Source: a virus. Taken from it: a stretch of 56,448 bases of DNA. Numbering within the stretch: position 1 is the stretch's first letter; every line of letters begins with the position of its first letter. The translations under genes and the position numbers were made by a program. The stretch covers positions 1 through 56,448 of IMG/VR virus record IMGVR_UViG_3300030098_000047; one strand, 5' to 3'. Positions 1 to 56,448 of the stretch are shown here, piece by piece. The notes beneath the pieces were generated by a model. It was not told the origin of the DNA. It saw only the letters and a list, made by a program, of their open reading frames with translations, and did not search any database.

Positions 1-226
1 TTGTGTTTATACAACAGGGCACATCAAAACTACCTGTAACATTAGAGGACGCAAGCTCCTTTGACCTACCTTACATTGTGTGGTGGTTTGCTGCGTATGG
101 AGAGCTAGGCGCAGGTATTGGATTATTATTTGGTGGACTACTAGTCAACTGGATTTTTGATACTCTTACACGCTTCAGTGGTATCGTAATGTGTTGTATA
201 ATGACAGGTGTAATATGGATAGGTGA
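1..226. repeat. Left copy of the 226-base terminal overlap
   Basis: Bases 1-226 align without gaps to 56223-56448 with 8 mismatches, at positions 21, 74, 80, 89, 111, 128, 164 and 212. In the reading frame that crosses them, six fall on third codon positions and are silent, and two change an amino acid (Thr/Ala and Ala/Ser). This is the pattern of two strain variants of one coding locus joined at the ends of a circular assembly, not of an exact terminal repeat copied by the phage. Confidence 0.9.
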
Positions 227-323
227 GCCTAGCAGTCTAACTGATGTAATACTGTACGATAATTTACACGTACTACTGTGGGTTGGTGGTTTGTTCTTTG
301 CGCTGAGAGGTAACAGGGTATGA
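3..323 (+). CDS. DoxX-like small membrane protein, 3' part (start lies across the junction)
   Basis: The frame is open at the left edge, and the GTG at base 3 is only the first in-window start. At the other edge an ATG at 56165 opens the same frame 20 codons earlier, so the joined gene codes for about 126 residues. The protein has three or four hydrophobic segments. Its start (LLRVPLAIVFIQQGTSKL) and the later GELGAGIGLLFGGLL and TRFSGIVMCCIMTGVIWI segments resemble DoxX-type four-helix inner-membrane proteins, a family linked to respiratory quinone or thiol chemistry. The family assignment is by eye. The gene follows the helicase with an ATGA overlap and overlaps the next gene by four bases, so it belongs to the early operon. 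Confidence 0.75.
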   Translation: MFIQQGTSKLPVTLEDASSFDLPYIVWWFAAYGELGAGIGLLFGGLLVNWIFDTLTRFSGIVMCCIMTGVIWIGEPSSLTDVILYDNLHVLLWVGGLFFALRGNRV

Positions 324-469
324 GTGAGCAATACTGTACAACAAAAGGATTAGGATGGGCGTTCCTAGTGTGTATTATTTTTATACTAGGTGTGCCTGTA
401 GGTATGTGGTTGGCATTAGAAGGTGCATCATGGTATAAAATATTTAGCATGATGAACCCCATGTTCTAG
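320..469 (+). CDS. Small single-span membrane protein, 49 aa
   Basis: The ATG at 320 overlaps the stop of the upstream gene (ATGA), which supports translational coupling. The product carries one hydrophobic helix, roughly residues 10-33 (GLGWAFLVCIIFILGVPVGM), and a short tail. No family was recognised. Its place directly after the DoxX-like protein suggests a membrane partner, but that is inference. Confidence 0.6.
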   Translation: MSEQYCTTKGLGWAFLVCIIFILGVPVGMWLALEGASWYKIFSMMNPMF

Positions 470-478
470 GATATAACT

Positions 479-640
479 ATGAGAAGATATAGAGAAATAG
501 AATGTCCAATATGCAAAGAATACTTTAATGCAACTAACCACGTATCGTGCCCAAAAGAATCTTGTAAGTCAACGCAAGATGGTTGGGAAGAAGAAACAGC
601 TACACAAATACAACAGACAAGTAGGGGGTTTAACAGATGA
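479..640 (+). CDS. Small zinc-ribbon-like protein, 53 aa
   Basis: The product has a CPIC pair at residues 9-12 and Cys at 25 and 29 (HVSCPKESC), a spacing consistent with one zinc-binding knuckle. The stop overlaps the next start as ATGA at 637-640. No named family was recognised. A nucleic-acid or protein-binding role is possible. Confidence 0.6.
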   Translation: MRRYREIECPICKEYFNATNHVSCPKESCKSTQDGWEEETATQIQQTSRGFNR

Positions 641-840
641 CGCCAAGAGAAGCCGCACAAAAGGAAGCAGAAACAACCTTTGATAATTTTATTATATGGA
701 CAAAGAAAGCCCTATGGTGGATCGCAGCTTGTTTTATATTACTAGCCATGTGTAACTTTGGGGTTGAGGACGGTAAAGATAAGACAGGATCACAGTATAA
801 TGGTGACGTGTATGCGCCTATGAACATAGGAGATAAATAA
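637..840 (+). CDS. Small membrane protein, 67 aa, unknown function
   Basis: The start overlaps the previous stop and the stop shares a base with the next ATG (TAATG). The N-terminal third is charged and amphipathic (EAAQKEAETTFDNFI). A single hydrophobic helix follows at about residues 27-44 (ALWWIAACFILLAMCNF), then a polar tail. This fits an inner-membrane protein with a cytoplasmic N-terminus. The function is not known. Confidence 0.6.
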   Translation: MTPREAAQKEAETTFDNFIIWTKKALWWIAACFILLAMCNFGVEDGKDKTGSQYNGDVYAPMNIGDK

Positions 841-1091
841 TGTACACAGTAGAATTTGAAAAGGATGCCTCAGTAATTACATCACTAGATGAAACGAACA
901 GGTTTGAGGATGTCGAGATGGTAATCAGTGACGATGACACTGTTTATTTAAGACAATATGAGAACAGCTTGAACGAACACCAGATTATTTATATATCATA
1001 TCAACAATTACTAGACCTTGTTTCCTCTCTAAATAGTACAGAGGGAGCGTTCTATACAAAACTAAGAGGGGGTACTCTACATGACACATAA
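840..1091 (+). CDS. Hypothetical acidic protein, 83 aa
   Basis: The ATG is in a TAATG junction with the previous gene, and the 3' end overlaps the next gene by 11 bases. The product is acidic, with a likely mixed alpha/beta fold (YLRQYENSLNEHQIIYISYQQLLDLV). No motif or family was recognised. It lies in the leader cluster of small genes before the DNA polymerase. Confidence 0.6.
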   Translation: MYTVEFEKDASVITSLDETNRFEDVEMVISDDDTVYLRQYENSLNEHQIIYISYQQLLDLVSSLNSTEGAFYTKLRGGTLHDT

Positions 1092-1293
1092 GGATATATT
1101 TGACGAGATAAGATTGAACACGTTTGTTAAACGATTAGGACTGAGTATTGATGAAGCAGAACATGCATTAAGTTTGTATGCACATAATAAAAAGTTTGAC
1201 AAAGAGCTAGATTCACATTATAACGTAGATAACGATGTAATAGATGAGGACTGGGATACATGGGAAATCCCAAGTATTTATAAGGATAAATAA
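1081..1293 (+). CDS. Hypothetical protein, 70 aa
   Basis: It overlaps the previous gene by 11 bases and shares a TAATG junction with the DNA polymerase gene, so it is translated just ahead of the polymerase. The N-terminal half is helical (IRLNTFVKRLGLSIDEAEHAL) and the C-terminal half is acidic with several Trp and Asp residues. No family was recognised. Confidence 0.6.
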   Translation: MTHKDIFDEIRLNTFVKRLGLSIDEAEHALSLYAHNKKFDKELDSHYNVDNDVIDEDWDTWEIPSIYKDK

Positions 1294-3338
1294 TGAAACT
1301 GACACTCGACATAGAAAACACTGTGACCAAACGAAATGACAAGCTACACCTTGATCCTTTCGAGCCAGACAATACATTGGTTATGGTGGGTATGCTAGAT
1401 GATCGTGGAAACGAATACTGTGTAACATTTGATCACTCAGAGCATCAACCTACCACAGAAGGGCGGTACATTGTCCAGAAGAACTTGGACGATACTGCCC
1501 TTCTCATTATGCACAACGCATCACACGACTTGATGTGGTTATGGGAGTCAGGGTTCACTTACGATGGTGCAATCTTTGACACCATGTTAGGCGAGTATAT
1601 ACTACAGCGTGGACAGAAAGAACCACTGTCTCTTGAGGCTTGTGCTGAGAGGTATGACCTTGACACAAAGAAACAGGACAGCCTCAAGGAGTGGCTCAAA
1701 GCAGGTAAGTCTGTTCGTGACATGGATCACACTGTGTTATCTGACTACCTGTCTGCTGACCTACATGCTACGCAACAATTGTACAATCGTTTGCGGAAAC
1801 AGTACGAGGAGTGTAGCTCACTGGAAGGAACAATTAAGTTGACCAATCAACTGGCGGTACACCTTGCACGTATATACCAACGTGGGTTTGCCGTTGACTT
1901 GGACGCTCTGGAAGAGGTGCGTAAAGAGTTTGAACAGGAGCGTGACACATTGACACGTGAACTAGAAGAACATGTACGTGAACTGATGGGTGATAGACCT
2001 ATCAACCTCAATAGTCCAGAGCAATTATCTTGGGTTATATATAGTAAAAAACCTGATGATAAAAAAGTGTGGGCAAATTTATTTGACCAATATATGCCTG
2101 ATGCATTGTATCGTTCAATGGTACACAATAACTCAACTAAGTTATATAAGCAAAAGGCAAAGCAATGCCAGTCCTGTAGTGGTACTGGTTATACATATAA
2201 AACTAGAAAGGACGGTACACGATATGCTAAACCCAACAAATGTATTTCTTGTGGTGCTACTGGCTATATCTTTGTGGACATCACTAGCTCAGTTGCAGGG
2301 TTAAAATTTAATGCCCCAACTGCAAAATGGATTTCAGCTAATGGTTTCGCCACAAGCAAGGACAGACTTGTATACCTTGAAGGTGTGGCTAGACAACGTG
2401 ATATGCAAGACGCAGTGCAATTCTTACAGCGAGTGCGTAGGTTGTCTGCTGTTGACACATATCTCTCAAGCTTTGTGGAAGGTATCCACAATTATGTAAA
2501 ACAAGATGGTAAGCTGCACGTCAGCTTGCTGCAACACAGGACAGCTACTGGCAGATTGTCGGGGGCTAATCCTAACATGCAGAACATGCCTCGTGGGGGT
2601 ACGTTTCCAGTCAAGAGAGTGTTCAAGTCACGGTGGGATGGCGGCAAGATAATGGAAGCTGACTTTGCTCAGTTAGAGTTTCGTGTTGCTGCTTTTCTAT
2701 CTCAGGACAAGACAGCTATTGACGAGGTGACAACTGGCTTTGACGTACACAGTTATACCGCAAAGGTTATATCTGATGCAGGTCAAAACATTTCTAGACA
2801 GGATGCGAAGTCTCATACATTTGCTCCCCTGTATGGTGCTAGTGGCTTTGGACGTACCCCTGCAGAAGCTGCATACTATGAACAGTTTACCAAAAAGTAT
2901 TCTGGCATAGCTAGGTGGCACAAAGAATTGGCACGTGAAGCATTGGGTACAGGTAAGATAACGACACCATCAGGACGTGAGTTCTCATTTCCAGATGTGG
3001 TACGTAGATCTAATGGCAGTGTGACATATTTCACACAGATTAAAAACTTCCCTGTACAATCCTTTGCTACTGCCGACATCGTACCTATATCACTGATATA
3101 CATTGATCAGTTATTAGGTATCAATCAAATGCAATCATGCATAGTCAATACAGTACACGATTCAATCGTGATTGATGTGCATCCAAACGAGAAGGAGAAA
3201 GTACTAAGAGTAATAAAAGCTGCCAATGAATCACTGATTACTATAGTAAATCGTAAGTGGAATATAGACTTCAACTTACCATTATTATTAGAAGCAAAAA
3301 TAGGTGATAATTGGCTTGACACAGTAGACGTGTCGTGA
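1293..3338 (+). CDS. polA: Family A DNA polymerase with DnaJ-type zinc insertion
   Basis: This is the replicative polymerase, 681 residues. The 3'-5' exonuclease motifs are intact: D6-I-E8, N75...D79 and Y152...D156. The polymerase motifs are A (D457-FAQLE), B (K506-SHT-F510-APL-Y514-G) and C (H622-D623). The residue matching E. coli Pol I position 762 is Phe510. Between the two domains is a cysteine insertion, C292-QS-C295-SGTG and C317-IS-C320-GATG, which looks like half of the DnaJ central zinc domain. That insertion is known from SAR116 phage HMO-2011 and relatives and is the best single marker of this lineage. The gene is followed by the SSB-like, exonuclease and endonuclease genes, forming a T7-like replication module. 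There is no 5'-3' exonuclease domain. Confidence 0.97.
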   Translation: MKLTLDIENTVTKRNDKLHLDPFEPDNTLVMVGMLDDRGNEYCVTFDHSEHQPTTEGRYIVQKNLDDTALLIMHNASHDLMWLWESGFTYDGAIFDTMLGEYILQRGQKEPLSLEACAERYDLDTKKQDSLKEWLKAGKSVRDMDHTVLSDYLSADLHATQQLYNRLRKQYEECSSLEGTIKLTNQLAVHLARIYQRGFAVDLDALEEVRKEFEQERDTLTRELEEHVRELMGDRPINLNSPEQLSWVIYSKKPDDKKVWANLFDQYMPDALYRSMVHNNSTKLYKQKAKQCQSCSGTGYTYKTRKDGTRYAKPNKCISCGATGYIFVDITSSVAGLKFNAPTAKWISANGFATSKDRLVYLEGVARQRDMQDAVQFLQRVRRLSAVDTYLSSFVEGIHNYVKQDGKLHVSLLQHRTATGRLSGANPNMQNMPRGGTFPVKRVFKSRWDGGKIMEADFAQLEFRVAAFLSQDKTAIDEVTTGFDVHSYTAKVISDAGQNISRQDAKSHTFAPLYGASGFGRTPAEAAYYEQFTKKYSGIARWHKELAREALGTGKITTPSGREFSFPDVVRRSNGSVTYFTQIKNFPVQSFATADIVPISLIYIDQLLGINQMQSCIVNTVHDSIVIDVHPNEKEKVLRVIKAANESLITIVNRKWNIDFNLPLLLEAKIGDNWLDTVDVS

Positions 3339-3375
3339 TATAACTAAGATTCGTTTTAACAGAAAAGGAGAATAC

Positions 3376-4266
3376 ATGAACCAAGTATCAACAATAAACA
3401 CAGGAAACTTTAACGCAATGGCAGAAGCAATGGGGATGTCTGTTGACACCCAACAAAAGTCTCAGGCAAGTACGCTTGCTAGACTACGCATCAACCATTC
3501 ACCTATCATGGGTGAGGAAACCATCAATGGTAAGAAGGTTAAAGTGGAAGCTGTGTCTGGCGGTACATATAAGTTGGAGATACCAGATGGTGCAACTTAC
3601 TATGCTACCTCTGCTACAATACGTCCATACCTACAACGCTTTATGTATAAGCGATTTGTAAAAGGTAGTGACACTACACCTAATCGTTACATCAAAACCT
3701 TGATGGCTAATGATTTAAACAGTGACATGAAGGATAATGACGGTGGCTTCAACTGTGGTAAACCTGCAGGTTATATTGAAGACTTCAAAGCATTGCCTGA
3801 GAAGACACAAGATTTGATTCGTCAGATTAAACGTGTTCGTGTCTTGTTTGGCACAGTGCAACTACATAATATTGTAGATGACCAAGGTAAGTCTGTGGAA
3901 CTATCACCACAAGCATTTATCTACGAGATTGAGAACCGTGATGCATTTAAGATTGCAGGCACGATCTTCAACAAGCTAGGTAAAATGCGTAGGCTACCTG
4001 TGCAGCATAACATAGAGGCAACCACAGAGGAACGATCATTACCAAATGGTAACGTGTTCTATCTGCCTACACTAACACTTGACTTAGGTGAAACACTTGA
4101 GGTGGGTGACGGTGAGCAAGAAACCTTTGCTAATTTTATGGCGTGGATTGAGAACTACAATGAGTACATCAAGAACGCATGGAATGAAAATGCCTACAAG
4201 AATGATGATACCGATACTGATACGGTAGAGGAGTTCGTAGACATTGATGCAGAGGACTTTGCATAA
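3376..4266 (+). CDS. Putative single-stranded DNA-binding protein
   Basis: The product has 296 residues. No OB-fold motif can be proved by eye, but the last 20 residues are strongly acidic and end in an aromatic residue (DIDAEDFA), the arrangement of T7 gp2.5 and bacterial SSB tails that bind replication partners. The gene sits between the DNA polymerase and a RecB-like exonuclease, where many marine podoviruses carry their SSB. The AAAGGAG before the ATG at 3376 supports the start, and the stop shares a base with the next ATG. The role is inferred from the tail and from position. Confidence 0.6.
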   Translation: MNQVSTINTGNFNAMAEAMGMSVDTQQKSQASTLARLRINHSPIMGEETINGKKVKVEAVSGGTYKLEIPDGATYYATSATIRPYLQRFMYKRFVKGSDTTPNRYIKTLMANDLNSDMKDNDGGFNCGKPAGYIEDFKALPEKTQDLIRQIKRVRVLFGTVQLHNIVDDQGKSVELSPQAFIYEIENRDAFKIAGTIFNKLGKMRRLPVQHNIEATTEERSLPNGNVFYLPTLTLDLGETLEVGDGEQETFANFMAWIENYNEYIKNAWNENAYKNDDTDTDTVEEFVDIDAEDFA

Positions 4267-5117
4267 TGCACCATCCTGCTGAACTAGCAATACATCAGTA
4301 CCTTGAGAACGCTGCCAACGGTAAGTCTACTATGTCGGATGAAACAATCGACACGGTAGCACGTGAGGTAGCAGAGGCACTGAAGCGTCAGTTCGGTAGC
4401 GGTAATAAACGTGGTGAGTTCAGGTTAAGGATGTCCAACATTGGGCGTCCTACTTGCCAACTCTGGTTTGAAAAAAACAAACCTGAAACGGCATTACCAA
4501 AGCCGACTACATTTGTAATGAACATGATGTTAGGAGATATAGTTGAAGCTGTTTTTAAGGGTGTTCTTAAAGAGTCTAATGTGGCTTTTGAAGACACTGA
4601 TAAAGTTAGCCTTCCAGTGGGAGATAGTAATGATACTCACGTTTCTGGTAGTTATGATCTTATTGTAGATGGTGCAGTTGATGACGTTAAGTCAGCGTCA
4701 GACTGGTCTTACCGTAATAAGTTTGAGTCATATGACACGTTAGCTAGAGGAGATTCGTTTGGATATGTCGGGCAGTTGGCAGGGTATGCCAAAGCTGCAG
4801 GTAAAAAAGCAGGTGGTTGGTGGGTAGTCAACAAAGCCAACGGTGGTATCAAGTACGTACCTGCTGATAACCTAGACATGGAAGTGGAGTTGGACAAGAT
4901 CAAACAGACTGTGGAGACAGTCAATAAGAACGAGTTCAAACGATGCTTCAAGCCTGTACCTGAGTTCTTTAGGGGTAAACCTACAGGCAATATGGTACTT
5001 AATGATGGTTGCAAGTTCTGTGACTATCGACATGAGTGTTGGCCTAACATGGTAGAAGAGCCATCACGAATGTCAAAAGCAAAAGACCCTAAGATAGTGG
5101 CATACATACAGGAGTAA
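4266..5117 (+). CDS. RecB/Cas4-like PD-(D/E)XK exonuclease
   Basis: The product has 283 residues. It has the RecB-type nuclease core: SGSYD131, D140-V-K142 as the catalytic (D/E)xK, and Q170-LAG-Y174 as the QxxxY motif. One cysteine near the N-terminus (C64) and three near the C-terminus (C249, C252, C258) match the four-cysteine iron-sulfur arrangement of Cas4 and AddB nucleases. In this phage type it takes the place of the T7 gp6 exonuclease and probably degrades host DNA and processes replication ends. No CRISPR genes are nearby, so a CRISPR role is unlikely. Confidence 0.85.
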   Translation: MHHPAELAIHQYLENAANGKSTMSDETIDTVAREVAEALKRQFGSGNKRGEFRLRMSNIGRPTCQLWFEKNKPETALPKPTTFVMNMMLGDIVEAVFKGVLKESNVAFEDTDKVSLPVGDSNDTHVSGSYDLIVDGAVDDVKSASDWSYRNKFESYDTLARGDSFGYVGQLAGYAKAAGKKAGGWWVVNKANGGIKYVPADNLDMEVELDKIKQTVETVNKNEFKRCFKPVPEFFRGKPTGNMVLNDGCKFCDYRHECWPNMVEEPSRMSKAKDPKIVAYIQE

Positions 5118-5119
5118 AC

Positions 5120-5344
5120 ATGATAGGTGATTCAGAAATTCAAGAGTTGCATGATAACATCAAGGAGATGGAACAGGAACTCTCTGAAAAAAAGAAAGCT
5201 TTGCGAGAGGCTAAGTACGCAGGATTACGTACAGCAATGCAAGCTCGTAAAGAAGCTGATGAAGCAGTTCGTCAGGAGCTAAAGGAACTAGGACTAGCGC
5301 CAACATCCTTTGGCGCACCATTACAATGGCACTGGAAGTTCTAG
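5120..5344 (+). CDS. Small coiled-coil protein, 74 aa
   Basis: GGAG precedes the ATG. Residues 1-57 are a charged helix with heptad character (LHDNIKEMEQELSEKKKAL), predicted to form a coiled coil, and the end is short and aromatic (PLQWHWKF). Its last 19 bases overlap the start of the endonuclease I gene. The position between exonuclease and endonuclease suggests a partner protein, but no function is known. Confidence 0.65.
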   Translation: MIGDSEIQELHDNIKEMEQELSEKKKALREAKYAGLRTAMQARKEADEAVRQELKELGLAPTSFGAPLQWHWKF

Positions 5345-5796
5345 TGGATGGTAAACGCTTTAAACATGCGTTGAAGCAGGGGTATAGGAGTGGACTTGAA
5401 ATAAAAGTCAAGGACTATCTGAGAGAACGTAAGGTACGTTTTAAGTACGAGTCTTTCAAGATAGAATGGGAAGACTTAATGTACCGCACCTATACTCCTG
5501 ACTTTATACTGCACAATGGACTAATAATAGAAACTAAAGGACGGTTTACATCAGACGATAGACGTAAGCATATTGCTATAAAAAAACAACACCCTGAACT
5601 TGACATACGTTTTGTGTTCGAGAACAGCAAACGCAAGTTGAGCAAGGGTGCTAAGAATACATATGCTACATGGTGTGAACGTAATATGTTCTTATATGCA
5701 GACAGGGTTATTCCAGAAGAATGGTTGAGTGAAAAAGGTAAAGATAATCACCCAGACTTAGTAGAGTTTCCTTATGAAAAAATAAAAAGGAGATGA
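5326..5796 (+). CDS. T7-type endonuclease I (Holliday junction resolvase)
   Basis: The product has 156 residues and aligns along its length with T7 gp3. The catalytic set is visible as E25 (SGLE), D59 (YTPDF), E69 and K71 (IETKG), with the same spacing as T7 E20, D55, E65 and K67. The regions DDRRKH and HPELDIRFVF also match. It cleaves branched DNA, both debranching replicating concatemers before packaging and degrading host DNA. The ATG lies inside the preceding coiled-coil gene, so the two are probably translated together. Confidence 0.93.
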   Translation: MALEVLVDGKRFKHALKQGYRSGLEIKVKDYLRERKVRFKYESFKIEWEDLMYRTYTPDFILHNGLIIETKGRFTSDDRRKHIAIKKQHPELDIRFVFENSKRKLSKGAKNTYATWCERNMFLYADRVIPEEWLSEKGKDNHPDLVEFPYEKIKRR

Positions 5797-5797
5797 C

Positions 5798-6109
5798 ATG
5801 GGAGAGAACCATACCTTTATTGACTTTGATCCAAATGATTTCATCATACGAATTACTCCTGTAATGGAGAATGGTGAGTGGATTGGTGAGATTAATGTAG
5901 GTCAAGTAACTACTGGAGAAAATAATTTACCAGATACAGATTATGCACACCTTAGTATGTTGACAGACATGTTAATATGTGCTATTCCTTTAATAGAAAA
6001 AGACGATGTACTTAGAAAAGAACTTTTTAAGTTAGTAGAAGAACAATTTGAAAATGATAAACCTAAAGTAATAAAGCGTGACGGTAACGTTTTAAAGGTA
6101 AACTTTTAA
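5798..6109 (+). CDS. Hypothetical protein, 103 aa
   Basis: An AAAAAGGAG sequence lies just before the ATG. The first half is beta-rich (FIIRITPVMENGEWIGEINV) and the second half helical with an acidic patch (VLRKELFKLVEEQFEN). No family was recognised. It lies between the endonuclease and the DUF3310-like gene. Confidence 0.65.
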   Translation: MGENHTFIDFDPNDFIIRITPVMENGEWIGEINVGQVTTGENNLPDTDYAHLSMLTDMLICAIPLIEKDDVLRKELFKLVEEQFENDKPKVIKRDGNVLKVNF

Positions 6110-6123
6110 AGAGGAGAACAAGA

Positions 6124-6390
6124 ATGGCAGATACAATAGATACACTAACACTTGGAGAAACAACAATCACACTGGATGATCCAGTAAATAAACCTACGCA
6201 TTACAACCACGCAGGTATTGAATGTATAGACGCCATTCGTGCTGCATTAACTCCAGAAGAATTTAAAGGTTACATAAAGGGTAACAATATAAAATATATT
6301 TGGCGTGAAGATTATAAGAACGGTGAGCAAGATTTAAGAAAAGCAAATTGGTATATGAATTATTATCTGGACAAGTTAGATGATAGTTAA
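6124..6390 (+). CDS. DUF3310-like protein
   Basis: The product has 88 residues. The pattern KPTHYN, GIECIDAIRA, YIKGNNIKYIWR and DLRKANWYM matches the small phage domain DUF3310, which also forms part of T7 gp1.7, a protein involved in nucleotide metabolism. Here the domain is almost the whole protein, with a 16-residue leader. GAGGAG precedes the ATG, and the 3' end overlaps the next small gene. A role in nucleotide handling fits the neighbouring ribonucleotide reductase but is not shown. Confidence 0.8.
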   Translation: MADTIDTLTLGETTITLDDPVNKPTHYNHAGIECIDAIRAALTPEEFKGYIKGNNIKYIWREDYKNGEQDLRKANWYMNYYLDKLDDS

Positions 6391-6541
6391 AGTATTTCTT
6401 ACACTAGCTATTGATGAAGAAGAATACCCTATTCCTGTGGACGGTTTCATTGATCCAGAAATAGAGGACACACTACACGAATACATCCATGATATAGATG
6501 GTATAAAGATTAAACATATTAAAATAATTACGCAGGAGTAG
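6380..6541 (+). CDS. Small hypothetical protein, 53 aa
   Basis: The ATG at 6380 lies inside the end of the DUF3310-like gene, and the stop is two bases before the ribonucleotide reductase start. The product (MIVKVFLTLAIDEEEYPIPV...) begins with a beta strand and is acidic in the middle. No family was recognised. Overlapping junctions on both sides argue that it is translated. Confidence 0.6.
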   Translation: MIVKVFLTLAIDEEEYPIPVDGFIDPEIEDTLHEYIHDIDGIKIKHIKIITQE

Positions 6542-6543
6542 AC

Positions 6544-8448
6544 ATGAACAATTATTTACCCACAGACTATCAAGCATTTATACATACCTCTCGTTATGCT
6601 AGGTGGTTAGAGAAAGAACAAAGACGAGAGAGTTGGAGTGAAACAGTAGAACGTTATATGGATAATGTTGTACGTAAGGTTGCAGGTGACGATAGTTATA
6701 TAAATCAATTACGTGATGCTATACTTAGCCTAGACGTAATGCCTAGCATGAGAGCTATGATGACAGCAGGAGCAGCAGCAGACCGTGATAACATCTGCAT
6801 GTACAACTGTTCATATCTTCACGTAGATCATCCCCACGCCTTTGATGAAGCAATGTTCATCCTCTTGTGTGGCACTGGTGTTGGGTTCAGCGTAGAGCGT
6901 CAGTTCATTAGCAAGCTTCCCGAAGTACCTGAACTGTTCAATAGTGATACTACCATTGTGGTAAAGGACAGCAAGGAAGGGTGGGCTAAGTCTTATCGTC
7001 AACTCTTGGCTCTTCTATGGGCAGGTGAAATTCCACAATGGGATGTAAGTAGGGTCAGACCTGCAGGTTCTAGGCTAAAGACATTCGGTGGTAGAGCTAG
7101 TGGACCTGCACCTTTGGTTGATCTGTTTAACTTTACGGTATCAACATTTAAAAATGCACAGGGCAGACAGCTTAGTTCATTAGAATGTCACGACATCATG
7201 TGTTTCATAGGACAGATAGTTGTTGTAGGTGGTGTCAGACGTAGTGCTATGATCTCTCTGAGCAACCTGAGTGATGATCGTATGCGTCATGCTAAGTCAG
7301 GTCAATGGTGGAATGAGGCAGCACATAGGGCGTTAGCTAATAACAGTGTGTCGTATACAGAAAAGCCAGATTCAGAAACGTTTATGCGTGAGTGGCTGGC
7401 ATTGGTAGAAAGTAAATCAGGTGAGAGGGGTATATTTAATCGTGAAGCATCTAAGAAACAAGCTGCAAAGTATGGAAGACGTGATCCTGACCATGAGTTC
7501 GGCACTAATCCTTGTTCTGAAATTATATTACGATCAGGTCAAGTCTGCAATCTTACGGAAGTTGTGGTACGAGCCACAGATACGATGGAAGACTTGGAAA
7601 GAAAAGTCAGATGTGCCACAATACTTGGGACGATCCAAAGCACGTACACGAAATTTCCATATCTGCGAAAAGTGTGGCAGCGAAATACAGAAGAAGAGCG
7701 TCTGCTTGGTGTGTCACTCACAGGGGTAATGGACAACCCATTGATGACCACAAAGAACAAAGGACTGGAGAAGACCCTTGAACATTTACGTGAGGTTGCA
7801 GTTAACACTAATGCTATGTGGGCTGACCGTCTTGGTATTAATCATAGCACAGCAATATCGTGCAACAAACCATCAGGCACTGTATCACAACTCGTGGACT
7901 CAGCCAGTGGGATACATGCACGTCATAACGAGTATTACATTAGAACCGTTAGAGGAGATAATAATGATCCCCTTACAGCCATGATGAAAGATCAAGGCAT
8001 ACCTGCTGAACCATGTGTGTTTAATCCTGACACTACTACAGTGTTTAGCTTTCCAATGAAAGCACCGCACAAAGCTGTTACTCGTAATGACATGACAGCA
8101 GTTGAGCAGCTAGAGACATGGTTGATGTATCAACGGCATTGGTGTGAGCATAAACCTAGCGTGACCTGCACTGTACGTGACGATGAATGGCTAGAGGTAG
8201 GTGCATTTGTGTACAAACATTTTGATGAGATGTCAGGTGTGTCATTTCTACCACACTCTGATCATACTTATCAGCAAGCACCATATCAGGATTGTACTAA
8301 GGAAGAATATCAGGCATTACTAAAGCAGATGCCAAAGGCTATTGATTGGTCTGTATTATCTGACTATGAAAAAGAGGACGGTACTAGTTCGAGCCAAACG
8401 TTTGCTTGCACTGGTGATGTCTGTGAAGTTGTGGACATTGGAGCATAA
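6544..8448 (+). CDS. nrdJ: Class II (cobalamin-dependent) ribonucleoside-triphosphate reductase
   Basis: The product has 634 residues. It has the NCSY cysteine (C89), the active-site strand NPCSEI (C324, E326), the paired C335 (QVCNL), the phosphate loop KPSGT and the C-terminal redox pair C622-TGDV-C627. This is the layout of the monomeric Lactobacillus-type enzyme, though about 100 residues shorter than the 739-residue family type. It makes deoxynucleotides using adenosylcobalamin. No NrdB or NrdG partner is present, which is expected for class II. It sits between DUF3310-like and MazG genes in a nucleotide-supply stretch. The phage depends on the host for B12. Confidence 0.95.
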   Translation: MNNYLPTDYQAFIHTSRYARWLEKEQRRESWSETVERYMDNVVRKVAGDDSYINQLRDAILSLDVMPSMRAMMTAGAAADRDNICMYNCSYLHVDHPHAFDEAMFILLCGTGVGFSVERQFISKLPEVPELFNSDTTIVVKDSKEGWAKSYRQLLALLWAGEIPQWDVSRVRPAGSRLKTFGGRASGPAPLVDLFNFTVSTFKNAQGRQLSSLECHDIMCFIGQIVVVGGVRRSAMISLSNLSDDRMRHAKSGQWWNEAAHRALANNSVSYTEKPDSETFMREWLALVESKSGERGIFNREASKKQAAKYGRRDPDHEFGTNPCSEIILRSGQVCNLTEVVVRATDTMEDLERKVRCATILGTIQSTYTKFPYLRKVWQRNTEEERLLGVSLTGVMDNPLMTTKNKGLEKTLEHLREVAVNTNAMWADRLGINHSTAISCNKPSGTVSQLVDSASGIHARHNEYYIRTVRGDNNDPLTAMMKDQGIPAEPCVFNPDTTTVFSFPMKAPHKAVTRNDMTAVEQLETWLMYQRHWCEHKPSVTCTVRDDEWLEVGAFVYKHFDEMSGVSFLPHSDHTYQQAPYQDCTKEEYQALLKQMPKAIDWSVLSDYEKEDGTSSSQTFACTGDVCEVVDIGA

Positions 8449-8459
8449 AGGAGAAGCGT

Positions 8460-8933
8460 ATGTTAGAACCAATTAAAGGATCGTATTATAGAAAGTTTCA
8501 ACCTCAGTCTTATAATGAGAATGACAGTAAGGCTAAGATAACAATAACAAACTATCTAGAGAGTATTGGACACACCATTATTGATATGAAAGAGGACTAC
8601 TCTTTTGATATAAAAAGCAAGAAGAATGGGTGTATGTATTACAGTGAGGTCGAGATGAAGAACCAATGGACAGGTGATTGGAATCCTAATTGGACAGAGA
8701 TACGTATTCCTTATCGTAAGCACAGATTAATTAATAAATATAAACAGATGCAGGATGACGAAACCTTTTGTAACTTTTATATCATACGCAGAGACTGTGA
8801 GAAAGCTTGGAGAATAAAGGACTACCAACTTACCAAGGAGTGTACAAAAGAGATATGGCTGTCTAATGCAAGACGTTACGAATATTTCTTTCACATACCA
8901 TATAAAGAAGCCGAACTAATAAATTTAGCATAA
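8460..8933 (+). CDS. Putative PD-(D/E)XK-like nuclease fold protein
   Basis: The product has 157 residues and AAAGGAG precedes the ATG. The segment from D50 (SFDI) to E65-M-K67 (SEVEMK) has the spacing of a D...(E)xK nuclease core: a helix before it (ITNYLESIG) then two strands. Many small phage proteins with this layout are resolvases or restriction-like nucleases. No closer family was recognised, and the call rests only on this pattern. Confidence 0.5.
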   Translation: MLEPIKGSYYRKFQPQSYNENDSKAKITITNYLESIGHTIIDMKEDYSFDIKSKKNGCMYYSEVEMKNQWTGDWNPNWTEIRIPYRKHRLINKYKQMQDDETFCNFYIIRRDCEKAWRIKDYQLTKECTKEIWLSNARRYEYFFHIPYKEAELINLA

Positions 8934-8944
8934 GGAGATTGCAT

Positions 8945-9196
8945 ATGAAATTTTTATCTCGAAAACAACGTGGTCTTGGTAAATATGACGCACCATTAAA
9001 ATACCAACACGAAAAAGGTTATCACGATTTTAAACATGGGCGAGTGTTTAATCCATTCCATAAAGATACTATGCAACATAGGGAATGGTCACGTGGGTTT
9101 AATAAAGCCTACTTTGAGCAATTAAAAAAGGTAAAGCAGTATGAATATAAAGCAAGAAGCAGAGCAGTTTCTGAAGGACAAGTACGACATGGTTGA
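8945..9196 (+). CDS. Hypothetical basic protein, 83 aa
   Basis: The frame is open from a TTG at 8939, but AAGGAG lies 9 bases before the ATG at 8945, which is the likelier start. The product is rich in Lys, His, Tyr and Phe (YQHEKGYHDFKHGRVFNPF), with a final helix. A segment with conserved Trp (HREWSRGFNKAYF) looks like a small binding domain. No family was recognised. The 3' end overlaps the mazG frame by 56 bases if mazG starts at 9141. Confidence 0.6.
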   Translation: MKFLSRKQRGLGKYDAPLKYQHEKGYHDFKHGRVFNPFHKDTMQHREWSRGFNKAYFEQLKKVKQYEYKARSRAVSEGQVRHG

Positions 9197-9518
9197 TTTT
9201 AATTCATATCAAAGATCAGCATCTAGTACAGCAATTTATCCTGATCAACATAAGATTATCTATCCTGCGTTGGGTATGGCAGGTGAGGCAGGTGAGGTAG
9301 CCAACAAGGTAAAGAAACTTATTCGTGATGGACTAGACAATAGACCTGACACATGGCGAGAGGACATAGCCAGTGAGATAGGAGATGTACTGTGGTACTG
9401 CGCTGCACTGGCTGACGATCTTAACTTAACGTTGGGTATGATAGCCGCACAGAACTTAAACAAATTACAGAAGCGTAAAGCCAAGGGAACAATAGGTGGG
9501 AGTGGAGACATTAGATAA
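9141..9518 (+). CDS. mazG: MazG-like nucleoside triphosphate pyrophosphohydrolase
   Basis: The product has 125 residues. The MazG fold motifs are present: E49-AG-E52 and E79-IG-D82-VLWY, the metal ligands that hydrolyse NTPs to NMP and pyrophosphate. Phage MazG proteins are thought to adjust nucleotide pools or ppGpp signalling during infection. The ATG at 9141 gives a 56-base overlap with the previous gene. The alternative ATG at 9189 has a nearby AAGGAC and would give 109 residues. It is the last gene of the rightward unit, followed at once by a hairpin terminator. Confidence 0.9.
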   Translation: MNIKQEAEQFLKDKYDMVDFNSYQRSASSTAIYPDQHKIIYPALGMAGEAGEVANKVKKLIRDGLDNRPDTWREDIASEIGDVLWYCAALADDLNLTLGMIAAQNLNKLQKRKAKGTIGGSGDIR

Positions 9519-9521
9519 AAA

Positions 9522-9550
9522 AAGAGGGGGCTGTTTGCCCCCTTTGTTTT
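9522..9550. terminator. Bidirectional hairpin terminator between converging units
   Basis: GGGGGC (9526-9531), a 5-base loop and GCCCCC (9537-9542) form a perfect GC stem that extends by A-T and G-T pairs. It has an A-run on the left and a T-rich run (TTTGTTTTGTT) on the right, so it can act in both directions. It lies in the 33 bases between the mazG stop and the stop of the leftward 1262-residue gene. Confidence 0.85.
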
Positions 9551-9551
9551 G

Positions 9552-12500
9552 TTATAATCTCTCTTGAAGAAATGTAGCTATCTGAGTTAGTGTTTCTAAA
9601 ACCATCGTAGATTTTTCTTCATCTTCTCCTGTTATCTCTGGGTACTCCCCAAACCTAGCCTCATATTCTTGCACTGCCAGTTTTTGAAAATTAGACTTTA
9701 GTTTACGGAACTCCATGACAGCCATTACATAAGGGGTTGTCTGAGAATAACCAGTATCTTTTAACAAAGCTTTTACTTCTTTGACTTGTCCTTCTACAAA
9801 TGCCCTTACATAATTATTTGTAAATTTATCTTCAGATATTTTTCTTCTATATAAGTCTGGGTTTTCCATAGGAGTTCCGTCTGGAAGCAAACCATTTTTA
9901 TAACCTTCTCTTATACTTTCCTCAAACACTTTGGCAGCTTCTGTTATCATAGGAAGTTGTTCTAATAAAATAGAGTTCTCAAAATTTTCTATAGATGGTA
10001 CTTTACTTTTACTAGCCAAGTCATAGCTATCAAAACCCATTGCCTTTAGATACTCTGCATACTCAGCGTCAGCAGTTCTTTGACCTAAACCAAATAGTAA
10101 TCTCTGCATGGGTCTTACACGTCTGGACTCAGGATCAAATATATCTACCCTGCTAGGTACGTCAGACTCCTCTTCAGGTGTTACGTTTATACCTCTGTTA
10201 CCTAACGCATACTTCTTTGTGGTTTTTAAAAACGTTTCAAACCCACCAAGGCTAGGGTCAGGTCTATGATCTAGGTAGTCTAAAGAACGAGAACCATATG
10301 CTCTCTGTGCCTCTATAGCCTGTCCAAATGGAATCATCCATGTACCAAGATATTCTCCTAATGCTCTACCTAATGCTCTACCTAGATTTTCTCCTGCCAT
10401 AATATCAGAGCCACCATCTATTATAGCTGCAACCTCATCTAGAATAACATGACCTGAACCTCTTCTAAAGTTTGACCCAGTAAAGGTTTCTATAAACTCA
10501 CGTGCATCAAAGAAATCACTGAACGTTCCTTTTTCTATTTGTCTTGTAGCCTCTCCCAAGTACATATATTGTGACAGAGGAAACTGAGGTTTAATATCTA
10601 GCACTACCCTCGTACCATCTTCTTCCGTTCCTGTGTACACCTCATTAAAACTATCAGGTACATCTCCTGCAAATCCTGACCTGTATTGATATGCTGCACC
10701 TACGGTAGCCATAGACATGAGAGCATCAGACATTGCTTGCTGTAGTGACTCTGGATCTTCTTCATCCTCTGTTAATGCACTGAGTGCAGCTAACCCTGTA
10801 CCACCACCGCCTAATACTCCTACAATATTACGACTAATTCTTTGTCTGTCTTTTGTTGTAAGTGGACCTCTATACTTTTGATCTACTAAACCCATTACCT
10901 TTCTGGTAATTACTGGTATACTACCACCTGCATATTGACCCATGAGTTCCATAGAGTTAAACATAAATCTAGGAAACGGTATGGCTACAGTTAAACCATT
11001 ACGTGTTATAAAACTAGATATGTTTCTAAACAGAGGAACGTCTGGTGTCTTTGCATAGGTAACATCTAACGACTTTGTTACTGACTCATCAATTAAATCA
11101 ATAAAACTTCTAGCGTTTTCAGGCTTTACATCAGAAGCATCATTCATTAATGATCTTAATTTACCCTGTTGTAAAGCGTCAAATAAATCCATGTCGTACT
11201 CACGTCTTACTAGTCTCTCTAATTCACCTAAAAATGTAGCACGTCTTACTAAAAATTCTTGCCAACGGTTAGGCATATTTAATGCTTGTACAACGTCTTC
11301 AGTTCCACTTAGTATTTTATCTATTACAGTACCGCTTCCTCTACCTTGAGCCATTTGAATTTCGTTAAGGTTGTCAAACATCCTGCTAAATTGTGTGTCA
11401 AACTCTGGTCTATCTAGTATTAAATCTACAAACCCTGCAACTTCATCTGGTCTACCATTAAACATATATTTGTGTACATTAAAACTATCTTTCCAGTTTT
11501 GTGGGCTTATCAAAGATAGAGCACCTGCACCATAGCCTTTGTTGGATACGTTCCATAGTGCAGTGTCAAAAACATTTGCTAAAGATTCCAAAGGACTACG
11601 GACAACAGCAGACTCTAAGTTACGTGCAGCAGTAGCAAGTTGTGATACAAGTAACCCTCTTCTTATACCTTCTAGTCTTACAACAAACTTACGAAAGTCT
11701 CCTTGTGCCTCTGCCATTGCCTTTACTATAGCGTCATCTTTTTCAGACATAGGGCGTACACGTTTAATACGTGACAGTCTCTCTAGAACTCTACCTGCGT
11801 CAGACCCAGACCCAACTACAGACAATACGTAATCCTCAAATGATAGACCATACTTATCTAAATCGTCTATTAAATCTTGACCGTCAAGCTCAATGTCTTT
11901 TGAAACTGTTAGCCTAAATAAATTGTCTATGACTGTATCTGACTCATCCCAGTCGTTTTTAAATTTTCTTTTGTAGTCACTTGCTATGGCTACTATACCA
12001 TCCAACTTTTCTGGTTTTAATATAGGTATGGTTATTTCGTCACCACCAACCGCAAGCTCTGCAAACTCACTCATTTTAATATCTGCTGAACCAGTGGCTA
12101 TCTGTCTTCTACTTGTTCTCTCAGCGTCAGCAATTCGTTGTGTAGTTTGTTTACCCACCTCTCTTGCTTTCTTTGTGTCTAACACAAGCACACCATCAAC
12201 TACTTTTGATATACTTACCTCTTCACCTGCCCTGTCACTTAGCTTCTTTTCAGTTTGCAGTATCATGTCTTCCATCATGTCAGCATTTTCTGCTGCTACT
12301 TGTGCCGCTAAGTTTTGTTTGTCTGCTGTAGCTTCACGTGTTGCCATCTCTGCACGTTCAGGACTCATACGCTCTGCACGTTTTAATTGTTTCTGTTCTT
12401 TCTTATATGTTTTAGCAAGTCCTGCTGCTGCACGTTTTGGTGCTAATGAATATGCAACATTTATAGCTGACGTAACCCTACCCAATGCAGGTATCGTTTC

Positions 12501-13340
12501 ACTAAACTCAAAAAACGCACCCATATTACCTGCTATTCTATCTGCTAACTCTTCTTCATTCCTAGCAGAACCAAGCCTACCACTCATAGCTTTATTTATA
12601 CCCTTATAAAGAAACCTTCCGAACATAGGTATATAACCTTCACCCTGATCATTTAAAATTGTAAGACCTTCTTCAATACCATCTACTGTACCACTAGTTA
12701 TATAAGACATGGCCCTACCTACACCTAGTAACTTACGGAAGTTGTCTGCGTCACCATCTATTTTGTTTGCTATCCATATATCTAATGCACCGTATGCTTG
12801 ATATCCACTATTAAAATCTTTACGCATTTGTGCGGCTGCATCTGCTCCTGCCTGTGCCATATTTTTATCGTCCTCTATGGCGGCTTGTGCTTTTGTCATG
12901 TCATATTTTTTTTCAAACTCTTCATCTGACATATTCTCTATATCATTAGTAGTCTGATAAATTTGATCAAACAAATTCTCTGACTTTTCAACACGTGTTA
13001 TATCCTCTTCTGCACTAGGTAATAACGCTTGTTCTGTCTGTTTTTTAAGATCATCTTGAGCCACTCTCTCTTCTATCGGAACAAGTTGCATGGCTAAAGC
13101 CTCATCATCTGTGGCATCTTTAGGGATAACTATAGGTTCTAAAATTCTTTTTTCAGTAGGTTGATCTTGAATAACTGGATTAGGATTTACAGACTCAACT
13201 TCTTTTGACCGTATTAAATTCAATAAACTATTCTGTTCTACTTTAGGTTTTGGTTTTTCAATGTCAATAAGGGGAACAGATGCCTCTGAACCCCTTTCTT
13301 TTGATTGAATTAATTCTAAGATACTTTGCTGATCTGCCAT
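9552..13340 (-). CDS. Large putative internal virion protein, 1262 aa
   Basis: This is the last gene of the late unit and the largest product. The N-terminus has two similar peptides, SILELIQSKE (residues 6-15) and SLLNLIRSKE (38-47). The next several hundred residues are highly charged and helical (KKEQKQLKRAERMSPERAEM), then come mixed regions with short glycine-rich hydrophobic patches. No transglycosylase or other enzyme motif was seen. Size, helix content and position beside two other big structural genes resemble the ejection proteins of podoviruses (T7 gp15 and gp16 role). The function is inferred from context. Confidence 0.65.
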   Translation of the reverse strand: MADQQSILELIQSKERGSEASVPLIDIEKPKPKVEQNSLLNLIRSKEVESVNPNPVIQDQPTEKRILEPIVIPKDATDDEALAMQLVPIEERVAQDDLKKQTEQALLPSAEEDITRVEKSENLFDQIYQTTNDIENMSDEEFEKKYDMTKAQAAIEDDKNMAQAGADAAAQMRKDFNSGYQAYGALDIWIANKIDGDADNFRKLLGVGRAMSYITSGTVDGIEEGLTILNDQGEGYIPMFGRFLYKGINKAMSGRLGSARNEEELADRIAGNMGAFFEFSETIPALGRVTSAINVAYSLAPKRAAAGLAKTYKKEQKQLKRAERMSPERAEMATREATADKQNLAAQVAAENADMMEDMILQTEKKLSDRAGEEVSISKVVDGVLVLDTKKAREVGKQTTQRIADAERTSRRQIATGSADIKMSEFAELAVGGDEITIPILKPEKLDGIVAIASDYKRKFKNDWDESDTVIDNLFRLTVSKDIELDGQDLIDDLDKYGLSFEDYVLSVVGSGSDAGRVLERLSRIKRVRPMSEKDDAIVKAMAEAQGDFRKFVVRLEGIRRGLLVSQLATAARNLESAVVRSPLESLANVFDTALWNVSNKGYGAGALSLISPQNWKDSFNVHKYMFNGRPDEVAGFVDLILDRPEFDTQFSRMFDNLNEIQMAQGRGSGTVIDKILSGTEDVVQALNMPNRWQEFLVRRATFLGELERLVRREYDMDLFDALQQGKLRSLMNDASDVKPENARSFIDLIDESVTKSLDVTYAKTPDVPLFRNISSFITRNGLTVAIPFPRFMFNSMELMGQYAGGSIPVITRKVMGLVDQKYRGPLTTKDRQRISRNIVGVLGGGGTGLAALSALTEDEEDPESLQQAMSDALMSMATVGAAYQYRSGFAGDVPDSFNEVYTGTEEDGTRVVLDIKPQFPLSQYMYLGEATRQIEKGTFSDFFDAREFIETFTGSNFRRGSGHVILDEVAAIIDGGSDIMAGENLGRALGRALGEYLGTWMIPFGQAIEAQRAYGSRSLDYLDHRPDPSLGGFETFLKTTKKYALGNRGINVTPEEESDVPSRVDIFDPESRRVRPMQRLLFGLGQRTADAEYAEYLKAMGFDSYDLASKSKVPSIENFENSILLEQLPMITEAAKVFEESIREGYKNGLLPDGTPMENPDLYRRKISEDKFTNNYVRAFVEGQVKEVKALLKDTGYSQTTPYVMAVMEFRKLKSNFQKLAVQEYEARFGEYPEITGEDEEKSTMVLETLTQIATFLQERL

Positions 13341-13341
13341 A

Positions 13342-14430
13342 TTAGTTTATACCTACAATTATGTCATTACCTTCTATACCTGTATACACAAATATCTGTA
13401 GTTGCCCATTATCATCTGTATACTGAACCACATCTCCTGCTTTGTACTCTCCCTTTTCTATGTTTGCACTAAACTCAGTTGCACTGGATGCTACCTTAAC
13501 AGATGTTTGCGTTTGTGGATTTTTAGCATAGGAGTTAGATTGGTTTAATGCATACTGCCTTAATTCTTCCATAGCTTCTTGTCGCTTGTACGCAATTTTA
13601 TCTGTCATCAAAGCGTCATTTAAATTTCCATATGTACCTTGTAGCTCATTTACTGTTTGCAGTAAAGCAACACCGTACCTACCCTCGTCACCTGACATTC
13701 TTTTTTCAAGACCAGTTTTAAAATCTACCTGTATTTTTAGTTTACTCATTTTCCTACGCTGCACAGAGTTTACCACAGGCTCAATTGTATTTACATCAAA
13801 AGAAGGTGTAACTGTACCGTCCTTTTTTAACTCTGCCTGTTTTAATTCAGATAGGTCTTTTAAATACTGTTGTCTTTTCTCTTCTAAAGCTGCCCATTCT
13901 TTTGAAGACGGATCAAGATCTCCTTGTTCTTGACTTATTCTAGATATTGCTGCCCCATAAGAACCGTCAACCTTTTTTGGTTTTTCATAAAGGTCAGCTA
14001 CCATATCAGGATCAAAACCTGCAACACCAGTAGATATCTTTTTAGTTGTGCCTGTTATACCTGTTATCTCAGTCTCTAAAGCGTCCATGTTTTCTGGTGA
14101 ATTATCCGCAAGTTTGTAGTAGGTATTAATATCACCACCAACCTCACTAACTTTTTCAGCTACAGCTAACGATCTTTCAACGGCATAATCGCCTTGCATT
14201 GCTATTTGTGCAGCACGTTGATCATCAAATCCTATAAATTTTAATGACTTTATTTTATTTTGTAAATCTAAGTCTTTTAGTTTTCTTTCTTTTTCTATTT
14301 CTTTACTACTAAGTATGTCTTGTTTTTCTTTAAACAAACCTAGCTGTTGATCATACGCTTCATCTGCCTCAATGTCAGATACTATCTGACGTGACATACC
14401 ACCAATAAATGCACCAAGATTAAAACCCAT
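13342..14430 (-). CDS. Putative virion protein with coiled-coil region, 362 aa
   Basis: The start is in a TAATG junction with the upstream gene. The N-terminal third is a charged helix (LGLFKEKQDILSSKEIEKER). The last 60 residues look beta-rich, with a KOW- or SH3-like rhythm (GEYKAGDVVQYTDDNGQLQIF). It lies between the internal virion protein candidates, so a structural or ejection role is likely. No named family was recognised. Confidence 0.6.
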   Translation of the reverse strand: MGFNLGAFIGGMSRQIVSDIEADEAYDQQLGLFKEKQDILSSKEIEKERKLKDLDLQNKIKSLKFIGFDDQRAAQIAMQGDYAVERSLAVAEKVSEVGGDINTYYKLADNSPENMDALETEITGITGTTKKISTGVAGFDPDMVADLYEKPKKVDGSYGAAISRISQEQGDLDPSSKEWAALEEKRQQYLKDLSELKQAELKKDGTVTPSFDVNTIEPVVNSVQRRKMSKLKIQVDFKTGLEKRMSGDEGRYGVALLQTVNELQGTYGNLNDALMTDKIAYKRQEAMEELRQYALNQSNSYAKNPQTQTSVKVASSATEFSANIEKGEYKAGDVVQYTDDNGQLQIFVYTGIEGNDIIVGIN

Positions 14431-14933
14431 TATACTGTTCTCCTAGACATCAACCCACCCATAGGTTCTTCTACTATTTCTTCTTCAGGCTCTTCTTCAG
14501 GTTTCTTTTCAGGTTCACCTTCTTTAGCCTTTAGTTTTTTAAGAGCTAGTTGAACTGCAACCCCTGAAGGGCTGTCATCTACCTCTACATCAGTTCCCAT
14601 ATTATACTCTATACCTCTTTGCTCTGCAAGATAAGCAAGCATTTCCATGATTACAGGCATAACTAATATACCCACATCTAAATTATGAGTGCCTTGCATA
14701 ACTGCACCTTGCTGTAAAGCGTTAGCAATTGTAGTTAAAGGTAAACCCATCTCTATTACATTCATTAATTCGTTCTGTAATGTAGGTTCAGTTAATCTAG
14801 GAAGATAAAATTCTAATGTTTCTTCTACAGTTGTATACTGAGGTGGTTGCTCCCAAGGCCATCCACCTACCTCTGAGGTAAGAGACTGACCTGCAATTGG
14901 TGCATCTATAAATGCTTCGGGTAAATCAGACAT
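14430..14933 (-). CDS. Hypothetical virion-region protein with acidic tail, 167 aa
   Basis: The product has a helical core (TLQNELMNVIEMGLPLTTIA, VMPVIMEMLAYLAEQRG). A run of Glu, Lys and Pro (residues about 136-158) and the C-terminal peptide GGLMSRR follow. The GGL-plus-basic end recurs in two other late proteins here. Small helical proteins of this type accompany internal virion proteins in marine podoviruses. No function is known. Confidence 0.6.
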   Translation of the reverse strand: MSDLPEAFIDAPIAGQSLTSEVGGWPWEQPPQYTTVEETLEFYLPRLTEPTLQNELMNVIEMGLPLTTIANALQQGAVMQGTHNLDVGILVMPVIMEMLAYLAEQRGIEYNMGTDVEVDDSPSGVAVQLALKKLKAKEGEPEKKPEEEPEEEIVEEPMGGLMSRRTV

Positions 14934-15111
14934 CTTTTAATCCTTGTCTTGCTTTGCGTAGTTCCGCAACATACATAGCCACTCTTCTACGAGGTTCTAA
15001 ATTTTCTGTATCTGTTCTGTCAGAAACATTCCTAGCTAACAAACCACCACCTTTAGTAATAGGTTTTGGTTTAACCATCTCTAAATTTTTATATGCTAAT
15101 TTTGCTTCCAT
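14926..15111 (-). CDS. Small basic protein, 61 aa
   Basis: An AGGAAA sequence precedes the ATG, and the 3' end overlaps the next gene by eight bases. The product is basic and contains GGGLLARN, another example of the glycine-glycine-leucine motif seen in this late block. It is short but lies in frame with the tight gene packing. The function is unknown. Confidence 0.6.
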   Translation of the reverse strand: MEAKLAYKNLEMVKPKPITKGGGLLARNVSDRTDTENLEPRRRVAMYVAELRKARQGLKDV

Positions 15112-15125
15112 TTTATTTTCCTGTA

Positions 15126-18100
15126 CTATATACCAAACAAACCACCTAATGCTGTTTTAGTTAAATCTGTAGTTAATATTTTACCAACTAAACTACCAAA
15201 ACCACTTGCAGAATTTGCGTCTGCTTTAAACTCTGCAACCTCCAAAGCTTGATCTTTTTGTATTTGAGCTATTGCAACTCTAGCATATCTGTCACGTTCA
15301 TTATCTGCAGATGTCCACGCCCAATGCATATTATCTTTATAAAACTGCCATAAATTATTATATGCAGTTTGTGAGTATCCTAATAAAGCTTGTGCATTTA
15401 CTTCATTAGAACGGTTAACAGCTGCTGTATCTGCTGTTGCTATCTGTCTACGCCACTGTGCATTGGCTTGATCAATAACTAAACGATTTTGTGCGTTGAA
15501 TTGATCACGTTGATTATTTATTTCAGTATTAAAACGTTCAATAGTATTAACCTGACCTGCATTAAATTGAGCCTGTGCATTTGCTTGTGCAGCATTAAAC
15601 TGTGCAGTTTGATTTTGCATATTAGCATAAAACTGATCAACTTGATTCTGTGAAGTTGCATTAAATTGTTGTGCAGAATTAAGTGCAGCCTGATCTGTAA
15701 ACAAAGACTGTATACGTTGTTGCGCCTTAAATAATTCTGTAGACTGTTTATTATTTAGGTTACTTAAATCAGCTTGCAAAAAGTTCTGTGCATTTTGTAC
15801 TGCTGCCTGTTGTCTATTGTTTAAATTAGACATATCTAAATTAGCAAGCGCAGCAGCTTCAGCCAACACCATAGCCTGTGAGTTAGACAGGTTGGTAAGA
15901 TTCATAGTGTTTGCAATACGTGAGTTCTCTAATGCCACCTGTTGTTCGGCAGTAAAGTTCATGTTTGCAATGTCAGCAATACGTGCTGCATTAGCCACAC
16001 GTGACTGAAAGGCTTGATCAAACTCTTGACCTATAAATTTAGCACGTTGCTGTGCGGCAAGTATCTGTTTTTGTTGTCTGTTAGATAGATTTTGTGCCTC
16101 AAACCGAGCTTGTGTAGATGCATCTATCTGTGCAATAGGCAATGCAGACTCCATAGCGGCCTGTACAATAGCCTGACCTGCTATGGATGAAGCACCAAGA
16201 CCTCTAGAAATCATGGCATTAGTAGCTGCTCTCATTGATCCTGCTGCCCATGCAGGTGTATTACCACCTTCAAACTGTTGTAGCAATCCTTCTAGTTGAC
16301 CTGCTACTGTAGCTTGTTTACTTGGTTCTGCAGTTGCTGCCTCTAGCTCTTCAGCAAATTTAGCTGCAGTCTCCGCATTAGCTGCACCCGATATAATTTC
16401 ACCGTCCTCTACTTTTCTTTGTACAGGATTAGACATTAATATCTCTTTACCTTGTGCAGCTTTTATATCTGACACAGAGCTTGTAGCTTGCTGCGCTGCA
16501 TCTATCATAGATACTTGACCTATTTGTGCAGCTTGTGTCTGATCTGCTGCTGCACGAATAGCACCAGACGCCTCTATAGGCGACATCAGTGCTGCTGTTT
16601 GTGCAGTAGGTAAGATAGCTTGTTCAGTTGCTGCAATGCTTGTAGGTAAGGCAGAAGCACCAGTTACTTGTCCTGAATATGGAGATACAAGCTGACCTTT
16701 CTCAAGTTGTGTACCAACAGGAACTACAGTTGCACCTGCAGGTAATCCAGGTGTCTTAGCTAGTGCCACTTGCACTCCAGTAAGATCTTTTCCTACAAAA
16801 CTAGGTTGCTGTGGTATATACTGTTGAGCAAGAGCACGTGCATCATACTGCTGTAAATCTACGGTTGTAGACTCTGGCGTACCACCATTAGCAAACTTTT
16901 GTACCATACCACCCTCTGCCATTTGTTTAGCTCTCATGGTATAGTTGTCCATCTTTTGTTTTTTATCAGGGTTATCATTTAAAAATTGATCAAAGCCACC
17001 CATGTCTTCATTATACCCAAGACTACTTGCTATACGTTGCATGGACTCTGGTTTAAATCCTCCAAACACACTAGCTGACTGCACAGGCGTTGTGGGTGGC
17101 ATCATAGCTCCACCTTGATTCATAAATACAGGTCTAAATCCTGTAACTGGTGAAACTGTAGGTGGGGGTGTAGGTGCAGCAACTGGAGTAAAAGGCAATT
17201 GACCTACAGGTTGTTCACCTACTGGATAAAAACCAGATGGAATTGGTGTTGTAGGTTGACCATTTACAAATGTAATACTAGTGGTCATTCCTGTATCATT
17301 ACGAAACATACGTACATCATACTGTGACGGTTGTGAAACTGTAGGTTGAGCTGTGGTAAATCCAAAAGTAGGTGCTTGTGAAGGTTGTACACCCAACATA
17401 CTTGTTGTTACAGGTTTAGTAAATGTGCCTGTCATAGGGGGAACTACAACTGGTGCAGTAACACTTGGAACAGTAGGGGTAACAGGTGTAGGTATGCTTG
17501 GTGTAGTTACAACTGGTGGAGTAAAAACTGCAGATGTTGGTGGTGTAGGTGTAGGTGTGCTGGGTGCAGCAGGTGTAGGCGTAGTTCCTACATCAGGAGT
17601 TGGTGTAGGCATAGGCATAGGAGTTGGTGTAGGTGCAGGTGTAGGAGTTGGTTTAGGAGCACTAGGTGCAGGTATATTTGCCTGTCCTGTTAATTTATTT
17701 AATAATTCTTGTGCTATTTCAAGATTTCCTGCAGCTTGTGCTGCTTTAATAGCAGCTATTTGTTGTTCAAAGTCTGCAGGTAAGGGTGCAGCAACTGCAG
17801 CCCCAACATCTTTTATTGATAACAAATTATTATTTGCATATGTATTTGCTTCTACTTCTAGTTCTTCTTTTGTTTTACCTTTTTGTGCAGAAAGAATTGA
17901 AGCATGTAAATCTGCTCCTTGTTTAACTACTGCAGCTTCTACACTAAATGGGTCAGATGATTTAGAAGATATACCTACTACAAATTTATTATAGTCATCT
18001 CTACTATTTATATTTACACCTGTACTTTTAGCATAGTTTAAATTAGCTTCAGCTATACCTTGTTGAACATTAACAATATCACCATTAGGAAAATATATAA

Positions 18101-18629
18101 TAGCCATACCGTTTCCCAATGAGGATAATCTCATTATGGGAGCACCTGCCTCTTTTGCAGCATTTTCACCGTTCAACATATTTGTAGGTACAGCATCTGT
18201 AGGAGAAGTATCCGATATAGGTGCAGGGATTGGTCCTTCATATTTTAAAGGCGTTATACCATCTGGCATCATGTATATACCGTTTTTTATAGTAACGCCT
18301 TCAAGAGCAGGACTACCTTCATTAAAAGCTTTATCTATATCGGGATTACTACCTACTGCTATAGTTGAACCTGTTATATTATCTGCAGGAGCAGGAGCAG
18401 GATCTGGTGTTGGAGCAGGAGCAGGATCTGGTGTTGGAGCAGGAGCAGGATCTGGTGTTGGGGTAGGAGCAGGTGTATAATCCACACCTAGTGCATGTCT
18501 TTCTTCAAATGTGTCACCTGCTTCATGGTCATAGACTTTACCTGCAGAACTTAAAAGAGTTCCGTCACCTCGGTCTTCCCAACCAAACTTGTCCATAAGT
18601 ACTTTTTCTACATTACTTAGTTCTGCCAT
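15126..18629 (-). CDS. Large putative internal virion protein with proline-rich linkers, 1167 aa
   Basis: It has a short globular N-terminus, then a Pro-Ala-Thr-Asp linker (residues about 52-82) made of repeated PDPAPAPT, then a domain of about 230 residues. A second long Pro/Thr/Val linker follows (about 320-410). Near the middle is GGMVQKFANGG. The C-terminal 450 residues are a Gln/Asn/Ala-rich helix array (NLSNLNNKQ and QFNAQ-type repeats), probably a long coiled coil. No enzyme motif was seen. Size and position suit an ejected or internal virion protein. Confidence 0.65.
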   Translation of the reverse strand: MAELSNVEKVLMDKFGWEDRGDGTLLSSAGKVYDHEAGDTFEERHALGVDYTPAPTPTPDPAPAPTPDPAPAPTPDPAPAPADNITGSTIAVGSNPDIDKAFNEGSPALEGVTIKNGIYMMPDGITPLKYEGPIPAPISDTSPTDAVPTNMLNGENAAKEAGAPIMRLSSLGNGMAIIYFPNGDIVNVQQGIAEANLNYAKSTGVNINSRDDYNKFVVGISSKSSDPFSVEAAVVKQGADLHASILSAQKGKTKEELEVEANTYANNNLLSIKDVGAAVAAPLPADFEQQIAAIKAAQAAGNLEIAQELLNKLTGQANIPAPSAPKPTPTPAPTPTPMPMPTPTPDVGTTPTPAAPSTPTPTPPTSAVFTPPVVTTPSIPTPVTPTVPSVTAPVVVPPMTGTFTKPVTTSMLGVQPSQAPTFGFTTAQPTVSQPSQYDVRMFRNDTGMTTSITFVNGQPTTPIPSGFYPVGEQPVGQLPFTPVAAPTPPPTVSPVTGFRPVFMNQGGAMMPPTTPVQSASVFGGFKPESMQRIASSLGYNEDMGGFDQFLNDNPDKKQKMDNYTMRAKQMAEGGMVQKFANGGTPESTTVDLQQYDARALAQQYIPQQPSFVGKDLTGVQVALAKTPGLPAGATVVPVGTQLEKGQLVSPYSGQVTGASALPTSIAATEQAILPTAQTAALMSPIEASGAIRAAADQTQAAQIGQVSMIDAAQQATSSVSDIKAAQGKEILMSNPVQRKVEDGEIISGAANAETAAKFAEELEAATAEPSKQATVAGQLEGLLQQFEGGNTPAWAAGSMRAATNAMISRGLGASSIAGQAIVQAAMESALPIAQIDASTQARFEAQNLSNRQQKQILAAQQRAKFIGQEFDQAFQSRVANAARIADIANMNFTAEQQVALENSRIANTMNLTNLSNSQAMVLAEAAALANLDMSNLNNRQQAAVQNAQNFLQADLSNLNNKQSTELFKAQQRIQSLFTDQAALNSAQQFNATSQNQVDQFYANMQNQTAQFNAAQANAQAQFNAGQVNTIERFNTEINNQRDQFNAQNRLVIDQANAQWRRQIATADTAAVNRSNEVNAQALLGYSQTAYNNLWQFYKDNMHWAWTSADNERDRYARVAIAQIQKDQALEVAEFKADANSASGFGSLVGKILTTDLTKTALGGLFGI
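18388..18459 (-). repeat. Three exact 24-base tandem repeats coding PDPAPAPT
   Basis: Units 18388-18411, 18412-18435 and 18436-18459 are identical, and a degenerate fourth unit follows. The unit is a multiple of three bases, so changes in copy number lengthen or shorten the proline linker of the 1167-residue protein without shifting frame. Confidence 0.85.
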
Positions 18630-18639
18630 ATCTTATTCC

Positions 18640-18894
18640 TTATTTACCCATTGTCATCCACACTGCACCTGCAATAAATGTTAGCAGTGCGACAGTGGTT
18701 ACTTTTACTATTGTTGACCAAACAGATTTACGTGTATCTCTCCATGCCTCTAAAAGACTACGCATTTCTATGATATCTTTAGCTGCGTCATCATCAAGTA
18801 ACCCGATAGAGCGTAGTGCCTCTTTAGCACCACGTCTAGCTGCGTTGTCTAGCATCTCTTCTAGATCTTCAGGGGTAAGTTTGATGTCACTCAT
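18640..18894 (-). CDS. Small tail-anchored membrane protein (holin-like), 84 aa
   Basis: An amphipathic N-terminal part (LEEMLDNAARRGAKEALRSI) is followed by a linker (IEMRSLLEAWRDTRKSVW) and one hydrophobic helix at about residues 63-80 (TVALLTFIAGAVWM). The same layout occurs in small alphaproteobacterial phage proteins (DUF6127-like, from memory). With one membrane span and a short positively charged end it could be a holin or a membrane anchor for ejection proteins. A second holin candidate lies at 40260-40586. Confidence 0.6.
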   Translation of the reverse strand: MSDIKLTPEDLEEMLDNAARRGAKEALRSIGLLDDDAAKDIIEMRSLLEAWRDTRKSVWSTIVKVTTVALLTFIAGAVWMTMGK

Positions 18895-19096
18895 CTACAT
18901 TCTCTAGTGATTTAGATAGCATACTTATAAATGCTTCTCGTCCTACGCTTAGTTGATCAACGTTAAACTTAGCACTTTTTAATTTACGATCTAAGTCTTG
19001 TATATGGTTCAACATACTTCTTTGTTGATCTGTTAAGTCTTCTGCAAAATATTCTTTATTATTAACAATTACTGGGGTCTTTTTATCTTTTCCCAT
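18887..19096 (-). CDS. Small hypothetical protein, 69 aa
   Basis: It overlaps the next gene by eight bases. A short strand segment (TPVIVNNKEYFAEDL) is followed by two helices (QQRSMLNHIQDLDRKLKSAKF). The layout resembles a small phage family listed, from memory, as DUF6447, usually found near tail or internal virion genes. No function is known. Confidence 0.55.
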   Translation of the reverse strand: MGKDKKTPVIVNNKEYFAEDLTDQQRSMLNHIQDLDRKLKSAKFNVDQLSVGREAFISMLSKSLENVDE

Positions 19097-19097
19097 T

Positions 19098-19964
19098 TTA
19101 GTTCTCCTTTGTGTTATCCTCCAATTGAGGCGTGTTTGTTAAAGATGTTTTATCTAATATGTTAAAACCACGACTGTTTGCAAAGTCACTTGGGCAGTGT
19201 GCCCACTTGTCTGCTAGTTTTTCTAACCATGTTATAGTATGATGATGCTCTGGAGCTTTGCCCTCTTTCATCAATTCGTTTTCCCACTGAAGGTACGCAT
19301 ATACTTCAGCTTGTGCTTGCGCTGCAGGAATACCTAGATCAAATAAATAGATCATGTTACCTTCGTCAATGACACCACCTCTAGGTCTTGCACTGTTGAG
19401 TGCTTGCTTCATGCAGGTCATAATGTGATACTTGATTTCTTCTAGCTCGTAGTCTTCTTCTGTTAATTCCTCTTTACCTATCTTTTCCATCAGGTTGTCG
19501 TACTGGTTCGTAAAGAAGTTTAGTTTACGTACTGCACCCTCAACATAACCACGAGAGCTTGCAGCCTGTGCTTGCTTCTCATTTATCTTAATCTCTAGCA
19601 TCTCTTGCTCTAGGGGGTCTGTTTCTTCTAATAGCTTACGTTCTAGCTTCTTTAGTTTTACTTCATCCTTCTTCATCTTAAAGTAAGATTCTTGTAGTGC
19701 AGCCTTAGTTTTATCTATCTCAGCTAAACTGTGCTTGATAGAACGTATAGGTGTAATAGCTGTAACGTCTAATGTTACACTCATCATCTGTGAGTGAGAC
19801 TTGTAGAAGTTGCTTGATGCTTGTCGTATAGCAGGAGCATGTTCTTTGATGTTAGCCAACATAGATTTGTATTCAGGCTTTGACATTGGTAGCTGAATGT
19901 CTATGTCTTGTGTGACCAGTTGTGTCTGATCCTCGTTATAAGTTTTTGATAAGTCTTTTAACAT
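19098..19964 (-). CDS. Hypothetical helical protein, 288 aa
   Basis: The product is mostly helical, with a long charged coiled-coil stretch (KMKKDEVKLKKLERKLLEE) in the middle and a C-terminal region with HHH and several Trp (EHHHTITWLEKLADKW). It lies between the fibre genes and the internal virion genes. It may be a virion or chaperone-like protein. No family was recognised. Confidence 0.6.
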   Translation of the reverse strand: MLKDLSKTYNEDQTQLVTQDIDIQLPMSKPEYKSMLANIKEHAPAIRQASSNFYKSHSQMMSVTLDVTAITPIRSIKHSLAEIDKTKAALQESYFKMKKDEVKLKKLERKLLEETDPLEQEMLEIKINEKQAQAASSRGYVEGAVRKLNFFTNQYDNLMEKIGKEELTEEDYELEEIKYHIMTCMKQALNSARPRGGVIDEGNMIYLFDLGIPAAQAQAEVYAYLQWENELMKEGKAPEHHHTITWLEKLADKWAHCPSDFANSRGFNILDKTSLTNTPQLEDNTKEN

Positions 19965-19978
19965 CTTAATCCTTTGTG

Positions 19979-22012
19979 TTATGATACTGCTGCTATAGCA
20001 TAGAATATGTAGTCACCATTAGTAAGACTAGAAGTAGTAGCAAATCCACCTGAGTAAGGATCTATTATATCTGCATTTGTAACTTGTGCTGCATCTGAAT
20101 TTAAAAGATTATACGGATCATTACCTGCAACAATACCGCTAGCATAATCAAATAAATACCAGTCACCTGAACTATCTGTTCTTTTAAGTATTACTAATGA
20201 AGGAGTGTTTCCTGAAAAACCACACGCTACATTTGTAGCTCCACTTTGAGTGAATGAACCAACCTTGGATACACCTGCTAGGGTAGCGAACAGGTAGGCT
20301 ATTGGTGAATTTGCAGGGTTTGACACAAGACTAACATTTAAGTCGGTGGCTGTTGTACTTGCCATATAATTAGTGCTGCCTGATGTAGCATTATTACTAT
20401 CTATCGTTAAAACACCTGTTGTTGCGCTGTTGTATACATACCAAGAATCTGAAATATCTCTGTATTTCAAAATAACTAGATCTGGTTTGACCCCTAGATT
20501 ATGCTTGACTGAACTAAGGCTTCCTGATGCCCCTGTCCATGCAACTACATCAAAAAAACCTCTGGCTCTTTTCCACATCCAAGCAGAAAAAACAGGATTT
20601 GCAGAAAATGGATCCCACGCCCCATTCATATAATCCCAATTAAAAGCAGAGTTACTACTTTCTGCATCGGCTGAGTTTAGTTTTACTCGGTTCGTACCTA
20701 CCAATCTAGCATTAGTTAACCAATCTTGAGTGGCTGTAGATTGTCTAGAAAAAATAAAATCAGTAACAAAACCTGATATAAAAGCAGGACCAGTACCTGA
20801 ACTTGATTGCACAGTGTCAATAGCAAACACATCAGAAGCTGCAGTTGGGGTTTGCATACCACCACGTCTAATTGCCATGTAGATGTATGTGCCGTTGTTC
20901 TCATTATATGCAGTAGCAGACGATGCTAACTTAAAGCCAGTTGGGGTTACTTCAATAAAATCAAAACCATCATCGCCATTCTCTAAATTAGGATATAAAC
21001 GTACATCATTTCCTCCAGTAACTAATCCTCTCATGGTATCAACTATATTCCATTGACTTGTGCTGTCTATTCTTTTTTGAAAAATAAATTGAGGCTCAAA
21101 GCCAAGGTTTATAGTTGGTCCATTATCAGCTCCATTACCAGTATAACTCCCACACTTAATTATATCCTGATCTCCAGATTCACCAAACCCACCGTCATCA
21201 TCGTTGTGTGCAAAAATGTAGGCAATGTAATTTACTCCACTATCATTTGCAGAATAAGAGGGATTTCCTGCTTTAGAAAGCGTAATAGTACTACCAGAAA
21301 CGTGATCTACGCCATTTGCTAAATTAGCCTCTGCACCAGTGTTATTTAATCTTAGTATTTTACCAGTAGAAGCAGACCTATGATAAACTTGCCAATCTTC
21401 AGTTTCATTTAAACCTTTTATTAAAACCATACCAACATTACCACCTATATTGTGAGATAATGTTCTTGTACTTTCTCCATCTCCTGACCATGTTTGAATA
21501 TCAAAAAACTTAGGGGCTTTGCGAAATGTCCAAGAGACATATTCAGTAGATCCAGTACCATAATTTATTGAGTGATTGTTTCCTACTGTAAAGCCATTTG
21601 CATTAAATTCAAATAAAGATGAAAAACCGCCATATTGTGGAAATTGCTGACTTGTTCGTAAATACTTATCATCACCTCTAACAGTATCAAATAAAATATG
21701 ATTAGGAAGACCTGCTCCGTCACCTGGGTCTGTTCTGCCTTTAAGCCAAACCAAACCGCCTTCGTTACTAAGGTCAATGCCGTTGGTTATCGTTTGTTCA
21801 GACCCTGTTCCAGTATACAAATAAGTTTGAAACAAATTATCAACAAAAGAAGCAGGGTTAACGTTACCTGTAGTAGGCCAATTACCACCTTTGATAAGAT
21901 CTAATGCTTCATTGATATCCCACACACCTGATGCTGCACTGTTTTGAAAAGCTCCATCAGGTACTACTTTACTAGCAGATATAACATTAGCTGTGAAGTC
22001 TCTAGTTGTCAT
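19979..22012 (-). CDS. Tail fibre or receptor-binding protein with lectin-like repeats, 677 aa
   Basis: About six repeats follow the pattern hydrophobic-rich strand, Lys, variable residues, Trp and aromatic strand, for example MVLIKGLNETEDWQVYH, FIFQKRIDSTSQWNIVD, LVILKYRDISDSWYVY and LVILKRTDSSGDWYLFD. These look like beta-sandwich units found in marine phage fibres. There is no obvious N-terminal virion anchor. The stop-start overlap with the neighbouring propeller gene places it in a host-recognition cluster. Confidence 0.7.
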   Translation of the reverse strand: MTTRDFTANVISASKVVPDGAFQNSAASGVWDINEALDLIKGGNWPTTGNVNPASFVDNLFQTYLYTGTGSEQTITNGIDLSNEGGLVWLKGRTDPGDGAGLPNHILFDTVRGDDKYLRTSQQFPQYGGFSSLFEFNANGFTVGNNHSINYGTGSTEYVSWTFRKAPKFFDIQTWSGDGESTRTLSHNIGGNVGMVLIKGLNETEDWQVYHRSASTGKILRLNNTGAEANLANGVDHVSGSTITLSKAGNPSYSANDSGVNYIAYIFAHNDDDGGFGESGDQDIIKCGSYTGNGADNGPTINLGFEPQFIFQKRIDSTSQWNIVDTMRGLVTGGNDVRLYPNLENGDDGFDFIEVTPTGFKLASSATAYNENNGTYIYMAIRRGGMQTPTAASDVFAIDTVQSSSGTGPAFISGFVTDFIFSRQSTATQDWLTNARLVGTNRVKLNSADAESSNSAFNWDYMNGAWDPFSANPVFSAWMWKRARGFFDVVAWTGASGSLSSVKHNLGVKPDLVILKYRDISDSWYVYNSATTGVLTIDSNNATSGSTNYMASTTATDLNVSLVSNPANSPIAYLFATLAGVSKVGSFTQSGATNVACGFSGNTPSLVILKRTDSSGDWYLFDYASGIVAGNDPYNLLNSDAAQVTNADIIDPYSGGFATTSSLTNGDYIFYAIAAVS

Positions 22013-22968
22013 TAAGCTATACCTCCATGTGCAGAAGATGTTGCAGCAGAAAATCTACGGCCTTCAACTCCATTTCCAAAATCTGTGGCATTGCCTGTTG
22101 AGGCTATTGTAACAGATTCTATAGTATCTATATAATAGTTTTCTCCTGCTTCTCTACCATTTAGAAACAAGCCTTGCGTTTTATTTGCTGTGGCAGTAAG
22201 CGCATATCTAGCAGCAGTTAAATCACCAAAGTCTGTTGTATTTCCTGTTGAAGCTATGGTTATGTACTGAATTACATTTGAAGCACTAGAAGGTATACCA
22301 CCTCCAAATAGTCCTCTTGTAGAACCTGCACATGCAGAAAGTTGTTGAGTAGCTGCAACTAAGTTACCAAAATCTGTAACATTACCTGTGCTACCTATTG
22401 TTACATATTCCATTACATCTAAATTAGAACCAGAGTTTCCACCACCAATTACAGCCCTAGTTGCACTAGCTAATCCTGACACATAGTTTTTAGATGCACT
22501 TGCATCTCCAAAGTCTTGTGCGTTACCTGTGGAAGCTATTGTTACGTAATCTATTACGTCACTGTTTGCACTACCTGTATTTCCACATGCTGTAAGACTA
22601 CGTGTTGAACTTGATGCTCCTGCTGCACTTCCCCTAGCTACTGTTAAGTCTCCAAAGTCAGCAGTCGTACCTGCACTAGCTATAGTAACATATTGTATTA
22701 CATTATGCCCACTGCCACTAGGATTACCACCAGAAAATAAACCTCTAGTTGAAGAGCCTGATCCTGCAGGTTCTCTTGCACCAACTCCTACATCACCCCA
22801 GTCAGTTGCATTTCCACCACTACCAAAATTTACTGTATCTATTGTGGCAGAGTCATTTGTTGCAGATGTTGTACCCATGCCAAAAACAGCAATGTCTGGA
22901 GGACTAGGCCAATCTGAAGCATACTGTATCTGTGTTGTGAGTGACCACACGCCATTATAGTTAGGCAT
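22012..22968 (-). CDS. Six-repeat propeller-like adhesin, 318 aa
   Basis: After the short start MPNYNG, the protein consists of six units of about 48 residues with the pattern TRGLFGGG, NVIxYVTIAS, TGNATDFGDL. It ends in a half unit (SSAHGGIA) that could close a ring, as in beta-propellers of the Kelch type. The repeat units are the same as in the adjacent 405-residue protein. It probably decorates the tail and binds host surface sugar. The starts and stops of the three neighbouring fibre genes touch (TAATG). Confidence 0.7.
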   Translation of the reverse strand: MPNYNGVWSLTTQIQYASDWPSPPDIAVFGMGTTSATNDSATIDTVNFGSGGNATDWGDVGVGAREPAGSGSSTRGLFSGGNPSGSGHNVIQYVTIASAGTTADFGDLTVARGSAAGASSSTRSLTACGNTGSANSDVIDYVTIASTGNAQDFGDASASKNYVSGLASATRAVIGGGNSGSNLDVMEYVTIGSTGNVTDFGNLVAATQQLSACAGSTRGLFGGGIPSSASNVIQYITIASTGNTTDFGDLTAARYALTATANKTQGLFLNGREAGENYYIDTIESVTIASTGNATDFGNGVEGRRFSAATSSAHGGIA

Positions 22969-24185
22969 TACTGAAGTCCTCCACTAGCATTGCAAGAAGC
23001 ATTTACTGCATACCTCGCTACAGTAAGATCACCAAAGTCTTGTGCGTTACCAGTGGATGCTATTGTAATATAGTCCATAGTATTTGTTACAGGGCCTCCT
23101 AATCCACCCCCAAAAATGCCTCTTGTATTTGTGCTTGCACCATCAAAATAATGTCTTGCTACAGTAAGATCACCAAAGTCAGTCGCATTGCCTGTGGAGG
23201 CTATAGTAATATAGTCTAAAGTATTTTGAGCACTGCTAGTATAACCACCACCAAAAACACCTCTAGTTGAAGAGTTTACTGCACCATTACCATATCTAGC
23301 TTGTGTTAAATCACCAAAGTCGGTTGCATTGCCTGTGGAGGCTATTGTGACATAATCCATCATGTTTGAATTGCCTCCTGCATCATAGCCACCCCCAAAA
23401 ACAGCTCTGGTTGGGCTTGCAACACCTCCTGAAGCATAAGCAGTTGCTACTGTTCTATCTCCAAAATCTGTGGAATTACCTGTAGAAGCTATAGTAACAT
23501 ATTCAATAACATTTGAATAACTAGGAATAAGACCACCTGCAACTAATCCTCTGGTTGCATTAGAAGCACCAGAACCATTTCCAGTAGCAGCGAGTAAATC
23601 ACCAAAATCTGTAGCGTTTCCAAGAGTTGCATATGTAAAATATTCAATTATGTTTACATAACCACCGCCTGATGGTGCGCCCCCTCCTACAACACTTCTT
23701 GTTGTCGATCCAAAAGCTCCTGAAATATAATGACGAGAATTACTTAAATTACCAAAATCTGTAGCGTTTCCAAGGGTTGCTGGAGTAATATAATCAACTG
23801 TATCTAAAGAATTTCCTGTTGTTATTTCTAGACCACCGTAGAATAAAGCTCTAGAGGCAGCAGGACTAAAACTAGAACTAGCTTCACTAGGGGCAGATGT
23901 ACCGTAAGCGTTAATAGCCCACACTTTAGCGGTGTAAGACGTACCATTAGATAAACTACTTACAACAATAGGAGAAGATGTGCCTGTGTTAGAACCTGCA
24001 CTATAGTTATCACCACTTGAAGAAACCTGTGCAACAAACCCTGTAATAGCAGATGTACCTGTATCAGTAGGTGCAGTAAATGCTACACTTACCTGTGCAT
24101 CACTTGCAGTAGGTGTAACATCTGTAGGTGGATCAGGTGCATCTAATCCATCAGTGCCTATAAAACCACCGTTGTATCTGGGCAT
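22968..24185 (-). CDS. Fibronectin III plus six-repeat propeller-like adhesin, 405 aa
   Basis: The protein starts MPRYNG, like its neighbour. Residues about 14-108 form a fibronectin type III domain (PPTDVTPTASDAQVSVAFTA, SLSNGTSYTAKVWAINAYG). Six repeats with TRGVFGGG, YVTIASTGNATDFGDL and a closing half unit (SCNASGGLQ) follow. It is a paralogue of the 318-residue protein with an added Ig-like stalk. It is likely a tail adhesin. Confidence 0.75.
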   Translation of the reverse strand: MPRYNGGFIGTDGLDAPDPPTDVTPTASDAQVSVAFTAPTDTGTSAITGFVAQVSSSGDNYSAGSNTGTSSPIVVSSLSNGTSYTAKVWAINAYGTSAPSEASSSFSPAASRALFYGGLEITTGNSLDTVDYITPATLGNATDFGNLSNSRHYISGAFGSTTRSVVGGGAPSGGGYVNIIEYFTYATLGNATDFGDLLAATGNGSGASNATRGLVAGGLIPSYSNVIEYVTIASTGNSTDFGDRTVATAYASGGVASPTRAVFGGGYDAGGNSNMMDYVTIASTGNATDFGDLTQARYGNGAVNSSTRGVFGGGYTSSAQNTLDYITIASTGNATDFGDLTVARHYFDGASTNTRGIFGGGLGGPVTNTMDYITIASTGNAQDFGDLTVARYAVNASCNASGGLQ

Positions 24186-24197
24186 TACTAATTACCT

Positions 24198-24560
24198 TTA
24201 GTCTACTAGAAGTTCGTAACTAACCAAGTATGTTAGATCACTGTTAGCAGAAGCTGTAACAGCGAGTAGATCTGTTTCGTCTAAATAAAATCCATTGTCT
24301 TTACCTACAACAACTAGAGTTGCATCAGCAGGTACAGATATTGTATTAGCTATCTTAACATAGTTTGATCCGTTATCTACACTTACCTCAACGGTAATGT
24401 CAGCAGCATTTGTACCATCTATGTTTGATATCATTAGTGTGTTTATTTTTGCACAGTTTTCTGCAGGTACATCAACGATGTCTGCTCTACTTGTTGTAAC
24501 TGCACCAACTGCTACCTTTGGAGTAATAGTTGCTACATTAATTATATTTGGGGTTGCCAT
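24198..24560 (-). CDS. Small beta-rich virion protein, 120 aa
   Basis: AAAGGTAAAAG precedes the ATG. Alternating strand pattern throughout (NTLMISNIDGTNAADITVEV, NTISVPADATLVVV) suggests a single beta-sandwich. It lies between the long tail fibre and the adhesin genes, so it could be a fibre accessory, decoration or attachment protein. No named family was recognised. Confidence 0.6.
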   Translation of the reverse strand: MATPNIINVATITPKVAVGAVTTSRADIVDVPAENCAKINTLMISNIDGTNAADITVEVSVDNGSNYVKIANTISVPADATLVVVGKDNGFYLDETDLLAVTASANSDLTYLVSYELLVD

Positions 24561-24574
24561 TTGCTTTTACCTTT

Positions 24575-27220
24575 CTATCCAAATACTATTGCCATAGCAA
24601 TGGCAAATCCTTTAGTGGCAGCACTACCTGCAGCGTAAGTTTTTACGTCTGATGCAGGAATAGTTTTCATTGTGCCATTATCATTTACTATAAAACCGTC
24701 AGCATCTGCTAACGTTATTGAACTACCAACAGAGGTATCACCATCTAGTAAATTTAATTCCGATGCAGTTGCTGTAGCACCGTCAAGTATATTTAACTCT
24801 GCAGCAGTAGAAGTTACAGCAGTTCCGTTTATTGCTAGTTTATCTGTGACAACATTGAACGTACCATTGTCTTCAATCCTAGCTACCTCTGTTCCATCTC
24901 TTTGTTGAAAGATAAGATCTTTAGCATCTACAACAGGTCTGATAATTACATCACTAGAAGAGTTAGTGATTCTAAGTACCTCAGTTCCACCGTCTTGAAA
25001 CTTAAAGTCACCACCGTCTGCATCAAGTATTATATCACCTGCAACGTCTACTGTCAAGTCTCCTGATGATAAATCTATTTCTGTTCCGTCAATAGTAATA
25101 TTATCTACAACTACACCTGCGTTGGCTGTAACTACACCACCAACAGCTAGAGTAGATGCCATGTCAACAGCACCATCAATATCAACAACATCTAAGTTAG
25201 CTGTGCCGTCTACATCAATGTCACCACTAATATCTAAAGATGCAGCAATAAGTTGATCTACCTGTAAGTCTTCGTGATTAGAACCTAACTTTAACTCAAA
25301 CTTTGGACCTGTAGTGTTATAGGTAAATGTAGCATCGTCACCACTACCACCCTCTATTGTAATACCTGCACCGTTGACTACGGCAGATGTGCTGTTGTTA
25401 CTATCAAGAACAATATTATGATCGTTAAGAGTTACAGTGGTAGAGTTTACTGTAGTGGTTGTACCTGATACAGTTAAGTTACCTTCTATTGTTACGTTAG
25501 CACCACTAAATGTCATAGCAGATGTAGTGCCTGATTTTATAACAAGTTCTCCACTGCTGTTAGTGAGTCCACCATAAGTTGTGCCACCGTCTTTTAACAG
25601 AACGTCTGCACCATCAGCGTCAAGAGTAATATCTCCTGCAGAGTCTAGAGTTATTGTAGAGCCTGTTATATTTGTTATTACAGGATCTGTAAGTGTTTTA
25701 TTTGTTAGGGTATCTGTCGTAGTCTTACCCACTAAAGTATCTGTGGTAGCAGGTAATGTTAGTGTTATGTTTCCACTAAATGCTGAGTGAGCAGGAGCTT
25801 GTAGTTGAGCATAGTGTGCGTTAGAAGCCTCACAGTAAAATCTAACATATGATTGTGCTCCAGAGTTTTTAATAGAAATAGCACCTGACTGCATATCAAT
25901 ACCGTTAGAACCATCTATTCTAACAACACCTGAACCATTTGGTGTTATAGCAATATTACCATTAGATGCAGAAACAATACCGTTACCATTAACATCTAAG
26001 TCACCACCTAATTGTGGAGTGCTGTCTTCTACTACGTTAGAGATAGCAACACCACCAACAGCAAGACCTGATACTATTGTACTACGTGTAATCTTTTTAA
26101 GACCACCACCAGATGTATCTACAGCAAGAAACACGTCATCGTTAGCTACAGTACTAATCTCAGATAAATCACCTACAGCCGTAGGATTAAAGTTTGTACC
26201 ATCTGCAATAAGAAGATGTCCTGAGGTATTTGTACCCATAGTTAGATCATCACCACTGATAGTGAGATCACCTGCAAGTGTAAGGTTTCTTATACCTGTA
26301 TAATCTTTATTAGCATCTAGTATAACAGCTTTAGAGTTAATAGCTGTACCTGTTCCTGTAGAACCTAAGTCAAGAGCGTTGAGTTCACCTACAACTGCTG
26401 TAATACCATCTAAAGTATTTATTTCTGCAGTAGTAGCAGTAACACCATCCATGATGTTAAGTTCAGCAGCAGTTGCACTTATAGCTGTGCCGTTAAAGTT
26501 TATTGCATCTGCGTGAAGTGTACCATCAAAAAAACCATCCTTAAACTCAAAGGAGCTAGAACCTAAGTCTACATCGTCATCTGTTGTAGGAAGTATTGAT
26601 CCGTTGTTAAACGTAACCTGTGTCTCACCACCTGCAGTAACTGTAATTACATCAGAGCCACTGAAAGCTATACTTGTGTTTGAATCTGCGTCACCTGAAA
26701 TACTATCTAGTTGTACAGCACCTACGTTAGATAAAGCAGCATCGCCAAAGTCTACAGCACCTGCAACGGTAAGAGTTCCTGATACATCTACATTACCATT
26801 TATATCAACAGTGGTAGCAGCAATTTGTATCTCTGTATCTGCAACAAGATCAAGTTGACCATCAGCACTAGAGTTTATAAATATAGCTGTGTCACGAAAC
26901 TGTATCTTTTCGTCAGATGCTATTAAAATATCATCAGAAAACTCAAAGTAGTCTTCATCCTCCATCCATTTTAATTCACCGTCATTAGTCTCGCCATCAA
27001 AGGTTACAGTAATATCTGAACCTGCTGTGGCATCACCTATGGTAATACTTGTACCTAATAGTTTAGTAATAGGCCCACCCTCTGCAGCCGTACCATCGTG
27101 AGTGTGTCCTGTGCTTGCTGCAAACGCAGCTAAGAGTTGATCATATTCATTGTTGAACAGATCGGCAGTAATAACATCACCGTCTGTAAAACTAGATTGT
27201 CTCGTGTATGTATTACCCAT
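24575..27220 (-). CDS. Long tail fibre protein, 881 aa
   Basis: The N-terminal segment (FTDGDVITADLFNNEYDQLL, then STGHTHDG) is the type that anchors fibres to the virion in marine podoviruses. The shaft is Asp-, Thr- and Gly-rich beta repeat, and it contains the fibre motif AELNILDGVT and variants (AELNIMDG, AEINTLDG, GELNALD, SELNLLDG) in two clusters. A short hydrophobic C-terminus follows (KGFAIAMAIVFG). It likely contacts the host receptor with the adjacent adhesins. Confidence 0.85.
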   Translation of the reverse strand: MGNTYTRQSSFTDGDVITADLFNNEYDQLLAAFAASTGHTHDGTAAEGGPITKLLGTSITIGDATAGSDITVTFDGETNDGELKWMEDEDYFEFSDDILIASDEKIQFRDTAIFINSSADGQLDLVADTEIQIAATTVDINGNVDVSGTLTVAGAVDFGDAALSNVGAVQLDSISGDADSNTSIAFSGSDVITVTAGGETQVTFNNGSILPTTDDDVDLGSSSFEFKDGFFDGTLHADAINFNGTAISATAAELNIMDGVTATTAEINTLDGITAVVGELNALDLGSTGTGTAINSKAVILDANKDYTGIRNLTLAGDLTISGDDLTMGTNTSGHLLIADGTNFNPTAVGDLSEISTVANDDVFLAVDTSGGGLKKITRSTIVSGLAVGGVAISNVVEDSTPQLGGDLDVNGNGIVSASNGNIAITPNGSGVVRIDGSNGIDMQSGAISIKNSGAQSYVRFYCEASNAHYAQLQAPAHSAFSGNITLTLPATTDTLVGKTTTDTLTNKTLTDPVITNITGSTITLDSAGDITLDADGADVLLKDGGTTYGGLTNSSGELVIKSGTTSAMTFSGANVTIEGNLTVSGTTTTVNSTTVTLNDHNIVLDSNNSTSAVVNGAGITIEGGSGDDATFTYNTTGPKFELKLGSNHEDLQVDQLIAASLDISGDIDVDGTANLDVVDIDGAVDMASTLAVGGVVTANAGVVVDNITIDGTEIDLSSGDLTVDVAGDIILDADGGDFKFQDGGTEVLRITNSSSDVIIRPVVDAKDLIFQQRDGTEVARIEDNGTFNVVTDKLAINGTAVTSTAAELNILDGATATASELNLLDGDTSVGSSITLADADGFIVNDNGTMKTIPASDVKTYAAGSAATKGFAIAMAIVFG

Positions 27221-28960
27221 CTAACGTCTTGCTCCTACTTGATATTCTAATTGAAACCCTTTTAGGGAATATGGTGCTGTTTCGCCACCATCTTTAATTC
27301 TTAATGCAACAGAAAAACCTGATCCTTCTACTGACTGTCTTACAAGTGGTTGTGAAGGTCCACCAAAAACAAATTGTACTGCACTTCCGCTAGTGCTAAA
27401 AGTAGCTGAACCAAATAATGCAGCTACGTCTGAAGTATCTAATGCATAAGGAGCAGGTCTTGCTGAGTCTGTAGATTCGTTATCATATAACACTAACAAA
27501 TCTGCATCAATAGCTGACTCAGGTTTGTAATTAAGGATAACTCTTTGCATGTGTTTTCTAACACCAGTATCTCCAAAACTTAAATCTGGACTTCTATATC
27601 TTCCTAGTATTGATGTTCCATCAAAGGTATTACCTCTTTCCTGTCTGTGTACAAAACCTGAAAAATCACCATGTAAAACTCTAACATCTCCATCAACAAC
27701 TAAAGTATCTGTAGCTGAAGGTTTTACCCCTCGTATTTCAGAAAACTCAAATTTATCTGCTCTTCTAACACAAATAATACCTTGCGTTATTTTTTCACCT
27801 TGACCTACTTTTGAAAAGAATATTCTATATTGTGTTTTGTCTGGTATAACTACACTTTCAAATACTGTAGAGTCTTTAATGTTAGCATCAAAAATAGATT
27901 GTACATTTTGTGTAATAGCACCAAGAGCCGTATCACCAATCCTTGCAGTAGCAGCAACAGTCCTGAGTCCATCAGGTCCAAGAAATAATAAGTCACCTGC
28001 AAATTCTTGTATAGTGTCTTTATTTACACAACCAATATCTCTAGTAACTGGTTGTATAGCAAAGTCACTAAGAGTAGATCCTGTCATTTTAAATATTCTG
28101 TTTTCACAAAATATAAATAAAGAATCCCTAAATACTTTTAGTCCAACAATATTATCATCTACTTTAATAGTTCCTGCACCGTCAGCAGATTGAAAACCAT
28201 CCTCATCAAAAGGTTCACTAAATACTAAAGTTTGTGGTGTGCTAGACTTACCTGCATAAAACATATGGTTTTTAAAAACTACAACTATAGAAGAACCTTC
28301 TACAGAACTTTCACTGACATCTGTTGCTGATAAAGAAGAGTTAAATATAGTTGGAGCATTTGCACCATCAACAACTATGATCTTTTCATTACCGTCAAAA
28401 TTGTATCTTTCAAAACTATATTTGTCTGCATTAGTTCTACCAGTATCTCTTTCAGTCCAAGACTCTGAAACAGCATCGTCAACAGCGTGATCAGCAGCAG
28501 TTGTACTTGATGTAGCACGAGTTACACCTGTAAAAGCACTTGCAGTAACACCAGTGTATGTAAATAACTCATCATTAATTTGCAGTGTACCACTAGAAGA
28601 AAAACCTGTTGTTGAGTCTACATTTAAAGTTCCAGATCCTGTCATACCTGTACCAGATGTAACTTTATTTGTAAGTTCAGTAGAGGCAGAACTAAATATT
28701 TTTTCACCTCTAGCTGCTATTACTTTATCTGCAAAGTTAGCAACCATTAGTATTCTTTCACCAGAACTAGATGTTTGAGGCACTTGCTGGTTTACATATT
28801 TACGAAAACCATTTATTCTTCTATAGCCACCTTCAATATCAGGCTCAAAGTTTTCTAACTCTAATGCTTCACCAGGTTGCATTAAAAATGTAGAACGATT
28901 TAAAACTAAACCACCTTCACAGTTAAATGCTGCAGGTTGTGCTTGAGATAGATCTGGCAT
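27221..28960 (-). CDS. Tail tube/nozzle-like protein, 579 aa
   Basis: The N-terminus (GGLVLNRSTFLMQPGEALEL, then GGYRRINGFRKY) and the repeated beta-strand pattern match the propeller-like tail nozzle proteins of marine podoviruses that occupy the T7 gp12 position. It lies directly after the gp11-like gene and before the tail fibre, which is the usual order. Residues about 75-150 hold an inserted module (GTLQINDELFTYTGV...FTGVTRATSSTTAA) that is also present in the neighbouring protein. Confidence 0.7.
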   Translation of the reverse strand: MPDLSQAQPAAFNCEGGLVLNRSTFLMQPGEALELENFEPDIEGGYRRINGFRKYVNQQVPQTSSSGERILMVANFADKVIAARGEKIFSSASTELTNKVTSGTGMTGSGTLNVDSTTGFSSSGTLQINDELFTYTGVTASAFTGVTRATSSTTAADHAVDDAVSESWTERDTGRTNADKYSFERYNFDGNEKIIVVDGANAPTIFNSSLSATDVSESSVEGSSIVVVFKNHMFYAGKSSTPQTLVFSEPFDEDGFQSADGAGTIKVDDNIVGLKVFRDSLFIFCENRIFKMTGSTLSDFAIQPVTRDIGCVNKDTIQEFAGDLLFLGPDGLRTVAATARIGDTALGAITQNVQSIFDANIKDSTVFESVVIPDKTQYRIFFSKVGQGEKITQGIICVRRADKFEFSEIRGVKPSATDTLVVDGDVRVLHGDFSGFVHRQERGNTFDGTSILGRYRSPDLSFGDTGVRKHMQRVILNYKPESAIDADLLVLYDNESTDSARPAPYALDTSDVAALFGSATFSTSGSAVQFVFGGPSQPLVRQSVEGSGFSVALRIKDGGETAPYSLKGFQLEYQVGARR

Positions 28961-29904
28961 TATGAAACAACTCCACCCATAAAGTTAGCTGAACCTCTAG
29001 GAGCAATAATAACTGTAGATCGTACATACTCATATTTGTTAATAAGTAAGCTTTGCATATTTTTAATACCTTGTTCAAATCTTGCAAAGTTTAATTGATA
29101 TTGTTGTGTTTCACCTCTATACTGATAAACAAAAGCAGCAGCACCATCTACAATTACAGGTGCAAATCTGTCTGGAATACTTGTAGTATCACCATGTGCA
29201 GACAAATCAGATGTAAATGTAAAATAATCAAATATAAGTGTGTATTGTTTATCAGGATAAGGATACAATAAATAATTATTATCTGGTGTTCTAACTATGT
29301 TTCTAGGAATACCACCACCATCAAACTGTGTTACTGTAGTACCATTTGCTATTGCTGCTGCTGTGGTGCTATTTGCACCTCTAGTACATCCTGTAAAATC
29401 ATTACCTGATATACCTGTATAAGTTATTTGCTCTCCACCTATATGTAAAGTTCCTGTTGAACTAAAATCCGTTGTAGATGCAACAGTTATTGTTGTTACA
29501 GATGCAGATAATCCATCTGTTGCATTAATAGTTGTTGACGCAACATCGTCTTCTTCATTAGGATAACCTTTTTGTATATATTCATTATAATTAAGAATTA
29601 CTAAATTATTTCCTGCTGCACTAACATCACTATCTTTTTTAATTCTAGCAGTAGCATAGTCAATTGATTTAGCATCTGTAGGTGCAGTATATCTACATAC
29701 ACCTGGAGTTAATGTAGATGTATTCTGTGCATGATTAAAAGAGTAACCAAACTCTCTTTGATTTATATAACGTATAGCCTCATTAACAGCATTTTGACAT
29801 TGCACTTGAACTCCCCTAGCACTAGTAAAGTTAGTAGAAGTAAGTGTTACTTCATTCATGCGTGTAATTACATCGTTAGTTAATGAGAGAAATGTCAAAG
29901 CCAT
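28960..29904 (-). CDS. Tail tube/adaptor-like protein (gp11 position), 314 aa
   Basis: The helical N-terminal half (FTSARGVQVQCQNAVNEAIR, then YINQREFGYSF) is typical of head-to-tail adaptor proteins in marine podoviruses. In the middle is a module of about 65 residues (ITVASTTDFSSTGTLHIGG, EQITYTGI, FTGCTRGANSTTAAA) shared with the next protein. AAGGA precedes the ATG. It probably forms the ring below the portal. Confidence 0.7.
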   Translation of the reverse strand: MALTFLSLTNDVITRMNEVTLTSTNFTSARGVQVQCQNAVNEAIRYINQREFGYSFNHAQNTSTLTPGVCRYTAPTDAKSIDYATARIKKDSDVSAAGNNLVILNYNEYIQKGYPNEEDDVASTTINATDGLSASVTTITVASTTDFSSTGTLHIGGEQITYTGISGNDFTGCTRGANSTTAAAIANGTTVTQFDGGGIPRNIVRTPDNNYLLYPYPDKQYTLIFDYFTFTSDLSAHGDTTSIPDRFAPVIVDGAAAFVYQYRGETQQYQLNFARFEQGIKNMQSLLINKYEYVRSTVIIAPRGSANFMGGVVS

Positions 29905-29926
29905 AATATTTCCTTAAATGTAATAA

Positions 29927-29954
29927 AGGGGCTACTATTTTATTAGCAGCCCCT
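29927..29954 (-). terminator. Terminator-like hairpin between head and tail genes
   Basis: Read leftward, an 11-base arm (AGGGGCTGCTA), a 6-base loop and TAGTAGCCCCT pair completely with one G-U wobble. A T-rich stretch (TTATTACATTT) follows. On the other strand the wobble becomes an A-C mismatch, so the hairpin is best formed in leftward RNA. It lies after the head protein gene and could attenuate tail gene expression relative to capsid. Confidence 0.75.
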
Positions 29955-29959
29955 AAAGT

Positions 29960-30496
29960 TTATGCTAGTAGATCACGATCTACTTCAGTTGGTGCTACAC
30001 GTCCTCTGACACCTGTGTCAATGCAACATGCAATAACACGTAAGATACCAGATGTAACATCTGCAGAAGAAGCAATTAATTTAACATCAATTGTATCTGT
30101 AGTTGTTACGTGTGCTGTAAACGTATCTGCTGCTGCAGTGTTTACCACCATAGTTTGACCATTTGTTCCACCTGCTAAAAAACCTGTAGAACTAACGTCA
30201 CCACCATCAACAATATCATCACCTGCTGCAAAATCAATATCTACAGTTGGAGATGATCCATTAAAAGCAGTCTCAACTTCAGCACCTGCAAACAATACTA
30301 ATGTATTAGCAGGAATTTCTAGAAGTTGAAAGATATCCCCATCTGCACAGGAATATCCGTCTTCAACCATTTTAGCAATGTCAAGACGTGCTTCACGCAT
30401 GTACATTCCCATTGCTTGATGGCGTGAGGTTGCTGCTGCGATGCTATTAGAATCTACACCAACAGTAGCTTTTGAGGTCATGTCATAAGTAGCCAT
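29960..30496 (-). CDS. Probable head decoration or stabilisation protein, 178 aa
   Basis: It lies 14 bases after the major capsid gene, with a strong AGGGAGG before the ATG. The product has a short helical start (GMYMREARLDIAKMVEDGY) and then a beta-rich body (ANTLVLFAGAEVETAFNG, TIDVKLIASSADV). Position, size and expected high expression suit a capsid decoration protein, but no family was recognised by motif. A terminator-like hairpin follows. Confidence 0.65.
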   Translation of the reverse strand: MATYDMTSKATVGVDSNSIAAATSRHQAMGMYMREARLDIAKMVEDGYSCADGDIFQLLEIPANTLVLFAGAEVETAFNGSSPTVDIDFAAGDDIVDGGDVSSTGFLAGGTNGQTMVVNTAAADTFTAHVTTTDTIDVKLIASSADVTSGILRVIACCIDTGVRGRVAPTEVDRDLLA

Positions 30497-30510
30497 AGTT
30501 TAATCCTCCC

Positions 30511-31584
30511 TTACGCTGCGTTATATTTGGCAGTTGTGATTGCTTCTGGACGAAGAATCTTTCTACCGTATAGATGCATACCACGAACAATGTCAGCAAA
30601 GCTGTCAGGATCACGATATGTTTCTGTCTTATTAATCTGCTCTGCAGTTGCAACAGCAGATTCGTGTCCTGCAACAATCACACCAAAGTTTGAGTTTTGG
30701 TTTGCAGAACCTGAAGTTCCTGAACCTGTACCTACATGAGGAAGGTTTGAAGAAACATACATTCTGAAACCATGCATATTGTTTAGCACTAGACCATTGC
30801 GTAAAGCACCTGATTCACCGTAATCCGCATTTAAGTATCGAGAATCCTCATCTGCTAAAATTTCCATGAATACTGGATCTACTACTAGCCATCTACCTTG
30901 TGAATCAACTTGCTGCTGATCCAACAAACGTTTCATACGATTTATAATCATCGCAGGGGAAACAGTTGCTGTTGGTAAAGCAGTTGCACCTGGTAGACGT
31001 GCTGCTACAGGAATTGAATGATCTCCTGCAGAACTTGTTGTAATATTACCAAAGTCACCTTTCTTCAATTTCATTGAAGTAAGAAGCTCGTCTGAACCTG
31101 CGCTTGCTACAGCTTTTGTACCATTTACTTGGTCATTTACTGTATCAGCATCAGTGTGTAATGCAGACTGTTTAAACCCTGATAAATAACCAAGTACTTC
31201 TTGGTCATATTGATCAGATAGACGATATGCAGCACGATTGCTTGCAAGGTCCATAAAGTTTACATGACTATGGGCTTCTTCTATATCGTCCATTTTAAAA
31301 GCATAATAATTTGCTTTATCAATAACGAGTGAAAAATCCTCATCGTCAAGGTCTTGTGCATTAACCTGTGTTCCACGAGCATACTCGCTCACAGAAATTT
31401 CTGGTTCTTTGATAATTTTAACTGTATCACCTTGGGCAGAAATCTCCCCAAAATAATCAGAGTTAGTTATGTCTCCTACTACGGTAGCTTTGCGAAATGC
31501 AAGTTGTACCTGTTTGGAGTAGATTACTGGCGAGAAATTACCATTAGGTAAATTGCCGTAACCTGCTGCTGATTGAAAAGCCAT
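30511..31584 (-). CDS. Major capsid protein
   Basis: The frame is open from 31650, but TAGGAGG lies just before the ATG at 31584, giving 357 residues starting MAFQSAAGYGNLPNG. The body fits an HK97-fold podovirus capsid: an N-arm, then the E-loop region, YDQEVLGYLSGFKQS, and a P-domain with PAMIINRMKRLLDQQ and GRWLVVDPVFMEIL. It follows the scaffold gene after a 252-base gap that holds its own promoter, and it precedes a small head protein gene. Confidence 0.9.
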   Translation of the reverse strand: MAFQSAAGYGNLPNGNFSPVIYSKQVQLAFRKATVVGDITNSDYFGEISAQGDTVKIIKEPEISVSEYARGTQVNAQDLDDEDFSLVIDKANYYAFKMDDIEEAHSHVNFMDLASNRAAYRLSDQYDQEVLGYLSGFKQSALHTDADTVNDQVNGTKAVASAGSDELLTSMKLKKGDFGNITTSSAGDHSIPVAARLPGATALPTATVSPAMIINRMKRLLDQQQVDSQGRWLVVDPVFMEILADEDSRYLNADYGESGALRNGLVLNNMHGFRMYVSSNLPHVGTGSGTSGSANQNSNFGVIVAGHESAVATAEQINKTETYRDPDSFADIVRGMHLYGRKILRPEAITTAKYNAA

Positions 31585-31667
31585 AATAGTTCCTCCTATA
31601 AAGTTTAGGCTTAAATGTAAGCTAAACATTATCACATAGAGGCTGTACATTTTCTAGGGTGCATATT

Positions 31668-31691
31668 ATTATTAGTTGGCCTACTAATAAT
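31668..31691. promoter_or_regulatory. 9-base AT-rich dyad in the capsid leader
   Basis: ATTATTAGT, a 6-base spacer (TGGCCT) and ACTAATAAT form a perfect inverted repeat 84 bases upstream of the capsid ATG, downstream of the promoter. It could be an mRNA hairpin that protects or regulates the capsid transcript. There is no T-run after it on the leftward strand, so it is not a typical terminator. Confidence 0.5.
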
Positions 31692-31801
31692 TTTATGGGC
31701 CTATACTTATACAGGTAGGTCTTACGTATTGTTTAGTCTATCGAATGATATAATTTATTACTAGGTAGGCATAAATGCGGCTAATAATAATCATATCTAT
31801 A

Positions 31802-31829
31802 GTTATACCATATTATTTTTATTTGTCAA
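31802..31829 (-). promoter_or_regulatory. Sigma70-like promoter for the capsid gene
   Basis: Leftward -35 TTGACA (31829-31824), 16 bases, then -10 TATAAC (31807-31802), a close match to the host consensus. It lies just after the scaffold stop codon and about 220 bases before the capsid ATG. It would let capsid mRNA exceed that of the upstream genes. Confidence 0.7.
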
Positions 31830-31836
31830 TGGTATA
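31804..31836. promoter_or_regulatory. 8-base dyad overlapping the capsid promoter (operator candidate)
   Basis: TATACCAT (31804-31811) and ATGGTATA (31829-31836) are perfect inverted arms with 17 bases between. They overlap both the -10 and the -35 boxes. Arm centres are 25 bases apart, more than two helical turns, which would suit a dimeric regulator or a looped contact. It could also be an RNA hairpin in read-through transcripts from the scaffold gene. Confidence 0.5.
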
Positions 31837-32715
31837 TTATCGAGCAGAACCAGACATATCATAAATAAATTTGCCAGTTCTTATAGCTTCCATAATTTTA
31901 TCGGAAGCTTTCTCGTATTGTTGCGGTGTCATTTTCGCAATCTGTGATTCTGTAAATGTACCTTCTTTACCATCTACGTTAGGTTCATCACGACTACTAC
32001 GACTATTTACTGATAGTGCAGCATCTTTAGTACTTACAGATTTTTTTGTAGTGATATTCATATCTGCTTTATATAGGTCAATTGCCCTACTTGCAGAACG
32101 AGCATCAGTATCATTTTTATATAGTGCCTCTTGAACCCACTTAGGCTGTTCTTCAACCCAGTTATGGAAATCATCACTATCTCTTATTTCACCAAAATCA
32201 GGATGAGCTTTCATAAGTTCTACTTCTGCTTTTTCTCTTGCAGCCGCAGTTTTCATCTCATCTATTTCTTTTTTAGTATCTTCAAGTCCTTGGGCTTCTT
32301 CACGTGCTTTTTTAATTGCAATTGTTTCTACAATAGCCGCTACATCAGGATACTTTTTTGACCAAGCTTCAATATCTTCATCTGATTTTGGTAGTTTAAT
32401 CTCACTTCTAGTAGACTCTGCTAACTGCTCCTCTAATGCTTTAATACGATTTTCATATTCTTTTTCTTTTGTTTGTTGATGTCGCCTTAAATCACCATAA
32501 CGTTTTTTAAAACTTTTTTCTTCAGCATTAACAGGTTCAGCTTCTTGTGCTTCTACCTCTTCTGTATTTTCTTTATTAGCACTTTCTTTTTCTTCAAGTA
32601 ACTCTTTTAGTTCTTTTTCGTCTTGCTCTATGCGATTTGAGTTAGCACTTTTTCTGTCTACAAATGCAACCTTTTTAGGAGTGGTTACTTCTCCCTCTAC
32701 AGTAGTAGTATTCAT
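31837..32715 (-). CDS. Capsid scaffolding protein
   Basis: The product has 292 residues and is highly charged and helical, with a coiled-coil middle (KEYENRIKALEEQLAESTRS) and a short basic C-terminus. It lies between the portal region and the major capsid gene, the normal place for scaffold in podoviruses. The segment HPDFGEIRDSDDFHNWVEEQ also occurs in marine phage scaffolds. No protease domain was seen. Confidence 0.8.
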   Translation of the reverse strand: MNTTTVEGEVTTPKKVAFVDRKSANSNRIEQDEKELKELLEEKESANKENTEEVEAQEAEPVNAEEKSFKKRYGDLRRHQQTKEKEYENRIKALEEQLAESTRSEIKLPKSDEDIEAWSKKYPDVAAIVETIAIKKAREEAQGLEDTKKEIDEMKTAAAREKAEVELMKAHPDFGEIRDSDDFHNWVEEQPKWVQEALYKNDTDARSASRAIDLYKADMNITTKKSVSTKDAALSVNSRSSRDEPNVDGKEGTFTESQIAKMTPQQYEKASDKIMEAIRTGKFIYDMSGSAR

Positions 32716-32789
32716 TATAGTTCTTTCTTTCTAGGGCCACCGTAGCCATGTTGGATGGGGGATGGGTAGCTAGTCAAATTGGTGGATAA

Positions 32790-34706
32790 TTATTTTTTAC
32801 GGCTTGCAAGTCCACCTTCTTTAAAGCCTGTGACTTTACCTGTTTCTTTAAATTGTTTAAGTTTCTTTTTTGTAAAGTCCTCATTTTGTTTTTGCTGTTT
32901 TTCCCTTTGTTCTTTTTGATATTTTTTACGTTTTTTTCTTGCCTCTAAAGCTGCTTTTTCTGCTGCTTCTCTTTGATTTTCTATGAAATCTTCTTTAGCT
33001 TTTTTGTGTAAATCTTCTTGTATAGCAGACATAGTATCTAAGTCAAATTCAGATTTAGGTCTATTTGTTCCTGAAACCATATCAGTTTGAACCTGTGGAG
33101 ATTTATCTGATCTAAAAAATCCTCCTAAATCTATTCCTTCTTTTATATCTGGAAATCCAAAACGATCTGATTGTTCTTGATATGGGTCATCACCACTTAT
33201 TCCGCTAGGAAATGCAGCTTTAGTTTGTGTGCCTAAAGCTTTTACCTCGCCACTAGTAATCTTAGCTTTTTTACTTTTTTTAGAACCAAACATTTCTTCT
33301 GCTTGTGCTTTGTCAAACTTAGATAAACCACTAACTGATTTACCTTCTGCGTAGTCTTTCATTTTATTTAATCTATTATTAGTTATTTCATAGTGTTCTG
33401 CAACTCTTGCGTTACCAGATTTAACTGCATTGTCATATGCTTTTGCTTCATTATCTGTTAACAGATTTTCAGCACCTGATACTGTAGATAACGGAGAATC
33501 TGAAGGATCATATAAACGGTCATATGTTTCTGATGTTTCATCAATTCCAGTAAATAAACCAGATAACGAACCTTTTAGATTTTCAAGAAAACCTGCTTCT
33601 ATTTCAGGTATTTCAATTCCTTGTTCAGTCATTAGTTTTTCTAATTGTTTACCATATAATTGAGTGAAACCTCTTCCTACAAGACCTGCAGGGTTTAGTA
33701 TTCCTAAAGCTGTCATTAGTGCTTTTGTTTTTTCATTTTCTATATATAAATTTACAAGGTCTTTTTCTGCTTCTTTTTTATTGCCTTTGTTAAATTTATC
33801 TTTTATATCTTTTAGTTTATTGCCACCTTGATCTCTTACCATATCTTCTAAACGTCTTTTAGTAGCACTAGTATCTTCTCTAACCATAGTAGTTTCGACA
33901 GAGGTACTTAATAAATCGTCAGTAGCTGCATCCTCTGCTGATTCATAATCTTTGAGAGGTATAAATCCATCTGGAATAGGAGTTACAGGTGAACCATTCA
34001 TAAAATTAAAAGTTCTACGTTCTCCTGTTTCAGGATTAATATATTCTCTAGACTCAAAAACTTGATCAGCAGTTTTAAAGAAATCATCATCTGTTGTTCC
34101 TGAAGGTGTTGCAGGTGCTGCAGGTGCAGGAGAGCTAGGTGTATTTGGTGTAAAATCTGGAATTGGTTGACCTACAAATGTAGGAATAAAACCACCTGCA
34201 GGTGCAGGTGTTGGTGTTGGAGGAGTTACAGAACTTGGAGGCACAGCAGGTGCAGCAGGTAATGTTTGACCTTGATATATAGAAGGTTGACTGTTACCCA
34301 TACCTGTAGCAAACATACCTTGATTAGCATATACCATTCCACCACCATACATTTCTCTTGGTTCAGCTTCTTCTGGCCTACCAAGAATAACAAGATCAGC
34401 AGGTCCAAACGGTAGATCATCAGGCATAGTAGCCTCTTCACTATTACCCATCTGCCCCATAGCTTCCATTTGTTTAAGACCCATTTTAGCTTCTTGTCGT
34501 TGTTGCATTAGTTTTTCTAAACCAATAAAACGTGTTACATCAGCAGGAAAAACAAACTCACCTTCACTTAACATAGCAGGTATATCATCACGTACTTCTT
34601 TTTTAGTAGATCCAATAGGCACTTCATTACCAGATACAGGGTCTACAGAACCACCCTCATCTTTTAAACCACCCTCGTTAAATAGTTCCATTTGTTCTTC
34701 ATACAT
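32790..34706 (-). CDS. Conserved marine phage head-region protein, 638 aa
   Basis: The N-terminal block (VPIGSTKKEVRDDIPAMLSE, then GEFVFPADVTRFIG) is a hallmark sequence of many marine podoviruses and myoviruses, always without known function. A Pro-rich linker follows (residues about 140-210), then helical domains and a Lys/Gln-rich coiled coil ending in GGLASRKK. Position between portal and scaffold suggests a virion or assembly protein. Confidence 0.7.
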   Translation of the reverse strand: MYEEQMELFNEGGLKDEGGSVDPVSGNEVPIGSTKKEVRDDIPAMLSEGEFVFPADVTRFIGLEKLMQQRQEAKMGLKQMEAMGQMGNSEEATMPDDLPFGPADLVILGRPEEAEPREMYGGGMVYANQGMFATGMGNSQPSIYQGQTLPAAPAVPPSSVTPPTPTPAPAGGFIPTFVGQPIPDFTPNTPSSPAPAAPATPSGTTDDDFFKTADQVFESREYINPETGERRTFNFMNGSPVTPIPDGFIPLKDYESAEDAATDDLLSTSVETTMVREDTSATKRRLEDMVRDQGGNKLKDIKDKFNKGNKKEAEKDLVNLYIENEKTKALMTALGILNPAGLVGRGFTQLYGKQLEKLMTEQGIEIPEIEAGFLENLKGSLSGLFTGIDETSETYDRLYDPSDSPLSTVSGAENLLTDNEAKAYDNAVKSGNARVAEHYEITNNRLNKMKDYAEGKSVSGLSKFDKAQAEEMFGSKKSKKAKITSGEVKALGTQTKAAFPSGISGDDPYQEQSDRFGFPDIKEGIDLGGFFRSDKSPQVQTDMVSGTNRPKSEFDLDTMSAIQEDLHKKAKEDFIENQREAAEKAALEARKKRKKYQKEQREKQQKQNEDFTKKKLKQFKETGKVTGFKEGGLASRKK

Positions 34707-34914
34707 TTTTTAGTACCTCATCTCTTAATAATTTAAGTCTACGTAATTGATATATTGCACCTTGTGCTCTATGCATTACAATAGCATTGTCTGTTTGTTC
34801 CATTATTCGATGTTGATCGTTTATTAAAGTATCAAGATACTCTTCAAAATTATGCCATTGGAGGTGGTTGTTGACCAACCCCTTGAGCTTGTTGAGGTGC
34901 TCCCTGTCCTGCAT
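34699..34914 (-). CDS. Small helical protein overlapping the portal 3' end, 71 aa
   Basis: The frame overlaps the portal gene by 65 bases and the next gene by eight. The product is helical and charged (FEEYLDTLINDQHRIMEQ, AQGAIYQLRRLKLLRDEV). A TTG codon closer to the portal stop could be the true start. Similar small genes sit after portal genes in related phages. The function is unknown. Confidence 0.55.
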   Translation of the reverse strand: MQDREHLNKLKGLVNNHLQWHNFEEYLDTLINDQHRIMEQTDNAIVMHRAQGAIYQLRRLKLLRDEVLKNV

Positions 34915-37009
34915 TTCCGCTAAATCCTTGTTCTTGTGGTGTTGGTGCTTGGCCTACGCCTATGTTTCCTCCACCTGCTCCCGATGTGTCCATTGGGTTT
35001 GCACCTGCAGGAGCACCTTGTTCTGCTTGTTCTGCTTGTTGTTCTGCTTGTTGATCCTGTTGAAACTGTTTCATAAGTTCAGCTTGTATTACAGCATCAT
35101 TCATATTGTTAGTAACTTTGTCGGGGTCAAGATCAAGAGACTTTGCAATCTCACGAATAATATATTGAAACTTAGCAAATGGTGCAAGTGCAGGGTTAGA
35201 AGACACTTGCAAAAATTGCATAAGTCTTTGGCTACGTACTTCATTAGCCATAAGAGATTCTGTTCCACGTGCTTTAACTTCTAGATCACCTTTAATTTCA
35301 GGATCAAAGTCAAACTGCATATTAAATTGAAATAGCCCTTCTCCTAGTGGACGTAATAAATAATCATCTACATTTTTAATAACATTTTTTATTGCACCAC
35401 TAGCTGCGCCCATTAGCATACTAATACCACTGGCAGTTCTACCTACACCCATAACACCTGTTTGTCCATGAGCAAAAGAAGGAAAACCTGTAGACTCATC
35501 AGCTAACACTCGTGCCTTGTCAAATAGCTGTAAGTTCTCACCTGCAACATTTGGAAACTTAGTACCAAAGATAGCTTGCCCTGGAGCACCACCTTGTCTT
35601 CTAAATATCTTTCCTGGATATACTGATAAGTCTTGACCTGGAACTAAATTAGTTTCATCTACCTCTATTAATAAATTACCAGATAACACAGCATTATCTA
35701 CAGCCATTCTCATAAAACCATTCATTAGAAGTTGAGTATCTTCCATATTTTCTGCGATACCTATACCAAAAAATGAATATGGATTTAATTCATAGGGTGC
35801 TGCCATGTAAGGTATTTTAGCAGGTTTAAATGGATTAAGAACCATACGTAAAAGTTTACCATTGCAAATCCATATGTTTGCTTGTAGTTCATCCATTTTT
35901 GTTAATTCTTTTGGTATGTCTACGCCTTGTTCTTGCAACATTTCTACATCACACATACCCCAATATTCAAATACTTCAAATCTTTCTACACCATATTCAG
36001 GTGCATAATCTTCTAAATCATTTTCCCAGTATTCTTTACTATAATTTTCTCCAAGAGCAATCGCTTCATCAATTACTGCTGAACGAAAGTATGGACGTTT
36101 TTTTAAATTACGCATTTGAGAACGAGATAATTTATGTCGTTCTATTACATACTGAGCTTCATCTATATTATTTGCATCAGGATCAGGATAAAAATTCCAT
36201 ACAGATACATGCGATACTTGCGGTACAGTTTTAAATGTAGGAGAGTATTCACCTGTTTCATCATTCCAACTAGGATACTCTTTGTCTATAGCAAACGGTC
36301 CTTTCATTACGCCAGTACCAAACAATGCCATTTCAAATGCAGTGCTTCGTAAATGTTTAGATGCAGAGGATTCATCAAGTTGATCTTGTATTTTCTTTTG
36401 CATTTTCTTTGCTGCTATCATAGCAGGACTAAACGTAATAGCTGTAGGTGTACTACCGACACCTTCTTTAACTCCCTCAATCGAGTCTAGTTTTTCAACT
36501 AACTCTGGGTTTAATAATTCTTCTAACGTTTTAGCCGTAGCACCTTTAGGTATCTCTCTACCGTCACCCTTAAAACCATATGGTGATGTTGGATCTTTCT
36601 TTTCATCTTCTTGTAATTCTTTAGGCAAAGCAGGATCAAAAGAGACATTTTCAACTACACCTTCTGGAAGTTCTGTGGGATCAACTGTTAATGGAAAATT
36701 ATTTTTTGCAAATAATACATCTACAATTTGTCCATATGCAGCTAATGTTTTTGTTTTAGTTACCTTAATAAATACACGAGATTTTTCTGCCTCTGTAAAT
36801 TGTACATCAGGTCCATATATACCACGATAATTACGATAAGCTCTCAGCCAACGTTCTTCATCTTGTTTACGATAATCTTCTGCACGATTAAATCGTTGCA
36901 TAACAAATGGAATTATATTATCTGTATCTTTATCTTCTTCTGTAGAATTTTCTGTATCATCAAGAACTACTGCGTCATCCTCAATAAATACTTCATTATC
37001 TTCTGCCAT
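34850..37009 (-). CDS. Portal protein
   Basis: The product has 719 residues and AAGGA precedes the ATG. It starts with a charged leader, then FNRAEDYRKQDEERWLRAY, typical of podovirus portals. It includes EMALFGTGVMKGPF, VWNFYPDPDANNIDEAQYVI and, near the end, FNMQFDFDPEIKGDLEV, all familiar from portal sequences of marine podoviruses. The C-terminal 60 residues are Gln-, Gly- and Pro-rich. It forms the ring through which DNA is packaged and ejected, and it lies right after the large terminase gene. Confidence 0.9.
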   Translation of the reverse strand: MAEDNEVFIEDDAVVLDDTENSTEEDKDTDNIIPFVMQRFNRAEDYRKQDEERWLRAYRNYRGIYGPDVQFTEAEKSRVFIKVTKTKTLAAYGQIVDVLFAKNNFPLTVDPTELPEGVVENVSFDPALPKELQEDEKKDPTSPYGFKGDGREIPKGATAKTLEELLNPELVEKLDSIEGVKEGVGSTPTAITFSPAMIAAKKMQKKIQDQLDESSASKHLRSTAFEMALFGTGVMKGPFAIDKEYPSWNDETGEYSPTFKTVPQVSHVSVWNFYPDPDANNIDEAQYVIERHKLSRSQMRNLKKRPYFRSAVIDEAIALGENYSKEYWENDLEDYAPEYGVERFEVFEYWGMCDVEMLQEQGVDIPKELTKMDELQANIWICNGKLLRMVLNPFKPAKIPYMAAPYELNPYSFFGIGIAENMEDTQLLMNGFMRMAVDNAVLSGNLLIEVDETNLVPGQDLSVYPGKIFRRQGGAPGQAIFGTKFPNVAGENLQLFDKARVLADESTGFPSFAHGQTGVMGVGRTASGISMLMGAASGAIKNVIKNVDDYLLRPLGEGLFQFNMQFDFDPEIKGDLEVKARGTESLMANEVRSQRLMQFLQVSSNPALAPFAKFQYIIREIAKSLDLDPDKVTNNMNDAVIQAELMKQFQQDQQAEQQAEQAEQGAPAGANPMDTSGAGGGNIGVGQAPTPQEQGFSGNAGQGAPQQAQGVGQQPPPMA

Positions 37010-37019
37010 TTATTTTTCC

Positions 37020-38666
37020 TTAATATCCAAACGTTGTATCTGCTATTCTCATACCTGTTGATGGTCTACCCATAGGATCATAATCAAATATACTAAAACG
37101 AGGTCTTGACATTATACCATATCTTAAAGCATCATACAAGTGGTCTTCTGCGTTTGTGTCAACATCTTCTGGATTCTTTTTATCTAAAGGTATTGCAGGT
37201 AACTGTGCTATTATCTCTGTACAGTTATTAAAAAATACTAGTCTAGGTTCTTCTGTAAATTCATCTACTTGTAAACGTCTATGTATTTCATTTTTTCCTG
37301 ATACTCTTGATCCTTTTGATCTATCAGAGGGTCGCCATCTACATCCTCTTATAATCATTTGCTCCGCAAGGCTTGGACCTGTATCGCCACGTTTATGCCA
37401 TAAAGAGCTATCCAGTACTCCATATTTAATATTCCCATCACCTACTTCTAAATCTAATACCATGTCAGCTAAATCTGTAGCAAGAACTTTACTTACATAT
37501 AATTCTCTATATACTATTAATTGTTCATTTGGAGCTACTGCAAACCAAATTACACCAGATTTACTTCCATATCCATAATCGCATGCTCTAAACTTTACCC
37601 AGTTATTAGGAATATCAAAAGGTTCAATTACATGTATTTTTCTATCAAACTCTGTAAATGCTGCACCTTCTTTTATATCCCAATCACCATCTAATAATTG
37701 TCTACGCTGTTGTTCTGGTAGTGACAATAGCATTGCTTCGTAGTCACCTTGGCTAGATAGATATGGATTATCAGATAGTCTTGCAGGTATGAACCTACGT
37801 TTAAATAATGCTTTACCTGCTTTTTCGTGACCTGCAGGATATCTTAAAACTTCTCCTGTTTCTATATCTGTTGCTTCAAAAGGTTTATTATGAGGGGCAG
37901 GATCAATAAACATTTTCTTTACCCAGTGATGTCCTCTACCTCCTGGGTTAGTGGTAGCTCTCATATACACTGGCAAATCGGGTGCAGTGGACCGTAGACG
38001 AGAGCGCATGTAGTTCCATGCGAATGGTGAGGGCCATTGAGTCAACTCGTCAAAGCCTATCCAACTAAACGCTAGACCTTGGTAGCGCAGGACATCATCT
38101 TCCCTATCTAGGTAGGACATCCACAACCTCGCTCCAGAGGGCGCAGTCCACTGCATCTTTCGTTCAGACCACTTAATACCCTTCCAAATCTTAGGATACA
38201 TTTCTTGTGATTTAAATATAAGTTCCCTAAGTTCTTCTGTTGTATGTCGTAGTAGTAAACCTGAAAAGTCAGGATGACCCATGTATCTCAAAGGGTCTGC
38301 TAACATTGCATAACTTTTGCCACCACCTGCAGAGCCACCATATAAAACTTCTCGTTCACCTGCAGCTAGAAAATTTGTCTGTGGACCTTCATTAGGTTTA
38401 AAAATAATGTTGTGCTGTTCTTCAACAGGAATCTTCTCAACAATACTAACTGGCTTTGTGATAGCTTTCTTCTTCGTAGGCTTTTGCACCGATACGTTTG
38501 TTTTCAATTTCTTCCGCTTTGGCGATTGCCTTTTTCGCATATTCTGCCCATCTGCGTAGGCTTCCAACTTTGTTTTTTCTTCTTCTTTCATTATCCAACC
38601 GTTTTTTAAGTCCTGCATGAGATATAGATCTACCTGTATTTCTAGATAGCCAATTGGCAACCTCAC
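37020..38666 (-). CDS. terL: Terminase large subunit
   Basis: The ATPase motifs are clear: Walker A (YGGSAGGGKS, residues 109-118), Walker B (WIGFDELTQ) and the coupling motif (RATTNPGG). The nuclease domain has CDYGYG, GVLDSSLW and EDHLYDALRY acidic residues. It pumps and cuts concatemeric DNA. The true start is uncertain. The open frame reaches 38666, but its first 70-80 codons overlap the upstream HTH gene in another frame and look like a shadow. Start codons at 38591 or 38540 are more plausible. Confidence 0.93.
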   Translation of the reverse strand: MRLPIGYLEIQVDLYLMQDLKNGWIMKEEEKTKLEAYADGQNMRKRQSPKRKKLKTNVSVQKPTKKKAITKPVSIVEKIPVEEQHNIIFKPNEGPQTNFLAAGEREVLYGGSAGGGKSYAMLADPLRYMGHPDFSGLLLRHTTEELRELIFKSQEMYPKIWKGIKWSERKMQWTAPSGARLWMSYLDREDDVLRYQGLAFSWIGFDELTQWPSPFAWNYMRSRLRSTAPDLPVYMRATTNPGGRGHHWVKKMFIDPAPHNKPFEATDIETGEVLRYPAGHEKAGKALFKRRFIPARLSDNPYLSSQGDYEAMLLSLPEQQRRQLLDGDWDIKEGAAFTEFDRKIHVIEPFDIPNNWVKFRACDYGYGSKSGVIWFAVAPNEQLIVYRELYVSKVLATDLADMVLDLEVGDGNIKYGVLDSSLWHKRGDTGPSLAEQMIIRGCRWRPSDRSKGSRVSGKNEIHRRLQVDEFTEEPRLVFFNNCTEIIAQLPAIPLDKKNPEDVDTNAEDHLYDALRYGIMSRPRFSIFDYDPMGRPSTGMRIADTTFGY

Positions 38667-38877
38667 GATATGAATATTGTTTTATATATCGTTTTGCCTC
38701 TTCAAGCATATTAAGTTCATTTTCAATAGGCTGAAGTATATCTGAATCATCCTTATCTAACTCATATCCGAATGGTATTGTTCTTGATATACGTGGAATA
38801 GCAATCCATTCATTATCTTCTTTTATGTCGGTTGGTTGGGGTAACTTCCACTTTTGTAGAGGTTTAGTCATCGTCAT
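38446..38877 (-). CDS. Helix-turn-helix protein upstream of terL, 143 aa
   Basis: The middle holds a likely HTH (YSYREVANWLSRNTGRSISH, then AGLKKRL), followed by a long basic coiled coil (NERRRKNKVGSLRRWAEY). It lies between the small-terminase candidate and terL and overlaps both: 14 bases at its 5' end and up to 221 bases at its 3' end. It could take part in recognition of packaging sites together with TerS, or regulate transcription. No named family was recognised. Confidence 0.65.
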   Translation of the reverse strand: MTMTKPLQKWKLPQPTDIKEDNEWIAIPRISRTIPFGYELDKDDSDILQPIENELNMLEEAKRYIKQYSYREVANWLSRNTGRSISHAGLKKRLDNERRRKNKVGSLRRWAEYAKKAIAKAEEIENKRIGAKAYEEESYHKAS

Positions 38878-39235
38878 CCATTTGTTTAGGTGGCATTAAC
38901 ATTACACCACCTTTTGCTTCTACTTGCATCTTTTCTGTTTTTACTAGACCTGTACGATCAAGTAGTTCTTTGGCAGCTTGCATCTTATCACGAATACCTA
39001 ACTCTGTAGGATCATACAATGCACCTACCATAGACATTGCAGCTTTAGGTGCATTACGTGCCATATAGGTCTGCGTTGCGTCTAGTATTTCTTCTTTAAG
39101 TGACTTTACTATTTCAGCAGATGATGTAGCGTCAGAGTATCCTGCAAGTTTCTTTGCAGTTATAATGTCTCCACCTGCCTCATCAAACAGTACAGCTAAT
39201 AGCTTTTGTTGTTTTTCTGTTAGTGCTCGTGTCAT
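38864..39235 (-). CDS. Putative terminase small subunit
   Basis: The product has 123 residues. The sequence TEKQQKLLAVLFDEAGGDII, TAKKLAGYSD and RDKMQAAKELLDRTGLVKTE is widely conserved in marine phages directly upstream of terL, with the N-terminal half forming an HTH-like helical unit and an acidic end (DDDD). It overlaps the spanin-like gene by four bases. The small-terminase role is from position and from the common annotation of this family. Confidence 0.65.
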   Translation of the reverse strand: MTRALTEKQQKLLAVLFDEAGGDIITAKKLAGYSDATSSAEIVKSLKEEILDATQTYMARNAPKAAMSMVGALYDPTELGIRDKMQAAKELLDRTGLVKTEKMQVEAKGGVMLMPPKQMDDDD

Positions 39236-39585
39236 AGTTTTTGTCTTCCAAATAATAATAATATAAAGTTAAATATACCTCTACCCATTTCTGTAGGTGT
39301 TGGTAATAACCATCCTAGTAATAACAGGATCATTACCCAAGGTGGTATGTTTTGAATATTTAATTTTTCAACCATACCTGTTTCTATTTCTTTTGAAACT
39401 TCTGTAGTTACAACATCTCTACCTGCAGTAAGTTCTTCTGTTTGTTCTACGCTTACAACAGCCTGTCTGTTTTCTGCACCTATTTGTGCGTTAGAATTTA
39501 CCGTAGGACCGTCTGATCCTCCTAGCGGTAGCAGAGTACTCAAACCACAACCAGATAAAAATAGAACGAGTATTAACCATCTCAC
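39232..39585 (-). CDS. Lipoprotein with C-terminal membrane helix (unimolecular spanin-like), 117 aa
   Basis: AGGAG lies 7 bases before the GTG at 39585, so I take that start rather than the TTG at 39624. The product begins MRWLILVLFLSGCG, a signal peptide with lipobox LSGC, then a periplasmic stretch of about 70 residues, then one or two C-terminal hydrophobic helices (PPWVMILLLLGWLL). An outer-membrane lipid anchor plus an inner-membrane helix is the architecture of u-spanins such as T1 gp11, which fuse the membranes at lysis. The endolysin is two genes upstream. Confidence 0.65.
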   Translation of the reverse strand: MRWLILVLFLSGCGLSTLLPLGGSDGPTVNSNAQIGAENRQAVVSVEQTEELTAGRDVVTTEVSKEIETGMVEKLNIQNIPPWVMILLLLGWLLPTPTEMGRGIFNFILLLFGRQKL

Positions 39586-39589
39586 TATA

Positions 39590-39796
39590 TTACTCCTGTT
39601 TATCTGCTTTATTAAAACAATCAAACTGCAAACCTAAATATTCGTTTTCTTCATACTTTTCCCAGTTTGCTTTCTGAGCAATTATCTGACATTGTTGCTC
39701 AGTAAATAATTCTTGCATAACATACTGATTACCTGTGTATACCCACTCTTGTCCAGTGTTACCCCACATGCTTATTACTAATACAAATTCTTTCAC
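39590..39796 (-). CDS. Small secreted or membrane protein with two cysteines, 68 aa
   Basis: The N-terminus (MKEFVLVISMWGN) is a weak signal-like segment. Two later Cys residues (EQQCQIIAQKA and FDCFNK) could form a disulfide. Similar small proteins are common in marine phages without known function. It lies between the endolysin and the spanin-like gene, so a lysis role is possible. A distant relative is at 51268-51441. Confidence 0.55.
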   Translation of the reverse strand: MKEFVLVISMWGNTGQEWVYTGNQYVMQELFTEQQCQIIAQKANWEKYEENEYLGLQFDCFNKADKQE

Positions 39797-40263
39797 TACA
39801 TCAACTCAAAATGAGGTGCATCAATAAATGGTCTACGACCCTGTGATCTACGTAAATCTATATATGCCATCATAGCATTCTCTGCTGTTCCAGAGTATGA
39901 TCTAATATCTCCTTCAGACCATGCAGCTCCCCATTTAACAGATGCTTCAGTTTCTTCTGCTGCTTGTTTAAAAGCATCACAGATATTGTCATAAAGATTT
40001 AACTCCCATGATATATCTGACCCTATATAAGCTACAACATCTACAGCATGACTAAACCCATCGTCCTGTAACAAATGTTTACTAGCCATTGTTTGTGATC
40101 GACCTGCAGCTACATTAGCTTTTTGTTCCTCCAAAGTTCTTGTACCTTGTGTAACTCCAAAGTCTACATCTGTAAGTTGAATAGCTCTTTCTACTACTGC
40201 AGTCATAGCAGGATGTACTCCCTCAAGTTTATCCATTGATTTTTGACTTAATCTAAATGTCAT
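39796..40263 (-). CDS. M15-family peptidase endolysin
   Basis: The product has 155 residues. Zinc ligands typical of VanY/T5-endolysin peptidases are H63 (SKH), D75 (HAVDV) and H151 (APHFEL). The gap between H63 and D75 is about five residues longer than in T5 lysin. It would cut the peptide side chains of peptidoglycan. No signal peptide is present, so it needs a holin. It overlaps the EF-hand membrane protein gene by four bases. Confidence 0.85.
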   Translation of the reverse strand: MTFRLSQKSMDKLEGVHPAMTAVVERAIQLTDVDFGVTQGTRTLEEQKANVAAGRSQTMASKHLLQDDGFSHAVDVVAYIGSDISWELNLYDNICDAFKQAAEETEASVKWGAAWSEGDIRSYSGTAENAMMAYIDLRRSQGRRPFIDAPHFELM

Positions 40264-40586
40264 CTCATATCCTTTTTCATTGCTACTTTATTACCCATTG
40301 GTTTTCCTGCCATATAAGCTGTAGCTCCCATATAAGCTGCTACTACACCAGTTTGTGCTATGTAAAATAACCCTAGTAAATCTGCAAGGGCATTTACTCG
40401 TGTATCTGATAGCAAAGGTGTAAATAAAATAACTGTAAATACAATCATCATTCCCATTGCTACCCACGCCATAAACTTTTGTGATTCAGCTTTTTCTTCA
40501 CGTAGCTCAACCTCAAGCATACGTTCTTTCATTGCTATTTCTTCTGCTGTAATTTTACCATCACCATCTACATCAAAGTCTATCAC
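40260..40586 (-). CDS. EF-hand plus two-helix membrane protein (holin candidate), 108 aa
   Basis: Residues 5-16 (DVDGDGKITAEE) are a textbook 12-residue EF-hand calcium loop: Asp at positions 1, 3 and 5, Gly at 6, Ile at 8 and Glu at 12. A charged helix follows, then two membrane helices (about 40-57 and 70-92). The stop overlaps the endolysin start. Position, size and membrane layout suit a holin, and the EF-hand would face the cytoplasm or periplasm depending on topology. Homologues occur in other marine phages, but the calcium role is untested. Confidence 0.65.
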   Translation of the reverse strand: MIDFDVDGDGKITAEEIAMKERMLEVELREEKAESQKFMAWVAMGMMIVFTVILFTPLLSDTRVNALADLLGLFYIAQTGVVAAYMGATAYMAGKPMGNKVAMKKDMR

Positions 40587-40589
40587 TAA

Positions 40590-40847
40590 TTATACTCTCC
40601 TGTACCGTTTAGAAGTTTTAGCTGCACCTTTAGGTTGTTTAGAAAACTGTTTACCTGCAGCTTTATCTTTTCTTTTTTTAGCAGTGCTTGCAGCATACTG
40701 AGAACTAGACATTGCTTTTATTGCAGCCTCGGGCAGGTATCGTTCACCAGTAGCTTTTGGTCCTTGCGTAGAAGGTTTACCACTTTTAGTTCTCCACTTT
40801 TGTTTTGTCCAACTGTCAAGACTTCTTTGTGATTTTGCTTTAGCCAT
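40590..40847 (-). CDS. Basic protein with WRTKSGKPS motif, 85 aa
   Basis: The product is very Lys-, Arg- and Ser-rich, with the conserved block SWTKQKWRTKSGKPS and GERYLPEAAIKAM, a family widespread in marine phages with no known function. A nucleic-acid binding role is plausible from charge. It overlaps the upstream gene by eight bases. Confidence 0.6.
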   Translation of the reverse strand: MAKAKSQRSLDSWTKQKWRTKSGKPSTQGPKATGERYLPEAAIKAMSSSQYAASTAKKRKDKAAGKQFSKQPKGAAKTSKRYRRV

Positions 40848-41301
40848 TTATTATCCATGCTATTAATATTAAAGCACCTATACCTGAAACTACTAATAAA
40901 CCTGTAACTGTCCAAGTTATAATTGCTTCAATCATTTCTGCTTTACGATACTCTTGTTCTTTCTTTTGTTTACGTATTCTACCTTCAGTAGCCACTAGTT
41001 CATCCCAAACTGACGGACCATATGTAAAACTAATCCAGTCCTTTAGCTCTTGACGCATAGCCTCTGCTTTTTTTTTAGCTGTAAATATTTCTAAAGCTTC
41101 AGCCTCAACAGACTGTCCGTTTAACGCTTTCCACCAAGGAGGGTTTTTATTTTTTTGTTCTAGGTAAGCTAGATCGCTCATGCTACTAGCCCACTGGTTT
41201 AATTGACCACCCATTTCTTGAAGATCTTTTCCAAACTGGAAACCTTTCTTCAAAGCATTAAAGGCTACAGTTGCACCACCGATAATTGTAACTGGGTCCA
41301 T
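40840..41301 (-). CDS. Membrane-anchored coiled-coil protein, 153 aa
   Basis: The N-terminal region has small residues (VTIIGGATVAFNALKKGFQF). A long charged middle helix follows (IFTAKKKAEAMRQELKDWIS), and one C-terminal membrane helix lies at about residues 130-150 (TGLLVVSGIGALILIAWI). Similar proteins are common in marine podo- and myoviruses near the lysis genes. Possible roles include a membrane partner of the holin or an i-spanin-like protein. This is inference. Confidence 0.6.
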   Translation of the reverse strand: MDPVTIIGGATVAFNALKKGFQFGKDLQEMGGQLNQWASSMSDLAYLEQKNKNPPWWKALNGQSVEAEALEIFTAKKKAEAMRQELKDWISFTYGPSVWDELVATEGRIRKQKKEQEYRKAEMIEAIITWTVTGLLVVSGIGALILIAWIING

Positions 41302-41309
41302 TTTAGCCT

Positions 41310-41540
41310 CTAATTTTTATAGCCGCCTCCTGCAGCTTTATACGCCTTTGCAAGCATCTGAGCTTTACGTGCAGACCATTGACCTGCACCGCCACCTTTA
41401 CTTCCTGCTTTTATCCTATTAAAAATATTTTTACGCAAAGTAGGTTTAGTATAGTTACCTGCTTTATTTACAGTACTACCCTTTGATAATTTAAGTGGTT
41501 TAACTTTACGTTTAGTAGTAGTTCGCTTCTTTATAGCCAT
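41310..41540 (-). CDS. Basic protein with GQWSARKAQ motif, 76 aa
   Basis: Lys/Arg-rich N-terminus (AIKKRTTTKRKVKPLKLSKG) and a conserved C-terminal block (GSKGGGAGQWSARKAQMLAK, AAGGGY). The block is shared by small proteins of many marine viruses, including some large algal viruses (from memory, DUF5872-like). No function is known. It is one member of the basic island. Confidence 0.6.
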   Translation of the reverse strand: MAIKKRTTTKRKVKPLKLSKGSTVNKAGNYTKPTLRKNIFNRIKAGSKGGGAGQWSARKAQMLAKAYKAAGGGYKN

Positions 41541-41559
41541 ATCTTATAACTCTTTTTTG

Positions 41560-41796
41560 TTATGCTTTTTTCTTAACTTTCTTAATAACTTTAGTTGTCC
41601 ATGCCTCATTTACATCTGGAGTAGAAGGATCATCTCCTACAAGTTGACCCTTCTCATTACGAGCACGTACTTTTACTTCTTCTGTATCTTTTACAAAATC
41701 TAATACAGAAGGATCTTTAGTGTGCCATTCTCCACGAATATATTCTGCAAGAACAGCACCGTATTGATCTACTACCTTGTCACCTTCTATTTTCAT
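41560..41796 (-). CDS. Hypothetical protein, 78 aa
   Basis: Beta-rich first half (EGDKVVDQYGAVLAEYIRGE), then charged, with a Lys-rich end (TTKVIKKVKKKA). No family was recognised. It overlaps the repeat-containing basic protein gene by four bases. Confidence 0.55.
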   Translation of the reverse strand: MKIEGDKVVDQYGAVLAEYIRGEWHTKDPSVLDFVKDTEEVKVRARNEKGQLVGDDPSTPDVNEAWTTKVIKKVKKKA

Positions 41797-42239
41797 CTTT
41801 TATTCCTTTTAGCTGCTCTACCTTTAGAGTAACCTTTTTTCTTCATGCCGCCACGTGCCATACCTTTTTTCTTGGTCATGCCACCTTTTTTCATAAAGCC
41901 CATTTTATTACGTACAGCTTTAGGTAATGATGCTGCACCTTTGTTTGGTGCAGGTTTTAAACCACCTTTAGAGTAGCCTTTTTTCTTCATGCCACCACGT
42001 GCCATACCTTTCTTTTTCATACCACCACGTGCCATGCCTTTTTTCTTTTTCATTGCACCGCCTCTAGCCATGCCTTTTTTCTTTTTAGGTGTACCACCTT
42101 TAGCCATGCTTCTTTTTACGCCAGAACTATCACTTTTAGTAAGTCCTAACATATCTGCTACTTCAGATTTAGTTAACCCTAATATCTTTATCATTTTATT
42201 AAAGTCTGATTTTTTTGATCCGTTTGGTTTTGATGCCAT
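41793..42239 (-). CDS. Extremely basic protein with GMARGGMKKK repeats, 148 aa
   Basis: About 39 Lys and 9 Arg against 4 acidic residues (roughly a third basic). Residues 12-38 look like a small helical domain (FNKMIKILGLTKSEVADMLG). The rest is low complexity, with at least five copies of (K)KKGMARGGM or KKKGYSKGG. This is protamine- or nucleoid-protein-like. It may coat DNA or RNA, help condense packaged DNA, or bind the host nucleoid. No family function is known. Confidence 0.65.
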   Translation of the reverse strand: MASKPNGSKKSDFNKMIKILGLTKSEVADMLGLTKSDSSGVKRSMAKGGTPKKKKGMARGGAMKKKKGMARGGMKKKGMARGGMKKKGYSKGGLKPAPNKGAASLPKAVRNKMGFMKKGGMTKKKGMARGGMKKKGYSKGRAAKRNKR

Positions 42240-42241
42240 TT

Positions 42242-42919
42242 TTATTTCTCCTGATATAAATTATTAAATACTCTATCTGTATCCCATACATAGTCTACAT
42301 CTTCTTTAGAGTTAAAGATATTTTGATTTGGTCTAAAGTCTGGAGCACCTTCACCAGTCTCAAACCAAGCAGGGTGAGTTACTCTCACTCTGTTATTGGG
42401 TAACGCAACCATGTTACCTGTATACTCACCTGCATCTAGTAACTCTAATACATGTGACTGTTTGTGTTGTGCAGGATCATCTGCTACTTCACTTTCAGTA
42501 TAGTCTACAGTAAAGTAGTATTTTGCAGGATAAAACTCCCCATCTACTTTAGCTATCCAAGGGGCAGGACTTGCACGTTCCAGTTTATATACTGAGTGTG
42601 TATGAGACATACAATCCCAAGGCTGTGCTAAATAAGGTGGTAGTTCTGTAGGCCACTCTTCTAGGGGAGTATCTGCCACAAGTGCCGTAAGAGGCATTCT
42701 AGCCCACATTGCACCACCATGCACATTAGGGCTATCATCTTCATCATCTGATTCACATCCAGTAAAGATAACCTGAAAACTTAACGTTCTGTTTGGCATA
42801 GACGTTACTGCTATTACCATACAGTGCAGGAACTCACCGTGATACTCCTGCATATTTTTTGTGTATTCTCTTCTTACCCATGCTTTAAAGTAGGGTATAT
42901 TACTTTGTAGATACGCCAT
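42242..42919 (-). CDS. Conserved marine phage hypothetical protein, 225 aa
   Basis: The frame runs from 42967, but the ATG at 42919 is preceded by GGAGG and gives the start MAYLQSNIPYFKAWVRREY. That opening and HGEFLHCMVIAVTSMPNR, QPWDCMSHTHSVYKLER and ALPNNRVRVTHPAWF recur in many marine phages without known function. Mixed alpha/beta composition, no signal or membrane segment. It is the only clearly non-basic protein of this size in the island. Confidence 0.65.
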   Translation of the reverse strand: MAYLQSNIPYFKAWVRREYTKNMQEYHGEFLHCMVIAVTSMPNRTLSFQVIFTGCESDDEDDSPNVHGGAMWARMPLTALVADTPLEEWPTELPPYLAQPWDCMSHTHSVYKLERASPAPWIAKVDGEFYPAKYYFTVDYTESEVADDPAQHKQSHVLELLDAGEYTGNMVALPNNRVRVTHPAWFETGEGAPDFRPNQNIFNSKEDVDYVWDTDRVFNNLYQEK

Positions 42920-43205
42920 TCTTTTTATGTTTCCTCCGCAAGTCTGCTTTAGCTTGTTTAAAGACATTTGCTATAGATGTCTTACCCATAACTTTAGCAC
43001 GTTGTTCAGCTACTGTCAATATCTGAATCTTTCTTGCATAAGGTTTTTTTATTCTTTTTACTTTTGCTACAGTAGCTCTGGAATCAGCCATTGTAGCAAA
43101 CTTAATGGATACCGTATCTTTAGGATTCTCATCCGTATATAGTCTACGTCCAGACCCTTTAGGTTTTTTACCTGTTCCTACTTTTGGGTCTTTTTGCTTT
43201 GCCAT
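42900..43205 (-). CDS. Basic hypothetical protein, 101 aa
   Basis: Very Lys- and Arg-rich (KVGTGKKPKGSGRRLYTDEN, then KVKRIKKPYARKIQILTVAE). A conserved-looking centre and a helical end (FKQAKADLRRKHKK) suggest nucleic-acid binding. It overlaps the genes on both sides by short stretches. The function is unknown. Confidence 0.6.
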   Translation of the reverse strand: MAKQKDPKVGTGKKPKGSGRRLYTDENPKDTVSIKFATMADSRATVAKVKRIKKPYARKIQILTVAEQRAKVMGKTSIANVFKQAKADLRRKHKKNGVSTK

Positions 43206-43317
43206 TACGAATTATACCTTTTAAAGTCTTTGCTTGACCTTGATGTGTTTTTACAGCTTTATTCAAACCTTTTATAACACCTTTTACTCTTTTTTTATTT
43301 CCTCTTGATAATGCCAT
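43168..43317 (-). CDS. Small basic protein, 49 aa
   Basis: The frame opens at 43350, but the ATG at 43317 has AAGGCG upstream and is the likelier start. The product (MALSRGNKKRVKGVIKGLNK, then AVKTHQGQAKTLKGIIRNGK) is almost one third Lys and Arg and forms a basic helix. It overlaps the 101-residue gene by 38 bases. No known function. Confidence 0.55.
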   Translation of the reverse strand: MALSRGNKKRVKGVIKGLNKAVKTHQGQAKTLKGIIRNGKAKRPKSRNR

Positions 43318-43321
43318 TTTT

Positions 43322-43417
43322 TTACGCCTTACAATTACAATTTGGACCACAATGTTTATTTAGAATAGCACAACCTATTCTTTTTAAATAACGCCCTAAC
43401 CATTTTATTATTTTCAT
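43322..43417 (-). CDS. Cysteine-rich basic peptide, 31 aa
   Basis: The ATG at 43417 overlaps the stop of the upstream gene (ATGA), and AGGAG lies eight bases before it. The peptide is MKIIKWLGRYLKRIGCAILN followed by KHCGPNCNCKA. An amphipathic basic helix followed by CxxxCxC suggests metal or membrane binding. It is too short to be sure, but the ribosome site and overlap are good. Confidence 0.5.
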   Translation of the reverse strand: MKIIKWLGRYLKRIGCAILNKHCGPNCNCKA

Positions 43418-43608
43418 AGTGAAACTCCTGTTTTAACATTTATACACTGTGGTCTTGCTAGATAACCTCTACTCTGAAAATACCTAGCTACAATTAATGC
43501 TTCATCAAAACATGACTCTTCTGTAGGAAAAGTTGCTTCTGTTTTTGGAAATACTTCACAAGATATTGCTGCAGGTGTACTGCAGAGAAGCACAAATGCA
43601 ATCCACAT
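43414..43608 (-). CDS. Small secreted protein with cysteine pair, 64 aa
   Basis: The N-terminus (MWIAFVLLCSTPAAISC) is a likely signal peptide, which may end in a lipobox-like AISC. Cys residues at about 33 and 54 could form a disulfide. Small exported proteins like this are scattered through marine phage genomes. The function is unknown. Confidence 0.55.
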   Translation of the reverse strand: MWIAFVLLCSTPAAISCEVFPKTEATFPTEESCFDEALIVARYFQSRGYLARPQCINVKTGVSL

Positions 43609-43694
43609 TAGATATCAACAATTACCATTGCAGCAGCTAGGCTTACCCATATTGATACAATGAAAAGTTCTAATTTATTTAATTTACATTTCAT
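43608..43694 (-). CDS. Tiny single-span membrane peptide, 28 aa
   Basis: The ATG at 43694 follows the upstream stop directly (TAAATG), and the stop shares a base with the next start (TAATG). The peptide MKCKLNKLELFIVSIWVSLA plus AAMVIVDI is nearly all one membrane helix. Coupling on both sides is the only evidence that it is real. Confidence 0.45.
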   Translation of the reverse strand: MKCKLNKLELFIVSIWVSLAAAMVIVDI

Positions 43695-44549
43695 TTATCT
43701 AAATAGACCACCTTTACGCATATCTGTATGAACTGCTTTCATTAGACCACCACTATTCTTTTTTAACTTTGCAAAATCTGGAATAGGCAATGGTTTTACT
43801 TTTTTCTTACGACCTGCTGAAGCTCTTGCTTTTCCCATCATAACTTCTGCTGTATCTTTTTTATCTATAGCTTTCATAATATCGTCATACTGAGATTGCG
43901 TAATTTTATTTGCTCGTAGATCTTTACCTGCTTTTACAATAGCATCTGCACGAGACATACTTGTGTAAGATGACATCATACCTAGACCTTCTTTTTTATT
44001 ACGTTGTGTAGTGCCTATTGTTCTTACTTTACCAAAACCTGCTCTAGCACGTTCTTCTGCAGACTGTCTTCTTTTAGCAGGATCTTTTGGTGCATCTTTT
44101 TTAGCAGGTGTCTCTGCTCTTTTACGTAGAACTTCTTTTTGATCTGCTATTGCACTTCTAAGAGTTTTCTTTCTAGTGGTCTTCTGAGCAGTGTCTAAAC
44201 TTTTTAATGCATCTATTTCTTTTACCATAGTGCTTTGTAAACTTGTTAAAGATTGAGGTGTAGGAGCATCTTTAATACGCTTCCTCTGTGCTGCTGTCAG
44301 GTTTCCACCTGCACTTTGAACACGACTGTCAGCAGGTTTCTTTGCTTTATCTGCTGCTCTTTCTCTTGTGGTCTGTTTAAATGCAGGACCACCAGAGGGT
44401 TTTGAGGCAGGTGCATTTCTTTTTACTTTACTTTGTGCACTTAATTTTTCTTCTACATCTTTTCTTAAAGCACGTTTAGCTTTAAATTTAGGTTTTGGGT
44501 CAGCTTTTTTTGCTGCCTTTGCAACTTTTCTTGCTAATCTTATTACCAT
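43695..44549 (-). CDS. Large basic protein, 284 aa
   Basis: Lys, Arg and Ala dominate throughout (KAAKKADPKPKFKAKRALRK at the start). The protein is predicted mostly disordered or helical, and a compact-looking stretch (FGKVRTIGTTQRNKKEGLGM) precedes a helical end. It finishes with GGLMKAVH and the C-terminal GGLFR. No family was recognised. It is the largest member of the basic island. Confidence 0.6.
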   Translation of the reverse strand: MVIRLARKVAKAAKKADPKPKFKAKRALRKDVEEKLSAQSKVKRNAPASKPSGGPAFKQTTRERAADKAKKPADSRVQSAGGNLTAAQRKRIKDAPTPQSLTSLQSTMVKEIDALKSLDTAQKTTRKKTLRSAIADQKEVLRKRAETPAKKDAPKDPAKRRQSAEERARAGFGKVRTIGTTQRNKKEGLGMMSSYTSMSRADAIVKAGKDLRANKITQSQYDDIMKAIDKKDTAEVMMGKARASAGRKKKVKPLPIPDFAKLKKNSGGLMKAVHTDMRKGGLFR

Positions 44550-44567
44550 TTTAGTATTCCTTAATAA

Positions 44568-44858
44568 TTAACATTTCCAACGCCTACGTGCTTGACGTAG
44601 TCTTGAGTTAGGATTTTTAGCTGCTTTGGGAAACTTTTTCATTTGCCCTGCACTTCTAGCACAAAAAGACTTTCTACGAGCAGCAGCCTTACTACCTTTT
44701 TTTACTTTACCTGTGACAGCAGTTTTTAGTTTAGATCCTGGGTTGTCTCTACGATATTTAGCTACACCTTTGGCTGTCATACCTGCTCCCTGCTTTGTGG
44801 GGCGTTTATGACCGCCTTTAATAGTGTGTCCTTTCATAGAGCCTTTTTTACTAGCCAT
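44568..44858 (-). CDS. Basic protein with conserved SFCARSAGQM block, 96 aa
   Basis: The sequence GMTAKGVAKYRRDNPGSKLK, then KRKSFCARSAGQM-type block and PNSRLRQARRRWKC at the C-terminus, is conserved in many marine viruses (from memory, DUF6321-like). Two Cys residues are kept, one in the block and one as the last residue. Strongly basic. Nucleic-acid binding is likely but untested. Overlaps the next upstream gene by eight bases. Confidence 0.65.
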   Translation of the reverse strand: MASKKGSMKGHTIKGGHKRPTKQGAGMTAKGVAKYRRDNPGSKLKTAVTGKVKKGSKAAARRKSFCARSAGQMKKFPKAAKNPNSRLRQARRRWKC

Positions 44859-45057
44859 CAGTCCAACCTTCCATACGCATTGCCCACTCTACATGCTCTA
44901 ACGTAAAAGGTCTACCGTAGTGAGCCTGTACAGCTTCACGTACATAGAATACATCACTGTGGGGTATGTGCAAATCTTCAATGTTACCGTCAAGTACATG
45001 TTTATAAAACTCATCAAGAACATTGTCAGTATATAGTTTTACTGATTTTTTACCCAT
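44851..45057 (-). CDS. Hypothetical protein, first gene of the late unit, 68 aa
   Basis: The frame is open from 45102. The ATG at 45057 gives MGKKSVKLYTDNVLDEFYKH, with IPHSDVFYVREAVQAHYGRP and a helical end. The conserved look suggests a folded small domain. As first gene after the divergent control region it may be regulatory, but no HTH is clear. No good ribosome site is visible for either start. Confidence 0.55.
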   Translation of the reverse strand: MGKKSVKLYTDNVLDEFYKHVLDGNIEDLHIPHSDVFYVREAVQAHYGRPFTLEHVEWAMRMEGWTDG

Positions 45058-45122
45058 TGTCAAGAACTTTCTGCAATTTATTACAAAAAATATTAATTGC
45101 ACTACTCACTTATAGTGTAACA

Positions 45123-45206
45123 TTTAAGTGTATCTTAGTTAAGTATAATTATATTTAAGATATATAATCTTTAAGTGTAATCACTTTAAGTGAGTCTTAG
45201 TTTAGT
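45123..45206. repeat. TTTAAGTG iterons in the late promoter region
   Basis: TTTAAGTG occurs at 45123-45130, 45170-45177 and 45185-45192. The first and third are part of longer 22-base direct repeats (45123-45144 and 45185-45206) that match at 18 positions and start 62 bases apart, close to six helical turns. They lie just downstream of the leftward promoter, so a regulator bound here could block or recruit late transcription. Confidence 0.6.
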
Positions 45207-45214
45207 TATATATA

Positions 45215-45242
45215 GTTTTACACATTTTACAGCCTGTGTCAA
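45215..45242 (-). promoter_or_regulatory. Candidate leftward late promoter
   Basis: Leftward -35 TTGACA (45242-45237), 16 bases, then TAAAAC (45220-45215) as a weaker -10. The same 16-base spacing is used in the capsid promoter. It would start late mRNA about 150 bases before the first late gene. Confidence 0.5.
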
Positions 45243-45455
45243 CCCCCAATCGTAAAAAAACATATTTTCTGTAACCAAGTTGTGTGTATACCACTATGTA
45301 TGCAATGTGGTTAACACTCATTTTTCCTGATCTGTGTAGATATACATACATATATACGCACACCCCCCGTCTGCCCCCTGCCTACCCTGCTGCTCACTAC
45401 GCAATTACGTGCATTATGCAATGCCATGACGTATGGTGACTAGGAATCATCTGAC

Positions 45456-45623
45456 ACATTCCACCATTCCCAGAGGAATGTATTTGTATTCAGTGACTTA
45501 GTTGTCTACAACAACTGTTATACAATCAGTTGCCACTATAAATAGTGTAAGAAGGGCTGACATATCACAACAAGGTTGTGTTGCAATGCCGATGCTTATT
45601 TTTACCCTACCCCTATTGGGGTA
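45456..45623. promoter_or_regulatory. Cluster of five short dyads
   Basis: Perfect inverted arms are ACATTCC/GGAATGT (45456-45481), AGTTGT/ACAACT (45500-45516), CACTAT/ATAGTG (45534-45547), CACAAC/GTTGTG (45566-45580) and TACCCC/GGGGTA (45608-45623). The arms all differ, so these are not copies of one operator. They may be hairpins in an early leader or structures of an origin. Confidence 0.55.
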
Positions 45624-45624
45624 A

Positions 45625-45644
45625 CTGTCCGATGTCGGACACTT
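45625..45644. repeat. 20-base palindromic element, copy 1 (intergenic)
   Basis: CTGTCCGATGTCGGACACTT, with arms TGTCCGA and TCGGACA around a TG centre. It lies in the divergent region, about 230 bases before the first early gene, and is identical to the reverse complement of copy 4. Confidence 0.9.
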
Positions 45645-45800
45645 GGAACAAACAGAGAACTTGAACCTCGTGTGAGTTTGGCGCATGTACTTCAGAACAC
45701 TGAAGGTGTTCTTGCAGTCACCTGTGAAACGGCAAGCGCAGAGGATCACGTGAAGCAGCAACTCAAACTTATACTATCTTCTATACGTTTTTAGTGATAA

Positions 45801-45834
45801 TATATATCTCACTTTAGGGTGAGAGATATATATT
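45801..45834 (+). promoter_or_regulatory. Leader hairpin before the first early gene
   Basis: TATATATCTCAC, loop TTTAGG, then GTGAGAGATATATA pair with a two-base bulge. It sits 38-70 bases upstream of the ATG at 45872, after a -10-like GATAAT. It may be an operator or a leader RNA structure. Confidence 0.45.
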
Positions 45835-45871
45835 CTCACATAAAAACTGAAGATAGATAAAGGAGGCCACC

Positions 45872-46474
45872 ATGGCAAAATCAGTTTCAATCAGCAAGTC
45901 AACTAAAGAAGGAACTTCTTTGGACACTCTAGTAAAAGAAGGCAAAGCCTTATACTCAATCTGGAGACAGACTAACAGTCTGAAAGACTCAACAAAAGCC
46001 AAGGGCTTTGATACAAGGCTTGGTAAACTCTTACAAGAGTTGAAAGCTCAGTCACCACTAGATAGTGGTCAAATCAGCAGACAAACTTTGGCAACATATC
46101 ATGTTGACAAGATTGACAGAAGAAGAAGAGCAGAAGCTCTTTGGTTCGTTGAAAACGAAACTGAGTGTCGTGACTTTATGAAATCCTCAAAGAAAGGATT
46201 CACTTCACTTTCTGCTTTACAGAAAGCAATGGCTAAAGCTTCTAAAGAAGCCAAGGCAAACAGCGAAGCTGAAGCTACTACTGAGGAACCTTCTAAAGAA
46301 GAAGTGTCCGATGTCGGACAGTCTAAGTCAAAACCATCTAAAGATGATATCGTGAAAAGTATCATCAAAGCTTGTCAATACTCTGGTATTGATTTACTTG
46401 ACATTGCTGAAGCATTGATGGAAATTGATACAGTCAGCGAAGCTGAAGAAGCGGAAACAAAGGTAGCAGCGTAA
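45872..46474 (+). CDS. First early protein, unknown function, 200 aa
   Basis: A strong AAAGGAGG precedes the ATG, so high expression is likely. An N-terminal helical domain of about 115 residues (LVKEGKALYSIWRQTNSLKD; SRQTLATYHVDKIDRRRRAE) is joined by an acidic low-complexity linker to a C-terminal helix pair (DDIVKSIIKACQYSGIDLLD). The HTH-like look of the first domain is not convincing enough to name. The linker contains the in-frame 20-base palindromic element, translated as VSDVGQ. As the first early gene it may act on host functions or transcription. Confidence 0.7.
   Translation: MAKSVSISKSTKEGTSLDTLVKEGKALYSIWRQTNSLKDSTKAKGFDTRLGKLLQELKAQSPLDSGQISRQTLATYHVDKIDRRRRAEALWFVENETECRDFMKSSKKGFTSLSALQKAMAKASKEAKANSEAEATTEEPSKEEVSDVGQSKSKPSKDDIVKSIIKACQYSGIDLLDIAEALMEIDTVSEAEEAETKVAA
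46303..46322. repeat. 20-base palindromic element, copy 2 (inside the first early gene)
   Basis: The core TGTCCGATGTCGGACA is at 46305-46320, in inverted orientation by its flanks (AG before, GT after). It is translated in frame as VSDVGQ in the linker of the 200-residue protein. Confidence 0.9.
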
Positions 46475-46482
46475 GCTGTTAC

Positions 46483-46500
46483 CACTTTAAACGGAGTTTA
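46483..46500 (+). repeat. Duplicated ribosome-site leader, copy A
   Basis: CACTTTAAACGGAGTTTA, identical to 47035-47052. It contains the ribosome site (CGGAG) of the gene starting at 46504 and a small inverted repeat TAAAC-GGA-GTTTA, and both copies are followed by ATGCAAG. Confidence 0.85.
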
Positions 46501-46503
46501 ACA

Positions 46504-46743
46504 ATGCAAGATTATTCTTATTTCAGTGATTTACACAAAGACGTCTATGGCTTTAGGCCACGTAACATTCAGCCTACTGCTGAATTGATGGACTATTTAC
46601 AGTCTGAACTTGATCGTCAGATCAAGGAAGAACGTGAAGAACGTCAAAGAGAAATTGACATATGTATGTCAGTCGGGGCAGTGGACGAAGAACAAGCTTT
46701 GCATTGGATAGATCAAGCTGAGTATTCAGCTTATTGGGGATAG
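46504..46743 (+). CDS. KDVYGFRPR-motif protein, 79 aa
   Basis: The block YFSDLHKDVYGFRPRNIQPT is found in many small marine and enterobacterial phage proteins without known function. A long charged helix follows (LQSELDRQIKEEREERQREI), then a short acidic end. Its leader duplicates that of the gene at 47055. Confidence 0.65.
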   Translation: MQDYSYFSDLHKDVYGFRPRNIQPTAELMDYLQSELDRQIKEEREERQREIDICMSVGAVDEEQALHWIDQAEYSAYWG

Positions 46744-46744
46744 T

Positions 46745-46930
46745 ATGAAATACATACAAATGAATAACAGGCGTTACAATACGTCATCTATGCGACTAGT
46801 CGAAAGACTAGAAGAAGCGACTAGACCTATTAGTCGTAAGGAAGAATTGCAGCGTAAGCTGTTTCAAGAAAAGATGAAACGGTATGGTTCTAACAGTGTC
46901 AAGGACACTGGGTGGTATGTTGTCGAATAA
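46745..46930 (+). CDS. Hypothetical basic protein, 61 aa
   Basis: It starts two bases after the previous stop. Charged helix in the middle (RPISRKEELQRKLFQEKMKR). No family was recognised. The DNA around 46792-46835 has short repeated GACTAG runs that form small hairpins within the gene. Confidence 0.55.
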   Translation: MKYIQMNNRRYNTSSMRLVERLEEATRPISRKEELQRKLFQEKMKRYGSNSVKDTGWYVVE

Positions 46931-46949
46931 CAACTTTAATAGTCTCATA

Positions 46950-46990
46950 GTTATATAACACTTGAAATATATATGAAAGTGTTATATAAC
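46950..46990. promoter_or_regulatory. 14-base dyad made of two self-palindromic GTTATATAAC boxes
   Basis: GTTATATAACACTT (46950-46963), 13 bases, AAGTGTTATATAAC (46977-46990) is a perfect inverted repeat. Each arm contains the 10-base palindrome GTTATATAAC, the two copies starting 31 bases apart, close to three helical turns. This suits paired operator half-sites or a stable hairpin. There is no T-run after it, so it is not a standard terminator. Confidence 0.65.
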
Positions 46991-47020
46991 ATATGTAGAC
47001 ATTAACACTATAACTGAAAC

Positions 47021-47040
47021 AGTCCGATGTCGGACACTTT
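47021..47040. repeat. 20-base palindromic element, copy 3 (leader of the gene at 47055)
   Basis: AGTCCGATGTCGGACACTTT: the core matches copy 1 except for A in place of T at the left edge. It ends about 15 bases before the ATG and overlaps the duplicated leader. In RNA it could form a 5-base-pair hairpin with loop AUGU next to the ribosome site. Confidence 0.9.
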
Positions 47041-47052
47041 AAACGGAGTTTA
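47035..47052 (+). repeat. Duplicated ribosome-site leader, copy B
   Basis: Identical to 46483-46500. Here the palindromic element abuts its left end, while copy A has no such element, so one was gained or lost after duplication. Confidence 0.85.
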
Positions 47053-47054
47053 TT

Positions 47055-47249
47055 ATGCAAGTTGAAAAAAATTCTAGAGACTTTGTGTTTGAATTAATAA
47101 GCAGAACATACGAGAGCCATGAGAGCATGTTAAAAATGTGCCTAAAGTATATGTCAACGGATGACGTAACAGATATGTTGGCATACAACGAATGTTTAGG
47201 TGGTTGGACTGAAGAATATTTAGAAGAATTTGGAATAAGGAATGTATAA
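47055..47249 (+). CDS. Hypothetical acidic protein, 64 aa
   Basis: The product is helical and acidic (FVFELISRTYESHESMLKMC). Its leader carries palindromic copy 3 and the duplicated ribosome site. The stop shares a base with the next ATG. No family was recognised. Confidence 0.6.
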   Translation: MQVEKNSRDFVFELISRTYESHESMLKMCLKYMSTDDVTDMLAYNECLGGWTEEYLEEFGIRNV

Positions 47250-47488
47250 TGATACATAAAATCGAACATGTAGATGATGGCTTTGTGAGAGTTTACAAAG
47301 CATCTGTTATCAATGGCAATATCAATTCGATGGTATTACCTACACGTCAAGGTGAACTTGAGTACTGGGAAGATAGTGGTACTTTAGTGCAAGATGCCTT
47401 TCCACACTTTACATCAGAGCAACGTGAGTTTCTCATATCTGGACTTACACCTGATGAATGGAATGAATTGTTTTCGGAGGAAGCATAA
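47249..47488 (+). CDS. Hypothetical protein, 79 aa
   Basis: Beta-rich first half (DGFVRVYKASVINGNINSMV) and helical acidic second half (SEQREFLISGLTPDEWNELF). TAATG junctions on both sides. No family was recognised. Confidence 0.6.
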   Translation: MIHKIEHVDDGFVRVYKASVINGNINSMVLPTRQGELEYWEDSGTLVQDAFPHFTSEQREFLISGLTPDEWNELFSEEA

Positions 47489-48072
47489 TGTCTGTAAGAC
47501 AAATATTAAAAGTTTATCGTTCAGCTACGGCTGATGAAATTGATTACGGCATGAAATGGTACGCCATTGCCAAGCGTGACAGCACTAAGGTAGCCAAGGA
47601 ATTTGGTATCAGTGTAAACACTGTTGTCGGTGTCGTTGCTGCACTATCCCCTTTGATGAATTGGAATGTCAATATCAAGTCTGCACGTATTCTAATTGAG
47701 TGCTTTGTCAATGGTGGTGCTATGGACGATGTAATCTTGTCTGGCTATCCACAGAACAAGCTAAAGGCTTGGGAAATGCTTGAACAAAAAATGGTTCGCA
47801 AGAAAACTATCATGGCTAAACTCAATGGTCAAAAGACTACAGCGTTCTTTGCTAATATTCTTGGCTCTGACGTTGTGACTGTAGACGGTCATGCCAAGAA
47901 CATACATGATGGACTACGTAGGGTTCTCAAGAACAACAACGTAGGTGTCAAGGAATACCGCATCATTGCTGATGCATACTACAAAGCTGCTGACAAGGTG
48001 GGTATTAAAGGTTATCAAATGCAAGCTATCACTTGGGTAGCATGGCGCAGACAACATAACATAGCGAGGTAA
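47488..48072 (+). CDS. HhH-GPD DNA glycosylase-like protein, 194 aa
   Basis: The centre, LNGQKTTAFFANILGSDVVT then VDGHAKNI, parallels the helix-hairpin-helix and catalytic Asp of endonuclease III (GVGRKTA ... AVDTH), with a Lys to Asp distance of 17 against 18. Upstream is VVAALSPLMNWNVN, and downstream QMQAITWVAWRR, both conserved in a large phage family that includes mycobacteriophages. It may remove modified bases or act on DNA in another way. The activity is untested, and the fold call is by motif only. Confidence 0.65.
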   Translation: MSVRQILKVYRSATADEIDYGMKWYAIAKRDSTKVAKEFGISVNTVVGVVAALSPLMNWNVNIKSARILIECFVNGGAMDDVILSGYPQNKLKAWEMLEQKMVRKKTIMAKLNGQKTTAFFANILGSDVVTVDGHAKNIHDGLRRVLKNNNVGVKEYRIIADAYYKAADKVGIKGYQMQAITWVAWRRQHNIAR

Positions 48073-48076
48073 AGTT

Positions 48077-48346
48077 ATGATGGACGATTTATTTAACAAC
48101 GTTAATGTATGGCACAAAGGTAGAAAAATATCTATTGCACAACATTATGATTGCCCTAGTTCTAGGCTCAATGGCGAAGCTGCCATGCAAGAGGTAGGCA
48201 TCGTACCTGATGACGGTGATTGGGGCAACATGACCATTGAAAAGTTTGGTTCAACCCTGACGCATTTAATACAAGTATTGGAAGGAATACGAGATGAAAT
48301 TGACCAAGAGGTACATAACAAATCCAGTGGCGAAAGCGTTGCTTGA
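48077..48346 (+). CDS. Hypothetical protein, 89 aa
   Basis: Mixed composition, with a helical end (EKFGSTLTHLIQVLEGIRDE). No family was recognised. The next small gene starts inside its 3' end. A second ATG directly follows the first, so the start may be 48080. Confidence 0.55.
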   Translation: MMDDLFNNVNVWHKGRKISIAQHYDCPSSRLNGEAAMQEVGIVPDDGDWGNMTIEKFGSTLTHLIQVLEGIRDEIDQEVHNKSSGESVA

Positions 48347-48449
48347 GCAGCGCAAAGCGCCACAGGTAGTGCCACCAAAGAAAGGCACAAAACGCAAGCC
48401 TAGCAAGAAGGAGAAGTACAATGCGTTACGAGATGCAAAACTTTATTAA
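48294..48449 (+). CDS. Small basic protein, 51 aa
   Basis: AAGGA lies 9 bases before the ATG at 48294. The product is basic (KRYITNPVAKALLEQRKAPQ, then PPKKGTKRKPSKKEK). It overlaps the previous gene by 53 bases and the next by 29. Ribosome sites support both overlapped genes, so this is likely a real nested arrangement. Confidence 0.55.
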   Translation: MKLTKRYITNPVAKALLEQRKAPQVVPPKKGTKRKPSKKEKYNALRDAKLY

Positions 48450-48567
48450 GTTTAGCAAGTCGAAGAAAGTGTCCGACATCGGACAGAAACAAAAACGTGA
48501 TAAGCATAAGCTTGATCGTAAGCTTGCACGTAAACAAAAACAAGTAACACGTAAATTAGCAAACTGA
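48421..48567 (+). CDS. Small basic protein containing the palindromic element, 48 aa
   Basis: AAGGAG precedes the ATG at 48421. The product is a basic helix (QKQKRDKHKLDRKLARKQKQ). Residues 17-22 (VSDIGQ) are encoded by copy 4 of the 20-base element. That peptide also occurs in the first early protein as VSDVGQ. The function is unknown. Confidence 0.6.
   Translation: MRYEMQNFIKFSKSKKVSDIGQKQKRDKHKLDRKLARKQKQVTRKLAN
48467..48486. repeat. 20-base palindromic element, copy 4 (inside the 48-residue gene)
   Basis: AAGTGTCCGACATCGGACAG is the exact reverse complement of copy 1 over 20 bases. It is read in frame as VSDIGQ. Confidence 0.9.
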
Positions 48568-48580
48568 AAAGGAGAAAACT

Positions 48581-48811
48581 ATGTTTGTATTATTCGCTAC
48601 TAAATCCCTTAACGATGGCACAAAAGGCTTTCGTTTCAACTTTCTAGGACAGAAAGGATTGCTACGTAAACGTAGTAAAAAGTCTCGTGGCTTTTCACTA
48701 TTCAATCGTGACAAGTGTATGACCGCCCATCATGTAGGCAAATACAGTCTGTATGTTGAGCATAACTATAACCGAAACACAGAACGTAAGTTCTGGCATT
48801 TCGCTGGTTAA
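48581..48811 (+). CDS. Hypothetical basic protein, 76 aa
   Basis: AAAAGGAG precedes the ATG. Beta-rich with basic patches (GQKGLLRKRSKKSRGFSLFN). TAATG junction with the next small gene. No family was recognised. Confidence 0.6.
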   Translation: MFVLFATKSLNDGTKGFRFNFLGQKGLLRKRSKKSRGFSLFNRDKCMTAHHVGKYSLYVEHNYNRNTERKFWHFAG

Positions 48812-48957
48812 TGATGGTAATACGCCATAAGAGTAAGTACATTGTGTACAGTGATGATGGGCATGTGCTCGTCATCACACGATACAAGAACGTAGCTAGA
48901 CAAATTATTGAGGATTATAAAAATGATAAAAGTAGAAGTATACTTCAACCTACATAA
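48811..48957 (+). CDS. Small hypothetical protein, 48 aa
   Basis: The ATG shares a base with the previous stop. The product (MMVIRHKSKYIVYSDDGHVL, then VITRYKNVARQIIEDY) looks like a compact beta-beta-alpha unit. The next gene starts inside its 3' end. Confidence 0.55.
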   Translation: MMVIRHKSKYIVYSDDGHVLVITRYKNVARQIIEDYKNDKSRSILQPT

Positions 48958-49291
48958 ACGTGTATTTTCTATTCGTTCCTGTAGGACTGGACGTGTTATA
49001 CATCATGCAAAAGATGTGAATATTGTGAACCCAAAGTTTGTGGTTCGTGAAGGTGGCAGACAGCGTGTACTACGTGAGCGTAAGAAGAATGTTCATGCCT
49101 TTGTTCGTGGTAATCTCACTACCTTTAAAGATAGTCCAAGTCATCTTGCAGATACCATTGGATATAATCCATACAAGTATGACAGCTTTGTAAATGTCAC
49201 AGATGAAGTACCTGTGTACAAAGCATTTCGTGCATGGTTAAATGTGGATGATAATAATGTACCAACAATACAAGCAGAAGGAGTACAATAA
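48923..49291 (+). CDS. Conserved phage hypothetical protein, 122 aa
   Basis: The ATG at 48923 has GAGG upstream and is preferred to the TTG at 48908. The stretches VEVYFNLHKRVFSIRSCRTG, GGRQRVLRERKKNVHAFVRG and IGYNPYKYDSFV recur in many phage proteins of this size, none with known function. Basic and beta-rich, possibly RNA-binding. Confidence 0.65.
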   Translation: MIKVEVYFNLHKRVFSIRSCRTGRVIHHAKDVNIVNPKFVVREGGRQRVLRERKKNVHAFVRGNLTTFKDSPSHLADTIGYNPYKYDSFVNVTDEVPVYKAFRAWLNVDDNNVPTIQAEGVQ

Positions 49292-49569
49292 TGACAGATA
49301 AAAAAGTAAAGACAGAGCTAACACGTGAAGAGGTAGTAGAACTACTAGGTCTGTATCACGTTATAGATGAGATAGTTACAGACTTTGGGGAGATGTTTGA
49401 CACTGATCTTGGTAAGGTGCGTAAGCTACAAGAGATGTCTTGGACACTAAAGAACCTATTTGACTTTAGACCAAGGACAGGTGATGATGGTTATCCAGAG
49501 CACTATCGTCCATACGTTATGCCTGACGATGACAGGGCGTGGTATCACATACCAGAGGAAGACCAATGA
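49291..49569 (+). CDS. Hypothetical protein, 92 aa
   Basis: An acidic helical first half (LTREEVVELLGLYHVIDEIV) is followed by an aromatic, Pro-rich second half (DGYPEHYRPYVMPDDDRAWY). It overlaps the next gene by four bases. No family was recognised. Confidence 0.6.
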   Translation: MTDKKVKTELTREEVVELLGLYHVIDEIVTDFGEMFDTDLGKVRKLQEMSWTLKNLFDFRPRTGDDGYPEHYRPYVMPDDDRAWYHIPEEDQ

Positions 49570-49805
49570 TAGTACGAGGCTATGAAATAGTTGTCGAGAT
49601 TGATGGTGTCAAAAGTCAGATCAATCTTGATGACTTGTACCCATCAATCAAGGACTGGCACACTGCCTCTGAGTTCGCAATGAACATGGCACGTCAAGCT
49701 AATCCTGACGCTGTGAACATCAGCTTTATTGAGTGTGGTGAGTACGAACTTGAAGGGTACGAACATATACCCTATATACATGAAGCACCATTTCAAGTGC
49801 AATGA
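49566..49805 (+). CDS. Hypothetical protein, 79 aa
   Basis: The frame is open from 49539, but the ATG at 49566 overlaps the previous stop (ATGA) and has GAGG upstream. Mixed alpha/beta (GYEIVVEIDGVKSQINLDDL). The tail carries FIECGE, a short peptide also present in the protein at 50231. No family was recognised. Confidence 0.6.
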   Translation: MIVRGYEIVVEIDGVKSQINLDDLYPSIKDWHTASEFAMNMARQANPDAVNISFIECGEYELEGYEHIPYIHEAPFQVQ

Positions 49806-49817
49806 AAGGAGAAAGTT

Positions 49818-50180
49818 ATGGAAGCTAAAATAAAACTAACTAAGACCATGCTCGACAAGAGCATAATAGATGCCAACAAATCTGTGCGAGAGTTCCTAAT
49901 CTACGCAACACTAGGTTCATATGATGAGTTGGATGCAGGTGATAAGGTGTCAGTGCCTTCAGTATATGAGGACAATACCCCTACGACTGTCACATTTTAC
50001 AAAGCCAAAGGCAGAGGTGACAAACGTATTAGCATCAAGAACTTGCGTAAGTTTGCGGAAGAGGGAGACACTGTGAAGCTACGTAATGAGGTTGTGTTAC
50101 TTGGAAATATGACCTATGACATACGTGTAGTAGTGTATAAAGATGATGATGACCAACAAGGAGAAACCGTTGCCGCCTGA
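49818..50180 (+). CDS. Hypothetical protein, 120 aa
   Basis: AAAGGAG precedes the ATG. Helical first third (LTKTMLDKSIIDANKSVREF), then a beta-rich part with KGRGDKRISIKNLRKF and a final acidic tail. A loose likeness to EcoRII-type N-terminal (B3-like) domains was noted but cannot be defended by eye. The function is unknown. Confidence 0.6.
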   Translation: MEAKIKLTKTMLDKSIIDANKSVREFLIYATLGSYDELDAGDKVSVPSVYEDNTPTTVTFYKAKGRGDKRISIKNLRKFAEEGDTVKLRNEVVLLGNMTYDIRVVVYKDDDDQQGETVAA

Positions 50181-50230
50181 TGATCCACATGATGACTGGG
50201 GCAACCACCCAATACCAAAGGAGAAACCAA

Positions 50231-50401
50231 ATGCCTAAGTTTAAAGTTAATTACATTGAGTGCGGAGAGCCAACATCATTTATGCTTGAAGCAACAAATG
50301 AGTCCGATGCCTTTGATGAGATGTTTGATATGTCAAGTCAAGGTGAGCTTGGTGTAACCGAAGAGTCAGACCCTTGGATAGAGGAGATAGAAGATGAATA
50401 G
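50231..50401 (+). CDS. Small acidic protein, 56 aa
   Basis: AAAGGAG lies just before the ATG at 50231, so this start is preferred to the one at 50180. The product (MPKFKVNYIECGEPTSFMLE) is beta then helical, with an acidic end. The next gene starts inside its 3' end. Confidence 0.6.
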   Translation: MPKFKVNYIECGEPTSFMLEATNESDAFDEMFDMSSQGELGVTEESDPWIEEIEDE

Positions 50402-50522
50402 ATACTATGTAGAGTTTAATCTTGAAGAAGCTTTATACTTATATGTAATGGCATATAGTGAACAGCATGTAAAAGATATGTTCCCAGATTACGATATAGT
50501 CGCAATAGATCAAGCAGATTAA
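50394..50522 (+). CDS. Small acidic protein, 42 aa
   Basis: GAGGAG precedes the ATG at 50394, and the start overlaps the previous gene. The product is MNRYYVEFNLEEALYLYVMA plus a short acidic end. No family was recognised. Confidence 0.5.
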   Translation: MNRYYVEFNLEEALYLYVMAYSEQHVKDMFPDYDIVAIDQAD

Positions 50523-50534
50523 GGAGACGCTAAC

Positions 50535-51044
50535 ATGAATAGATTTCTAATAAGCTATACACCCGAATGGATTGCATGGGAACTGTGTGACAAACACATA
50601 GTCAAGATGCCATTGGAAGAGGCACAGATGTTGTGTACTGCTGTATGGCAACATGCACCTGAGTATGCAGAGAAACATGACCTATACAAACCAGTGCATC
50701 AGAAGCACCCATGTACAATATGGGCAGCTAAAACTCGTGCCAACTATAACTATGCCCTTTCCTTGTTTGACTACATGCAAGCTGAGTACAGGTACAGGTA
50801 TGGCAAGACTGGTGCATGGAACAGGCATTACTTTGCCTTGCAAGATGCAGCACAGTACATACCTGAAGGTGACATAACACCACACCCTGAGTGTTTCAGT
50901 GAGCATACTGACCTCAAGAGTGGTGAGAACTGGCCTATTGATAGCTACCGTAAGTTCTACATGACCAAGCAGCGTAGGTTCAGTATGAAGTGGACTAACC
51001 GTCCAGTACCATCATGGTTTCGTTTTGAAAAGGAGGCAGCGTAA
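50535..51044 (+). CDS. Conserved DKHxVKM phage protein, 169 aa
   Basis: AAGGAG precedes the ATG. The blocks CDKHIVKMPLEEAQMLCTAV, LYKPVHQKHPCTIW and AKTRANYNYALSLFDYMQ are typical of a family widespread in marine phages. His, Asp and Glu in the first block look catalytic or metal-binding. A very loose likeness to pyrimidine-dimer glycosylases has been noted for such proteins, but nothing here proves it. The function is unassigned. Confidence 0.65.
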   Translation: MNRFLISYTPEWIAWELCDKHIVKMPLEEAQMLCTAVWQHAPEYAEKHDLYKPVHQKHPCTIWAAKTRANYNYALSLFDYMQAEYRYRYGKTGAWNRHYFALQDAAQYIPEGDITPHPECFSEHTDLKSGENWPIDSYRKFYMTKQRRFSMKWTNRPVPSWFRFEKEAA

Positions 51045-51271
51045 TGACAAATGTACGTATGACATGGGGCAAGTTGTTTGCCAAAGTATCTGGTCATTTT
51101 CTTATACAAGAACTACCAGACAGTTGGGAAGAGTTTGACTCAGGTGAATTAGAAGAATGGTTTGTTGAGTGCGCTTGGGAACCATTTGAGAACTATGACT
51201 GGGAAGAAGTATACTTCATGGTCAGAAATTTAACAGATGAAATATGGAAAATATATGGAGATGACAAATGA
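51044..51271 (+). CDS. Hypothetical acidic protein, 75 aa
   Basis: TAATG start and ATGA end junctions. Rich in Trp, Glu and Asp (DSWEEFDSGELEEWFVECAW). High Trp content suggests a compact fold. No family was recognised. Confidence 0.6.
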   Translation: MTNVRMTWGKLFAKVSGHFLIQELPDSWEEFDSGELEEWFVECAWEPFENYDWEEVYFMVRNLTDEIWKIYGDDK

Positions 51272-51441
51272 TGTATGTATTAATATGGATGCAGTTGTTC
51301 AGTACACAGACAGTAGAGCACTACCAGTTAGGTAGCTACGCCACACTGGAAGAGTGCCAGATTGAACTGAGCAAAGCAGCTAAGATGATAACACACAAGT
51401 CAGAGACAGTGGCTTGTCTAGAGGTAGAGGTGCAACAGTGA
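51268..51441 (+). CDS. Small membrane or secreted protein with two cysteines, 57 aa
   Basis: The ATG at 51268 overlaps the previous stop, and the stop overlaps the next GTG start (GTGA). The N-terminus (MMYVLIWMQLFST) is signal-like. Cys residues follow in EECQIELSKAA and VACLEV. The pattern resembles the lysis-region protein at 39590-39796. Confidence 0.55.
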   Translation: MMYVLIWMQLFSTQTVEHYQLGSYATLEECQIELSKAAKMITHKSETVACLEVEVQQ

Positions 51442-51755
51442 TACTGTATAGGTCTAGCAAAGGTCAGTGGGTAGGTACTCAGCGTGACGCTCAGAGATAT
51501 TTCCCTAGAGATTGGGAGCAAGTTGAAGTGCCTGTGTCTAAGGTGCAGCTTATAGAGTTCTTGAACGTCCACAAGGTAGGTGCTACACAGGTTGAACAAC
51601 AACAGCCTGTGATGACTGCTTTGTTAGATAACATCGATCCAGAGGCTTACAGTTGGGTGTCATGGGCATATGAAACCCTATCAAGGGGAGACAAAGCAGA
51701 GGCACTCAAGATGCTTGAGAGAGGTCTGAGCAAACAGAAGGAGATACAGCGATGA
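51438..51755 (+). CDS. Hypothetical protein, 105 aa, GTG start
   Basis: The frame is open from 51414, but the GTG at 51438 overlaps the previous stop and has GAGG upstream. The product has a beta-rich start (ILYRSSKGQWVGTQRDAQRY) and two helices at the end (SWAYETLSRGDKAEALKMLE). It overlaps the hydrolase gene by four bases. Confidence 0.6.
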   Translation: MILYRSSKGQWVGTQRDAQRYFPRDWEQVEVPVSKVQLIEFLNVHKVGATQVEQQQPVMTALLDNIDPEAYSWVSWAYETLSRGDKAEALKMLERGLSKQKEIQR

Positions 51756-52144
51756 TTGCTGAGATGCTTACATGTATAGCACTCAACGTGTACTATGAGG
51801 CACGTAGTGAGCCATTGGAAGGACAGTATGCGGTAGCTCATGTCGTGCTCAATCGTGTTGCAAATGACAGGTTTCCTGATGACGCATGTTCTGTGGTGTA
51901 TCAGGGTCTAGAAAAAGGTATAGGTAGATGCCAGTTTAGTTGGTACTGTGACGGTAAGTCAGACAGACCGACAGAAAGAAGAGCATGGTTAAACTCTCAG
52001 CTTGTAGCACACAAGGTGGTGCATGGGTATGTCAAGGACAATACCGATGGGTCTATCTACTACCACGCAAATTATGTTCGCCCCTTCTGGAGCAAGCACT
52101 ACGACCACACTGTGACTTTAGGGTCACACATATTTTACAAATAG
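51752..52144 (+). CDS. SleB/CwlJ-type cell wall hydrolase
   Basis: The product has 130 residues. The sequence LTCIALNVYYEARSEPLEGQ, then AVAHVVLNRVANDRFPDDAC, CQFSWYCDGKSDRP and YYHANYVRPFW is a full match to the Hydrolase_2 (SleB) domain. Glu in YYEAR is the likely catalytic acid. It cleaves glycan strands of peptidoglycan. No signal peptide is clear. Its place in the early operon, far from holin and M15 endolysin, is unusual. It may be a second lysin. Confidence 0.9.
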   Translation: MIAEMLTCIALNVYYEARSEPLEGQYAVAHVVLNRVANDRFPDDACSVVYQGLEKGIGRCQFSWYCDGKSDRPTERRAWLNSQLVAHKVVHGYVKDNTDGSIYYHANYVRPFWSKHYDHTVTLGSHIFYK

Positions 52145-52227
52145 CTTATCGTTACTAGTATAGGGAAACGGTATGTGATACAACTAATTATCAGTTGCCA
52201 ATATAACAAATGAAAAGGAGAATTTAT

Positions 52228-53058
52228 ATGAACTTTGAAGTACCAACACACTTAGACTTTGATGTAGCCTTTGAACCAACAAAGATGCACGACAAGAAAT
52301 ACGTTATAAATCAAGAAACTGGCGATTACCTTGGTATCGTGGGTGAAGGATTCAAGTGTGCATCACACGGTGATTTCTATCGTAATATGTATGACACAAT
52401 TACAGAGGAGTTAACAGATGGTGACGCTGAAAGTGCCAATTACAGGTGGTCAACTGCACGTAATGGTGCATGGTCAATGCTTGACATCACTTTCCCTGAC
52501 ATGCAAGTACCCATCGTGACTGAGAAGATGGATAGTAGTATAGGCAATCGTATCATTGCTTTGCATGGTGTCGATGGATCATGCAGTAACCAAGTATACT
52601 TTGGTGCTATTGATTTCTACTGCACGAATGGTATGATAACTGGTGACTACGACAAGGTACGTAGAAAGAATACCTCTGGGTTCTCATTACATAGCTTCAT
52701 AGGTGAGCTACAACGAGCACGTACTGACTTCTATACAGAAGCAGCTAAGATGCAAGTGTGGGCTGAGACTTCCACAAAGTACGTTGACGTTAAGTCATTG
52801 CTTGACGAGATGATCAAGTCTGATCGCAAGGCAGAGAAGATGTACCAATTGTATCTACATGAGGCATCACAACGTGGTCACAACAAGTGGGCATTGTACT
52901 CAGCGTTTACTAATTACGCTTCCTATGCCGATGAACGTAATGGTTTCAACCTACGTAACACTGGCAATGACACACAGGCTATCAGCATGTGGTCACGTGA
53001 GCAAGAGGTATCCAAGTGGATATCAGATAAGAAGTTCATACAGTTGGAAGCTGCTTAA
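52228..53058 (+). CDS. DUF932-like phage protein, 276 aa
   Basis: AAGGAG lies just before the ATG at 52228, so this start is preferred to 52210. The stretch GDYLGIVGEGFKCASHGDFY, then SSIGNRIIALHGVDGSCSNQ and FGAIDFYCTNGMITGD matches DUF932 proteins found in phages and plasmids. Their role is unknown, though some are near DNA repair or modification genes. Its stop shares a base with the integrase ATG. Confidence 0.75.
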   Translation: MNFEVPTHLDFDVAFEPTKMHDKKYVINQETGDYLGIVGEGFKCASHGDFYRNMYDTITEELTDGDAESANYRWSTARNGAWSMLDITFPDMQVPIVTEKMDSSIGNRIIALHGVDGSCSNQVYFGAIDFYCTNGMITGDYDKVRRKNTSGFSLHSFIGELQRARTDFYTEAAKMQVWAETSTKYVDVKSLLDEMIKSDRKAEKMYQLYLHEASQRGHNKWALYSAFTNYASYADERNGFNLRNTGNDTQAISMWSREQEVSKWISDKKFIQLEAA

Positions 53059-54146
53059 TGGTAGCACTGCCTAGATTTGTACAGAAACGAGTGTCACTTT
53101 CGGGTGACACATCGTATCGCTTCAACCCACCACAGAAACTTGTCAACGCAGGTGTTGTGTCACGTGAAGAATTAGGTAATGATCTACGTGTAAGTAAACA
53201 GCTTGCAAAGGAGTTAAACAAACAGATAGACGATTGGAGAGAGGAACAGGCAAAGGTAGTGAACATCAAGCCAAGTGGCAAGGTTACTGACCTGATAAAC
53301 TTTTACTATTCTTCTAATGATTTCAATATGTTACGTGAGTCCACAAAGATCGACTACCGATATTTCCTCACCATATTACATCAGACAATGGGGTGTAGGA
53401 AATACAAGGATGTCACACCTAAGATTGCCAAGGCAGCGTATGAGGAATGGGTGTCACGTGGTGTCAGCTTTGCTAACCATACGGCTACCTGTGCCAGTAG
53501 GGTGTACAACTATGCCATACAGATGGAACACGCAGAACAGAACCCATTTACCAAGATCAAACGCAAGAGAAATCAGCAGCGTAAGGTTGTCTGGACACAT
53601 GGTGAAGTCAACAAGTTTCTTGACGTGGCGTACAGTGACTTTGAGTATCGCAACTTAGGGTTGATTGTACACATGGCATACGAGTGGTGTCAGAGGCTTG
53701 GAGACATGCGTAATCTTACATGGGATTGCCTTGACCTCAAGAACCAACAGCTATCTCTGGAGCAAAGCAAGCGTAGAGCACAGGTGTTTCTGCCTATCAG
53801 TGACAACCTCAACGCCATGCTGTTAGAGCAGAAAGCTGACTTTGGTTTTCAACAGTGGGTAGCACCACATCCAAAGCCAAGGTCAGGTAAGTTTGAGCCG
53901 TATGCTATGGAGAGACTGTCCAAGGTTGGACGTAAGGTAATGAGACTGGCTAAACTGTCAGAGGAACTACGCCTTATGGACATACGTAGGACTGGTGTAA
54001 CAGAGATGGTAGACAAGGGTGTGCCTTTGCCACAGATTATGGCGGTGACTGGGCATACACATGTGTCTTCTGTGAAACCATATATGAAACATACATACGA
54101 AAGTGCAAACAACGCCTTGACACAACGTGATACATATATTAAGTGA
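53058..54146 (+). CDS. int: Tyrosine recombinase (integrase)
   Basis: The product has 362 residues with a SAM-like N-terminal core-binding region and a C-terminal catalytic domain. Catalytic residues seen are R213 (CQRLGD), R310 (DIRR), H333 (TGHTH) and Y342 (VKPYMKH). The box II His that normally precedes R310 by three residues is Met307. HMO-2011-type phages carry a similar integrase next to primase and helicase. No repressor, excisionase or tRNA-like attachment site was recognised, so lysogeny is possible but not shown. Confidence 0.9.
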   Translation: MVALPRFVQKRVSLSGDTSYRFNPPQKLVNAGVVSREELGNDLRVSKQLAKELNKQIDDWREEQAKVVNIKPSGKVTDLINFYYSSNDFNMLRESTKIDYRYFLTILHQTMGCRKYKDVTPKIAKAAYEEWVSRGVSFANHTATCASRVYNYAIQMEHAEQNPFTKIKRKRNQQRKVVWTHGEVNKFLDVAYSDFEYRNLGLIVHMAYEWCQRLGDMRNLTWDCLDLKNQQLSLEQSKRRAQVFLPISDNLNAMLLEQKADFGFQQWVAPHPKPRSGKFEPYAMERLSKVGRKVMRLAKLSEELRLMDIRRTGVTEMVDKGVPLPQIMAVTGHTHVSSVKPYMKHTYESANNALTQRDTYIK

Positions 54147-54152
54147 GGTATT

Positions 54153-54944
54153 ATGAATATAAAACAATATATAAGTGATTTAGATATTAGTAATGGTGAT
54201 ACTAAACGTACTAACTGCCCTGTTTGTGGTGGAGTTAAGACGTTCACCGCTACTAATAACATGGGTCAACTTATGTGGAATTGTTACAAGGCAGGTTGTA
54301 GTGTGTCTGGTGGGTCACGTGTGCATCTAACTACAGATGACATACGTAACTCACTGGGTAGCATTGCACAAGAAACAGAAGCATTACCCTTTCAGAAACC
54401 TGAGTGGATAGTCAAGAGCTACATTCAAATCAAAGATTTCTGCTACAAGTGGAGATTGTGGTCTGTGGAACAAGACTTGTTGTATGATGTAAAAGAAGAT
54501 CGTGTCGTATTTCCTGTAGTTCATAACAACATCATGGTGGACGCTACAGGTAGAGCACTAGGAAAAAAGTTACCTAAGTGGAAAAGATATGGAAAAAATC
54601 CCTTGCCTTATGTGCATGGATGTGGTAAAACGGCAGTAGTCGTTGAGGACTGTGTGAGTGCAGCTATTGTAGGTGCGACAGACGGTTCTGGATGCTCGGA
54701 GAGTGGCGTATATGTCGGGGTAGCAGTGTTGGGTACGTCACTCTCTGAGGTACATAAGAGGTACTTATCACAGTTCGATACGATTATCATTGCACTTGAC
54801 CCCGATGCACTACCAAAGACGCTGCAATTTGCAAAAGAGTTACGTGGGTATGCCAACAAGGTAAAAGTATTACGCTTGACGGATGACCTAAAATATCGTA
54901 ATCCTACCGACATAAAAAACTTAAACACACTAGGAGAAACATAA
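54153..54944 (+). CDS. DNA primase (T7 gp4 N-terminal type)
   Basis: The product has 263 residues. A zinc-binding domain with C22, C25, C44 and C49 (CPVC, CYKAGC) is followed by a TOPRIM core: the acidic VVVEDCVSAAIVG strand and DPDA (IIALDPDAL). It makes RNA primers for lagging-strand synthesis. T7 has primase and helicase in one protein. Here they are two genes with no spacing. A GAGG precedes the ATG weakly. Confidence 0.88.
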   Translation: MNIKQYISDLDISNGDTKRTNCPVCGGVKTFTATNNMGQLMWNCYKAGCSVSGGSRVHLTTDDIRNSLGSIAQETEALPFQKPEWIVKSYIQIKDFCYKWRLWSVEQDLLYDVKEDRVVFPVVHNNIMVDATGRALGKKLPKWKRYGKNPLPYVHGCGKTAVVVEDCVSAAIVGATDGSGCSESGVYVGVAVLGTSLSEVHKRYLSQFDTIIIALDPDALPKTLQFAKELRGYANKVKVLRLTDDLKYRNPTDIKNLNTLGET

Positions 54945-56168
54945 ATGGAATTATCATTAGTACGAAGTCTGATGGACAGAGAGTTCTACGATGATCATCG
55001 TGGTGCTAAATGCCCTGACAGATTATTCAGTAAAGATGTACGCAAGATCAAGCAAGCCATTGACAAGGCTATGGATAGGTATGAGCGTACAGTTACACCA
55101 GATGAGATTGAGGCATTGTTCATGTCAAACAATCCCACACTTACAACGGCACAGAAACAGGCGTATGGTTCTTTGTTCAACCAGATTAAACGTGAGTCAC
55201 CTATGGGTGGTGACGTGGCACAAGAGGTGCTATCCAAACTGTTCCAACAAGTAGTGGGTGAGGATATTGCCAACCTTGGCTTTGATTATGTCAACGGTGA
55301 TAGGAATAGCCTTGAACCACTACGTGATTTGCTTGAGCGTTATGCAGATGACTTCACACCTGATCTACGTATTGAGTGGGATGACATCAGTATCGAAACT
55401 CTACTTGCAAAGAATGATCTGGAGTCACAGTGGACATTTAACATCCCTAGCTTGACACGTAAGGTAGAGGGCGTAAATGCAGGACATCTAGTTGAGATAG
55501 GTGCTAGACCTAATACAGGTAAGACCTCATTCCATGCCTCTCTTATTGCCTCTCCCAATGGGTTTGCCCATCAGGGTGCAAAGTGTGTCATTCTATGTAA
55601 CGAGGAAGCCTATCATCGTGTAGGTGCTAGGTATCTTACAGCAGCCACAGGTATGACAGTGCATGAGGTAAAGAACAATCCTGCCAGAGCACGTGATGCT
55701 TACAATGCGGTCAACAAAAACATCAAGATCAAAGATGCATCTGATCGTGATATGGCATGGGTTGAGTCGGTATGCAAATCGTACAAGCCTGACATTGTGG
55801 TGCTTGACATGGGTGACAAGTTTGCCAGAACAGGTGGCTTTGCTAGACCTGACGAGGCACTGAAAGCTAATGCTATCTATGCTCGACAGATTGCCAAGGC
55901 ACACAATTGCGCTATCTTTTATATGTCTCAGCTATCTGCTGACGCAGAGGGCAAGGTGTTACTCAACCAGTCCATGATGGAAGGCTCACGTACAGGTAAG
56001 GCAGCAGAGGCTGACCTCATGGTATTGATTGCCAAGAACCCTGTAGTGGACGGACAAGAGGAAGAGGACACACAACGTCACTTGAATGTTGTTAAGAATA
56101 AACTAAGTGGATGGCATGGTGTTGTCCATTGTGAATTTGACTACAAGACAGCGAGGTACTTAGTATGA
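54945..56168 (+). CDS. DnaB-like replicative helicase (T7 gp4 C-terminal type)
   Basis: The product has 407 residues. Walker A is GARPNTGKTS (186-195), and Walker B is DIVVLDMGD. YMSQLSADAEGK and EGSRTGKAAEADLMVLI match the DnaB/RecA motifs. The N-terminal 150 residues replace the primase domain and may dock with the separate primase. AGGAG precedes the ATG directly after the primase stop. The stop overlaps the ATG of the DoxX-like gene. Confidence 0.92.
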   Translation: MELSLVRSLMDREFYDDHRGAKCPDRLFSKDVRKIKQAIDKAMDRYERTVTPDEIEALFMSNNPTLTTAQKQAYGSLFNQIKRESPMGGDVAQEVLSKLFQQVVGEDIANLGFDYVNGDRNSLEPLRDLLERYADDFTPDLRIEWDDISIETLLAKNDLESQWTFNIPSLTRKVEGVNAGHLVEIGARPNTGKTSFHASLIASPNGFAHQGAKCVILCNEEAYHRVGARYLTAATGMTVHEVKNNPARARDAYNAVNKNIKIKDASDRDMAWVESVCKSYKPDIVVLDMGDKFARTGGFARPDEALKANAIYARQIAKAHNCAIFYMSQLSADAEGKVLLNQSMMEGSRTGKAAEADLMVLIAKNPVVDGQEEEDTQRHLNVVKNKLSGWHGVVHCEFDYKTARYLV

Positions 56169-56448
56169 AATGGATACCAGAATTTTGTTTAAGCCACTGG
56201 CTACTGAGAGTGCCGTTGGCTATTGTGTTTATACAACAGGGCGCATCAAAACTACCTGTAACATTAGAGGACGCAAGCTCCTTTGACCTACCTTATATTG
56301 TATGGTGGTTCGCTGCGTATGGAGAGCTAGGCTCAGGTATTGGATTATTGTTTGGTGGACTACTAGTCAACTGGATTTTTGATACCCTTACACGCTTCAG
56401 TGGTATCGTAATGTGTTGTATAATGACAGGTGTGATATGGATAGGTGA
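56165..56448 (+). CDS. DoxX-like small membrane protein, 5' part (continues at base 1)
   Basis: The ATG at 56165 overlaps the helicase stop. The first 20 residues (MKWIPEFCLSHWLLRVPLAI) are absent from the copy at the other edge, and the rest duplicates it. The frame is cut by the window end and completes at base 323 after circular joining. Confidence 0.8.
   Translation, partial: MKWIPEFCLSHWLLRVPLAIVFIQQGASKLPVTLEDASSFDLPYIVWWFAAYGELGSGIGLLFGGLLVNWIFDTLTRFSGIVMCCIMTGVIWIG
56223..56448. repeat. Right copy of the 226-base terminal overlap
   Basis: Same locus as bases 1-226 with 8 mismatches. It begins exactly at the window-end distance expected for an assembly overlap. Confidence 0.9.

Follow-up and report, generated by a model that had tools for sequence, protein, structure and literature searches.

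What does a phage do with a 20-base palindrome that it carries four times within its early region, twice inside genes? The question is raised by IMG/VR record IMGVR_UViG_3300030098_000047, of which we analysed a stretch of 56,448 nucleotides (the window). The window represents a temperate-looking Roseobacter phage of the CRP-1/HMO-2011 type and encodes a tyrosine integrase.

Four palindromes and the genes around them

The palindrome CTGTCCGATGTCGGACACTT lies at 45625-45644 on the plus strand, and 48467-48486 reads as its exact reverse complement. Of the two remaining copies, one has swapped flanks and a 16-bp core at 46305-46320; the other, with one mismatch, is found at 47020-47039. A search confirmed these positions, which had been noticed in a sequence-only reading of the window, and located the consensus TGTCCGA(TG/CA)TCGGACA four times, at 45626, 46305, 47021 and 48470, and exact matches to its 14-bp core GTCCGANNTCGGAC at 45627, 46306, 47022 and 48471 only. 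That such a palindrome is not expected by chance was borne out by 100 dinucleotide shuffles of the window, in which it occurred 0 times.

Copy 1 (TGTCCGATGTCGGACA, 45626..45641) is situated about 230 bp upstream of the start of gp1 (45872..46474, plus strand), the first early gene, which encodes a protein of 200 amino acids that we propose to be the cognate DNA-binding regulator. Copy 2 (46305..46320) lies within gp1, where it is read VSDVGQ; copy 3 (14-bp core at 47022..47035) in the short leader of a 64-aa early gene directly downstream (47055..47249, plus strand), 19 nt ahead of its start codon; and copy 4 (48470..48485) within a gene for a basic protein of 48 amino acids (48421..48567, plus strand), where it is read VSDIGQ and has orthologous copies in relatives. 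Both in-gene frames had been read correctly.

The gp1 control region also harbors the conserved non-coding block AACTGTTATACAATCAGTTGCCA (45513..45535), present among the isolates compared only in gp1-bearing phages, and, between copy 1 and gp1, the block GAAACGGCAAGCGCAGAGGAT (45726..45746), which is identical in HMO-2011. The 5′ leader of gp1 (45770..45868, plus strand) is predicted to form a long hairpin supported by compensatory changes. Rfam gave no match on 45000-48700. A simple sigma-70 scan picked up 10 candidates where 13.5 were expected, none of them a convincing early promoter close to the sites. Where minus-strand sequence at the sites was called "terminator-like", the call reflects the palindromes lying next to A-rich sense sequence.

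The sites in related phages

In relatives the early region likewise bears GTCCRA-NN-TYGGAC, in 2-9 copies and always together with gp1; the gp1-bearing relatives first collected all have 2-8 sites. Wherever a viral contig recovered with the bare pattern had several TG/CA-centred copies, gp1 was encoded on it as well. Both gp1 and the element are present in CRP-1 and CRP-345, and seven HMO-2011-type isolates in which gp1 was not detected lack the element too. HMO-2011 itself encodes a diverged gp1 homologue, gp74, with lysine at position 114, and carries 5 copies of an operator that has diverged as well, GTCCGACAGCGGAC. Copy 1 has a homologous site in relatives including HMO-2011 and CRP-1. The sites recur in gp1-bearing HMO-2011-type relatives confined to the early region, not at random genome-wide, and such multiple near-identical sites over the early region with none elsewhere are what an operator or stoperator series displays.

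In 395 unique sites from 145 loci, pair 5 of the half-site, the R of the pattern, is once C-G and otherwise either A-T or G-C, never G-U; the two half-sites are both of the A/T or both of the G/C version (A-type or G-type), with 0 hybrids. Nearly every genome keeps to one version; mixed sites are found in L016, L037, L061, L111, L144, L223 and L224. The absence of copies elsewhere in the window holds for the 20-mer with up to 3 mismatches, which matched no place beyond the four, but a degenerate match with 2 mismatches had been overlooked (GTCCAAGGTTGGAC at 53918, inside the integrase gene). This match is probably a coding coincidence because it stays A-type even in G-type genomes.

Among 93 distinct gp1 genes, 83 have the in-gene copy at the orthologous position, and within it serine is always encoded by TCC (82/82) and glycine by GGA (82/82), codons used elsewhere in gp1 for only 8% of serines and 15% of glycines. 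Judged from this codon fixation, selection acts on the nucleic acid and not on the peptide VSDVGQ. The in-frame copies, of which copy 2 falls in a disordered linker, had suggested a small mobile palindrome tolerated in protein linkers, as with Rickettsia palindromic elements. Such an origin is exceedingly improbable, and we rejected it on the orthologous positions and the fixed codons. Unlike Rickettsia elements, which insert at non-orthologous places in unrelated genes, the palindromes are far shorter, keep fixed positions in the early region only (in leaders, strictly before ribosome sites), switch class in concert, co-vary with a protein and bear no recent copying or target-site signature that we could see.

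Most sites in relatives stand in gene leaders. The 208 leader-type sites mostly precede the start codon by 18-23 nt; the ribosome site falls in the gap, often within a covarying mini-hairpin of its own. The orientation of these sites is biased (118 TG to 22 CA, many leaders sharing ancestry), whereas the copies upstream of gp1 show no such bias (18 to 32). The near-fixed leader positions and the TG bias on the sense strand are the grounds for reading the palindrome as a leader RNA hairpin (loop AUGU, ACAU or ACGU) with gp1 as translational repressor or activator. We consider this improbable and favour DNA because of the symmetry of the sites, the lack of G-U intermediates, the pyrimidine-purine centres and the use of both orientations in the leaders of HMO-2011. 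If the two halves changed independently, about 116 hybrids (G-U or A-C) would be expected, and the compensatory changes via G-U seen in the gp1 leader hairpin do not occur at the sites. The sites are perfect dyads, with the outer A/T at ±3 dyad-symmetric as well; the centre is a pyrimidine-purine step in 95% of the 395 sites and may be TG, CA or CG. Moreover, the mid-gene copies and the copy about 230 nt upstream have no obvious translational role.

Short palindromes repeated next to the gene that presumably encodes their binder, within conserved non-coding sequence, could also be parS- or iteron-like sites that control partition or replication, gp1 then binding the centromere or origin. Against this, the sites are unclustered and dispersed, mostly in leaders, over about 3 kb here and up to about 14 kb in relatives; gp1 has no similarity to ParB in Pfam or PDB searches, and none of the scanned window proteins was recognised as a partition gene product. 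We hold this function to be very improbable.

A protein that varies with its sites

Gp1 is a previously unrecognised phage protein of no known family. It has no match in Pfam (and no HTH is among the families listed for 35 members) or in PHROGs; a PDB sequence profile search yielded nothing better than E 0.26, with no repressor among the matches, and Foldseek against the PDB found no fold match for the full length or the domain. The sole match in BFVD is S4S2E1 (E 2.5e-5), probably HMO-2011 gp74.

A column scan over 32 genomes showed position 114 of gp1 to be perfectly associated with the operator class; 118 and 121 rank next, the operator codon itself aside. Residue 114 is threonine with A-type sites, CRP-1 having a protein of this T type, and serine (once aspartate) with G-type sites, in agreement for 82 of 83 distinct proteins of an enlarged set (Fisher p ~1e-15, relatedness ignored); the exception, L181, combines S114 with A-type sites. 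On supported branches there are 7 independent switches, of which 6 follow the association and 1 is unchanged, with 0 opposing it (p 0.03). Neighbouring genes have no comparable few-state column except the operator codon of the 48-aa gene. A hold-out of 56 contigs was mostly A-type and has little power on its own.

In the window the three residues are S114 (46211-46213), K118 (46223-46225) and A121 (46232-46234), all on the plus strand. By AlphaFold2 (AF2) they share one face of a predicted helix (residues 113-134, 46208..46273), the proposed recognition helix, which is followed by the disordered linker 134-152 (46271..46327) that holds copy 2. Since these residues lie on one face and 114 tracks the site class, gp1 is very probably the cognate binder of the palindromes; the divergence of the site alongside gp1 from phage to phage is as expected for operators or stoperators.

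That the motif is common to many phages would also agree with an operator of a host transcription factor exploited by the phage. This candidate was rejected on class switching and has a negligible probability: close relatives with gp1 85-87% identical swap G-type and A-type sites in step with the phage residue, and the motif is missing from isolates of this phage group that lack gp1.

A proposed operator set and its counterparts

We propose, with a probability of about two in three, that the palindromes are the operator set of the phage's own gp1, which would bind as a dimer, repress early transcription including its own and plausibly be the immunity repressor. The operator series, one of several earlier suggestions, is strongly supported by near-invariant sites at homologous places in all gp1-encoding relatives that co-vary with one gp1 helix. 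The sequences themselves show the sites, the constraint on them as nucleic acid, their concerted class switching and their co-variation with gp1; that gp1 binds them directly, forms dimers, represses and acts in lysogeny is inferred. The N-terminal all-helical domain would read the half-site GTCC(R)A via the 114/118/121 face, the C-terminal helices beyond the linker may dimerise the protein, and one dimer would occupy each ANNGTCCRA-YR-TYGGACNNT dyad. Bound upstream of gp1, inside gp1, inside the 48-aa gene and just before early-gene ribosome-binding sites, gp1 would probably silence the early genes, most likely at or near a start upstream of gp1, the downstream sites acting as roadblocks to transcription; gp1 would thereby autoregulate and plausibly confer immunity in gp1-carrying HMO-2011-type phages.

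Gp1 could bind the same operators as an autoregulating shut-off or tuner of early genes in lytic growth (Cro- or early-switch-like) without being an immunity repressor. Its place at the head of the early block, with one site upstream and one inside, would suit such a role, and no gp1-bearing prophage or host copy was found in 84,980 reference genomes (two scans). Integration at tRNA-Met is known for CRP-3 (PMC6918029), a member of this phage group; CRP-3 shows neither the element nor a detected gp1, which counts against the immunity reading. Some repressor is expected, however, because all these phages keep the integrase, and Pfam scans found no repressor-like domain among the window's early genes. 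We regard a purely lytic role as rather unlikely; one protein can do both.

In the Streptomyces phage phiC31 a single phage repressor, c, binds dispersed palindromic operators, conserved inverted repeats, through the early region, an arrangement like the one proposed for gp1. With the CI/Cro operators of the lambda type the gp1 sites share a palindrome of about 17-20 bp, a dimer-type dyad and, as proposed, a recognition helix per half, but they are not clustered at one switch, and gp1 is without HTH family match (Pfam) or PDB fold match.

In cluster A mycobacteriophages such as L5 a repressor encoded by an early gene binds many sites of 13-14 bp in promoters and short intergenic gaps, and phages that differ in repressor specificity differ in the site motif as well (PMC6550527, PMC9283540). 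The proposed system is alike in its one early-gene-encoded repressor, its many dispersed sites and its varying motif. An L5 genome has 20-30 sites, which are asymmetric and strongly oriented and are each bound by a monomer, whereas the gp1 sites are perfect palindromes, 2-9 per genome, restricted to the early arm, with two inside genes including that of the regulator. Gp1 has no sequence match (PDB profile), PHROG or Foldseek match to L5 gp71 or the solved TipsytheTRex repressor. Most likely, gp1 dimers repress as at mycobacteriophage stoperators, but with an unrelated protein and palindromic sites.

Tentatively, and at somewhat less than even odds, we suggest that the phages fall into two immunity classes blind to each other, S/G and T/A, which arose repeatedly through joint switches of one helix and the whole operator set. 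For part of the HMO-2011-type group a specific regulator and its recognition site are now proposed, and residue 114 with its operator base offers a natural amino-acid-to-base code. Regulator-operator coevolution is seldom seen as cleanly as here, where one base pair has repeatedly switched in concert at every dispersed site; if the proposal is true, immunity groups would be predictable from metagenomic sequence alone.

The palindrome in the window and in related phages

The 20-base palindrome and its three relatives lie exactly where the sequence-only reading had placed them, with cores (GTCCGANNTCGGAC) at 45626, upstream of the first early gene (45872-46474, plus strand; 200-residue product, here gp1), at 46305 within that gene, at 47021 in the leader of a 64-residue gene and at 48470 within a 48-residue gene; shuffled sequences yielded no occurrence. 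A looser copy, GTCCAAGGTTGGAC, lies at 53918-53931 in the integrase gene, where it is read as ERLSKVGRKV and is kept in relatives. Since this copy remains A-type (GTCCAA..TTGGAC) even in genomes with G-type operators (GTCCGA..TCGGAC), it does not co-evolve with them.

The window DNA, which encodes a tyrosine integrase, a DnaB-like helicase, a family-A polymerase and a ribonucleotide reductase, resembles in parts, at 75-78%, the Roseobacter phages CRP-1 and CRP-345. With gp1 as query 24 loci were gathered; like CRP-1 and CRP-345, each has an early region with 2-8 GTCCRA-NN-TYGGAC sites. Nearly every genome carries a single version, G-type (the window, L126) or A-type (most), but some genomes are mixed; the outer flank, T..A or A..T, differs between groups. 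When viral contigs were searched for the palindrome alone, numerous unrelated chance matches came up, along with a set bearing several TG- or CA-centred copies; in that set gp1 is encoded on the same contig. The element was absent from the 50 kb scanned of seven HMO-2011-type isolates in which gp1 was not detected (CRP-2, -603, -207, -3, -212, -738 and HTVC033P); HMO-2011 has a diverged gp1 (gp74) and five copies, in both orientations, of a diverged element, AGTCCGACAGCGGACT.

Next to the upstream operator of CRP-345 lie two copies of a further palindrome, TTGTGATCACAA (at 4494 and 4568 in its locus, L150), and the arrangement is similar in CRP-1 (near 3818 and 3894 in its locus, L149); this palindrome is possibly the site of another regulator. 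The early gene at 48908-49291 is related to mycobacteriophage L5 gp82 (Pfam Phage_L5_gp82, E 6e-34), as HMO-2011 gp02 is annotated to be.

Selection on DNA or RNA

The site inside gp1 is at the same place in 83 of 93 distinct gp1 genes, in the S-x-x-G frame in 82. In all 82 the serine is TCC and the glycine GGA (8% and 15%, respectively, elsewhere in gp1), with the operator class deciding whether N or D stands between them. These codons indicate that selection acts at the nucleic-acid level and that VSDVGQ in gp1 simply follows from the DNA sequence. In the AlphaFold model the motif falls within residues 134-152, a disordered linker that joins a helical domain to the C-terminal helices.

Among 395 unique sites 315 are AA|TT and 71 GA|TC, and the hybrids GA|TT or AA|TC, of which about 116 would be expected if the halves changed independently, are missing; the centre is pyrimidine-purine in 95% (TG 226, CA 81, CG 66, TA 2) and positions -3/+3 are A/T symmetric. 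By these features the sites bear the marks of a dyad on DNA bound by a symmetric protein. The same features speak against a palindrome acting as RNA, as does the contrast with the hairpin in the gp1 leader, a genuine RNA structure candidate, which is kept across relatives and varies freely with compensatory changes in 13 of 20 pairs; the RNA reading retains some probability because leader copies have a fixed spacing to the start codon and are biased to TG.

The gp1 leader hairpin (45770-45868; -35 kcal/mol over a 113-nt stretch in the window) is long, lies directly upstream of the ribosome site and might be an RNase III site, an attenuator or a translational control element. Conserved non-coding parts of this control region could be a promoter, attP or a regulatory RNA.

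Co-variation of gp1 with operator class

The gp1 sequence has no match in Pfam, PHROG or the PDB, and its confident domain model (pLDDT 85, pTM 0.77) found none in the PDB with Foldseek (best E 1.6); on this evidence gp1 represents an undescribed family. When each alignment column was scanned against operator class in 32 genomes, residue 114 was perfectly associated (T with A-type, S or D with G-type), followed by 121 and 118 if residue 147, the operator's own codon, is set aside. On the predicted helix 113-134 these three residues are spaced i, i+4, i+7, as would be expected of a recognition helix. Columns of neighbouring genes fell short of such association, except the operator codon of the 48-residue gene and one 10-state column (24-sequence set).

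On a tree built without the class-associated columns, at least five class switches fall on supported branches, each accompanied by the corresponding change at residue 114. The rule is obeyed by 82 of 83 distinct proteins, only 15 of the 83 genomes being G-type; the exception, L181, combines S114 with R121. Of seven supported independent switches in this enlarged set, six follow the rule, none opposes it and one leaves the residue unchanged (p 0.03).

Leaders, lysogeny and site placement

Mini-hairpins with the ribosome-binding GGA in a 3-nt loop occur at 46487-46501 and 47040-47052 and in relatives' leaders, in the forms TTAAAC[GGA]GTTTAA, TAATC[GGA]GATTA and TAATAC[GGA]GTATTA, besides AAG[GAA]CTT types. 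Of 164 operator leaders, 42% have stems of at least 5 pairs, against 5% of shuffles; the stems covary, and such mini-hairpins seldom precede the window's other genes. An inverted repeat, GTTATATAACAC...GTGTTATATAAC (46950-46993), a candidate promoter or terminator, lies upstream of the operator at 47021; similar AT-rich sequence precedes several leader operators in relatives. A simple sigma-70 scan near the sites did not locate the early promoter.

Integration at tRNA-Met has been shown for CRP-3, a member of the same group (PMC6918029). Because no gp1 was detected in CRP-3, the sole relative shown to integrate, and no gp1 prophage was found in the reference genomes searched, a role of the gp1 system in lysogeny is plausible but unproven.

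Of the unique exact sites, 161 stand in leaders, immediately ahead of the ribosome sites of early genes; 77 are inside gp1 and 67 upstream of it, 33 belong to the 48-residue gene and 51 occur at other places. In leaders for which the upstream ORF could be resolved, usually no more than 20 nt separate the site from the stop codon of that ORF, which would be expected inside an operon and not at promoters. This geography is that of the L5 stoperators (PMC9283540, PMC6550527), and by this analogy we infer that gp1 would repress transcription at its start near the upstream site and during elongation at the dispersed ones, including the one in its own gene.
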